From positions 1 through 41,940 of the forward strand of contig PLYZ01000084.1 in the NCBI GenBank assembly GCA_003151935.1: a stretch of 41,940 nt of DNA, read 5' to 3'. Shown piece by piece: positions 1 to 41,940 of this stretch. Below the pieces are notes generated by a model. The model was given only the letters and a program-made list of their open reading frames with translations. It searched no databases and was not told the origin of the DNA. This DNA is from Candidatus Dormiibacterota bacterium (GTDB lineage Bacteria > Chloroflexota > Dormibacteria > Dormibacterales > Dormibacteraceae). The translations under genes were made by a program, and so were the position numbers. Position 1 is the first letter of the stretch; each line of letters opens with the position of its first letter.

Positions 1-986
1 CGCACGGCACCAACCCGGCGAGCGCCGCGCTCAGCGGGTTCCACGTCGTGGAGGTGAAGTCGGGTCCCGACGGGCGGATCAGCCTCGCCGATCTGGAATC
101 GAAGCTGTCTCCGCGGGTCGCAGCCCTCATGCTGACTAACCCCAACACGTTGGGGCTGTTCGAGCGGCAGATACTGGAAATTGCGGAAATGGTGCATGCC
201 ACGGGCGCAATGCTCTACTACGACGGGGCCAACTTGAATGCGTTCATGGGCATCTGCCGGCCTGGTGACATGGGATTTGACGCGGTCCACATGAACCTGC
301 ACAAGACCTTCACCACCCCGCACGGCGGCGGTGGCCCGGGCGCCGGCCCTGTGGGCGTCAAAGCCGACCTGGTGCCGTTCCTTCCCACCCCGACCGTGGA
401 GCGCACGAACGGCCATCTCAAGCTGGACTTCAAGCGCCCCAGGTCGATCGGGCGCGTGCGCAGCTTCTACGGCAACTTCGGCATGCTCGTCCGGGCGTAT
501 GCCTACATCGTGGCCATGGGCGGTGACGGCCTCACCCAGGCTTCGCGCGACGCCGTGCTTTCGGCCAACTACCTTCGCAAGCAGGTCGAGGGCGAGCTCG
601 AGCTGCCCCACGACGGGCCGTGCATGCACGAGTTCGTGGCGAGCGCGCACAACCTGGCCGGAGAGGGCGTGCGGGCGCTTGACGTCGCCAAGGCTCTGCT
701 GGAGCGGGATTTCTACGCCCCGACCGTGTATTTCCCCCTGGTGGTGCCGGAGGCGATCATGGTCGAACCCACCGAGACCGAGAGCAAGGCGACCCTGGAC
801 GCGTTTGCCACCGCCATCAAAGAGATCGTCGCGGAGGCGAAGTCCAACCCACAGGCCCTCCACGAAGCACCTAGAAACCTGCCTGTCGGGCGCCTCGACG
901 AGGTCGCCGCGGCGCGCCGGATCAACGCGTATCTCCAGGGACAGAGCGAGGATCCGGTGCTGCGCTGGAAATCAGCCCAAAAATAG
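1..986 (+). CDS. gcvPB: Glycine dehydrogenase (decarboxylating) subunit 2, 5' truncated by window edge
   Basis: This is the C-terminal part of the P2 subunit of the glycine cleavage P-protein, which decarboxylates glycine with PLP and passes the aminomethyl group to the lipoyl arm of GcvH. The reading frame is open from base 3, and its first residues HGTNPASAA are a family signature, so the gene begins upstream of the window. The PLP-lysine motif [14 protein letters not shown] is present (bases about 294-335), followed by the glycine-rich GAGP stretch. The C-terminal LPTPTVER and [16 protein letters not shown] segments also fit GcvPB. The split-subunit form implies a gcvPA partner, presumably upstream. 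The stop is TAG at 984-986. About 120 bases separate it from gyrB, which appears to have its own promoter. Confidence 0.95.
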
Positions 987-1033
987 GGCCTGTTAAGAGC
1001 CTGGCCGAGGGCCATTTCGAACTCGAAATCGGG

Positions 1034-1039
1034 TAAAAT
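1034..1039 (+). promoter_or_regulatory. Putative -10 box for gyrB
   Basis: TAAAAT preceded by GGG lies between gcvPB and gyrB. It would give a leader of roughly 60-100 bases depending on the gyrB start. No convincing -35 hexamer stands 16-18 bases upstream. Confidence 0.35.
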
Positions 1040-1066
1040 TAAGCACCTGAACCTCTGCCCAGTTGA

Positions 1067-3088
<2,022 letters not shown>

Positions 3089-3098
3089 CGGGTGTAGG

Positions 3099-4073
3099 GT
3101 GCGAATTGCGGTCGACGCCATGGGCGGCGACTTCGCGCCGGCGCAGGTAGTGCTGGGAGCGTCGCAGGCGGCCACCGAGTACGGAGTCGACATCTCGCTC
3201 GTCGGTTTGCCTTCCGCCGTGCAGCCCCTGCTGGACCCGCATCCGCGCCTGCACCTGGTTCCCTGCACGCAGGTGATCGCGATGGATGAGCACCCGTCGC
3301 AAGCGGTGCGCGCGAAGCCCGACTCATCGATGAGCGTCTGCGCGCGAATGTGCAAGGAGGGCCGCGCCGACGGGTGGGTCTCGGCTGGAAACTCTGGCGC
3401 GATCATGGCGGCGGCGCTTTTCATCCAGGGACGGATCAGGGGCATCGAGCGGCCGGCGCTGGGTTCCATCGTGCCTACCAACAACGGCTTCGCCTACTTC
3501 CTCGATGTTGGAGCCAACGTCGATTCCAAACCTGAGTACCTGGTCCAGTTCGCGCTGATGGGCTCGGTCTATGCGCGCGAGATGCTCGGCTACGCCAAGC
3601 CGCGCATCGGGCTGCTCAGCAACGGCGAGGAGGAGGGCAAGGGGGACGAGCGGGTGAAGGAGACCGCCAGGCGTCTGAAAGGTTCGCTCTCCGGATTCGT
3701 GGGCAACGTCGAGCCCAAGGACATCTACGGAGCGCGAGCGGATGTGATCGTTGCGGATGGTTTTGTCGGCAACGTCGCGATCAAGATGGCCGAGGCCACG
3801 GCGGAGTTTCTCTTCCGCAACCTACGCGACGAGATCCCCAAGACGATGCGCGGCAAGCTTGGAGGCCTGCTCATCCGTCCGGGTGTGCGGCAGCTGCGCG
3901 CGCGGGTCGACTGGCGCGAGTTCGGGGGTGCGCCTCTGCTTGGAATCGACGGCGTGGCGGTCGTCGCTCACGGGCGCTCCGACGCGCGGGCGATCAAGAA
4001 CGCGATCCGGGTCACTCGGGATGCGGTGCAGAATCAGCTCGTCGGTAAGATTCGGGCGGAGGTGGGGAAGTGA
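3099..4073 (+). CDS. plsX: Phosphate acyltransferase PlsX
   Basis: PlsX converts acyl-ACP and phosphate to acyl-phosphate, the acyl donor for PlsY in the first step of phospholipid synthesis. The start MRIAVDAMGGDFAP is the classic PlsX N-terminus. Further conserved stretches are GNSGAIMAAAL, RPALGSIVPT, LDVGANVDSKPEYL, LLSNGEEEGKG and VADGFVGNVAIKMAE. The length of 324 residues is normal. The GTG start lies ten bases after the gyrB stop, and the 3' end overlaps fabF by four bases, so plsX and fabF are translationally coupled. No acpP or fabD is visible between them, although many bacteria carry these genes in the same cluster. Confidence 0.95.
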   Translation: MRIAVDAMGGDFAPAQVVLGASQAATEYGVDISLVGLPSAVQPLLDPHPRLHLVPCTQVIAMDEHPSQAVRAKPDSSMSVCARMCKEGRADGWVSAGNSGAIMAAALFIQGRIRGIERPALGSIVPTNNGFAYFLDVGANVDSKPEYLVQFALMGSVYAREMLGYAKPRIGLLSNGEEEGKGDERVKETARRLKGSLSGFVGNVEPKDIYGARADVIVADGFVGNVAIKMAEATAEFLFRNLRDEIPKTMRGKLGGLLIRPGVRQLRARVDWREFGGAPLLGIDGVAVVAHGRSDARAIKNAIRVTRDAVQNQLVGKIRAEVGK

Positions 4074-5317
4074 GCAAGAACGGACGGACCCGCATCGTCG
4101 TGACCGGGATGGGTACGGTGAACCCGCTGGGCAAAGACCTGGAGGAGTACTGGCACGGGCTCATCGAAGGACGGAGCACCGCGCGCTTCGCAGAGGGTTA
4201 CCCCACCGAGAAGCTGACCACGAAATTCGCATGCGAGGTGCCGAACTTCGATCCTCAGACCTTCATGGACCGCAAGGTGGCGCAGCGGATGGCACGTTTC
4301 TCTCAGATGGCCGTCGCCGCGTCGACCATGGCGCTGGCCGACTCGGGACTCGACCTCGCGAAGGAAGACAGCTATCGCGTCGGGGTCGACATGGGCACGG
4401 GCATCGGAGGCTTCATCGAGATGACCCAGGGCGCCATCTCCTACGCGACCAAGGGCAGGCTGAATCCCCTGTACGCGCCGATGATCATCCCGAACATGGC
4501 CGCCGCCTCGGTGGCGATGGCATTTCACCTGCACGGACCCAACACCACCGTGACGACAGCATGCGCGGCGTCGACACACACGCTCGGCGATGCCAGCCGC
4601 ATGATCCAGCACGGCGACGCCGATGTGATGCTCGCGGGCGGCTCTGAGGCTTCGCTCTGCGAGGTCGGAATCTCCGCGTTCAACGCTATCCGGGCGCTCT
4701 CCACGCGTAACGATGCGCCGGAGAAGGCGAGCCGGCCGTTCGATCGTGACCGCGACGGATTCGTGCCCGGCGAAGGCGCCGGCATCCTGGTCCTCGAGTC
4801 GGCGGAGCACGCGACCAACCGAGGCGCGCGGATCTACGGCGAGATCCTCGGCTTCGCGCTGACATGCGATGCCTTTCACCAGGTCGCGCCCGATGAGACC
4901 GGAGAGGCGCCGGCGCGCGCGGTCACGCTTGCGCTGGCCGACGCTGGCATCCAGCCCGAGGACGTCGACTACGTCAACGCTCATGGCACATCGACGCAGC
5001 TGAACGACGCAGGCGAAACGAAAGCGCTGAAGATCGCTCTGGGCGAGCACGCATACAAGGTCGCGATCAGCAGCACAAAATCGATGATCGGCCACCTGCT
5101 CGGAGCCGCCGGCGCGGTGGAGGCGATCGCTACGCTGCTCACCATCAATCGCGGGGTCATCCACCCGACCATCAACTATGAAAACCCCGACCCTGCGTGT
5201 GACCTCGACTATGTGCCCAACCAGGCGCGGCGCAAGGATGTGCGCATCGCGATCTCTAACGGTTTTGGTTTCGGCGGTCACAACGCCGTTGTCGTTTTGA
5301 AAAAGTACGAGGAGTGA
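4070..5317 (+). CDS. fabF: 3-oxoacyl-[acyl-carrier-protein] synthase II
   Basis: FabF condenses malonyl-ACP with acyl-ACP in fatty-acid elongation. The catalytic triad is complete: Cys165 in TTACAAST, His305 in VNAHGTST and His342 in KSMIGHLLGAAGA. The RPFDRDRDGFVPGEGAG and NGFGFGGHNA signatures are present, and 415 residues is the usual length. The GTG start overlaps the plsX stop (GTGA). The gene ends 12 bases before gyrA, so gyrB-plsX-fabF-gyrA can be read as one transcription unit. FabB is the alternative family member, but the overall motif set fits FabF. Confidence 0.95.
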   Translation: MSKNGRTRIVVTGMGTVNPLGKDLEEYWHGLIEGRSTARFAEGYPTEKLTTKFACEVPNFDPQTFMDRKVAQRMARFSQMAVAASTMALADSGLDLAKEDSYRVGVDMGTGIGGFIEMTQGAISYATKGRLNPLYAPMIIPNMAAASVAMAFHLHGPNTTVTTACAASTHTLGDASRMIQHGDADVMLAGGSEASLCEVGISAFNAIRALSTRNDAPEKASRPFDRDRDGFVPGEGAGILVLESAEHATNRGARIYGEILGFALTCDAFHQVAPDETGEAPARAVTLALADAGIQPEDVDYVNAHGTSTQLNDAGETKALKIALGEHAYKVAISSTKSMIGHLLGAAGAVEAIATLLTINRGVIHPTINYENPDPACDLDYVPNQARRKDVRIAISNGFGFGGHNAVVVLKKYEE

Positions 5318-5329
5318 TCCCCTAAGGCA

Positions 5330-7831
5330 GTGACTGAGGAAAACAACATCGGAACAGTGATCGGCCGCAGCCTCCAGGAGGAGATGCAGACCTCCTACAT
5401 GGAGTACGCGATGTCCGTCATCATCAGCCGGGCGCTGCCCGACGTGCGTGACGGGCTGAAGCCCGTGCAGCGCCGCATCCTCTACGCGATGCATCGCGCG
5501 GGCGCGACATCCGGGAGCCGGTATCGCAAGTGCGCCGCGTTCGTCGGCGACGTGCTGAAGCTGTACCACCCGCACGGCGACCAGTCGGTCTATGACGCGC
5601 TGGTCCGCATGGCTCAGCCGTTCTCGATGCGCTATCCGCTGATCGACGGCCAGGGCAACTTCGGAAGCGTCGATGGCGATCCGCCGGCGGCCATGCGCTA
5701 CACCGAGGCGCGGCTGTCCGCCATCACCGGCGAGCTGATGGACGACATCGAGAAGCAGACCGTCGACATGGTCCCGAACTACGACGGCACCGAAGAGCAG
5801 CCGGACGTTCTGCCCGGGCGGCTGCCGAACCTGCTGGTCAACGGTGCGACAGGCATAGCGGTCGGCATGACGACCAACATTCCGCCGCACAACCTTCGTG
5901 AGATAACGGCCGGGATCAAGTACCTGGTCGACAACCCCGAGGCCACGGGCGAGGACCTTCTGAGCTTCGTCAAGGGCCCCGACTTTCCGACCGGCGGAAA
6001 GATCATGGGGACGGCCGGCATCAAAGCCGCGTACGCAACAGGCCATGGCCGCATCATCGTGCAGGCGCGACACACCTTCGAGCAGGCGCCCAACGGCCGC
6101 GAGCGGATCATCATCGACGAGCTTCCGTATGCCGTCAACAAGGCCACGCTCGTAGCGAAGATCGCGGAGCTGGTTTCGGATCGAAAGCTCGAAGGGATCG
6201 CGGATTTGCGCGACGAGTCAGACCGCCAGGGCATGCGCATCGTTATCGAGCTGAAGCGAGACGCACGTGTGTTCACCGTCTTGAACAACCTTTACAAGCA
6301 CACCACGCTTCAGACGACGTTCGGCGTGATCATGCTCGCCATCGTCGACGGACGCCCGGTCATCCTGAGCCTCAAGCAGGCGCTGCAGCTTTTCATCGAC
6401 CACCGCCGCAACGTCATCCTTAGGCGCACTCGCTTCGACCTGGAGCGTGCGCAGGAACGGGCCCACATCCTCGAAGGCCTGAAGATCTGCCTCGACCACC
6501 TCGACGAGGTCATCAAGACCATTCGCGCCGCCGCCGACCCCGATATCGCGTCGACCGAGCTGCAGACGAAGTTCGGCCTCAGCGAGAGGCAGGCCAAAGC
6601 CGTGCTCGCCCTGACCCTGAGCCGCCTGACCCGGCTCGAGCGCGGCAAGATCGACGCCGAGTACGAGGAGGTCATCAAGACGATTGCCTACCTCGAATCG
6701 ATCCTGGCGAGCGACCAGAGGGTGCGGCTGCTGATCAGGGACGAGATGGACGACCTGGCCAAGAAGTACGGTGACGAGCGCAGGACCGAGATCACAGACC
6801 AGGAGGCGTCAGAGCTCTCGGCCGAGGACCTGGTGCCAAAAGAAGAGGTGGTCGTCACGCTGACCCACCGCGGGTACGTCAAGCGCCAGCCGCTGCGCGT
6901 GTTCCGCGCGCAGAAGCGTGGCGGAGTCGGGCTGAAGGGAGCCAAGCCGACCGCGGGGAGCGACGCACCGAGCGGGACGCGCGAGGAGGACTACGCGCTG
7001 CACCTGCTGACGACCCACACCCATGCCTCGATGCTCTTCTTCACGCAGAGCGGACGCGTGTTCCAGCTGCGCGTGCACGAGGTGCCGGAGCGCGAGCGAC
7101 AGGCCAAGGGCATGCCGGTCAACAACCTGATCGACATCGATTCAAACGAAAGGATCACGGCGGTGTTCGTGCGGCCGGAAACGGAAGCCGAAGCGCGCTA
7201 CATGCTGATGGTCACCAAGAACGGATACATCAAGAAGACGGCGCTCGCCGAGTACGCCAACGTCCGGCGCAACGGGTTGATCGCGATCAATCTGCAGGAG
7301 GGCGACGAGCTGGACTGGGTGACCCCGACCACGGGTTCAGACGAGATCCTGATCGCCACCGAGCTCGGCAAGGCGATCCGTTTCAGCGAGACGGAGGTCC
7401 GCGCGATGGGCCGTGACACGCAAGGCGTGATCGGTATCAAGCTCGGCAAGGGCGACGCGGTGGCGGGAATGGCCACGGCAACGCCACGAGGCGATCTGCT
7501 CGTCATCACGCAGCGCGGTTACGGCAAGCGGACGCCGGTCTCCGATTACCCGATGCATCACAGAGCCGGCCAGGGCGTGTTCACGCTGAAGGTCACCGAT
7601 CGCGTCGGGAAGCTCACCGCGATGCGGGTCGTCAGCGATCCCGAGGAGGAGGTCCTCGTCATCAGCGCGAGCGGTATGGTGCTGCGCACGCGGGTGGGGG
7701 CGATCTCGCAAATCGGCCGGCAGACACAGGGCGTGATCGTCATGCGCATCGCACCTGACGACCTGATCGTCGCGATCGCACCGGTCGCCGCCATCGAAGA
7801 CGAGGACGCGCAAGGAGTAGCCGGGCCGTGA
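5330..7831 (+). CDS. gyrA: DNA gyrase subunit A
   Basis: This is the cleavage/ligation and DNA-wrapping subunit of gyrase. The catalytic tyrosine is Tyr124 in [11 protein letters not shown]. The drug-binding helix reads [16 protein letters not shown], so the position usually held by Ser or Thr (E. coli Ser83) is Gln85, while the E. coli Asp87 equivalent is Asp89. The C-terminal beta-pinwheel has six-bladed repeats and the GyrA-box QKRGGVG, the DNA-wrapping motif that separates gyrase from topoisomerase IV. The length is 833 residues. The GTG start at 5330 lies 12 bases after fabF. The stop overlaps the next GTG start by four bases, tying gyrA to the membrane protein and kinase that follow. 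Confidence 0.96.
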
Positions 7832-8127
7832 CTTCTATCGGTTGGATCGGCGTCTGGCTGCTCGTGGCCAGCGTTGTTGCCATCGTGGTGGAAGGAGTGG
7901 TGGCGGCGTTCTGGGCCATGTCGATGGTCAAACGCTCGCGCGCACTCTCGGAAGGACTCCTGGTCGAGCGAGGGTTGATCGAAGCCGACCTGGCGCGGCT
8001 GCGAGCCGCCATCGAGGAGACGAAACAGTTGTGGAGGCCCTACCGTCGCGTCCTGCGTTGGGTGCGCCACCCGCTTGTGATTGCGCTCCTCGAGTCTTAC
8101 GCGAGGCGGCGGGTGCGGGCTCGATGA
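7828..8127 (+). CDS. Small single-span membrane protein coupled to a sensor kinase
   Basis: The product is 99 residues with no recognised family. One strong transmembrane helix lies at about residues 5-32 ([18 protein letters not shown]), followed by a basic, helical cytoplasmic part with a possible coiled coil ([20 protein letters not shown]). The GTG start overlaps the gyrA stop, and the stop overlaps the ATG of the kinase at 8124 (ATGA). Synthesis is therefore coupled to a soluble histidine kinase that has no input domain. It may be a membrane anchor or signal partner for that kinase; this is inference from the overlap and topology only. Confidence 0.7.
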
Positions 8128-8780
8128 GCGAAGCGCGAGAGGAGCTCCGGGCGCCCGCGGACGGTTTCGCCCACCAGGCCGTCGAGGACGCCGTGGCGAG
8201 GGAGCGCGCCCGCATCGCACGCGAGCTGCACGACGGAATCGCCACCGATCTCGCAGGAGCGATCTCGCTTTTCAAGGTCTACATGGAAGGACGAAAGGGC
8301 CAGCCCGACCAGACCCTGAAGAATGTTTTCGAGATCATGGAACGGCTGCTGAAGCACGTGCGCGAGGCGCTCACCGACCTGCGTCCGCCTCCGATCTCGC
8401 CGGACGGCCTGCTCGGTGATCTCCGCCAGCAGGCGGACGAGCTCGCGCGCCTCTACGGCATACGCGTCGAGCTCTCGAGCAACGGGACCGAGGACCTTCT
8501 GTCCGCGCACCAGCGCGAGGTGGTCGCCCAGGTCGTGCGCGAGGCTCTGACCAACGTGCGCCGTCACTCTGGCTCGTCGATCTGCCGGGTCAAGATGGCG
8601 TTTGCCGCGCGACCGTTCCTGATCGAGGTGTCGGACGAGGGCTGCGGCATCACCGGAGGCAAGAGCGGTGGCTATGGACTGGTGGGGATGCGAGAAAGGG
8701 CGGCCGGGATTGGCGGCCGCCTGGAGGTGGTGAGCACCGAGGATCGCGGCACCACGGTGTTCCTTTTCGGTCCGGCCTAA
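8124..8780 (+). CDS. Soluble NarL/DegS-type sensor histidine kinase
   Basis: This is a HisKA_3-type histidine kinase of 218 residues. The H-box is RERARIARELHDGIATDLAG near residues 31-50, with His in ELHDG as the expected phosphoacceptor. The HATPase_c region has REALTNVRRHS (N box), VSDEGCGI (G1) and GGYGLVGMRERAAGIGG (G2). There is no sensor or transmembrane domain. The ATG overlaps the stop of the preceding one-TM protein. Kinases of this type normally phosphorylate LuxR-type regulators, but none follows; the nearest candidates are the GAF/HTH protein facing it at 8806-9447 and the NarL regulator at 15766. The partner is unresolved. Confidence 0.85.
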   Translation: MSEAREELRAPADGFAHQAVEDAVARERARIARELHDGIATDLAGAISLFKVYMEGRKGQPDQTLKNVFEIMERLLKHVREALTDLRPPPISPDGLLGDLRQQADELARLYGIRVELSSNGTEDLLSAHQREVVAQVVREALTNVRRHSGSSICRVKMAFAARPFLIEVSDEGCGITGGKSGGYGLVGMRERAAGIGGRLEVVSTEDRGTTVFLFGPA

Positions 8781-8805
8781 GTCCAGGTCATCTCATCACC
8801 TCCAA

Positions 8806-9447
8806 TCACTGCCGGAACGACCGGCGCGGCGGTCGCATCTCGTCAAACGGAAGCGCGAGCTCGTCAGATTCGATCCCCTGCAGCTTCCTCGTGACGCTCT
8901 CGACCAGCTCGAGTGAGGCGTGGTCGTCAACCCTGATGGCGCGTGCGATCTCCTGGGCGGAGAGCCCATAGCTCAGCAGCTGGGCGATCTCTCCCTCGCT
9001 CTCGTTCAAGCGCCCGAGCGGCCCCCGCAGCGCCGCCACCATGGGCGCGAGCGTGGTGCCAAGGCTGATCGCGTAGGTGACGTCTTCCTCCGTGTACCAG
9101 TGGTCGCGCCGGCACCCGATGACGAGCAGGCCGATCGGTCGCGCGCCGGGATTGCCCACCGGCGCATAAAGCAGCGCCGGCCAGTCCATCTCCCAGTCGT
9201 AACCCATTGACGGGTTGGGATTCTCGACCAGCGCATTCATGACCGTCGGGCGCTTCTCATACAGCGCGCGGCGGGCCAAGGGCATGAGCGGTCGACCCTG
9301 CAGGAACCGGCGCGAAACCTCTGAGGCGGCGATCGGCTGGAGCCATCCAGCGCGCAGGTAGCCAAGGACCCAGCGGTCGTGGCAAAGACCGTCTAGGGCC
9401 AGTCCCAACCGGCGTCTGGCTTGCTGGAACTGTGGGAGCTGGGCCAT
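8806..9447 (-). CDS. GAF-domain regulator with LuxR-like C-terminal helix-turn-helix
   Basis: This protein of 213 residues has a GAF-like middle part (about 35-140: LYAPVGNPGARPIGLLVIGCRRDHW, then EEDVTYAISLGTTLAPMVAAL). Its C-terminal segment resembles a LuxR-type helix-turn-helix (LNESEGEIAQLLSYGLSAQEIARAI). It probably senses a small molecule or redox signal and controls transcription; ligand and targets are unknown. It converges on the kinase at 8124, with about 25 bases between the stops. Upstream lies a perfect dyad at 9469-9484 and then the IS element, which has separated it from the OmpR-type regulator that was its divergent neighbour before insertion. Confidence 0.65.
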   Translation of the reverse strand: MAQLPQFQQARRRLGLALDGLCHDRWVLGYLRAGWLQPIAASEVSRRFLQGRPLMPLARRALYEKRPTVMNALVENPNPSMGYDWEMDWPALLYAPVGNPGARPIGLLVIGCRRDHWYTEEDVTYAISLGTTLAPMVAALRGPLGRLNESEGEIAQLLSYGLSAQEIARAIRVDDHASLELVESVTRKLQGIESDELALPFDEMRPPRRSFRQ

Positions 9448-9468
9448 ATCCGCAGGTTAGGCGCGGCC

Positions 9469-9484
9469 TGAGGTCCTGACCTCA
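9469..9484. promoter_or_regulatory. Perfect 7-2-7 dyad, probable operator
   Basis: TGAGGTC-CT-GACCTCA lies 22 bases upstream of the GAF/LuxR-like gene start. Its symmetry and place in a regulator promoter suggest a binding site for a dimeric repressor or for the regulator itself. No second copy was noticed in the window. Confidence 0.45.
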
Positions 9485-9512
9485 TCGGAGGCTCAGCATT
9501 TCCTCAAGAAAC

Positions 9513-11153
9513 GATGATGTTGCCGAACGGTAGTAAAGACGGTCCAGATTTCAGAGAGAAGGCGGCTCGAGCCTCCGGATCTGTCCTCGCTCCCTGGTTA
9601 GAACTGAACGGCGCCATGGGCGAGCTGGCGGACCACACTGGCCCAGAATCGACCTCTGGCCGACGACGAGGGCCCTGCCCGCCTGGGCCTCGGGCCGGCG
9701 GCGGACCAGCTGCTTCAGGTTCATGGCGGACGCGGTGAGCAGCGCTTGGATCTGCATCTTGCCGCGACCACGGAATTGAGCTTTTCCGAAACCGTGCTGC
9801 TCCTTCGCATGCGCGAAGACCAGTTCGCTAACAGCCTTCCGGTGACGAAGCAGCTGTTGCGACCGGCGCTTGTGGAGATGCCGTTTCATCGCCTCGTACT
9901 GCTCTATCTCCCAGCGCCGCGTGATGGAGCGATCTCCTCGGCCGGGGGCGCATTGAGCTTTCAGCGGACAGTCCTGGCAGGTGCCCCGCTTGGGCCTGTA
10001 CACCACGCGACGCTTCTCGAACGCCAGCGTCTTGTGACCCAGCTCTTTGCCCTCGGGACAGATATAGAGGTCGCGCTCCGGGACGTAGATGAACCGACTG
10101 GGATTCAGCCCGCCGGAGCGATTGAGGACCGGCCGCATCGCGATGGTTGGTTGGACACCCGCGTTCAAGCACGCGTTCCAGGTCGCGTCGCTCGCATATC
10201 CGGCATCGGCGACGAGTTCACGAGGCGAACGGCCCAGCTTGAGACGGTGTCTGGTGAGCATGTCAACCACCGCCTGAGCGTCTCCCTCTGTAGCGGGTCG
10301 TACTTCTACCGCCGTGATGATATGAGCCTTTCCGCCGTCCACCACCATGTGCGTCTTGTGGGCGAGGAGCCGGGGCTGACCCAGCTTGGTAGCCACCTCG
10401 GCGTCAGGGTCCGTCGAACTCACCAGCAGGCTGTTCACGACGGCACGCCGCTCTGGTTTGTCCTTTCTCGGGCGACCCTGGCCTTGCCGCGGTCGAGGAG
10501 CGGCATCTTCCCGATCCGATTCGGGGTTGGCTTCCCAGATCTGGGCGACGAACTCTTTCGGCCGGGTGAGCGTCCGCTGCTCGACGAGCGCTCTCGAGCG
10601 GAGAGACTTCGGCGATGCGTTCGCCTTGCTCAGGGTCGAGTCAAGGAACACGACATCGCCTTCGACCAATCCACGTGCCTCACACAGCTGGACAATACGA
10701 GTGAAGAAGCGCTCATAGACCGCTCGGCCGAAGCGTCGCCGCGCCTTGCTGAGGACGCTATGGTCAGGCACGGGCTCGTCGAGTTCGTATCCGAGGAACC
10801 ACCTCCAAGCCAGGTTCAAGCCTGCCTCCTCGCAGACCCGACGCTCGCTGCGGATGCCGTACAGGTAACCGAGCAGCGAGAGCTTGAAGATGACGACCGG
10901 ATCCACCGACGGTTGTCCGGTGTGGCTGTACGAGCCCTTGACCAGGCTTCGGATGAACCCGAAATCGACTGCCGAATCAAGCTGGCGGACAAGGTGATTG
11001 CTGGGTACCGCACTGTCCAGCGAAAAGCTGACGTACAGCTTCGGCTCGACGGCCTTGAGACCCATCATGGGCGACACCTCCGAATGCGACGTGAGCTGGA
11101 TCGACGAGGTCAAGCTGATTGTCGCCGAGAAAACCGAGTTCGGCAACATCATC
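9513..11153 (-). mobile_element. Complete IS1182-family insertion sequence, 1641 bp
   Basis: The element is bounded by perfect 16-bp terminal inverted repeats: GATGATGTTGCCGAAC at 9513-9528 and its complement at 11138-11153. It is flanked by AAAC on both sides. It carries a single full-length transposase gene on the minus strand with a strong ribosome binding site and no visible frameshift, so it looks intact and possibly active. Size, single ORF and protein motifs fit IS1182. It splits the short region between a GAF/LuxR-like gene and an OmpR-type gene that were formerly about 110 bases apart and divergent. Confidence 0.9.
9551..11068 (-). CDS. IS1182-family transposase
   Basis: This DDE transposase of 505 residues is preceded by GGAGGT (plus-strand 11076-11081) seven bases before the ATG at 11068, which decides this start over longer options. 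The N-terminal DUF772-like region contains SVDPVVIFKLSLLGYLYGI and the FLGYELDEPVPDHSVLSKAR stretch. Likely catalytic acids are Asp in VVFLDSTLSKANAS, Asp in ELVADAGYAS and Glu in VSELVFAHAKEQHGF, which aligns with the E in VEPVFG of relatives. A cysteine cluster (CPEGKEL, CQDCPLKAQC) is typical for the family. The C-terminal tail after MNLKQLVRRRPEAQ is Arg/Pro-rich and probably dispensable. Confidence 0.92.
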   Translation of the reverse strand: MMGLKAVEPKLYVSFSLDSAVPSNHLVRQLDSAVDFGFIRSLVKGSYSHTGQPSVDPVVIFKLSLLGYLYGIRSERRVCEEAGLNLAWRWFLGYELDEPVPDHSVLSKARRRFGRAVYERFFTRIVQLCEARGLVEGDVVFLDSTLSKANASPKSLRSRALVEQRTLTRPKEFVAQIWEANPESDREDAAPRPRQGQGRPRKDKPERRAVVNSLLVSSTDPDAEVATKLGQPRLLAHKTHMVVDGGKAHIITAVEVRPATEGDAQAVVDMLTRHRLKLGRSPRELVADAGYASDATWNACLNAGVQPTIAMRPVLNRSGGLNPSRFIYVPERDLYICPEGKELGHKTLAFEKRRVVYRPKRGTCQDCPLKAQCAPGRGDRSITRRWEIEQYEAMKRHLHKRRSQQLLRHRKAVSELVFAHAKEQHGFGKAQFRGRGKMQIQALLTASAMNLKQLVRRRPEAQAGRALVVGQRSILGQCGPPARPWRRSVLTRERGQIRRLEPPSL

Positions 11154-11193
11154 AAACCTTGAACCTGTTAGCTTGCGGTTGGGGATTGGTGGC

Positions 11194-11871
11194 GTGACGA
11201 CCCGGTTGCTAGTCGTCGATGACGAGCCACGCACGGCGGAGCTGACCGCGGCGTTGTTGCGGCGCGCAGGTTATGTGGTCGAGGTCGCCGTCAGCGGAAC
11301 CGATGCGCTGGAGAGCGTTCGCTCGAGCTCGCCGGACCTGATGCTGCTCGACTACGAGATGCCCGACATGCAGGCGCCCGAGGTCCTCGATTCGCTGCGG
11401 TCGGGAGCCGATCGGATCGCGTTTCCGGTCATCATCCTGACCGGGGCCCGCCACGCAGCCGGAGACCAGGTGCTCGGCATCGAGCGCGGCGCGACCGACT
11501 ACATCGTCAAAGGGACCGACCGGCAGGTGCTGCTGGCGCGCGTGCGCGGAGCGCTGCGCGACCGAGCTCCGGAGACGCGGGTCATCGTCAGCGGGCGGCT
11601 GCGAATCGACCTGGCAGGCGGCCAGGCATGGCTGGGCGAGCGCCCACTTAAGCTAGAGCGGCGACCGCTGTTGATGCTGCAGCTCCTGGCCGGACGGCCG
11701 GAGGAGGTGGTCGGCCGCGAGGAGCTCCTCGAGCGCGTCTGGGGAACCAATTACGCGGGATTCGAGCACAGCGTCGAGCAGGCGGCGCACCAGATCCGGC
11801 GCGCCTTGAAGGAGCCTGGCTGGATCGAGACGGTCCGTGGGATCGGCTACAGGTTCGCCGCCCAGCCCTGA
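11194..11871 (+). CDS. OmpR/PhoB-family response regulator
   Basis: Residues 4-120 form a receiver domain: acidic pair in LLVVDDEP, phosphoacceptor Asp53 in LMLLDYEMPD, Thr in VIILTGAR and Lys in DYIVKGTD, where Gly replaces the usual Pro after Lys. Residues about 130-225 form the winged-helix DNA-binding domain (LKLERRPLLMLQLLAGRPEEVVGREELLERVW and the end ETVRGIGYRF). The GTG at 11194 starts immediately before the receiver fold; longer frames reach into the IS. The gene begins only 41 bases from the IS end, so its promoter may have been changed by the insertion. The next gene overlaps it by 35 bases. No cognate kinase adjoins it. Confidence 0.88.
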   Translation: MTTRLLVVDDEPRTAELTAALLRRAGYVVEVAVSGTDALESVRSSSPDLMLLDYEMPDMQAPEVLDSLRSGADRIAFPVIILTGARHAAGDQVLGIERGATDYIVKGTDRQVLLARVRGALRDRAPETRVIVSGRLRIDLAGGQAWLGERPLKLERRPLLMLQLLAGRPEEVVGREELLERVWGTNYAGFEHSVEQAAHQIRRALKEPGWIETVRGIGYRFAAQP

Positions 11872-12367
11872 GCTGGCCGCCGCCCTCCACCGGCTGCGCT
11901 CTACGCTGGCCCGGCTGAAGGCGGAGCTCGAGCTGGCGCAGGCGGACGGCACTGCACTGCCGGTCCAGCGGCTCCTGGGCGACCTCGATGACGCCCTGGT
12001 CCTGCTGCGGACGGTGGAGCGAGAGGCCCTCGGGCTCGTAACTGTGCTCGTGGTCGATGACGACCTGCGGCTCGCGGAGCTCACCGCACGAGGGTTGCGG
12101 CGCTTAGGCTTCGAGGCGGAGCCGGCAGCCGCATTCCAGGAGCCGCGGCCGGGCGAGGTGGTGGTCTTCGATCTAAGCCTCTATGCGGTCCTCGACAAGC
12201 ACGCCCGATCGGCATTGCGGTCGACACGGCCGATCGTGGTCACTGGCGCCACGGACCCCGGTTCGCGGGCCCTGGCGACGACCCTGGACGCCAGCGACTA
12301 CCTGGTCAAGCCGATTGAGTTAGAGGACCTGGTGGCTGCGATCAGCCGGCGAATGGCGGAAGGTTAA
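11837..12367 (+). CDS. H-box (DHp-like) plus receiver domain protein lacking an ATPase domain
   Basis: This protein has 176 residues. Residues 66-176 are a complete receiver domain: Asp74-76, phosphoacceptor Asp112 in VVFDLSLY, Thr136 and Lys158 in YLVKPIE. The N-terminal helical part reads [18 protein letters not shown] around His18, which resembles the kinase H-box (HELRTPLARLK type). A second helix follows (LLGDLDDALVLLRTVERE), so the pair looks like a DHp four-helix half. No HATPase domain is present. It could be a phosphotransfer hub between an orphan kinase and a regulator. The GTG start lies inside the preceding gene (35-base overlap), implying coupled expression with the OmpR-type regulator. 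The H-box reading is my inference; the receiver call is firm. Confidence 0.75.
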   Translation: MGSATGSPPSPELAAALHRLRSTLARLKAELELAQADGTALPVQRLLGDLDDALVLLRTVEREALGLVTVLVVDDDLRLAELTARGLRRLGFEAEPAAAFQEPRPGEVVVFDLSLYAVLDKHARSALRSTRPIVVTGATDPGSRALATTLDASDYLVKPIELEDLVAAISRRMAEG

Positions 12368-12437
12368 CCGTGAAGACAGCTCCCCGCCTGCTGCCTTCGC
12401 AAATCAACTGGCCTTGATGCTCGCGCGCGACTGATTG
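12342..12437 (-). pseudogene. Remnant A of a histidine kinase gene 3' end
   Basis: Read on the minus strand this encodes REHQGQLICEGSRRGAV then FTVNLPPFAG and a TGA stop. It matches the last 29 residues of the intact kinase at 14360-15706 at 22 positions by hand count. Homology stops abruptly upstream. The last 26 bases lie antisense inside the end of the receiver gene. It is too short to be functional. Confidence 0.75.
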
Positions 12438-12503
12438 CTATGTGAGCGCATCTGATCCTCCCGGCACGTAGCTCCCACCGGGATAGACTTTTCTTCCTCC
12501 CGC

Positions 12504-13007
12504 ATGAGTGTGGCGCCGATGTTTGAGGGCTGGCCGAGGACCCAGGCGATTCTGACCCATCGCGTGCCGAAGCTCGGACCACAAGAACTGCGGTTGAGGG
12601 CATCACCGGACGGGTGGCCGATCTGGGCGATCGTGAGCCACCTTGCCGTCGTTCGTGTCTACTGGCTCTGTGGGGTTCTCGAGGAGCGTGGCGCTGAGAC
12701 AACGCCATTCCGGGATCCGCTCGGCGAGGGCTGGGAGGATCGCCTCGACGTTCCTCGGCGATCGGGCGACCTCATGTTTGCGGTCGAGAGCTCATGGCAG
12801 ATCGTTGAGGCATGCCTGGCGCGCTGGACGCCGGAGATGCTCGGCGAGACGTTTACTCGTGACCGCGCTGGCGAGGTCCAACGGCACACTCGGCAATCAG
12901 TCTTGACGCGGCTCGTCATGCATGATGCATTTCACTGCGGCGAGGTCTCGATTCTCCTCGGCGCACACGGGTTCGCGTCATTGGACCCCTGGGATCCGAT
13001 TTCTTAG
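12504..13007 (+). CDS. DinB-like four-helix bundle protein
   Basis: This protein of 167 residues belongs to the DinB/YfiT-like superfamily, whose members are small helical bundles binding a metal through three histidines and often act as thiol-dependent transferases. Likely ligands are His in IVSHLAVVRVYW and the two in VMHDAFHCGEVSILLG near the C-terminus, the family signature. The ATG at 12504 follows a TAGACT box at 12484-12489 by 14 bases, with no clear ribosome binding site, so the message may be almost leaderless. It stands alone between two remnants of a kinase gene end (12342-12437 and 13032-13127). The substrate is unknown. Confidence 0.75.
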   Translation: MSVAPMFEGWPRTQAILTHRVPKLGPQELRLRASPDGWPIWAIVSHLAVVRVYWLCGVLEERGAETTPFRDPLGEGWEDRLDVPRRSGDLMFAVESSWQIVEACLARWTPEMLGETFTRDRAGEVQRHTRQSVLTRLVMHDAFHCGEVSILLGAHGFASLDPWDPIS

Positions 13008-13031
13008 CTGGGCGCCTGCATGCGAACGCGG

Positions 13032-13127
13032 TCAACCGCTGAAGGGCGGCAGGACGGCCGTGAAGACCGCACCGCAGCGGTTACCTTCGAACAATAGTTG
13101 GCCTTGATGCCCGCGGACGATCCCGTT
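13032..13127 (-). pseudogene. Remnant B of a histidine kinase gene 3' end
   Basis: The minus strand reads IVRGHQGQLLFEGNRC then GAVFTAVLPPFSG and a TGA stop. It matches the intact kinase C-terminus at 24 of 29 residues and about 73 of 96 bases by hand count. An in-frame TAG precedes the conserved part. Many differences fall at third codon positions, so the parent was probably once a working paralogue. Confidence 0.8.
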
Positions 13128-13158
13128 CTATATGAGCTGAGTTGGGAACAGGCCGGAA

Positions 13159-13225
13159 CCTCGGGGAGGAGCCACCCGGGCTGAGAGCCTGAGACGAACC
13201 TAATTCCTCTCACGTGCTCCCAGCC
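13159..13225 (+). ncRNA. Possible decayed TPP (THI-box) riboswitch
   Basis: CTCGGGGAG, GCC-ACC-CGGGCTGAGAG and CGAACCTAAT occur in the order and spacing of the first half of a TPP riboswitch (the CTGAGA core and the start of the ACCTGATC arm). The second half is not recognisable. The next gene lies on the opposite strand, so nothing is controlled. At best a relic; chance resemblance is possible. Confidence 0.25.
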
Positions 13226-13267
13226 GCCACCGTGCGTGGTCTATTCAGCGACCGCGCCAGATCAAGC

Positions 13268-13744
13268 TCAATCAGGGCTCAACGGGGGCCCCAGCAGGGC
13301 CATGTCATATTTCTCGAAGAGCGCTGCGATGACCTCTCGATCTGGATGAGCGCTCCGCGAAATCGGACCCAACTCCTCATAGAACTTGTGTCCACCCCCG
13401 GGCGTGTAGACCACAACGAGCTCGCCTGGCTCATCGGTCAGGTTCAGGAAGGCGTGCGGGACTCTTGACGGAAGGTACGCAAAGCCCCCTTCCTGGCAGT
13501 AGAAGACCTCGTCTCCAATCCTGATTTTGTACCGTCCTTTCAGAACGTGGATCGTTTCTTCCTGGTTGTGGTGAACGTGTAGAGGAGGACCGCCACGCGG
13601 CGCGACCTCGACGATGAAGTAGTCGAATGCTCCGCCGGTATCCTCGCCCGTGACCTTAAAGATCAGATCGCGGCCGGGGCCGGATTGAAGACGCAAGCCC
13701 TCCCCCGGGCCTAGAACCTTGCGTGCGCTCGTTGTGACTTTCAT
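13268..13744 (-). CDS. Cupin-domain protein
   Basis: This is a single conserved-barrel cupin of 158 residues. Motif 1 is PPLHVHHNQEETIHVLKGRYKI, with His, His and Glu as likely metal ligands. Motif 2 is YLPSRVPHAFLNLTDEPGEL, with the fourth ligand His. Such proteins include small dioxygenases, isomerases and sugar-binding regulators, and the substrate cannot be told here. The gene has a strong ribosome binding site (AGGAGG, plus-strand 13750-13755). It is transcribed divergently from a MarR-type gene, the usual arrangement for a MarR repressor and its target enzyme, so regulation by that protein is likely. Confidence 0.85.
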   Translation of the reverse strand: MKVTTSARKVLGPGEGLRLQSGPGRDLIFKVTGEDTGGAFDYFIVEVAPRGGPPLHVHHNQEETIHVLKGRYKIRIGDEVFYCQEGGFAYLPSRVPHAFLNLTDEPGELVVVYTPGGGHKFYEELGPISRSAHPDREVIAALFEKYDMALLGPPLSPD

Positions 13745-13833
13745 CTTTGCCTCCTAATCCTGTAAGTGGTTAGGGGCCAGACTATATGGTGCCTAGTGAT
13801 ATGTCAAGGACCCTATAATTAGGCGCCAAACCG
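13745..13833. promoter_or_regulatory. Divergent cupin/marR promoter with repeated CCTAA/TTAGG half-sites
   Basis: A perfect TATAAT at 13814-13819 faces the MarR gene, 14 bases before its ATG. On the minus strand TTGACA (13807-13802) and TATAGT (13786-13781) face the cupin gene with a 15-base spacer. CCTAA (13753), TTAGG (13770), CCTAG (13792) and TTAGG (13819) form paired inverted half-sites that overlap the cupin ribosome binding site, the cupin promoter spacer and the marR -10 box. This layout suits autoregulation by the MarR protein. Confidence 0.55.
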
Positions 13834-14310
13834 ATGGAGATGCCCATCCGCGTCAGCCGCGACTTCGCCACCATATACCCGGACGCCAGCGCCTCGGCGA
13901 CCGAGTGCGCGATGAACCTCGCCCGCACCGGCGATCTCGTTCTCGGGAGAGTCGCTTCGGCGCTGCAGCCGCTGGAAGTCAGTCCGGCCGGCGGGTTGGT
14001 GTTGGGCATCCTCAAAGATGCCGGCCAGCCATGCCCGCCGAACTACATCAGTGAGCGGTTGATCGTGAGTCGGGCCACCGTGACCGGTGTGCTTGACACG
14101 CTGGTCAAGCGGGGTCTGGTGCGTCGGGAGCCGCATCCGACGGACCGGCGGATGGTGCTGGTGCACCTAACGAAAGCTGGCTCTCGCATGGCCGACACGG
14201 TTCGCCGCACGGTGCATCGGGGCGAGGCGGACTGGATGGGCTCATTGAGCGAGCAAGAACGTGCCCGGCTGACCGAGCTCCTGGGGAAACTTCAGCGGCA
14301 TCTGGCCTAG
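13834..14310 (+). CDS. MarR-family transcriptional regulator
   Basis: This winged-helix regulator has 158 residues. The DNA-binding core is YISERLIVSRATVTGVLDTLVKRGLVRREP, and the wing is HPTDRRMVLVHLTKAG, the most typical MarR signature. Dimerisation helices flank it at both ends. The ATG at 13834 follows TATAAT by 14 bases; ATG 13840 is an in-frame alternative. It probably represses itself and the divergent cupin gene, with release by an aromatic or oxidant ligand, as is common in the family. The ligand is unknown. Confidence 0.9.
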   Translation: MEMPIRVSRDFATIYPDASASATECAMNLARTGDLVLGRVASALQPLEVSPAGGLVLGILKDAGQPCPPNYISERLIVSRATVTGVLDTLVKRGLVRREPHPTDRRMVLVHLTKAGSRMADTVRRTVHRGEADWMGSLSEQERARLTELLGKLQRHLA

Positions 14311-14359
14311 CGGCTCTCAGCGATGGCGCAAGCGGAGGGACACAACGGTCAACGCCTGG

Positions 14360-15706
14360 TCATCCACCGAACGGCGGGAGCGTGACCGTGAAGACTGCGC
14401 CGCGCCGATTGCCCTCGAACAAGAGTTGTCCCTGATGCTCACGGACGATCCCGAAGGACATGAACAGGCCAAGCCCCGTGCCGCCTTCCTTGGTCGTGAA
14501 GTGGGGCTCGAACAGATGGTGCCTCTGGTCGTCAGGTATGCCGGGCCCATCGTCGGTGACACTGAAGTAAGGCCAGCCATTCCCCCTCCGGCCGGCCCTC
14601 AGCACGACATGGCCGTTCGCCGGGGCTGCATCGATGGCGTTGTTGACAAGATTCGTGATCACCTCTCGTAGGAGCAGAGGGTCGGCGTGAACGCTCACCT
14701 CATCGGGCGACTCGCGCAGCGCAAGCTGCACCTCTTTGGTGCGGGCCCTTGGCCGGGCCATGCCGAGAGCTCGGGTGATGAGCTCGTTGAGGTCGATGGG
14801 TTCCGCGGCATACGCCACGCGAGGTGTAGCACCCTGCGAAAGGCTTTGCAACACGGTCACCGCGTCAGTGGCCGCTGCGGTTGCCGTCTCTATGCTCTCG
14901 CGGTCGACAGGGTCGAGCCGGCGAGGATCGACCTCCTTCAAATAGCCAACCGCATTCGCCATGTGATTGCGCAAGTTGTGGACCACACCCTCCACCGCAC
15001 GGCTGTGGAATAGGTGGCGGTCGGCGTCCGAGAGCTCGGACTCGAGGACTCTCCGCACGCGTCGACCGGCGATCGTGTCAGTCAACGCGAGCGCAAGGAC
15101 GAAAACGATAGTTGCGAGGAAATAGCCAAGAAGCGACCCATCCAAAACGTAGCTGACAAGCAGTGATGCCAATCCAAAGTACGCGAACGCAACAAAGAAC
15201 GAGCGAGTGAAGGTCTTGCGCGTCACCCGCCGGACTGAGTCGCCCTGACGAATTCGGAACGCCAATAGGAGCAGAACCAAGTTGGCTCCGATGCAGACAA
15301 GGATGACCAGGATTCGCGGAGCAAGAGCAAGTTGGTTGACTGTACGAAACTCAGTCGCAGCGATCGACCCCAAGTAGCTGATTGTCCCCGTGAACAGCCC
15401 GTTGCTCAGGCTTAGATAAACACCGCGACCAACCAGAGGCAAGGAAGATGCAAGGCCAACGATGGTCGCGTCCAATGGATTTAGAAGTAGGGCAGCTGCC
15501 ATTGTTGGGATGCCGATAAGGCTGAGCCGGCCATGCTCGATTCGTACGTGCGGAATATTCAGCATCACCGCGCCGACGCAGAGATAGATGACCACGAGCG
15601 TGTTGTCGGGGTGCGCGATGTCCTGATGGCGCACCAACACGTTGAGAATCGTGCCGGCCGTCGCCAGGATCGCCAGGTAGACGTAAGACGGCATGAATCG
15701 CTGCAT
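14360..15706 (-). CDS. Membrane histidine kinase with multi-span N-terminal sensor
   Basis: This kinase of 448 residues has about seven or eight transmembrane helices in residues 5-210, a short linker, a DHp helix with His243 in VVHNLRNHMANAVGYLKEV and a C-terminal HATPase_c domain (NLVNNAIDAAP, VTDDGPGIP, FEPHFTTKEGGTGLGL). There is no periplasmic sensor, so the signal is probably sensed in or at the membrane. It is divergent from the NarL-type regulator at 15766 with about 60 bases between, which marks them as a likely pair. Base composition is less GC-rich than in the housekeeping genes (about 47% in the sample 15121-15180). Its last 96 bases recur in decayed form twice upstream. Confidence 0.9.
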   Translation of the reverse strand: MQRFMPSYVYLAILATAGTILNVLVRHQDIAHPDNTLVVIYLCVGAVMLNIPHVRIEHGRLSLIGIPTMAAALLLNPLDATIVGLASSLPLVGRGVYLSLSNGLFTGTISYLGSIAATEFRTVNQLALAPRILVILVCIGANLVLLLLAFRIRQGDSVRRVTRKTFTRSFFVAFAYFGLASLLVSYVLDGSLLGYFLATIVFVLALALTDTIAGRRVRRVLESELSDADRHLFHSRAVEGVVHNLRNHMANAVGYLKEVDPRRLDPVDRESIETATAAATDAVTVLQSLSQGATPRVAYAAEPIDLNELITRALGMARPRARTKEVQLALRESPDEVSVHADPLLLREVITNLVNNAIDAAPANGHVVLRAGRRGNGWPYFSVTDDGPGIPDDQRHHLFEPHFTTKEGGTGLGLFMSFGIVREHQGQLLFEGNRRGAVFTVTLPPFGG

Positions 15707-15765
15707 AACCTTCTTGCTAAGCTGCCCGCATCGCGAAGGCCGCGTCCGACCGAAAGATCTTCCGG

Positions 15766-16407
15766 GTGCTAGTGGTAGACGACAGCGTGCTCCCGCGCGC
15801 TGCGGCGCGAGCCATGCTCAGCTCTGCCTCGAATCTCAGACTCGTGGGAGAAGCCTCCTCCGGCGCTGAAGCGCTAGGCGTAATTGACGCGCTCAAGCCG
15901 GAGTTGATCCTCATGGACGTACACATGCCCGAACTGGATGGTCCGGCTACGGCGAAAGCAGTCCTCACTCGACATCCCGAAATCAAGGTCGTCGCCTGGA
16001 CTGTATCGGAATCGAGCGACGATCTTTTGCGGATGATGGCAGTCGGGTGCTCGGGTTATGTGCTGAAGGACGCCGGACCGGGGGAGCTCCAGCGCGCCCT
16101 GCTCTCGGCGCTGCGTAGCGAGAGCCCTGTCCCGCGCAAGATGATCCCCGACGTTCTGCGTCGGGTGGCCGAGTCGACCCCCGTGTCAAAGAGCAACCTG
16201 GCTCCGCTCACATCCAGGGAGATGCAAATTCTCCGAGGCATCGCAAAGGGACATACGACAAAGCGAATGGCCGCTGACCTGGGTCTTGCAGCTCCCTCGA
16301 TCGAGACGCACCTGCACAACATCTTCCGGAAGCTGAGCGCGACCAACCGCGGGGAGGCGGTAAGTACTGCTTTGAAGGTTGGACTCCTGACCCTAGCCGA
16401 CTTGTAG
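15766..16407 (+). CDS. NarL/FixJ-family response regulator
   Basis: Residues 1-115 form a receiver domain: VLVVDD acidic pair, phosphoacceptor Asp51 in LILMDVHMPELDG, and Lys in GYVLKDAGPGEL. Residues about 143-213 form a LuxR-type helix-turn-helix (LTSREMQILRGIAKGHTTKRMAADLGLAAPSIETHLHNI). The frame is open upstream only to a TAA at 15718, and GTG 15766 is the best start although it has no strong ribosome binding site. It is divergent from the membrane kinase and is its probable partner. Confidence 0.88.
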   Translation: MLVVDDSVLPRAAARAMLSSASNLRLVGEASSGAEALGVIDALKPELILMDVHMPELDGPATAKAVLTRHPEIKVVAWTVSESSDDLLRMMAVGCSGYVLKDAGPGELQRALLSALRSESPVPRKMIPDVLRRVAESTPVSKSNLAPLTSREMQILRGIAKGHTTKRMAADLGLAAPSIETHLHNIFRKLSATNRGEAVSTALKVGLLTLADL

Positions 16408-16484
16408 CCTCTCGCCGGACGGCGGTCCGAGCTCATGGTTATCAATGAGTCCATCTATGGGATTTGACGATATCCATCACCTGT

Positions 16485-16520
16485 CCATGTCGGGACACTT
16501 GCACCACGAAAGTGACATGG
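16485..16520 (+). other. Bulged RNA hairpin in leader region
   Basis: CCATGT (16485-16490) pairs with ACATGG (16515-16520), and CACTT (16496-16500) pairs with AAGTG (16510-16514). CGGGA is bulged on the 5' side and the nine-base apical loop is GCACCACGA. The region 16408-16572 holds no convincing gene. This hairpin, the mini-ORF and the terminator fill the gap before the HD-GYP gene. It matches no riboswitch class I know. Confidence 0.4.
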
Positions 16521-16572
16521 CAAGTGCGGCGACAAAAGCGGGAAATCTAAAAGGGATTAGGAGGGACTCCAC

Positions 16573-16644
16573 ATGGTGCGCATGCTCAGGCGACTGGTTC
16601 GTGGCGGCGGTAGGCAGCGAGCTGTCGGGTACTGGATTTTCTAG
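16573..16644 (+). CDS. Small ORF of 23 codons with strong ribosome binding site
   Basis: The ORF runs from ATG at 16573 to TAG at 16642. AGGAGG (16559-16564) stands eight bases before the ATG, one of the best ribosome binding sites in the window. The peptide starts MVRMLRRLVRGGGRQ and ends AVGYWIF: strongly basic, then aromatic and hydrophobic. A terminator-like hairpin follows 14 bases later. No codon run suggests an attenuation leader. It may be a small protein, a signalling or membrane-active peptide, or a leader peptide for the HD-GYP gene. No family is recognised. Confidence 0.45.
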   Translation: MVRMLRRLVRGGGRQRAVGYWIF

Positions 16645-16657
16645 GCTAGATTGACTA

Positions 16658-16685
16658 GGGTCCGCTGTGTGCGGGCCCTTTCGTT
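16658..16685 (+). terminator. Intrinsic terminator after the small ORF
   Basis: GGGTCCGC (16658-16665) pairs with GCGGGCCC (16671-16678), with one G-U pair and a TGTGT loop, followed by TTTCGTT. It lies between the small ORF and the HD-GYP gene, whose own start is about 45 bases downstream. Confidence 0.65.
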
Positions 16686-16728
16686 AAAGGGCGCCAGGGA
16701 CTAAGCCCCGGTCTAGAATTCCTGCGTC

Positions 16729-19311
16729 TTGACTCCATATCGCTCGCTCCCGTGGTCGGCCCAGGTCTACATTGCCGGCGTAATCGCGATCGGCGTTGGC
16801 ATGGTTGTGTTCGGGTGGGTTGTGCATCCGGTGCCGCCTGAAAAGATTGGCACTGTTCTCTACCTGGCCATTGGCACTCAGATCGCAGCATTGCGCCCGA
16901 TCCCGTGGAGAAGTGGCCACCATCAGGTACATGATCCGCTACTCGTAGCCACGGGTTTACTTGTTCCAGGCGGTGGAGTCGGGCTGGTTGCGTGGCTCGC
17001 GGTGTTTGATGGCAGGGTACCTGGTCGCACGATCACGTGGTGGGCGTTTCTATTCAATCGCGCGATGCTGGCCATTGCGAACGTTGTCCCGTCCCTCGCG
17101 GTGGCATCAATTGGGGTAGACGGCCATGACTGGTGGGCGATTCCAGCGCGCACGGTGATTTATGCCATAGCTTCCGTCGGACTCAACTACATCTTGACGG
17201 CGTTGGGCTGGTCATATATCGGACGCGCATCAGTGTTGACCACCCTGTTCGAGAACGTCAGCCTGTCAACCTTGCTTGCCACCGTTTCATTGACTTTTTC
17301 TGGCGGAATCATTTTCCTGCTTCTGAAGCGGCCAGAAGGCTACATCATGGTCCCGGCGTTGTTTGGTTTCGTGCTGGCCATCCGCGGCTACCTCGCCGAC
17401 GCGCAGCGACAGACGTTACTCAAGGACCAGACACTCGCCCTAGCGGCCCAAGCGCTCGACGCCCGAGACCGATACACCGAGTCACACTCGATTCGTGTTG
17501 CTGAAATGGCGGGCCGACTTGGCGAGCACCTTGAGCTTGGCGATCCGCAATGTGAGCTCATTCGCACTGCTGGCGCTCTGCATGACCTCGGGAAGATCGG
17601 GGTACGCGACGATATCCTGAACAAACCCGGCCCGCTAAACGAGGAGGAATGGGAGATCATGCGGCGCCATCCCGATATCGGGGCGGACATGATCGCGAAG
17701 CATTCAGCTCTCGCCGAGGTCGCTCCAATAGTGCGGCATCATCACGAGCGTTGGGATGGATCGGGTTATCCCGCAGGCCTCAAGGGAGACGTCATTCCCT
17801 TCGGCGCCCGGATCTTGGCGGTCGCCGATTCCTTCGACACCATCACTGGCGCACGTCTTTATAGGCCTTCGCCCATGACGCCGATAGAAGGAGTGGAGGA
17901 CATCAGTCGCCGGGCGGACCGCTGGTATGACCCGAATGTGGTGGACGCGCTCAGAGAGCTGCATGGGCTCAAGCCTTTGGAAGTACTGAACCGCCCTGAG
18001 GTCCCGCGGCGGGTCACGACAATTCGAGTCCTCCGATCGAACCCCGCCTTCAGCAGCTTGATCACTGCCATTGGGATCTCTGCGCTCGGAGACCCGCTGA
18101 CCCAGGTAGCGACGCTCGTATCAATCTATATCGCCACAAGTGACGCTCGGTTTGTCGCCCTTGGATTCATTATCCAAGCACTCGGCACGATCGTCATGAG
18201 TAGTGTGTTTGGCGGCGTCGCTGACAGGCTACCCCGACGCGGATTGGTCGTCGGACTCGAACTCGCTCGCGCCGCAATGTTGCTTGCAACGCCATTCCTC
18301 ATCGGAATGGACCAGGTAGCCCTCCGAAAACACTTCTGGCTGATCTACCCAGTTCTGTTGTTTCTCGCGTGCGTCAACGCGCTGGTACAGCCGGCTCGTC
18401 AGGCGGCCATACCCGGCTTGGTACCAGCGGGACAGATTGGAAAAGCCAATGCCATGGTGACGGCTACAACGATGTTGGCCGGCGCGATTGGGTTCGGCTT
18501 GGCAGGTGCAATCTTGGCGCTCACGCCAAAGTCCACCAACATGCTCTTCGTTGCGGACGCGGTGACATTCATGTTGGGCGCGGCGATCGTCTTCAGCATC
18601 CCGTCCCTTGGCGGGGGCGCCCGGGCCGCGTCTGTCTCGGGCGCGCTGCGGCGTTCCTGGTCAGTTGTCGCCCTTCGGCCCCATCTCGTCGTGGGTACTC
18701 TGGCCGCGTTTTTGATCCCCCTCAGCTTTCCTGCGGCGCTCGCACTCGCGTATCAGTTTGGAGGCGGAACGTACGGAGGACAGGTCTACTCAACTCTGGA
18801 GCTAGTACTGTCGGTGGGGATCTTGGTGGGGTCGATGGCGGTCTCGGTGTTCAACTCAATTGGCTCAATGCGCACTGTCGGGGCAGGCCTCTTTGTGACC
18901 GGGATCTTTTCGATTGTCATCGCGATGAGTGCTTCGTTGGGTCTGAGCCCCCAGCTGTTTTGGATTTGGATCGGCATCGCTCTGTTCATCGCCTCGATCG
19001 GCAACCCTATCTACGCGGTCGCCAATCAGACTGCCGTTCTTGAGGCTGCCGACAACTCGAATCGGGGCACTGTCATGGCTACGCGATTTGGCTTGGTTCA
19101 GACCGCCAGCATCGTGGGGTTTGCCGCAGGCGGGCTGATCACACGACAGTTCGGCCCTCTGGCCGCTTACGGGGTTCTTGGCGTTGGCTTGGTACTGCTG
19201 GCCATGTATGCGATCGCCGCAGGCCGCAGCACTACAAATCCCCTTCACGGGGCTGCCTATGAGGAGGCCACTCTCCGAACGGCGGGAACTCAGTCGCAAG
19301 TAAAGACTTAA
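16729..19311 (+). CDS. Fusion protein: membrane sensor domain, HD-GYP phosphodiesterase and MFS transporter
   Basis: This protein of 860 residues has three parts. Residues 10-222 hold about seven transmembrane helices of a sensor type. Residues about 235-420 are a full HD-GYP domain: His253, the His285-Asp286 pair with Lys289 (HDLGKIG), His314, the HHH at 337-339, DGSGYP at 343-348 and Asp367. All metal and signature residues of cyclic-di-GMP phosphodiesterases are kept. Residues about 438-840 form a 12-span MFS transporter with the loop motif GGVADRLPRR (495-504), like DHA3-type drug exporters. The only possible start is TTG 16729, after an in-frame TAG at 16714; TAGAAT at 16714-16719 would give a nearly leaderless message. 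The reading frame is unbroken across both junctions. The codon use is less GC-rich than in flanking housekeeping genes. Confidence 0.9.
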   Translation: MTPYRSLPWSAQVYIAGVIAIGVGMVVFGWVVHPVPPEKIGTVLYLAIGTQIAALRPIPWRSGHHQVHDPLLVATGLLVPGGGVGLVAWLAVFDGRVPGRTITWWAFLFNRAMLAIANVVPSLAVASIGVDGHDWWAIPARTVIYAIASVGLNYILTALGWSYIGRASVLTTLFENVSLSTLLATVSLTFSGGIIFLLLKRPEGYIMVPALFGFVLAIRGYLADAQRQTLLKDQTLALAAQALDARDRYTESHSIRVAEMAGRLGEHLELGDPQCELIRTAGALHDLGKIGVRDDILNKPGPLNEEEWEIMRRHPDIGADMIAKHSALAEVAPIVRHHHERWDGSGYPAGLKGDVIPFGARILAVADSFDTITGARLYRPSPMTPIEGVEDISRRADRWYDPNVVDALRELHGLKPLEVLNRPEVPRRVTTIRVLRSNPAFSSLITAIGISALGDPLTQVATLVSIYIATSDARFVALGFIIQALGTIVMSSVFGGVADRLPRRGLVVGLELARAAMLLATPFLIGMDQVALRKHFWLIYPVLLFLACVNALVQPARQAAIPGLVPAGQIGKANAMVTATTMLAGAIGFGLAGAILALTPKSTNMLFVADAVTFMLGAAIVFSIPSLGGGARAASVSGALRRSWSVVALRPHLVVGTLAAFLIPLSFPAALALAYQFGGGTYGGQVYSTLELVLSVGILVGSMAVSVFNSIGSMRTVGAGLFVTGIFSIVIAMSASLGLSPQLFWIWIGIALFIASIGNPIYAVANQTAVLEAADNSNRGTVMATRFGLVQTASIVGFAAGGLITRQFGPLAAYGVLGVGLVLLAMYAIAAGRSTTNPLHGAAYEEATLRTAGTQSQVKT

Positions 19312-19353
19312 AAGCGGGGTCCGGGGGCGGCCTACCTCGTCATACTGCGGTGA

Positions 19354-20496
19354 TTGCGTAACGTGCGTTCGAGCCCGCATGGGCCCCCACACGAGATCGA
19401 ACCTGAGGCCCCGGCACCCTTAGCCGCCGCGGTGGTTTCGGCTTTGGCGCTCGATCCCAAGAGGCGGCGCCGATACCTCCAGATCGCCTTTGGCATCGTC
19501 GCTCTGCTGGTCGCGTTCGACGTGCTCTACCTGATGAGGGATTTCCTGGGTGCCTTCGTGCTGGGGGCGGCGATCGCCTTTCTCATCCAGCCCGCCGTTA
19601 CTCGCCTGGTTGCAGTCGGCGTTCCGCGCGTGGTGGCCATCGCGGTCATCTTCGTCGTGATCATCGCCCTCATGGCCGGCCTGGTGCTGCTGATCGTCCC
19701 CATGGGAGCACGAGAGGTGAGCCAGCTGCAGCGCCAGGTGCCGAGCCTCGCGGCGTCGGCTCAGAACACCATCAACAGCGTGCAAGGGTCTCCGGTCCAG
19801 ATCCTCGGCATCACCATCGATCTGAGAGCCGCGACGGACACGATCAACTCGCACCTCAAGGACTTCCTGCTCGGTCAATTTGGAAACGCGGTCACCATCG
19901 GCCTCACCGCCCTCACCACGCTCCTGCAGCTCGTGCTCATGTTCATCGTCGCCTTCCTCCTCGCGCTCGACGCTGCCGCCGCCAGGAAAGTGCTTCGTCG
20001 GCTGGTGCCCAATGACTACCGAACTGATTTCGATCAGATCTGGCGCAAAGTGCGGAAGATGCTGTACGCGTACGTTCGCGGCCAGCTGATCATCGCCGCG
20101 AGTATCGGCGTGCTGTCCGGTATCGCGTGCGCATTTCTAGGACTACCGGACGCGGTCGCGCTGGGCTTGATTGCCGGGATCACCGCATTGATCCCCTACC
20201 TTGGCCCGTTCATCGGGGCGGTCCCCGCCATCCTTGTCGGTTTGGCGGCGGGCCCTGTCAAAGCCCTCCTGGTCGCAGTCATCTACTTCCTCATCTCCAA
20301 CGTCATTCTCAACTTCGTCTATCCGAAGGTGATGGGTGACGCCGTCCGCCTGTCGCCGATCCTCGTGATCATGGCGTTCATCGCCGGCTACAGCTGGGCC
20401 GGGATCCTCGGCATGTTCGTCGCCGTCCCGATCGCGGCCACGCTTCGCATCCTCTTCGACCACATCTATCCACGCCTTTACGAGAAGCTCGCTTGA
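19354..20496 (+). CDS. AI-2E family transporter (YhhT/TqsA/PerM type)
   Basis: This is a polytopic membrane protein of 380 residues with the family pattern: three N-terminal helices, a soluble segment rich in Gln and Ser (REVSQLQRQVPSLAASAQNTI), and a C-terminal set with GLIAGITALIPYLGPFIGAVPA and the end MFVAVPIAATLRILFDH. Members are exporters for quite different solutes, and some export autoinducer-2; the substrate here is unknown. TTG 19354 is chosen because CATACT at 19341-19346 ends seven bases upstream, fitting a leaderless message; GTG 19363 is possible. The stop overlaps the next start, so this gene leads an operon with the phosphoesterase and glycosyltransferase. Confidence 0.85.
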   Translation: MRNVRSSPHGPPHEIEPEAPAPLAAAVVSALALDPKRRRRYLQIAFGIVALLVAFDVLYLMRDFLGAFVLGAAIAFLIQPAVTRLVAVGVPRVVAIAVIFVVIIALMAGLVLLIVPMGAREVSQLQRQVPSLAASAQNTINSVQGSPVQILGITIDLRAATDTINSHLKDFLLGQFGNAVTIGLTALTTLLQLVLMFIVAFLLALDAAAARKVLRRLVPNDYRTDFDQIWRKVRKMLYAYVRGQLIIAASIGVLSGIACAFLGLPDAVALGLIAGITALIPYLGPFIGAVPAILVGLAAGPVKALLVAVIYFLISNVILNFVYPKVMGDAVRLSPILVIMAFIAGYSWAGILGMFVAVPIAATLRILFDHIYPRLYEKLA

Positions 20497-21206
20497 AGGT
20501 CGCGATTTTCTCGGACATCCACGCCAACTGGCACGCGCTGGACGCGGTCCTCCGCGACTGTCCACAGGTGGACGAGACCTTGTGCCTCGGCGACGTTGTG
20601 GGCTACGGCGGCGATCCGAAACGGTGCATCGATGAGGTTGTGCATCGCGGCTGGTTGACGCTCGTGGGCAATCACGATCGCGCGTGCACCGACCCCGAGA
20701 TACTCGAGTGGTTCAATGAAGACGCGGCAACTGTGGTCCGCTGGACCGTCGACGTGATCGGTGATGAGCGACTCGGCTGGCTGCGTGGATTGCCCGACAG
20801 CCACGTCGAGCACGAAGTGCTGATGGTCCACGCAAGTCCTCGCGATCACATCTACGAGTACGTGCTGGATACAGCGGTCGCACACGCGAACCTGGAGCTG
20901 ATCAACGGCGGCGTGTGCTTCCACGGACACACTCATGTGCCAGGGATCTTCGGCATGTCGGACGGAGCGGTCACGCATGACTACCGTGTCGACACCTTTC
21001 GCCTCAAGGGCCCGGCGTTGGTAAACCCCGGCAGCGTCGGGCAACCGAGAGACGGCAGTCCAACCGCGAGCTACGGCGTCTGGGACACGGAGTTGGCGAC
21101 GTTCGAGTTCCGGCGTGTCCGCTACGACATCAAGGGCGCGCAGCGGGCGATTCGGAAGTCGAAGCTTCCGGAGCGTTTCGCGCTTCGACTCGAAACAGGG
21201 CGATGA
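20493..21206 (+). CDS. Calcineurin-like metallophosphoesterase (YfcE-like)
   Basis: This phosphoesterase of 237 residues has all five motifs: Asp8-x-His10 (FSDIHAN), Asp34 (LGDVVGYGG), Asn60-His61 (VGNHD), His113 (MVHASP) and GHTH at 145-148. These bind a dinuclear metal centre that hydrolyses phosphomono- or diesters. The TTG start overlaps the AI-2E gene stop, and the stop overlaps the ATG of the glycosyltransferase (ATGA). The position suggests action on a phosphorylated sugar, lipid or nucleotide of that pathway, but the substrate is not known. Confidence 0.88.
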   Translation: MKVAIFSDIHANWHALDAVLRDCPQVDETLCLGDVVGYGGDPKRCIDEVVHRGWLTLVGNHDRACTDPEILEWFNEDAATVVRWTVDVIGDERLGWLRGLPDSHVEHEVLMVHASPRDHIYEYVLDTAVAHANLELINGGVCFHGHTHVPGIFGMSDGAVTHDYRVDTFRLKGPALVNPGSVGQPRDGSPTASYGVWDTELATFEFRRVRYDIKGAQRAIRKSKLPERFALRLETGR

Positions 21207-23218
21207 CCCTGCGCCTCACCGAGAGGCGGCGAAGGCTCGCCTACGCGGCGGCGACCGGGGTGGGCGCCGGCTCGCTGGTGGTCTGGGCCTACTTCTGGGT
21301 CAACCTGGTCAGAGGCAACCTTCAAGGACCTGACTTCGTGTCGTTTTACTCGGCGGCCAGGCTGTACGTCCTCAAGGGAGGATCCGCCGTTTACGACCTC
21401 GCTCTCCAGAAGCAGTTCGAGCTGCAGGTCATCCCGCAGCCCCCCGACCGGTTCGTCGTGCTCCCGTACTTCCACCCTCCCTACTACACGTTGCTCATCG
21501 CGCCGCTGGCCGCGCTGAGCTACCGCCAGGCCTACTACGCCATGACCGCGTTCAACGTGCTGCTGGCGGCGGCGTTGATCGTCCTGCTGGTGCGGAACAG
21601 CTTGAGCATCCACGGCCGAGGCGCGATCGTGGCCGCGGCGATGATCGCCGGTTTCTTTCCGCTGTTCGTGACAGTGCTGCAGGGTCAGTCAGACCTCGTC
21701 GTCCTCGTGCCACTGGCGGCGGCCTACACGGCGTGGGCCAAGGGCCGCCACGGCTGGGCCGGCGTCTTCAGCGCCCTGGCCCTCGCCAAGCCTCAGCTTC
21801 TCCTCCTCATACCCGTGCTGTTCGTCGCGAGACGGGCGTGGCGTGCGCTGGCCGGCTTTGTCGGAGTGGTGGCAGCCCTCGGCCTGGTCTCGGCGGTGGG
21901 TTTCGGTCTGAGCGCCGTTGTTAATTATTTGGGCCTGGTCGGCGCGTGGGCGATCGGTGGCAAGCTGCCCACGAGCGGACAGCTCGTCTATACCGACACC
22001 GCCGCTTACTCGCTTCGCAACATCCTCGAGGCGATCCCCGGCGCCGGCAAGTACGTCGCCCTCATCGTCCTTGTCCTGCTGCTGGTCCTGGCGGCCCTCT
22101 CCCTGAGCTGGCGCCCCGACAAGCCACGGCTGGATTTCGCCGTTGCGGTGGCCGCGTCGCTGGTCTTGAGCCCACACCAGAACGTGCACGACCTCGCGCT
22201 CATGGTCATCCCCGGCTTTGCCCTCGCCGACCTCGCTCTGGCCGGGCAGCTGCGGTCGCCGCGTGCGGCCGCGGTCGTGCTGGCAATCGCGTATATCGCG
22301 ATCAACATGACGCTCGCCATAAACCTGTGGTCGGCAGCCCTGGGAGCGCTGCTGGTAGCCGCCTACCTGACTTTCGAGCGGATGTCGGTCAAGCCCGATC
22401 CCATTCCGCTTGGTGAGCTGACGTGGAGCGGGCCGCGCCCCCGGCGCGTGATCGTCCTGCCCGCCTACAAGGCGGCGAAGACTCTCAACGAGGTGGTCGG
22501 CGACATCCCGCAGGGTCATGCAGACCGGATCCTTCTTGTCGACGATGCCAGCGCAGACGCCACCGTCAGCGTCGCCACCGCGCTCAGCCTCGATGTGATC
22601 CGCCATCAGCGCAACCTTGGCTATGGCGGGAATCAGAAGACCTGCTACAGCCAGGCGCTGAAGATGGGCGCCGACGTCGTGGTCATGCTGCACCCGGATG
22701 GCCAGTACGACCCGGCCATCATCCCGAATCTATGTCGAGTCATCGAGAACGGCGAGGCCGATATCGTGCTCGGCTCCAGGTGGCTCGGCATTGATCCCGC
22801 CAAGGCGGGAATGCCGTGGTGGAAGCGCATCGGCAACCGCTTCCTGACCTCGGCCGAGAACAGAGTCCTTGGGCTGAACCTCTCCGAGTACCACACCGGT
22901 TACCGCGCGTATTCGCGACGCTTCCTCGAGGCGATTCCATTTCTCGAGAACAGCAACGACTTCGTGTTCGACACGCAGGTGCTCATCCAGGCCGCGGCCT
23001 TCAGGTTCAGGATCGGCGAGGTCCCCGCGATCGGGAAGTACCACGAAGATGCAAGCTCGATCAGCTTTTCGACCTCGACCGTCTACGGCCTCAAGACGCT
23101 GGCGGCGCTCGCCAGGTACGTGAGCCACCGCGCCGGCTTCACGTGTCGCTGGCTGACGCCGGCTTCAGATGCCGGCAAACAGGCGCTTGCGGTAGGCCAG
23201 GTAGCCCACCACAGCTAG
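21203..23218 (+). CDS. GT87-GT2 fusion: polyprenol-dependent glycosyltransferase joined to a dolichol-P-mannose-synthase-like domain
   Basis: This protein has 671 residues. Residues 1-400 are a GT-C enzyme of the GT87/DUF2029 type with eight or more membrane spans and the near-N-terminal motif GPDFVSFYSAARLYVLKG, plus YFHPPYYTLLIAP. Residues about 410-640 are a cytoplasmic GT2 domain: VIVLPAYKAAKTLNEVV, LLVDDASADAT, the acidic metal motif in LHPDGQYDPAII and the acceptor region YHTGYRAYSRRFLEAIPF. DPM1-like GT2 domains charge polyprenyl phosphate with a sugar, and GT87 enzymes use such lipid-linked sugars on the outer face, so one chain may make and use the same donor. The C-terminus overlaps the convergent DUF2127 gene by 54 bases. 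Confidence 0.85.
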   Translation: MTLRLTERRRRLAYAAATGVGAGSLVVWAYFWVNLVRGNLQGPDFVSFYSAARLYVLKGGSAVYDLALQKQFELQVIPQPPDRFVVLPYFHPPYYTLLIAPLAALSYRQAYYAMTAFNVLLAAALIVLLVRNSLSIHGRGAIVAAAMIAGFFPLFVTVLQGQSDLVVLVPLAAAYTAWAKGRHGWAGVFSALALAKPQLLLLIPVLFVARRAWRALAGFVGVVAALGLVSAVGFGLSAVVNYLGLVGAWAIGGKLPTSGQLVYTDTAAYSLRNILEAIPGAGKYVALIVLVLLLVLAALSLSWRPDKPRLDFAVAVAASLVLSPHQNVHDLALMVIPGFALADLALAGQLRSPRAAAVVLAIAYIAINMTLAINLWSAALGALLVAAYLTFERMSVKPDPIPLGELTWSGPRPRRVIVLPAYKAAKTLNEVVGDIPQGHADRILLVDDASADATVSVATALSLDVIRHQRNLGYGGNQKTCYSQALKMGADVVVMLHPDGQYDPAIIPNLCRVIENGEADIVLGSRWLGIDPAKAGMPWWKRIGNRFLTSAENRVLGLNLSEYHTGYRAYSRRFLEAIPFLENSNDFVFDTQVLIQAAAFRFRIGEVPAIGKYHEDASSISFSTSTVYGLKTLAALARYVSHRAGFTCRWLTPASDAGKQALAVGQVAHHS

Positions 23219-23695
23219 GTTCAACAACAGCGCTCCGATTTTGAACAGCGTCACGTTGTGTATGACCTCGTAAGCCTCGTAGGGGATCAGGATTCCGGTC
23301 GCGATCACGGTCAGGTACTCGGCCCAGCGCCGGCGCATCGCGAGCCCCACACCCTCCGTGCCCTCAAGGAGGGCATATAGGATCGCGCCGATCGCAAGGA
23401 TGGTGACGTGGTTGAACGTGCCGATCAGCAAGAGCGCACGCAGCAGGAGTTCGGCGATCACGCCGTCGTCGGCGTCGAGGTTGAGCTGGTCCTGGGCGTA
23501 AGTCGCCCAGGTCGCGAGCAGGCCTTTCTCGCCGGCCACGAGCAACCCGATGGCGAGTGCGGTAAGCACGATCGCCTTGACGATTCGCTCGACGATGATG
23601 ACCTTGATAAACGCGTCGTGCTCACCGCCCATCCGACCGAGCTCGGCCCAGAAACGGCTGAGATAGGTAGGCCTGGATGCGGACGCTCGAGTCAT
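23165..23695 (-). CDS. DUF2127 family membrane protein
   Basis: This membrane protein of 176 residues has four predicted helices and the DUF2127 C-terminal pattern RRWAEYLTVIATGILIPYEAYE followed by LLLNLAVVGYLAYR. The function is unknown. The ATG at 23695 starts just before TRASASRP. Its 3' end overlaps the glycosyltransferase gene convergently. It lies 26 bases downstream of the universal stress protein gene and is probably cotranscribed with it. Confidence 0.85.
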   Translation of the reverse strand: MTRASASRPTYLSRFWAELGRMGGEHDAFIKVIIVERIVKAIVLTALAIGLLVAGEKGLLATWATYAQDQLNLDADDGVIAELLLRALLLIGTFNHVTILAIGAILYALLEGTEGVGLAMRRRWAEYLTVIATGILIPYEAYEVIHNVTLFKIGALLLNLAVVGYLAYRKRLFAGI

Positions 23696-23721
23696 CGTTC
23701 TGACCTTAAAAAGCGGATTGC

Positions 23722-24177
23722 TCAGGCCGAGTGTTCGCGGTGCTCCCGGAACAGCATTACGCGGCAGTTGGCGTTCTTCAGGACATACGGCACTGTCTTG
23801 CCCATGTTGAACTCGCCGAACCGCCTCTTGTACGGCAGGCCCATCACGATCAGGTCCGCGCCCCATTCGACCGCCTCATCGACGAGCGCCGGACCGGTGT
23901 CGCGCGCCTGGACCAGCTCGGTCTCGACCGCCAGCTGCGTCTGGGCCGCCAGCTGCTCCACCTCGTCCAGGATCTTCTCCCCCCGCTCCACGACATCGTC
24001 CAGCACGGCTCCCAGGGGCAGCGAGCGGTTCACCTCGATGATGTGCACCGCGTACAGCTTCCCGCCCTGGGGGTCCGTCATCCGGCACGCCAGTCGCACC
24101 GTCTCGGCGTCGATGCCCTGCCCGCCCACGGCGACCAGCACCTTCTTGGAGGCACTCGGATGCGTGTGATCGGCCAT
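23722..24177 (-). CDS. Universal stress protein (UspA family)
   Basis: This is a single Usp domain of 151 residues. It begins KKVLVAVGGQGIDAETVRLACRM, has the middle EWGADLIVMGLPYKRRFGEFNMGKTVPYVLKNANCRVML and ends shortly after. The usual ATP-binding signature G-x2-G-x9-GS/T is altered (GLPYKRRFGEFNMGKTV), so nucleotide binding is uncertain. The ATG overlaps the stop of the upstream small membrane protein (TGATG), so the two are translationally coupled. Confidence 0.85.
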   Translation of the reverse strand: MADHTHPSASKKVLVAVGGQGIDAETVRLACRMTDPQGGKLYAVHIIEVNRSLPLGAVLDDVVERGEKILDEVEQLAAQTQLAVETELVQARDTGPALVDEAVEWGADLIVMGLPYKRRFGEFNMGKTVPYVLKNANCRVMLFREHREHSA

Positions 24178-24383
24178 CAGTACTGCGGCCCTCGCCGGAT
24201 CCGCCGGACCACGACATATGCCCCAAAGCCCCACGAGATCGCGACCGTGACCGCGCCGATCACCTGAGACGCAGCGTCGAGTCCCCGGTGCCCGGCCAGG
24301 TAGACCAGCACCCAAAGGCCAAGTCCGAGCGCCATGAGACCCATGAACGTGAATGGGAAGCGCAAGTGGTCAAATCCTAACAA
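24177..24383 (-). CDS. Small two-span membrane protein
   Basis: The product has up to 68 residues, with two hydrophobic segments (FTFMGLMALGLGLWVLVYLAG and VIGAVTVAISWGFGAYVVV) joined by a short polar loop, and a basic C-terminus. No family is recognised. TTG 24383 gives the full length, while TTG 24365 has an AGGA eight bases upstream and may be the true start. It heads a minus-strand set with the universal stress protein and DUF2127 genes and is divergent from the TrkA pair. Confidence 0.6.
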   Translation of the reverse strand: MLGFDHLRFPFTFMGLMALGLGLWVLVYLAGHRGLDAASQVIGAVTVAISWGFGAYVVVRRIRRGPQY

Positions 24384-24400
24384 GCCTGGCGGGAGGCACC

Positions 24401-24420
24401 ATTACAGGCCTCCCTATAAT
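24401..24420. promoter_or_regulatory. Divergent -10 boxes between the small membrane protein and TrkA genes
   Basis: TATAAT (24415-24420) points to the TrkA-type gene, whose TTG start is ten bases on. On the other strand TGTAAT (24406-24401) points to the small membrane protein. Neither has a clear -35 hexamer. Confidence 0.5.
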
Positions 24421-24429
24421 CAACCAGCC

Positions 24430-24852
24430 TTGAAGCTGCTGATCGTGGGGTGCGGGCGAGTCGGCTCGCAGATCGCCGCCGACATGGATCGCTTTGGCCA
24501 CCAGGTGGTCATCATCGACAAGGACCCGAACCAGTTTTCGCGGGCGGCCACACGCGGCGTGCTGACCACGGATTTCAAGGGCGACCAGGTGGTCGGCAAC
24601 GGCACCGACGCCGACGTCCTCCGTAGGGCTGGGATCGAGGACGCCGATGGCTTCGTAGCGGTGACGGAGGGTGACAACCGCAACATCATGGCCGCGCAGG
24701 TTGCCAAGCACGTTTTCAAGGTCCCCCGCGTCGTGGCCCGCATCTACGACCCCGAGCGGGCCGAGGCCTACGAGAAGCTTGGCCTGCACACCATCTGTCC
24801 GACCATCGAAGGCGCGAAACACATAGAGAAGACCTTGCTGGAGACTCACTAA
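24430..24852 (+). CDS. TrkA-N (RCK) potassium-uptake regulator, first copy
   Basis: This is a Rossmann-fold NAD-binding RCK domain of 140 residues: LKLLIVGCGRVGSQIAADM with GxGxxG, acidic strand end VVIIDKDPNQF, then DFKGDQVVGNGTDADVLRRAGIEDADGFVAVTEGDNRN. There is no C-terminal TrkA-C domain. Such subunits gate a Trk/Ktr K+ channel in response to NAD(H) or ATP; the membrane subunit is not in this window. TTG 24430 follows TATAAT closely, so the message seems nearly leaderless. A second RCK gene follows five bases after the stop, and the two probably form a hetero-oligomer. Confidence 0.9.
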   Translation: MKLLIVGCGRVGSQIAADMDRFGHQVVIIDKDPNQFSRAATRGVLTTDFKGDQVVGNGTDADVLRRAGIEDADGFVAVTEGDNRNIMAAQVAKHVFKVPRVVARIYDPERAEAYEKLGLHTICPTIEGAKHIEKTLLETH

Positions 24853-24857
24853 CACCC

Positions 24858-25259
24858 ATGTACGTGATCGTCGTTGGCGGCGGCACGGTCGGCTATTACA
24901 TGTCACGCGACCTGCTCGAGCGTGGACACGAGGTCACCCTCATCGAGAAAAACTCGAGCCGAGCCGACTGGCTCGAGACTCAGCTCGGCAGCATCGTGAT
25001 GCGCGGTGACGGATGCGAGGTGAAGTTTCTCTCGCAGACGGGCATCGAACGCGCGGATGCAATTCTCGCGGTCACCGCCGACGACGAGGACAACCTCATC
25101 GCGCTGCAGATGGCTAAGAAGCACTTCAATGTGAAGAAGACCATCGCGAGGGTCAACAATCCTTCCAACGTCGAGATCTTCAAGATGCTCGGTGTCGACG
25201 AGGCCGTCTCCGCCACGGACGTCCTGCTCGCGGCGCTGGAACCTCCGATCACGACCTGA
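24858..25259 (+). CDS. TrkA-N (RCK) potassium-uptake regulator, second copy
   Basis: This is another single RCK domain of 133 residues: MYVIVVGGGTVGYYMSRDLLERGHEVTLIEKN, then GDGCEVKFLSQTGIERADAILAVTADDEDN. It is clearly related to the preceding gene but divergent (GGGTVG in place of GCGRVG), which points to an old duplication with specialised subunits. The pair resembles single-domain KtrA/CeoB-like partners. A bidirectional terminator follows directly. Confidence 0.9.
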   Translation: MYVIVVGGGTVGYYMSRDLLERGHEVTLIEKNSSRADWLETQLGSIVMRGDGCEVKFLSQTGIERADAILAVTADDEDNLIALQMAKKHFNVKKTIARVNNPSNVEIFKMLGVDEAVSATDVLLAALEPPITT

Positions 25260-25270
25260 CGAAAAATAAA

Positions 25271-25297
25271 AAGGACCGCTCGCGTGGAGCGGTCCTT
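25271..25297. terminator. Bidirectional intrinsic terminator
   Basis: AAGGACCGCTC (25271-25281) and GAGCGGTCCTT (25287-25297) form a perfect 11-bp stem with a GCGTG loop. A-rich sequence on the left side gives a U-rich tail for minus-strand transcripts from DUF5679, and the right side ends in TTTCA for the TrkA transcript. Confidence 0.85.
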
Positions 25298-25311
25298 TCA
25301 TCGAAGCTTCG

Positions 25312-25458
25312 TTATACGGTTGCCTTGCCGATCTTGTAGATCTTCGTGCCGCAGTTAGGGCATGTACCAACTGTTGCGGGCTTTCCGTTCTTCATCGTGA
25401 TCGGCTGAGGGTCGACCATTTCGACCTTTTTCTTGTCCTTCAAGCAGTAGCCTTCCAA
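25312..25458 (-). CDS. DUF5679-type zinc-ribbon-like small protein
   Basis: The product has 48 residues: MEGYCLKDKKKVEM, then PITMKNGKPATVGTCPNCG and TKIYKIGKATV. The C-terminal CPNCG knuckle and the TMKNGKPA stretch are the DUF5679 signature; the first knuckle has only one Cys (YCLKD). Function is unknown; a small metal- or nucleic-acid-binding protein is likely. The TTG start at 25458 has AAGGA about ten bases upstream. It ends 14 bases from a shared terminator, so it is probably monocistronic. Confidence 0.8.
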   Translation of the reverse strand: MEGYCLKDKKKVEMVDPQPITMKNGKPATVGTCPNCGTKIYKIGKATV

Positions 25459-25537
25459 GTAGTCACCGTCCTTATACGAGATTCTGTTTCTGGGGCGGAC
25501 ATGCCCATTCTAGAGGTGGGTGTTTGCCCAATACAAC

Positions 25538-25558
25538 CCCAATTCAAACTGAATTGGG
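25538..25558. repeat. Perfect 9-bp inverted repeat
   Basis: CCCAATTCA (25538-25546) and TGAATTGGG (25550-25558) flank AAC. It lies between the DUF5679 gene and the macro-domain gene and has no T-run, so it is more likely a protein site or RNA stability hairpin than a terminator. It is AT-richer than its surroundings. Confidence 0.5.
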
Positions 25559-25569
25559 CCGGGAGCGTC

Positions 25570-26073
25570 TTAAGTCACATCAAAAGTGGCCCAAAAAGGG
25601 CCCTCAAATGCCTGCCTTGCCGCGTCAGTGAACAGCACGAATCGGACCTCGTCTGGCGCCTATTCACCGTTCAACGCATCGCGGAGAGTTCCCGCCATCA
25701 CGCGCGCGCACTCATCCATTGCAAACCCCGCGACGCCGGTGCCGACCGCTGGGATGGCGATGGTCCGCACACCGTGCTCGTGCGCAAGACGAAACACATG
25801 GTCCATCGAAGACCGCAGCGAATGCGCGGACGTGCGCCCTCCGAGTCCCATGCTCGCGGCGTGGATCACATGATGCGCGGGCAGGTTTCCGGCGCCGGTG
25901 ATTGCCGCCTCGCCAATCCTCACCGGCCCATGCGCGTCGCACTCCTGCTGTATCGATGCACCGCCCCGCCTGCGGATCGAGCCCGCAACGCCCGCGCCAA
26001 GCACGAGGTCGTTGTTGGCCGCGTTGACGATCGCGTCAACGTCCTGCTCGACCAGGTCGCCGGTGACGATCAC
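25570..26073 (-). pseudogene. Macro-domain (ADP-ribose-binding) gene interrupted by an amber codon
   Basis: The first 137 codons give a macro domain: GDLVEQDVDAIVNAANN, the glycine loop VLGAGVAGSIRRRGG, VIHAASMG, and IAIPAVGTGVAGFAM, the ADP-ribose pocket motifs. TAG at 25660-25662 then stops the frame, but the same frame continues for 29 codons reading VRFVLFTDAARQAFEG, the normal final strand and helix of macro domains, to TAA at 25570. One base change from TAC or TAT explains this. The truncated product might still fold, or the stop may be a sequencing error or be read through. The GTG start overlaps the stop of the upstream PfkB gene (GTGA), so it is the last gene of that operon. Confidence 0.8.
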
Positions 26074-26963
26074 GATTTGCGACGCAGGCGTTCCTCCACC
26101 TCAGCAACGCGTTCGTCCAATTCCTTACGCGTGGCTTTCGCTATGCCTTTCACGCCAATCGATGCAATGGTGATCGAGGCGCACGCCACGCCCCACACGA
26201 GCGCGTCCTGCAGACCACCGGGCTGGCCACCTGTGCTCGACCAGCGCGCGAGCATTCCACCTGCCAACGCATCACCTGCGCCTGTCGTGTCCACGACCGG
26301 TCTGTCGGTGAACGCGGGGACTCGCACCACTCCGTACTCCGTGTACGCGGCGAGACCGTCCACGCCCGCTTTGACGACAAGGCCTTGAAGCCACCACTGA
26401 CGGCGGAACTCCTCTGGGTCTTTGCCCCCCAGAGCCACGAATTCCTCCTGGTTGCAGAAGAACCAACCTGCCCGGCGCAAGACATCCCTGACCTCGGGAG
26501 GCCGCGCGTGCACGTACGAGAGCATGGCGTCGGCGCCGAGAAGTTGGGCGCCGCCCAGCACGGCCATGAGCTCTGCCTGCCGGTCCGGCCTCATGGAGCC
26601 GACAAAAGCCCACCCCGTGAAGTCCGCTGGCAGCGCGGGGGTCCAGCTGTCGTAGATGTCGTCGCTGCTGCCTAGATCGACGTTGCGCCCGTGCTCCTGG
26701 TGGGCGCGCCAACGGTAGGTGGGAGCTTCCAGGATCTGAAGCATGTCGACGTCGATGGAACGGCCGCTGAACGCCTGCGCAACGCGCTTGGCCGCATCAA
26801 CTCCGACCGGTGCGACGACCCTCACGGGCACGATCAGGCTGGCCGCGAGCGCAAAGTAGACGGCCGATCCGCCGAGCGTCTCTACGACACGGCCAAAAGG
26901 ACCATCGCGCGTGTCCAGCGCCACCGAACCCGCGACCAGGAGCTGCGGTCGTCCGTCAGGCAC
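26070..26963 (-). CDS. PfkB/ribokinase-family sugar or nucleoside kinase
   Basis: This kinase of 297 residues has the N-terminal glycine motif ETLGGSAVYFALA and the C-terminal anion-hole motif VVDTTGAGDALAGGML, whose Asp is the catalytic base. The substrate cannot be read from sequence: ribose, a nucleoside or another furanose are typical. The GTG start overlaps the end of the PHP gene by eight bases, and the stop overlaps the macro-domain start, so PHP, kinase and macro genes are coupled. This context suggests work on ribose-containing metabolites such as ADP-ribose breakdown products (inference). Confidence 0.85.
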   Translation of the reverse strand: MPDGRPQLLVAGSVALDTRDGPFGRVVETLGGSAVYFALAASLIVPVRVVAPVGVDAAKRVAQAFSGRSIDVDMLQILEAPTYRWRAHQEHGRNVDLGSSDDIYDSWTPALPADFTGWAFVGSMRPDRQAELMAVLGGAQLLGADAMLSYVHARPPEVRDVLRRAGWFFCNQEEFVALGGKDPEEFRRQWWLQGLVVKAGVDGLAAYTEYGVVRVPAFTDRPVVDTTGAGDALAGGMLARWSSTGGQPGGLQDALVWGVACASITIASIGVKGIAKATRKELDERVAEVEERLRRKS

Positions 26964-27561
26964 GGCGACCGCTGCCGCTGCTCGCGGTGATCACATGCCG
27001 CGCGTGGCGGAGCTTCTCCAGAAAGTCCTGCGGTGTCGTGTAGCCGTCCATCTCCATCCAGCTGCGTCCCAGCTCGCGGGCGGCGTGTGCATCGGAGCCC
27101 GTTGCGGAAACCTTTCCGAGATCGGTTGCAAGGCGAGCGGCCGCCTCGTTGGCGGCCGGGGCACACCACGCGTTGTACGTCTCGATGATGTCGATCCGGT
27201 CCGCCAACTCTACGATGCGCTGCGGGCTGAAGTGTGCGCGGCGGCGATCGAGCGGGTGCGGCACGTATGTGAGGCCACCCATACCGTGAATCATGTCCAT
27301 CACGTCCTCCGGCGGCAGGTACGGCGGGAGCAGCCTCGTGATGAACAGCCCGATCACCTCGCCCTCATTAGTCCTCGCCTCCTCGCCGACGATGGCCAGG
27401 TCGGGCGCCAGCTTCGCGAGCTCCTGCGCCCCCTCCACCGTGTTGTGGTCGGTCAATGCAATGCGGTCGAGGCCGCATTCGCTGCAGCGCTGAATCAGCT
27501 CTTCGAGCGAGCTCTGGCCGTCGTGAGAGTAATGCGAGTGCAGATGGAGGTCGACCCGCAC
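26956..27561 (-). CDS. PHP-domain phosphoesterase
   Basis: This protein of 201 residues has the PHP metal motifs: VDLHLHSHYSHDG, ALTDHNTVEGA, GEEARTNEGEVIGLF, VPHPLDRRR and the final GSDAHAARELG. The family includes histidinol phosphatase, 3',5'-nucleotide phosphatases and nucleic-acid trimming enzymes; a stand-alone short form like this is most often a small-molecule phosphoesterase. GTG 27561 is chosen as it begins directly before the first strand; longer frames overlap the upstream gene. It is seven bases from the stop of the preceding hypothetical gene. Confidence 0.85.
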   Translation of the reverse strand: MRVDLHLHSHYSHDGQSSLEELIQRCSECGLDRIALTDHNTVEGAQELAKLAPDLAIVGEEARTNEGEVIGLFITRLLPPYLPPEDVMDMIHGMGGLTYVPHPLDRRRAHFSPQRIVELADRIDIIETYNAWCAPAANEAAARLATDLGKVSATGSDAHAARELGRSWMEMDGYTTPQDFLEKLRHARHVITASSGSGRRA

Positions 27562-27568
27562 CGCCGGC

Positions 27569-27943
27569 TTAGAGTGTCGCGGCTTCTCTGAGCATTCGCT
27601 CGCGGGCGCGAGCAAACAACGGAATCACCTCGGCCGGTCCACGGTTCTTGCACCCCTGCGCCATGAGCGCGGCCTGCGCGTCATAGATGATCTCCATCAT
27701 CTGCTCCGGTCGCCGCTCGCGGCCGAGCCGCCCAGGCAGCTCCGGGTGTGCGTGCCTCAAAACGACCATCAGCCTCGCGACAAGCCAGCCGGGAACGATT
27801 CGAATTTCCTGCACGAGGCATTCCTCGACCCAGAACAGCAGCTCATCCGACTCCTGAAGCAACCGGCGCGGCGTCATCGCGCGCTGTCTCCTGCGATGCC
27901 AGCGCAGGTCACGTTGCTGCTCTTCGACCGTCTCTTGAAGCAT
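27569..27943 (-). CDS. Hypothetical helical protein
   Basis: The product has 124 residues, is highly charged and mostly helical (MLQETVEEQQRDLRWHRRRQ, ESDELLFWVEECLVQEIRIVPGWLVARLMVVL). No family is recognised. ATG 27943 is preferred over TTG 27952 because TATAGT (27961-27956) would start transcription about six bases before it. It is the first gene of the unit leading to the PHP, PfkB and macro genes. Confidence 0.6.
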   Translation of the reverse strand: MLQETVEEQQRDLRWHRRRQRAMTPRRLLQESDELLFWVEECLVQEIRIVPGWLVARLMVVLRHAHPELPGRLGRERRPEQMMEIIYDAQAALMAQGCKNRGPAEVIPLFARARERMLREAATL

Positions 27944-27955
27944 GGCTCGCAACCC

Positions 27956-27961
27956 ACTATA
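27956..27961 (-). promoter_or_regulatory. -10 box of the 27943 gene
   Basis: TATAGT on the minus strand directly follows the stop codon of the upstream gene and lies 12 bases before the ATG at 27943, implying a very short leader. Confidence 0.45.
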
Positions 27962-28540
27962 TCAGCGCCCCACCGCAGTTCTGACTCTTGCCGGGTAACA
28001 CAATGTTCGCCATCCGCCGGCGGCCGGCACGAGATGAACTTGTCGATCGAATGTCCACTCCCGCCATTGCTGCCGTACCCGATAACGCATCACCATTCGC
28101 GCCACGTTGCTGTAGCTGCGCTGGTGTGCTTCGTCGGTCCAACCCTCGATCACGTTGACGCTCACCACCTGCATGTCGAGCAGCTCTACGTCGTCGTCAA
28201 GGCGCGGCATGTCTCTCATGAAGACCTCCCGCCCTCCCCATGCGCGCTGTGCGTCCTCGGCAAGCAGATCCCACATCTGGTCGAACCGCCTCTCCGCATG
28301 CAACTTCATGAACCGCATCTCGAACGTCGCTGGCGCGATCGACGTGGGGGGGGGCGGTTGCACCGATTCCAGCAGCGGCGGCAAGGCGGAGGCCGCGCCC
28401 GGCATGCCCGTGCCGGTCGATGCGTCTGCGAACCTTCCGAAGTCATCCGCCGGCCAGGTCTTGAACTGCGCGGCAATACGCGCCGGCACCGATCCAACCG
28501 CGGTCCACCGGCCGATTCTGCGAAGAAGACTATTGACCAT
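27962..28540 (-). CDS. Hypothetical protein with possible NTF2-like C-terminal domain
   Basis: The product has 192 residues. Residues about 70-190 (TFEMRFMKLHAERRFDQMWDLL, then SVNVIEGWTDEAHQRSYSNVARMVMRYRV and VHLVPAAGGWRTLCY) have the helix-then-sheet pattern of NTF2-like or DUF4440 folds, though no exact family is recognised. The first 70 residues are low in conservation and include a PPPP run encoded in a nine-base homopolymer. It has no signal peptide and is upstream of the PHP/PfkB/macro unit. Confidence 0.55.
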   Translation of the reverse strand: MVNSLLRRIGRWTAVGSVPARIAAQFKTWPADDFGRFADASTGTGMPGAASALPPLLESVQPPPPTSIAPATFEMRFMKLHAERRFDQMWDLLAEDAQRAWGGREVFMRDMPRLDDDVELLDMQVVSVNVIEGWTDEAHQRSYSNVARMVMRYRVRQQWREWTFDRQVHLVPAAGGWRTLCYPARVRTAVGR

Positions 28541-28582
28541 TGGCGCTAGATGTTGTGTGATGTCCCCAGACTGTATACAGAA

Positions 28583-28591
28583 TGTGGATAA
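28583..28591 (-). other. Perfect DnaA-box consensus
   Basis: The minus strand reads TTATCCACA. It sits alone in the 258-base gap 28541-28798, with no AT-rich unwinding region or box cluster, so it is not an origin. It might be a regulatory DnaA site or chance. I see no gene or other structure in that gap. Confidence 0.3.
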
Positions 28592-28798
28592 CTAGCAACC
28601 CCTGGCGTTCAGCTTCCTGCCGGCACCTCCGGCGGCCGAGGGATCGACAGCGGCCCGCGCGCTGCGGCCGCCCGAACCGCTGGGAGGGCGCCTGGAACAT
28701 CGCCATCCGGCCACCCGCTGCCCGCAAGACACACCACACCATTCGCGTCAACCGTTGATCCGGATCGGCGTGTCCGCCTGGAGGGTCGCTCCCCGGCC

Positions 28799-29194
28799 TC
28801 AGCCGGCTGTCATACGACGCACGATTGCCGCCACCTCGACCAGCGGCACGCCCACCGGGCAAGCGGACGCGGCCGCTTCGAGGTCCGGCGCATCGCCTTC
28901 GATATCTGAGGACGCCTCGCCCAACCGCGCGTAGAGCCGCATGTACGAAGAGGCCAGGTCGGGAAGGCGAGTCTGGCCGATCCGGCCGGCGGCAAGGGCG
29001 CACAAACCGCAGTTGATGCACCCCACGAGATGTGGGTGCCGCTCGCGCTCCGCCGGCTGAAGCACGCGAATGCCATCGGTCGCGTACGTGTCGAACAGGT
29101 CGTCGAGCTGTGAGCGCGGCCGGCTGAGCCGCCGGCGCGCGAGGTGCACGCCGTAGGCGAACGCGAGCTTGGCAAGCGAGTCGGTGCGGCCCAT
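28799..29194 (-). CDS. Small one-cluster Fe-S protein, probable partner of glycerol-3-phosphate dehydrogenase
   Basis: This protein of 131 residues has one [4Fe-4S] motif: CINCGLCALA at about residues 59-68 and the distal ACPVGVP near 112, the pattern of GlpC/SdhB-type proteins. It has no second cluster and none of the CCG heterodisulfide-reductase-like repeats of full GlpC. ATG 29194 lies three bases after the stop of the GlpA-type gene. It likely carries electrons from that enzyme towards the membrane quinone pool (inference). Confidence 0.75.
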   Translation of the reverse strand: MGRTDSLAKLAFAYGVHLARRRLSRPRSQLDDLFDTYATDGIRVLQPAERERHPHLVGCINCGLCALAAGRIGQTRLPDLASSYMRLYARLGEASSDIEGDAPDLEAAASACPVGVPLVEVAAIVRRMTAG

Positions 29195-29197
29195 TCG

Positions 29198-30805
29198 TTA
29201 GTTGAAGAGGCCTCGCATCGCGCCTTGCGCCAGCTCTTCCTGCGCCCATCCCGCATGACCCAACACGGGCGCCCGCCCGAGCCACGCGCCTCGGACGAAC
29301 TCGCGCGCCGAGGCGAATCTTTGCGACGCGCTCCAACCCAGCTCGGTTCCGATGACCTCCGCTGCGCGCATCACGCAAGCGGCGCCCGCGCACGGGCCCG
29401 CGGCCAGGCCGACTCGTCGAAATGCGTCGGCAAGCGAACGTACCTGCTCGTGGCGGGTTGAGTAAGCAAGCTCAGCCTCCGTGATCGGCTCGCATCGACA
29501 CACGAGCCGGCCCGCGCGGCCGCCGTCGAGGACTTTTTCAGCTCGCGTTCCATGCCGGCTCTGCAGCTTGACCGCGGCCAGCGCCGGTATGCCGCACCGG
29601 CGCGCCAGCTCAGCCGCCGGCTCCATCTCCGATTCGTTGCCCGGCAGAGGGCTCGTGGCGGTGGTGCACGGGGCCTGGTGTCCGAGCTTGCGGCACACCG
29701 CGTCCGAGGTCTGCTCGGCCATCAGTCGATACATCGACAGCTTGCCGCCGGCGATCGTCACGAAACCTTCGACGCCTTCTGTGGCGTGGTCGATGACCTG
29801 ATACCGCCGCGAGAGCTCGTCCTCGTAGCGCCGCCACTTGAACAGCGTCGGACGCACGGCGGCGGTTGCTCGCACCGGCCGGTAGTCCCGGATCGAAGGA
29901 AAGACTCGCTCGAAGGCCTGGAGGAGATAGTCGACCTCATCCTCCAGCACGTCCACCGAGTCGAGGTCGCCGTAGTAGTCGTCATCGGTCGTTCCCAGCA
30001 GCGTGAAGCCGGCGTGCGAAACCATCAACAGGTCGCGCCCGTCGACCGACTCGGCGCTGATCGAGAAGTTTGAGATGCGATGTGGGTAGACGATGTGGAT
30101 GCCCTTCGCGGGCCGCAGATCCACCTTGAGCCCGGCCAGCCTGCTGGTGCGCGGCGACCATGGCCCCGTCGCGTTTACGACCACTCGGGCGCGCGCTTCC
30201 GACATCGCGCCATCCGCGGCGCGGTAGCGGACCCCAATCACCTTGCCCCCATCGCGAACCAGGTCGACGACCTCTGTGTGGTTTAGGGCGCGCGCCCCGT
30301 GCGCCACCGCATCCTCGACGTTCGCGTAAACCAGGCGGTGCGGGTCGACCCCCCACTCCTCCATGGTCACGGCTCCGATCACGTCGGGTGTGAGCCCGGG
30401 CTCGGCTTGCCGCGCCTCTTCGGCGGTCAGGCGCCGGTGCGGATGGGCCTTCTTGAGCGGCTGGAAGCGGTCATAGACCTCCATCGCCGTCTCCATCCGC
30501 TCGATGTTGTTCTTGTCGTGCGGAAGCACCGGGATGATGAAGACGACCCGGTACACCAGGTTGCGCGCGATCGACACGATGTATCCGGCGTCCTGCGTGG
30601 AGAGTCGGGTCGTGTCCCAGTCGAACTCGAGATAGCGCGGGCCGCCGTGGATCATCCAGCTCGATCCGCCCGTCGTCCCGGCACCCCAGTCGCCCTTCTC
30701 CAGCAGCAGCACGGACAGCCCTCGCAAGGAAAGGTCGCGAGCGACCCCTGCACCGGTCACGCCACCGCCGATCACGCAGACGTCGTGATCGCTGGGAGGA
30801 CTCAC
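29198..30805 (-). CDS. glpA: FAD-dependent glycerol-3-phosphate dehydrogenase (GlpA-type with C-terminal [2Fe-2S] domain)
   Basis: This enzyme of 535 residues oxidises sn-glycerol-3-phosphate to dihydroxyacetone phosphate. The FAD fold starts HDVCVIGGGVTGAGVARDLSLRG and contains GGSSWMIHGGPRYLE, VVNATGPWS, LLGTTDDDY and the GGKLSMYRLMAEQ stretch near the C-terminal FAD contact. Residues about 445-500 are a BFD-like [2Fe-2S] domain (LVCRCEPITEAEL, then GPCAGAACVMRAAEV), as in anaerobic GlpA rather than GlpD. The GTG start is seven bases past a TAGTAT box, so the message appears leaderless. It is followed by a small Fe-S protein instead of glpB and a full glpC. Confidence 0.88.
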   Translation of the reverse strand: MSPPSDHDVCVIGGGVTGAGVARDLSLRGLSVLLLEKGDWGAGTTGGSSWMIHGGPRYLEFDWDTTRLSTQDAGYIVSIARNLVYRVVFIIPVLPHDKNNIERMETAMEVYDRFQPLKKAHPHRRLTAEEARQAEPGLTPDVIGAVTMEEWGVDPHRLVYANVEDAVAHGARALNHTEVVDLVRDGGKVIGVRYRAADGAMSEARARVVVNATGPWSPRTSRLAGLKVDLRPAKGIHIVYPHRISNFSISAESVDGRDLLMVSHAGFTLLGTTDDDYYGDLDSVDVLEDEVDYLLQAFERVFPSIRDYRPVRATAAVRPTLFKWRRYEDELSRRYQVIDHATEGVEGFVTIAGGKLSMYRLMAEQTSDAVCRKLGHQAPCTTATSPLPGNESEMEPAAELARRCGIPALAAVKLQSRHGTRAEKVLDGGRAGRLVCRCEPITEAELAYSTRHEQVRSLADAFRRVGLAAGPCAGAACVMRAAEVIGTELGWSASQRFASAREFVRGAWLGRAPVLGHAGWAQEELAQGAMRGLFN

Positions 30806-30812
30806 GACCCGG

Positions 30813-30818
30813 ATACTA
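30813..30818 (-). promoter_or_regulatory. -10 box of the glpA-type gene
   Basis: TAGTAT on the minus strand ends seven bases before the GTG at 30805, consistent with a leaderless transcript. The rest of the 186-base gap holds a GCGCACT-GCG-AGTGCGC hairpin near 30905-30921 without a T-run. Confidence 0.5.
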
Positions 30819-30991
30819 GCTAGGGCAGGCTGCCGGCGGGCGGATCGACGGATCTAGGCCGAATGCGGCCCCATCCGGGCGTCGCCTTCTGCGCTCCTCG
30901 CTTGCGCACTGCGAGTGCGCGCGCTGCGGTGCTCGGCGTCTCCTTCGGCTGGGACCACCTCGGCCGCCGATCTCTCGCCGCCCGCCCGCCG

Positions 30992-33016
30992 TCAGCCTGC
31001 CGCCTCGTGCTGCTTCTGGAACTCTTCGATGATCGCCTTCGCCAGATGCTGGGGCATCTCGTCGTAATGCGAGAACTTCTGCTGGAAGGTACCGCGGCCC
31101 TGCGTGATCGAACGAAGGTCCAGCGCGAAGCGAAGCATCTCGTGCTCCGGCACAGTGGCGCGCACCTTCTCGTAGCCGTCATCGGGCTCGGTGCCGAGGA
31201 TCTTGCCCCGGCGGCCGTTGATGTCGGACATGATCGCGCCGAGGTTCTTTTCGGGCACGCGGATGTCTGCCTCCACGACCGGCTCCAGCAGCACAGGCCC
31301 TGCGTCCAGTGCGCCCTTGCGGATGGCCATCGAGCCGGCGATCTGGAAGGCCATGTCGTTGGAGTCGACCTGGTGGAACTTCCCGTCCACCAGCGTCACC
31401 CTGACATCGACCATTGGATATCCGGCGACCACTCCCTTGGCCATGTTGTCGACGATCCCTTTCTGCACCGAGGCCCGGAAGTTTTGGGGGATGGATCCAC
31501 CGAAGATCTTGTCCTCCCACACGAAGCCCTCGCCTCGTTTGGTCGGGGCGACCTCGATCACACAGATCCCATACTGCCCGTGACCGCCGGACTGCTTGAC
31601 GTGCCGGCCCTCAACCCGGCTGTGGCCCGAAACGGTCTCGCGGTAGGCGACGCGTGGGACCTCGGTGGTCGCCTCGACGCCGTACTTGCGCTTCAGCTTC
31701 TCTAGCGTGACGTCCAGGTGAACGTCGCCCAGGCCTGCGATGACCAGCTGTTTTGTCTCCTCGAGCCGTTCCACGTGCAGCGTCGGGTCCTCTTCGCTCA
31801 GCCGGGCAAGACCGCTCGAGATCTTCTCCTCGTCGCCTCGAGCCTTCGGCGTGATCGCCAGCGTGTAGGCGGGTCCCGGCAGGTCGAGCGCGGGAAGCGG
31901 CCCGCCATCTTTGATGCCCAGCGTGTCGCCGGTCAGGGTGTGGGCGAGCTTCGTCGCCCCCCCGATGTCACCTGCCCGAACTTCGGTGGTCGCGATGTGC
32001 TCCTTGCCGCGCGGAAAGAAGATCTGAGCCAGCCGCTCCTCGCCGCCGCGGGTGAGGTTGGGCAGGTGGGCGTCGGCCTTGACCGTGCCGGACACCACCT
32101 TGAAGTAGCTGACCCGGCCGAACTGGTCGCCGCCGGTGCTGAACACGAACGCCTTCGCCGGCTTGCCTGCATCCACGTCCGGTGGAGGCATCAGCTCGAC
32201 GATCGTCGACATCAAAGTCCGCACGCCCAGCAGCTTGGTCGCCGAGCAGCAGACCACCGGCGCCACCTTGCCGGAGAGGATGCCCTCGCGAAGGCCGCGC
32301 TGGATGTCCTCCTCGCTCAAGGTGCCTGCGTCAAGGTACTTCTCGAGCAGCGAGTCGTCGCTCTCGGCGGCAGCTTCGATCAGCTGGCCGCGGTATTGCT
32401 CGACCAGCTTTTGCATGTCCTCGGGAACAGGAACCTCGCTGCGCTTGCCGTCGGGTGTGGTCACGAATGCTTTGAGGTGAAGCAGGTCGACGATGCCGCG
32501 GAAGTCCTGCTCCGAGCCGATGGGCAGATGAAGCGGAAACGGGCGGGGCGAAAGGTGCTCGCGCATCGCCGCGACCGCGCCGTAGAAATCGGAGTTGTCC
32601 TTGTCCAGTTTGTTGATCACGACGATTCGCGGCTTGTTGCTCCGGTTGCAGTGCTCCCAGGCGACCTCTGTGCCGACGGCCAGCTGGGAGCCTGGACCCA
32701 CCACGACGACGGCGCCTTCGGCCACGCGCAGCCCGCTGAGCACCTGTCCCGCGAAATCGAAAAACCCAGGCGCGTCGAGGATGTTGATCTTGTAGCCGTT
32801 GTGCTCGGCGAAGCCGACACCGAGGTTGATCGAGATCTTGCGCTTGTGTTCCTCGGGCTCGAAGTCCATCGTCGCGGTCGACTGGTCCGGCGCGCCCATG
32901 CGCGGGATCGTGCCCGAGGCGAACAGCATGGCCTCGGCGAGCATGGTCTTGCCGTCGTGGGAGTGGCCCAACAGGACCACGTTCCTGATCTTGTCCGAAG
33001 CGTACTCAGTGGCCAT
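30992..33016 (-). CDS. Elongation factor G-like GTPase (EF-G2 type)
   Basis: This translational GTPase of 674 residues has the full EF-G domain order. G1 is GHSHDGKT (residues 17-24), G3 DAPGFFDFAG, G4 NKLDKD and the SATKLLGV region stands at G5. Domains III-V follow, including GLGDVHLDVTLEKLKRKYGV and GGHGQYGICVIEVAPT. The G1 variant and DAPG in place of DTPGH suit the EF-G paralogue group (EF-G2), not the main FusA; no ribosomal protein genes adjoin it. Its role may be ribosome recycling, a stress function or ribosome protection. ATG 33016 has a GAGGGGG upstream. Confidence 0.88.
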   Translation of the reverse strand: MATEYASDKIRNVVLLGHSHDGKTMLAEAMLFASGTIPRMGAPDQSTATMDFEPEEHKRKISINLGVGFAEHNGYKINILDAPGFFDFAGQVLSGLRVAEGAVVVVGPGSQLAVGTEVAWEHCNRSNKPRIVVINKLDKDNSDFYGAVAAMREHLSPRPFPLHLPIGSEQDFRGIVDLLHLKAFVTTPDGKRSEVPVPEDMQKLVEQYRGQLIEAAAESDDSLLEKYLDAGTLSEEDIQRGLREGILSGKVAPVVCCSATKLLGVRTLMSTIVELMPPPDVDAGKPAKAFVFSTGGDQFGRVSYFKVVSGTVKADAHLPNLTRGGEERLAQIFFPRGKEHIATTEVRAGDIGGATKLAHTLTGDTLGIKDGGPLPALDLPGPAYTLAITPKARGDEEKISSGLARLSEEDPTLHVERLEETKQLVIAGLGDVHLDVTLEKLKRKYGVEATTEVPRVAYRETVSGHSRVEGRHVKQSGGHGQYGICVIEVAPTKRGEGFVWEDKIFGGSIPQNFRASVQKGIVDNMAKGVVAGYPMVDVRVTLVDGKFHQVDSNDMAFQIAGSMAIRKGALDAGPVLLEPVVEADIRVPEKNLGAIMSDINGRRGKILGTEPDDGYEKVRATVPEHEMLRFALDLRSITQGRGTFQQKFSHYDEMPQHLAKAIIEEFQKQHEAAG

Positions 33017-33091
33017 CCAACCCCCTCGCACCCCGCCGCTGCAGGCAGTGATGACAAGTCTAAGGCGCGGTTAAGAGCGGGTTGGCTTGGG

Positions 33092-33097
33092 TATCAT
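33092..33097 (+). promoter_or_regulatory. -10 box of the 33107 gene
   Basis: TATCAT ends nine bases before the ATG at 33107, again implying an almost leaderless message. TTAAGA stands 15 bases upstream as a weak -35. Confidence 0.4.
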
Positions 33098-33106
33098 CAA
33101 TTACCA

Positions 33107-33331
33107 ATGGTCAAGAAGACCGCGTCCATCGAAGAGGTCCTGGCTGCCGTCGAGGCCGCCCGGGACAAGGTGATGGCCGACGAGGTGAAGTCGCTCACCA
33201 AGCTCGGCATTCCCAAGGCCATGGCGTACCAGATGATCGCCAGCAGGTTCCACCAGAAGGTCGGCAACCAGGAAGAGGCCGAGACCGACCCCTTTGAGGG
33301 CAATGCCACCTCCTGGGAAGAAATCGGCTAA
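33107..33331 (+). CDS. Small conserved-looking hypothetical protein
   Basis: The product has 74 residues, is charged and helical: MVKKTASIEEVLAAVEAARD, then SLTKLGIPKAMAYQMIASRF, and an acidic tail ending SWEEIG. The sequence has good coding character and its own promoter; no family is recognised. The middle could be a short helix-turn-helix, but this is weak. It is divergent from the EF-G2 gene and 15 bases upstream of the HTH gene at 33347. Confidence 0.6.
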   Translation: MVKKTASIEEVLAAVEAARDKVMADEVKSLTKLGIPKAMAYQMIASRFHQKVGNQEEAETDPFEGNATSWEEIG

Positions 33332-33346
33332 CACCGCCGCGGCGGC

Positions 33347-33757
33347 GTGAATCGAGCCGGCCGGCTCGCTCGTCTTCTTCGGATCCTTGCCGTCGTCATC
33401 GCTGAGCCGGGACTCAACCCTCTCGAGCTGGCCGAACGTGCGGGCGTCTCGGAGCGAACCCTACGGCGCGACCTGGTGCAGCTGCGCGAGCTTGGCTACG
33501 AGGTCGCATACACGGGAGGCTACGAAATGCAGGAGAAGCTGAACCTCGAAGGCCGGACAGGCCACCGCTCGCTCGGCCGCGTGTACGAGCAGCACCTGGA
33601 TCTCCTGCGCAGGCAGCTCCCTAAGCGTCTGGCCGCCCAGGTCACCGAAGAGGTCGACTCGCTGGCCCCGGCGGCCCTCGCATCGCTTTTTGCTACCGCC
33701 ATCGAACGCCACGCAAGGGCGGCCGGGCGCGCGCAGGGCGCACTTCCGCCTAGATGA
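33347..33757 (+). CDS. DeoR/HTH_11-type small DNA-binding protein
   Basis: The product has 136 residues. The N-terminal helix-turn-helix reads LLRILAVVIAEPGLNPLELAERAGVSERTLRRDLVQLRELGYEVAY, typical of HTH_11/DeoR or WYL-family N-termini. The effector domain of those families is missing; a helical C-terminus (LDLLRRQLPKRLAAQVTEEV) may serve dimerisation. The stop overlaps the ATG of the peptidase gene (ATGA), so the two are cotranscribed and coupled. Confidence 0.75.
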   Translation: MNRAGRLARLLRILAVVIAEPGLNPLELAERAGVSERTLRRDLVQLRELGYEVAYTGGYEMQEKLNLEGRTGHRSLGRVYEQHLDLLRRQLPKRLAAQVTEEVDSLAPAALASLFATAIERHARAAGRAQGALPPR

Positions 33758-34890
33758 AACCGATCGTCCTCATCCCAAGTGGCGAAGGCGACGCCGACTT
33801 CACCTATGCGACGGGATTCGCGGTTGAAAGCGCCCTCTACATCCGCTTTGGGGAGGGCGACGACGTGCTGGTGACGAGCCCGCTGGAGATCGAGCGCGCA
33901 CGCGCGCAGAGCACGGCGGCCCGCAACCTCCTTCTGGAGGAGGCCGGCCATGAGGACAACGGCCCGTTCGTCTCATACGCGCGTCTGGCCGCCAGGATGC
34001 TGCGCGAGAAAGGGCACGACTCAGCACGCGTGTCGCCGCGCCTGCAGGCCGGCTACCTCGAGGCGCTGCGTGTGGCCGGGCTCGAGGTCGAGGTCGAGCT
34101 CGGGCTCTTCGAGGCCGAACGGAGGCACAAGAGCCCGGAAGAAGCCCGATTCATCGAGGCTTCGCAGCGCGCCGCCGAAGAGGCGGTCGTAGAGGTCGTG
34201 AGCCAGCTTGCGCAGGCGGACATCAGGGACGGGACCCTGTGGTTGGACGAAAGGCCTCTCACGTCCGAGCGTCTCTACGCGCGCGCGTCCTTGCTGCTCG
34301 GCGAGAAGGGCTTCACGTGCCCTGACATGATCATCGCCGGTTCCCCCGAGTGTGCGATGCCCCACTTCCGAGGAGACGGCCCGATCCGGGCCGGCGCGCC
34401 GGTCATCATCGACATCTTTCCAGCCAGCCGGACCACCCACTACCACGGCGACCTGACCAGAACGGTCGTCGTGGGCGAGGTTCCCGACGAAATCCGCCGC
34501 ATGCACGCGGCGGTCCTGCAGGCGCTCGACGCCGGCATCGAGTCGATCAAGGCCGGCGCGTCGGGCCGCGACGTCCACAACGGGGTCTGCCAGGTGCTGG
34601 TGGACAGAGGCTACGGGACGACGACCAAAGGCTTCGAAGGTCCGGGGACCGGCGCCAAGATGAACCATTCCACCGGCCACGGTGTCGGGCTCGACGTGCA
34701 CGAAGAGCCCTCGCTGCGGGGTGGGGCCGTGCATCCGCTGCACGAAGGCGACGTCGTCACGGTCGAGCCAGGCCTGTATCTCATGGGGCTCGGAGGAGTG
34801 CGCATCGAGGACACCGGTATGGTCACAAGGGTTGGGTTCAAGAACTTCACGACCCTCACGCGCAGCCTGGACCCTCGCGACTACCTGTAA
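33754..34890 (+). CDS. M24-family metallopeptidase (Xaa-Pro aminopeptidase-like)
   Basis: This pita-bread fold enzyme of 378 residues has all five metal ligands: Asp in VIIDIFPAS, Asp in YHGDLTRTVVVG, His in STGHGVGLDVHEEP, Glu in VTVEPGLYL and Glu in RIEDTGMV. An N-terminal creatinase-like domain occupies residues 1-130. It probably cleaves N-terminal residues before proline or acts as a dipeptidase; a non-peptidase relative is possible. Confidence 0.88.
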   Translation: MKPIVLIPSGEGDADFTYATGFAVESALYIRFGEGDDVLVTSPLEIERARAQSTAARNLLLEEAGHEDNGPFVSYARLAARMLREKGHDSARVSPRLQAGYLEALRVAGLEVEVELGLFEAERRHKSPEEARFIEASQRAAEEAVVEVVSQLAQADIRDGTLWLDERPLTSERLYARASLLLGEKGFTCPDMIIAGSPECAMPHFRGDGPIRAGAPVIIDIFPASRTTHYHGDLTRTVVVGEVPDEIRRMHAAVLQALDAGIESIKAGASGRDVHNGVCQVLVDRGYGTTTKGFEGPGTGAKMNHSTGHGVGLDVHEEPSLRGGAVHPLHEGDVVTVEPGLYLMGLGGVRIEDTGMVTRVGFKNFTTLTRSLDPRDYL

Positions 34891-34904
34891 ACTAAGGCTT
34901 GACA

Positions 34905-35525
34905 ATGCCGCGAGACGAGACGCTCGGGGAGAGAATTCACCGGGTGCGCCAGGAGCGCGGGATGAGCCTGGCCAAGGTCAGCGGTCCCGACTTCAGCCGC
35001 GCTTTTCTGCACCAGGTCGAGCACGGACAGAGCCAGCCGTCGACACGGGTGCTCAGAGTCATCGCCGGCCGCCTTGGGACCGAGGTCGATTACCTGCTCG
35101 AGGGTCGCCTCCCCGGTGTCGAGCGGGAGCTGGCGCTGGAGAAAGGTCGCGTCCTCCTTGCCCGAGGAGATGCGCGGCGGGCGCTCATCGCCCTGCAGCC
35201 GGCCGCCGATTCCACCGAATGGCCGCTGGGCACCGACGCCCGGCTGACCCAGGCGGAAGCCTTGCTGGCGCTCGGGCGCGAGCCAGAGTCGCGCGAGATC
35301 CTTGACCGCGAGCAGGCGATCATCACCTCGCATCGCGATCGCCACCGGCTGCAGCGCCTGCGATCGGTCAAGAAGGGCGAGCGCTTCGGCTTCGGCATCG
35401 ACGCGATCAAGACGCACTTACGGCTGGCAGACCAGGCGGAGCGCGCTGCCAACAGCCAGGACGCGCTTGAGCACTACCGCGCGGCGCGGGTCCTGCTGGA
35501 GGCGGGCGCTAAAGTCCGCTCGTAA
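34905..35525 (+). CDS. XRE-family regulator with helical repeat C-terminus
   Basis: The product has 206 residues. Residues 7-65 form an XRE-type helix-turn-helix (LGERIHRVRQERGMSLAKVSG, FLHQVEHGQSQPSTRVLRVIAGRLG). The remainder is TPR-like helices (LALEKGRVLLARGDARRALIALQPAA, RLTQAEALLALGREPESREIL), as in regulators that read a peptide or protein partner. ATG 34905 is preferred to TTG 34899, with AAGG upstream. The 3' end overlaps the convergent membrane protein gene by 17 bases. The target is unknown. Confidence 0.75.
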   Translation: MPRDETLGERIHRVRQERGMSLAKVSGPDFSRAFLHQVEHGQSQPSTRVLRVIAGRLGTEVDYLLEGRLPGVERELALEKGRVLLARGDARRALIALQPAADSTEWPLGTDARLTQAEALLALGREPESREILDREQAIITSHRDRHRLQRLRSVKKGERFGFGIDAIKTHLRLADQAERAANSQDALEHYRAARVLLEAGAKVRS

Positions 35526-36180
35526 ATGTGAATGAAGGCGGCGGTGTTACCACCGGCGGGGTGATCTCCAGAGTGATCACTTCGTGCGACTTGAGGACGA
35601 TCGCGTTCGGATCACCCGTGTAGAGCTGCGGGCCCTTGCCGTCCTGCAGGTCAATGTAGACCACGAGCTTCTCGTCGGGCGTGAGGGTCAAGGTCGACAC
35701 GTGGGTTGCGTTCAGCGGTTCGTTTTGAAGCCCCTGGGCCTTGTTCCACGTGCTCCAGATCGTGAAGAACTGGCCGAGCGTGAACGTCTGGCTCGCGGGC
35801 GACTCGATATGGATCACGTTCGGGTTGGCGGCATGGACGTGCAGCCAGTAGAAGCAGGTGGGTGCGGTTGGGTCTCCGCTGATCCCTATGTTCGCGGGGA
35901 TTGGAAGCACGTTGCCCTGGTAGACGATCTGGAGGGCGGCGTGGTAGTGGACCTGCGTGTGTTCGAGGCTGTCGCACGGGACGCCGGCGGCATTTTGCGG
36001 AGCGGTGGATTTGTTGTTGGCCAGAAAGTAGATGATCAGCCCGACCGCGAACAGCAGCAGGATGGCCCCCACCACGAACGGAAGCACCGGGACGTCCGCC
36101 GCTCTCTTGACCTTGACCTGCGGCCGGCGCGAGCCTTTGCCGGTGCCGGTGCGCACTCCGGCCTTTGTTTTGGTTGCCAT
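35509..36180 (-). CDS. Membrane-anchored extracytoplasmic protein with His-rich domain
   Basis: The product has 223 residues: a basic N-tail (Lys/Arg-rich, 1-30), one transmembrane helix (VLPFVVGAILLLFAVGLIIYF) and an outside domain. The domain has LEHTQVHYHAALQIVYQGNVLPIPANIGI and CFYWLHVHAANPNVIHIESP, with conserved-looking His clusters and two cysteines that could bind copper or another metal. No family name is certain. It shares a bidirectional -10 element with rpsF and has an 11-base gap from that box to its ATG. Confidence 0.7.
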   Translation of the reverse strand: MATKTKAGVRTGTGKGSRRPQVKVKRAADVPVLPFVVGAILLLFAVGLIIYFLANNKSTAPQNAAGVPCDSLEHTQVHYHAALQIVYQGNVLPIPANIGISGDPTAPTCFYWLHVHAANPNVIHIESPASQTFTLGQFFTIWSTWNKAQGLQNEPLNATHVSTLTLTPDEKLVVYIDLQDGKGPQLYTGDPNAIVLKSHEVITLEITPPVVTPPPSFTFTSGL

Positions 36181-36189
36181 GACCTACGG

Positions 36190-36196
36190 TAGAATA
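36190..36196. promoter_or_regulatory. Bidirectional overlapping -10 element
   Basis: TAGAATA reads TAGAAT on the plus strand toward rpsF and TATTCT(A) on the minus strand toward the membrane protein at 36180. The two -10 boxes share the same bases. Confidence 0.5.
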
Positions 36197-36279
36197 CCGG
36201 GCCTACCCTTTCTGGCTTCGGCCGGGGGCACCATGCCACCGATCGACCGGGGCCTGAACCCATAGGAAGGAGGTCCCCT

Positions 36280-36702
36280 TTGCGGGATTACGAAGTTCTC
36301 TACATCGTCCGCGCAGACCTGGACGAGGAGAAGGTCCAGGACGCGGTGAAACGAGTCAACACGCTGATCGAAAGGTCGGGCGGGACGCTTGAGCGCACCA
36401 ACCTCTGGGGCAAGCGCAAGCTCGCCTACGAGGTCAAGCACCAGAAGGAAGGCTCCTATGTCCTCCAGGATTTTCAGTTCGACCCGGGCCGGGTGCCCGA
36501 GCTCGAAGCGGCTCTGAAGATCACTGAGGAGGTGCTGAGGCATCTCATCGTTCGCAAGCCCGAGAAAGTGGCTGTCGCGACCGCCGTTGCCCCGCCGCCG
36601 GCGGAGGTCGTGCCCGAGCCCATTGCGGTGGAGTCGAAGCCAGCGGTGGAGTCGGAGCCGGCGGCGGAACCGGCGGCTCTTGCGGATCGGGAGGAGGCAT
36701 AA
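36280..36702 (+). CDS. rpsF: 30S ribosomal protein S6 with acidic Ala/Pro-rich tail
   Basis: S6 (bS6) binds S18 in the small-subunit platform. The start RDYEVLYIVRADLDEEKVQDAV and the stretch LERTNLWGKRKLAYEVKHQKEGSYVL are characteristic. Residues after about 100 form an extension rich in Pro, Ala and Glu. The TTG start is fixed by GGAAGGAGGT (36266-36273 core) six bases upstream. The leader of about 78 bases contains a UUCG-capped hairpin (CTGGC at 36212, GCCGG at 36221) and could carry an S6:S18 feedback site. First gene of rpsF-ssb-rpsR. Confidence 0.95.
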   Translation: MRDYEVLYIVRADLDEEKVQDAVKRVNTLIERSGGTLERTNLWGKRKLAYEVKHQKEGSYVLQDFQFDPGRVPELEAALKITEEVLRHLIVRKPEKVAVATAVAPPPAEVVPEPIAVESKPAVESEPAAEPAALADREEA

Positions 36703-37191
36703 ATGTCGAACCTGAACAAAGCGCTGCTCATCGGAAGGCTCACCAAAGACCCGGAGATGCGCTACACGCCCAGCGGGACCGCGGTGACCAACTTCAGCAT
36801 CGCCACCAACCGGTGGTCGTCCGGTCCGGACGGCGAGCGTAAGGAGTTCACCGATTACCACAACATCGTCGCCTACCCGATCGGCAAGCGAAACCTCGCC
36901 GAGACGGTCGCGCAGTACACGCGCAAGGGTGCGCTCGTCTTCGTCGAAGGCCGCATCCAGACCAGGTCTTGGGAAGGCCAGGACGGACAGAAGCGCCGCG
37001 TGACAGAGATCATCGCGAACGACGTCCAGTTCCTCGAGCCGCGCGGAGCGGGTGGCGGCGGCAGTGCCGGCAGTGCCGGCGGCGCCGGCAGCTCCGGAGC
37101 CCCGGCTCGAAGCGGCGGCGCATCCCATGACGACATCCCCGCGCCGGACGACGCTCCACGCGACGTCGATCCGGACGAGATCCCGTTTTAG
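36703..37191 (+). CDS. ssb: Single-stranded DNA-binding protein
   Basis: Ssb of 162 residues: the OB fold starts LNKALLIGRLTKDPEMRYTPSGTAV and contains FTDYHNIVAYPIGKRNLAETVAQYTRKGALVFVEGRI. A flexible Gly/Ser/Ala linker follows, and the acidic tip is DPDEIPF, the site through which Ssb recruits repair and replication proteins. It starts directly after the rpsF stop and is followed 12 bases later by rpsR. Confidence 0.96.
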   Translation: MSNLNKALLIGRLTKDPEMRYTPSGTAVTNFSIATNRWSSGPDGERKEFTDYHNIVAYPIGKRNLAETVAQYTRKGALVFVEGRIQTRSWEGQDGQKRRVTEIIANDVQFLEPRGAGGGGSAGSAGGAGSSGAPARSGGASHDDIPAPDDAPRDVDPDEIPF

Positions 37192-37203
37192 GAGCAGAAC
37201 CAG

Positions 37204-37476
37204 ATGGCAGTCCACCGACCACAACGTGAATCCAGCGGCGGCGGCGGCAGAGGACCGAAGCGCCAGCACCGCAAGGTGTGCAGCTTCTGCGTCGAGAAGA
37301 TCCGCTTCATCGACTACAAGGAGATCTCGCGCCTTCGGCGATTCGTGAGCGACCGCGGGAAGATCCTCCCGCGCCGCGTCACCGGTACATGCGCCCGGCA
37401 CCAGCGCCCGCTCACGACCGCCCTCGAGCGCGCTCGCGCGATCGCCCTGCTCCCTTACACGACGGAGCAGCACTAG
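37204..37476 (+). CDS. rpsR: 30S ribosomal protein S18
   Basis: S18 (bS18) of 90 residues: [47 protein letters not shown] is diagnostic. The CxxC pair with the later Cys and His makes this the zinc-binding form. AGGAG stands nine bases before the ATG. rplI, which often follows in other bacteria, is absent; tandem hairpins follow instead. Confidence 0.96.
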
Positions 37477-37484
37477 GCGGCCCT

Positions 37485-37533
37485 GGCCTCCCCACCATGT
37501 GGGGAGGCCGGCCCGGCCCATCTGGGCCCGGCC
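37485..37533 (+). terminator. Tandem GC-rich hairpins after rpsR
   Basis: A perfect 11-bp stem (GGCCTCCCCAC, 37485-37495, with GTGGGGAGGCC, 37499-37509, CAT loop) is followed by a second stem of six plus four pairs (37510-37533, AT-closed TC loop). There is no T-run, so termination efficiency is uncertain. Confidence 0.55.
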
Positions 37534-37550
37534 CGGTGGGGGAGTCCCCT

Positions 37551-37556
37551 TAGAAT
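37551..37556 (+). promoter_or_regulatory. -10 box of the aminotransferase gene
   Basis: TAGAAT ends five bases before GTG 37562, placing the expected transcript start at or next to the start codon (leaderless). Confidence 0.55.
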
Positions 37557-37561
37557 CTATC

Positions 37562-38755
37562 GTGCCGTCGCAACCCGTCAATGGAGCGCGCCTCATGACC
37601 TTCCAGACCCAGCTTCGAATCCCCGGCCCCACGCCGCTCCCTGAGCGTGTCCTGCGCAGCATGAACCGGCCGATGATCGATCATCGCGGCCCGGAGTTTG
37701 CGGCGATCCTGTCAGAGATCACGGCCGGAGCGAAGCGTGTTTTCAAGACGTCGAGCGACCTCCTCCTGCTGACCTCGTCAGGGACTGGCGGCCTGGAGTC
37801 GGCCGTCGCCAACCTCGTCTCGCCCGGTGACGAGGTGGTCGTTGCCCTGTGCGGCAACTTCGGCGAGCGATTCGCCGCCCTGGCGGCAGCGTACGGAGCC
37901 GATGTCGCGCGACTCGAGTTCGAATGGGGCCAGCCGGTCGAACCAGACGACCTAGCGCGCGTGATCGAGCAGCACCCCAAATCCAAGGTCGTGCTGCTGA
38001 CTCACAACGAGACTTCAACCGGTCTCACCAACCCACTGCGGGAGCTCGCGCGCGTCGCCCGTGACGCCGGGAAGATCGTGGTCGTCGACGGCGTGAGCTC
38101 CATCAGCTCGATCGCAATCGAAACCGACGCATGGGGAATCGACGTCGCCGTCAGCGGCTCGCAGAAAGGCTGGATGGCGCCACCGGGATTCGCGCTCGTC
38201 AGCGTGAGCGAGCGCGCGTGGGCTCAGCAAGCCAAGGCTCGCTCGCCCCGTTTTTACTTCGACTGGAAGGAAGCCAAGACCTGGGCGGAGAAGGGGATGA
38301 CTCCCTTCACGCCGGCGGTCAGCGTTGCGTTTGCCCTGCAGGAGGGGCTGCGCATGCTCGAGGAGGAAGGCCTGGAGGCCGTCTACGAGCGGCATGCGCG
38401 GCTGGCGCGCGCGACGCAGGCCGGGCTGGAAGCGTTGGGCTTTCAGCTGTACGCGCGAAAGGGCTTCCGCTCGAACACCGTCACATCTGCTTTGCCGCCT
38501 CAGGGACTCGACGTGGCCGCGTTCCGCAAGCTGCTCGACACCAGGTATGGAGTCGTCATCGCGGGCGGCCAGGCCAAGATGACCGGCAAGATGATCCGCG
38601 TCGGCCATCTGGGTGCGGTCGCCGAGGGCGACGTGGTCCAGGTCCTGTGGGCGATCGAGCAAGCGCTCGAAGAGCTCGACATCGCGCCCGCGGACGGGCG
38701 CGGCGTGGCGGCTGTCACCTCGTCACTGCAGGGCGTCGCCGCCGCCGCACGATAG
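37562..38755 (+). CDS. Class V PLP aminotransferase (serine/alanine-glyoxylate type, probable phosphoserine aminotransferase role)
   Basis: This aminotransferase of 397 residues starts with the family motif IPGPTPLPERVLRSMNRPMIDHRGPEF. The cofactor pocket includes SSGTGGLESAVANL and VVVDGVSSISS, and the PLP lysine is Lys202 in VSGSQKGWMAPPG. GTG 37562 is set by the TAGAAT box; ATG 37595 is an in-frame alternative. It is fused by a one-base stop/start overlap (TAGTG) to serA, so it probably supplies the transamination step of phosphorylated serine synthesis in place of a classical SerC; glyoxylate or pyruvate activity is also possible. Confidence 0.88.
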   Translation: MPSQPVNGARLMTFQTQLRIPGPTPLPERVLRSMNRPMIDHRGPEFAAILSEITAGAKRVFKTSSDLLLLTSSGTGGLESAVANLVSPGDEVVVALCGNFGERFAALAAAYGADVARLEFEWGQPVEPDDLARVIEQHPKSKVVLLTHNETSTGLTNPLRELARVARDAGKIVVVDGVSSISSIAIETDAWGIDVAVSGSQKGWMAPPGFALVSVSERAWAQQAKARSPRFYFDWKEAKTWAEKGMTPFTPAVSVAFALQEGLRMLEEEGLEAVYERHARLARATQAGLEALGFQLYARKGFRSNTVTSALPPQGLDVAAFRKLLDTRYGVVIAGGQAKMTGKMIRVGHLGAVAEGDVVQVLWAIEQALEELDIAPADGRGVAAVTSSLQGVAAAAR

Positions 38756-40338
38756 TGCCGCGGATCCTGGTCGCCGATCCTCTGGCCGAAGATGGCCTGG
38801 AACGATTGCGGCGGGCGGGAGAGGTGACGGTCGTCAGCAAGCTGGGTGAGGCTGAGCTGATCCAGCGCATACCTGAGTTCGACGCGCTCGTAGTTCGGAG
38901 CGAGACGCGGGTCACGGCACCGGTCCTCGAAGCTGGGCGAAAGCTCCGCGTGGTCGGGCGCGCCGGTGTCGGGGTGGACAACATCGACGTTCCCGCGGCG
39001 ACGCGCAAGGGGATCCTGGTCGTCAACGCGCCGCGTGGCAACATCGTCGCGGCGGCCGAGCATACGATCGCGCTTCTTCTCTCCCTGGCCCGCTGGATAC
39101 CCCAGGCAGACGCCTCGGTCAAGCGCGGCGAGTGGACGCGGTCGAAGTTCACCGGCACGGAGATCCGCGGCAAGACCCTGGGCGTCGTCGGCCTCGGCAA
39201 CGTCGGCTCCGAGGTCGCCAAGCGCGCGCATGGTCTCGAGATGGAGGTCGTCGCCTACGACCCGGTCGTCTCGGTCGAGCGGGCGGAGCTGTTCAACGTC
39301 GAGCTTGTGAGCCTGAACGACCTGCTCGAGCGAGCCGACTTCGTCACCGTGCACGTCCCCCTGGTCGAGGCCAATCGCAACCTGCTCGGCGCGGCGGAGC
39401 TGGCGCTTATGAAACCCGGCGCTCGCCTGATCAACGCCGCGCGGGGCGGCATCGTCGACGAGGCCGCCCTCGTCGAGGCGCTGAAGACGGGACGCCTTGC
39501 GGCCGCTGCCTTTGACGTGTTCGTGAACGAGCCGCCTGGTGACAACCCGCTGCTGACGCTGCCCAATTTCATAGCCACGCCACACATCGGGGCGTCGACG
39601 GTCGAAGCGCAGGCGTCGGTCGCTTTCGACGTTGCTGAAGAGGTGGCCGCCGTCCTGGCAGGTGACCTGCCGCGGTTCGCGGTCAACGCTCCCGCCTTGC
39701 CCCCGGAGGAGCTCGTTTACCTGAGGCCCTTCGCGGACCTCACCGAGCGCCTGGCGGCCCTTCACGGCCAGCTCTTCGGCGGGCGCGTAAGCTCGATCGA
39801 GCTGGACTTCGAGGGAGAGCTGGCGGAGCACGACGTCAACCTCCTCGTCGCATCGGCCATCAAAGGCGTCCTGCAGCCGTTCACAGAGGATCGCATCAAC
39901 TCGGTGAACGCGCGCCTGATCGCTTCCGGCCGTGGCGTGAAGCTGGTCGAGCGGCGAAGCCCCGCACACGGCAGCTACGCGAGCATGATCACCGTTCGAA
40001 TTGGCGGCCACGAGCTTGCCGGCACCGTGTTGAACGGCGAGCCGCGCGCTGTGCGCATCGACTCGTTTCGCGTCGACCTCGTACCCGAAGGTCGCTTCCT
40101 GGTCAGCCGGCACGAGGACCGGCCCGGCGTGGTCGGGCGTTTCGGCACGATCCTGGGCGAGCACGACGTCAACATCGCGAGCATGCAGGTCGGGCGCGAC
40201 TCGCCGCGCGGCAGCGCGATGATGATCCTTGCGGTGGACGACCGCGTTGCGCCTGAGGTGCTGGCGAGGTTGCGCGAGGTCGACGGGATGGCGGACCTGC
40301 GCTACGTCGAGCTTGGGCCTGGAGAATCCGATCGCTGA
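38755..40338 (+). CDS. serA: D-3-phosphoglycerate dehydrogenase
   Basis: SerA of 527 residues oxidises 3-phosphoglycerate as the first step of serine synthesis. It has VVRSETRVT and GRAGVGVDNIDVPAATRKGI, the NAD fold TLGVVGLGNVGSEVAK, catalytic Arg in NAARGGIVDE, Glu in NEPP and His in TPHIGAST. The long form has an intervening substrate-binding domain (about 310-450) and a C-terminal ACT domain (FLVSRHEDRPGVVGRFGTILGEHDVNIASMQ), which suggests feedback control by serine. The GTG overlaps the aminotransferase stop. Confidence 0.96.
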   Translation: MPRILVADPLAEDGLERLRRAGEVTVVSKLGEAELIQRIPEFDALVVRSETRVTAPVLEAGRKLRVVGRAGVGVDNIDVPAATRKGILVVNAPRGNIVAAAEHTIALLLSLARWIPQADASVKRGEWTRSKFTGTEIRGKTLGVVGLGNVGSEVAKRAHGLEMEVVAYDPVVSVERAELFNVELVSLNDLLERADFVTVHVPLVEANRNLLGAAELALMKPGARLINAARGGIVDEAALVEALKTGRLAAAAFDVFVNEPPGDNPLLTLPNFIATPHIGASTVEAQASVAFDVAEEVAAVLAGDLPRFAVNAPALPPEELVYLRPFADLTERLAALHGQLFGGRVSSIELDFEGELAEHDVNLLVASAIKGVLQPFTEDRINSVNARLIASGRGVKLVERRSPAHGSYASMITVRIGGHELAGTVLNGEPRAVRIDSFRVDLVPEGRFLVSRHEDRPGVVGRFGTILGEHDVNIASMQVGRDSPRGSAMMILAVDDRVAPEVLARLREVDGMADLRYVELGPGESDR

Positions 40339-41479
40339 CGTTCGCGCCTTGCCAGGGATCCGGTACGACCTGGCACGAGCGGGCGATCTCAGCACGCTGG
40401 TCGCGCCTCCATACGACGTGATGTCGGAGACCGATGTGGCGCGGTATGAGGCGCTTTCGCCGTACAACGTCGTGCGGCTGACGCGGCCCGGCCGCGATTA
40501 CGACCGCGCTGCGCGCACGTTTCATGATTGGCTGTCCGGCGGCATCCTGACCGCCGACGCCCCGTCGATGTACGTACACGAGGTTCGCTTCAACGGCCGG
40601 CGGCGGCGGGACCTGATCGCCGCCCTGAGACTTCAGCCTTACGAAGACCGCGTCGTATTGCCGCACGAGCGGACGCACCGAGGGCCAAAGGAAGACCGCC
40701 TGGCTCTGCTGCGGGCGACGAAAGCGAACTTCGAACCGCTGTGGTTCACCTACGAGGGACGCGGGAGCGGCCTTTCGCGGATCATCGAGGTGGTCAGCGG
40801 GCGAAACCCGGCGGTTGTCTTCAAAGGTCCTGAGGAAACCGAGCACCGGCTCTGGGTGATCTCCGACCCCGAGCATCAGGCAGCCGTACACGCCGCGCTC
40901 GAATCACTGCCGGTCCTGATCGCGGACGGTCACCACCGCTACGAGACGGCTCTGACGTATGCCGAAGAAGTGGGGGGCGATGCCGATGCCACCTCGCGAT
41001 TCACCCTCGCCCTCCTGACCGACCTCGACGACCCCGGCCTAGAGGTGCTCCCGACCCACCGGGTCATGAAGGTCGGCGTCGCAGTCACCGGCGGCGAGGA
41101 CAAGGCCACGCTCGAGGACACCCTGTCCGCATTGCGCGGGCGAGTGGCCGCCGGCGCCTACCGCGACCACCGGTTCCAGGTGCTTCAGCTGGAAGGGGAG
41201 ATGGCCCTGGTGGAGTTACACACTCAGGTGATCGACAACATCCTGGGCAAGCGGAGCGCCGAAGAGTTCCTCCTGTACACGCGCGACCCAGAGGAAGCGG
41301 TCCGTTGGGTGGACGAAGGGGTGGGCTCTGCCGCCTTTTTCCTCGATGTCCCCGACCTTCGGCTGGTTTTGAAGCTGGCCCAAGAAGGGAAGACTCTTCC
41401 TCAGAAGAGTACTTATTTCCATCCGAAACCCCCCTCCGGGATGGTGTTTTTCCAGCTCGACCAAGATCGCCATTTATAG
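40313..41479 (+). CDS. DUF1015 family protein linked to serine biosynthesis
   Basis: The product has 388 residues. It starts ADVRALPGIRYDLARAGDLSTLVAPPYDVMS, typical for DUF1015, and contains LLPVLIADGHHRYETALTYAEE-like and VLPTHRVM motifs. These proteins often neighbour serA in other genomes, but their activity is not established. TTG 40313 lies within serA (26-base overlap), implying coupled translation; TTG 40349 is a shorter option. The TAG stop lies inside the -10 box of the next gene. Confidence 0.85.
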   Translation: MGLENPIADVRALPGIRYDLARAGDLSTLVAPPYDVMSETDVARYEALSPYNVVRLTRPGRDYDRAARTFHDWLSGGILTADAPSMYVHEVRFNGRRRRDLIAALRLQPYEDRVVLPHERTHRGPKEDRLALLRATKANFEPLWFTYEGRGSGLSRIIEVVSGRNPAVVFKGPEETEHRLWVISDPEHQAAVHAALESLPVLIADGHHRYETALTYAEEVGGDADATSRFTLALLTDLDDPGLEVLPTHRVMKVGVAVTGGEDKATLEDTLSALRGRVAAGAYRDHRFQVLQLEGEMALVELHTQVIDNILGKRSAEEFLLYTRDPEEAVRWVDEGVGSAAFFLDVPDLRLVLKLAQEGKTLPQKSTYFHPKPPSGMVFFQLDQDRHL

Positions 41480-41480
41480 T
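41475..41480 (+). promoter_or_regulatory. -10 box of the FmdB-type gene
   Basis: TATAGT overlaps the stop codon of the DUF1015 gene and ends 18 bases before the ATG at 41499. Confidence 0.45.
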
Positions 41481-41498
41481 TAGGAACCCAATAAAGAA

Positions 41499-41846
41499 AT
41501 GCCAACTTACGGTTACCGGTGTGGCAATTGCGGCCACCAGTTCGAGATCATCCAGAGGATCTCTGACGAGCCTCTGGCGACCTGCCCTAAATGCCAGGGC
41601 AAGCTCTCCAAGATGCTTTATCCCGTTGGAATCAGCTTCAAGGGCAGCGGGTTCTACACGACTGACTACAAAGGTGCCGGTAAGGGCTCCGCGGGCTCGA
41701 GCAATGGCTCTGCGACCACCTCCGAGGGAGGCTCCGACAGCAAGCCGGAGACCAAAACGGAATCGAAGTCGGACACCAAGCCGGAGTCAAAACCGGACAG
41801 CAAGCCAGAGTCCAAATCGGATACCAAGACGGAGAGGGGTTCCTAG
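41499..41846 (+). CDS. FmdB-type zinc ribbon protein with low-complexity tail
   Basis: The product has 115 residues. The first 55 form the FmdB/CxxC_CxxC_SSSS ribbon: MPTYGYRCGNCGHQFEII, TCPKCQGKLSKM and the end SFKGSGFYTTDY. The rest is a disordered Ser/Gly then Lys-Pro-Glu-Ser-Lys-type repeat (about residues 80-113) encoded by degenerate repeats near 41737-41830. The family is named from formamidase regulators, but most members have no known role. The stop adjoins the thioredoxin start. Confidence 0.88.
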   Translation: MPTYGYRCGNCGHQFEIIQRISDEPLATCPKCQGKLSKMLYPVGISFKGSGFYTTDYKGAGKGSAGSSNGSATTSEGGSDSKPETKTESKSDTKPESKPDSKPESKSDTKTERGS

Positions 41847-41940
41847 ATGTCAAACATCCAAGCGGTGACCGACGGCGAGTTCGAGAGTCTGGTCCTGAAG
41901 TCGGACATCCCGGTGCTCGTCGATTTCTGGGCGACCTGGT
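41847..41940 (+). CDS. trxA: Thioredoxin, 3' truncated by window edge
   Basis: Only the first 31 codons are present: [20 protein letters not shown] is the standard thioredoxin approach to the CGPC active site, which lies just past the window end. GGAGAGGGG precedes the ATG. It follows the FmdB gene without a gap. A thioredoxin-like variant cannot be excluded because the active site is not visible. Confidence 0.88.

Follow-up and report, generated by a model that had tools for sequence, protein, structure and literature searches.

A conserved fusion of a predicted membrane sensor, an HD-GYP domain and an MFS transporter domain in the class Dormibacteria

Background

Proteins of c-di-GMP signalling are known for their sensor and receiver inputs. 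The c-di-GMP reviews that we checked do not mention the MFS, and we found no report in the literature of a c-di-GMP protein fused to a transporter. The stand-alone sensor-HD-GYP proteins of Chloroflexota, which are approximately 450-480 amino acids in length, end after the HD-GYP domain. In the histidine kinase CbrA, an SSS symporter domain transports histidine and modulates the kinetics of the kinase (PMC7918813). Were a conserved single chain to combine the two, c-di-GMP turnover would be linked to transport directly and in a testable way.

The stretch of DNA analyzed here, termed the window, comprises 41,940 nucleotides from Candidatus Dormiibacterota. A sequence-only reading of it had proposed that one frame, open for 860 codons, encodes a membrane sensor, a complete HD-GYP phosphodiesterase and an MFS transporter, and had noted that no HD-GYP-MFS protein was described. 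We likewise found none in the literature, with subscription papers, preprints and domain-architecture databases lying outside the coverage.

Results and discussion

The proposed frame is borne out, with a TTG start (Table 1), and a domain search places both named domains above their curated Pfam cut-offs: HD_5 matches residues 240-404 (E 1.6e-38, 132.6 bits against a cut-off of 27.2) and MFS_1 matches residues 461-734 (E 1.2e-11, 44.6 bits against 33.4). Each of these models also matches 19/19 family members tested. An assembly join or frameshift could have created an apparent fusion, and the sequence-only reading had pointed to residues 420-440 as the place to look for one. Full-length single frames were found in 33 genomes, on many contigs and in many assemblies, and relatives encode the fusion as one gene rather than always as two. 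Because a single unbroken frame spans the junction in independent assemblies, we regard chance and such an artefact as ruled out, the probability of an artefact being negligible. In the single split case (G012) the frame break lies within the HD-GYP region, away from the junction.

Table 1. Positions in the window of the fusion gene, its domains and the surrounding features
Feature	Position	Strand	Remarks
Histidine kinase, divergent from the fusion gene	14360..15706	-	Shares a homologous N-terminal membrane domain with the fusion
LuxR/NarL-type response regulator	15766..16407	+	Conserved neighbour
Imperfect palindrome TCATGGTTATCAATGA, candidate regulator-binding site	16433..16448	+	Family consensus TCATGGATTTCCATGA; 3' of the response regulator gene
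23-codon microprotein gene MVRMLRRLVRGGGRQRAVGYWIF	16573..16644	+	GGAGG Shine-Dalgarno; between the response regulator and fusion genes
9-bp hairpin, weak terminator/attenuator candidate	16657..16679	+	z = -1.8; between the microprotein and fusion genes
TAGAAT, -10-like hexamer, candidate promoter	16714..16719	+	9 nt before TTG; conserved in 10 orthologous upstream regions
Fusion gene: membrane sensor, HD-GYP phosphodiesterase and MFS transporter (predicted)	16729..19311	+	860 codons, TTG start; single-frame homologues
N-terminal membrane domain, residues 1-225	16729..17403	+	Approximately 7 helices and a short beta pair; no Pfam match
HD-GYP domain, residues 235-411	17431..17961	+	Metal-binding and GYP residues complete
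Linker from HD-GYP to first MFS helix, residues 412-438	17962..18042	+	Identical in nearest relative
12-helix MFS domain, residues 439-832	18043..19224	+	D455 in helix 1; motif A G495..D499..R503
AI-2E family permease	19354..20496	+	Conserved neighbour in f1 and f3
Calcineurin-like metallophosphoesterase	20493..21206	+	Conserved neighbour in f1 and f3

Distribution and genome context

The survey of other genomes showed that the same architecture recurs within the class Dormibacteria, a group of uncultured soil bacteria: 43 of 110 genomes contain a complete or fragmentary fusion, which is full length in 33 (counted from the search tables). Full-length single-frame homologues in the 41 related genomes searched belong to two families: f1, with 60-85% identity to the fusion protein and approximately 50% in its deepest members, and f3, from the same class, with approximately 33%. 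Among named records, the closest is a Candidatus Dormiibacterota MAG (PNAG01000021.1, 85%). Genomes G010, G019 and G024 have two fusion genes each. No fusion was seen in G001, G275 and G282, whose contigs end at the permease gene, and the absence of a fusion from G009 is doubtful, as a homologous N-terminus there runs off the contig end.

In a search of 400 Chloroflexota genomes, the matches listed outside the class consisted of the sensor and HD-GYP part only, with no full fusion among them. A full-fusion profile at E <= 1e-75, which detects the same domain order only and for which two or three candidates were scored per genome, found none in 346 Actinomycetota genomes and none in the two phyla that include Desulfosporosinus and Massilia, with 299 genomes each; the only match across these 944 genomes of three other phyla was a protein of 471 aa that aligned to model positions 44-423. 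The search of the class served as the positive control for this profile.

The gene order regulator, fusion, permease, phosphoesterase is common to f1 and f3, with the regulator upstream in most. In most of the f1 genomes examined, a conserved 671-aa protein combining GT87 and GT2 glycosyltransferase domains (21203-23218, + strand) is encoded next to the locus. On the other side, a DDE transposase (DUF772 / DDE_Tnp_1_6; 9551-11155, - strand) lies between a GAF-domain gene and two paired response regulator genes. This genome has 8 GGDEF matches and fusion-bearing genomes mostly have 7-17; the fusion-bearing genome G014, which is 59% complete, has 4. At the f3 loci L090-L094, the fusion is preceded, at a distance of a few genes, by a GGDEF gene of approximately 497 aa that stands beside a histidine kinase and a response regulator.

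The N-terminal membrane domain and the adjoining kinase

The membrane sensor of the sequence-only reading corresponds to a multi-helix domain (residues 1-225) that, as alignment with stand-alone relatives shows, is widespread ahead of HD-GYP domains in Chloroflexota. In those proteins the N-terminal domain is homologous and its junction to the HD-GYP domain is the same. In the 19 family members checked, Pfam gave no convincing match to the domain. Modelled from a broader alignment, it reached an AlphaFold2 pLDDT of 93, and none of the solved structures compared with it matched significantly (best E 0.28). Among its weak top PDB matches, several are S-components of ECF transporters (5edl, 9kym, 4huq), which we mention as a lead only.

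The divergent histidine kinase begins with a homologous membrane domain, which likewise has no Pfam name. Profile comparison of the kinase with the fusion's N-terminal domain gave an E of 3.3e-6, and with the broader N-terminal profile a probability of 97% (E 7.5e-11 over 196 columns); the MFS halves, included as controls in the same comparison, gave E values above 0.1. Because their membrane domains are homologous, the kinase and the phosphodiesterase may read the same or a related signal.

The HD-GYP domain

The claim that all HD-GYP metal and signature residues are present holds in alignments to solved HD-GYP proteins: every signature segment aligns with PmGH (4mcw), PA4781 (4r8z) and V-cGAP3 (5z7c), and PmGH and PA4781 are among the PDB neighbours of this domain in the AlphaFold2 model. 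Within the fusion family, the residues H253, H285-D286, K289, H314, H338-H339 and D367 show little or no variation. The HHExxDGxGYP motif, with G344xG346Y347P348, is found in the fusion protein; L015 and L016, both deep f1 members, have N in place of D343, as does the f3 row L019. By our own reading of the alignment, Y249 occupies the position of a PmGH glutamate that we take to belong to the three-metal site of that enzyme; a two-metal site is therefore expected in the fusion.

We infer that the domain is active on c-di-GMP. Its best sequence match among solved structures is 5z7c, 3'3'-cGAMP phosphodiesterase 3 (E 9.9e-38), which would fit a domain acting on another cyclic dinucleotide such as 3'3'-cGAMP. 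However, 4mcw, described as a c-di-GMP phosphodiesterase, follows closely (E 1.6e-31), and similarity does not settle the substrate; we consider a substrate other than c-di-GMP most unlikely.

The MFS domain and its separate copies

AlphaFold2 places the MFS helices at residues 439-831 in a full 12-helix MFS fold, in agreement with the full MFS domain of the sequence-only reading. The motif GGVADRLPRR named there is present, and D455, G495, D499, R503, R514 and N574 are invariant in 39 MFS rows, three separately encoded copies included. The best PDB neighbours of the modelled MFS part include MdfA, SPNS2, SotB and NorA; a sequence comparison of this part with the PDB gave no match. Alignment with the NCBIfam model TIGR00900, of the MFS_3-type H+ antiporters (Mef-like efflux proteins), extends over the whole model (1-364 of 364, E 1.2e-27), but the score of 97.3 bits lies well under the curated cut-off of 319.6, and no match above the cut-off occurred among 41 related genomes. 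A profile of the fusion's MFS scores 259-606 bits with the fused and the three separate copies, whereas other stand-alone MFS proteins of the class score at most 120 bits. We found no pointer to a substrate of the MFS in the locus neighbourhood; the domain presumably exports something.

In a tree of the sensor and HD-GYP parts, which branch among the stand-alone Chloroflexota proteins, all 31 fused rows lie on one side of a branch with support 99/96. The MFS tree unites the fused rows and three separate MFS genes (from G015, G018 and G006) in one clade (100/99), where the separate genes are sister to the f1 fusions. Taken alone, the MFS tree makes two independent fusions as parsimonious as one fusion and one loss, but a separate fusion in each family is countered by the single clade of the sensor and HD-GYP tree. 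Because of that clade, the MFS clade and the shared synteny, the simplest history would be that the fusion arose once, before the split of f1 and f3, with one later loss of the sensor-enzyme half. Solely the MFS half occurs alone inside the fusion clade, so relatives encoded as two separate genes were rejected.

The separate copies show 37-41% identity and are located away from the fusion locus; a changed function is possible for them. Two of their genomes, G006 and G018 (g5), have zero HD-GYP and two weak GGDEF matches each, and the third, G015 (g14), has four HD-GYP matches and one weak GGDEF match. The association of a separate MFS gene with genomes poor in c-di-GMP proteins, seen in two or three lineages, is suggestive but is not proof. 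Since a separate gene has been kept inside the fusion clade, in genomes without HD-GYP, the MFS half would be useful without the enzyme part. Likewise, because three fusion-less genomes carry this half separately, the MFS part looks like a working transporter to which the sensor-phosphodiesterase is a regulatory add-on.

The linker and selection on the fusion

The whole-chain AlphaFold2 model (mean pLDDT 76) contains the seven-helix N-terminal domain, the HD-GYP domain, the linker and the 12 MFS helices. Confidence falls under pLDDT 50 at residues 426-429 of the linker, and the domain contacts in the model are not dependable. The linker is short and its sequence differs between f1 and f3; all 27 of its 27 residues are identical between this genome and a sister genus member. 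Against the sister genome, dN/dS is 0.135 for the sensor, 0.042 for HD-GYP, the slowest-evolving part, and 0.104 for the MFS. All domains are under purifying selection.

These observations bear on whether the two halves influence one another. Both might be active independently, with the fusion only fixing their ratio and placing the phosphodiesterase beside the transporter, and a short linker that varies between families and is modelled with low confidence is consistent with this. We think it unlikely, however, given that the one-gene fusion has been kept down to approximately 33% identity and in the duplicated copies of three genomes, and that the linker is under purifying selection in the close pair.

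The upstream region

A predicted gene for a 23-residue microprotein, previously unnoticed, accompanies the fusion gene in most of f1. The family consensus is MVRMFRRLLRGGSRQRVVGxWxx; length is equal in 20 distinct orthologues, R3, R7, R10, G19 and W21 are invariant, and the invariant arginines and glycine use several synonymous codons. A class-wide search gave 27 strong matches (E below 1e-9), of which 26 immediately precede a complete or fragmentary fusion gene; the remaining one (G443) is near a contig end, with the adjoining gene out of view. The three genomes with two fusion genes have two microprotein genes each, tracking them. The search gave no match in f3, nor in g6 and g11, which are deep members of f1. 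In G009, a similar short frame, MTFLRRLFRTNKPQIFGGWQY, read from the sequence, precedes the fusion-like N-terminus. The G009 locus (L172, 6517-7720) is rearranged, this frame and N-terminus being divergent from the response regulator and running off the contig end. The fusion gene also leads to a microprotein family, linked to it, that had been overlooked.

The start of the fusion gene is a conserved TTG without a Shine-Dalgarno sequence. The TAGAAT hexamer is one of two TANNNT elements found 10-16 nt before a start codon when 29 genes of the window were checked, and the fusion mRNA is likely leaderless, starting with TTG. In other phyla, leaderless genes are known to carry -10 elements adjoining their start codons, at least as outlined in one report (PMC12340547). 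A terminator and promoter scan of the upstream region found nothing. The palindrome behind the response regulator gene is conserved in the alignment of orthologous upstream regions and is possibly the binding site of that regulator. A conserved ATTTGACGAT comes after it.

A model for the fusion protein

Our tentative preference, which falls somewhat short of an even chance, is for a c-di-GMP phosphodiesterase under sensor control that is fused to a functional exporter of the drug/metabolite:H+ antiporter type, with information passing from sensor to phosphodiesterase to transporter. The N-terminal membrane domain would detect a signal and set HD-GYP activity, the role presumed for it in many stand-alone sensor-HD-GYP proteins of Chloroflexota. 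The HD-GYP domain, predicted to sit in the cytosol between the two membrane domains, would signal to the MFS, by way of the short conserved linker, whether c-di-GMP is bound or hydrolysed. Export would thereby be tied to local c-di-GMP turnover, and the allosteric coupling would run from enzyme to transporter.

Conversely, the MFS might serve mainly as a second sensor, its conformation shifting on substrate binding or transport and changing phosphodiesterase activity. Transporter domains are tied to signalling elsewhere, as is the SSS domain of CbrA (PMC7918813), and the HD-GYP domain is the most constrained of the fusion's domains. However, the input position is already held by an N-terminal sensor of the sort usual in HD-GYP proteins, and the MFS, unlike a pure sensor, keeps its transport motifs and occurs without the enzyme where HD-GYP is missing. 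We therefore regard a sensory MFS as rather improbable. The genomic evidence leans towards transport gated by c-di-GMP turnover over the transporter as sensor, because the N-terminal sensor fills the usual input position and the MFS occurs separately in genomes without HD-GYP.

The fusion suggests that transport and c-di-GMP signalling are physically coupled and, if so, this would be an unrecorded way of coupling c-di-GMP and membrane transport. A fuller proposal, in which export is set allosterically by the phosphodiesterase of the same chain or the reverse, with input from a sensor like that of the adjoining histidine kinase and with a dedicated 23-residue microprotein, is conceivable but doubtful. 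The relatives provide built-in controls, with sensor-enzyme only, transporter only and the fusion all represented.

Comparison with known systems

The stand-alone sensor-HD-GYP proteins of Chloroflexota lack the C-terminal transporter of the fusion. CbrA-type kinases, composed of an SLC5 transporter with STAC, PAS and histidine kinase domains, are like the fusion in that one chain combines a signalling enzyme with a complete secondary transporter. CbrA, however, has its SSS domain at the N-terminus and a kinase as output (PMC7918813), whereas the fusion has its MFS at the C-terminus and a predicted c-di-GMP phosphodiesterase. None of the SSS (SLC5), STAC, PAS and histidine kinase domains was found in the fusion protein by Pfam. 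By its predicted layout, the fusion resembles the CbrA-type transporter-linked signalling proteins and is not a member of that group. Each of its halves belongs to a familiar kind, and other forms of transporter-linked signalling have been described; the HD-GYP-MFS combination itself appears to be new.
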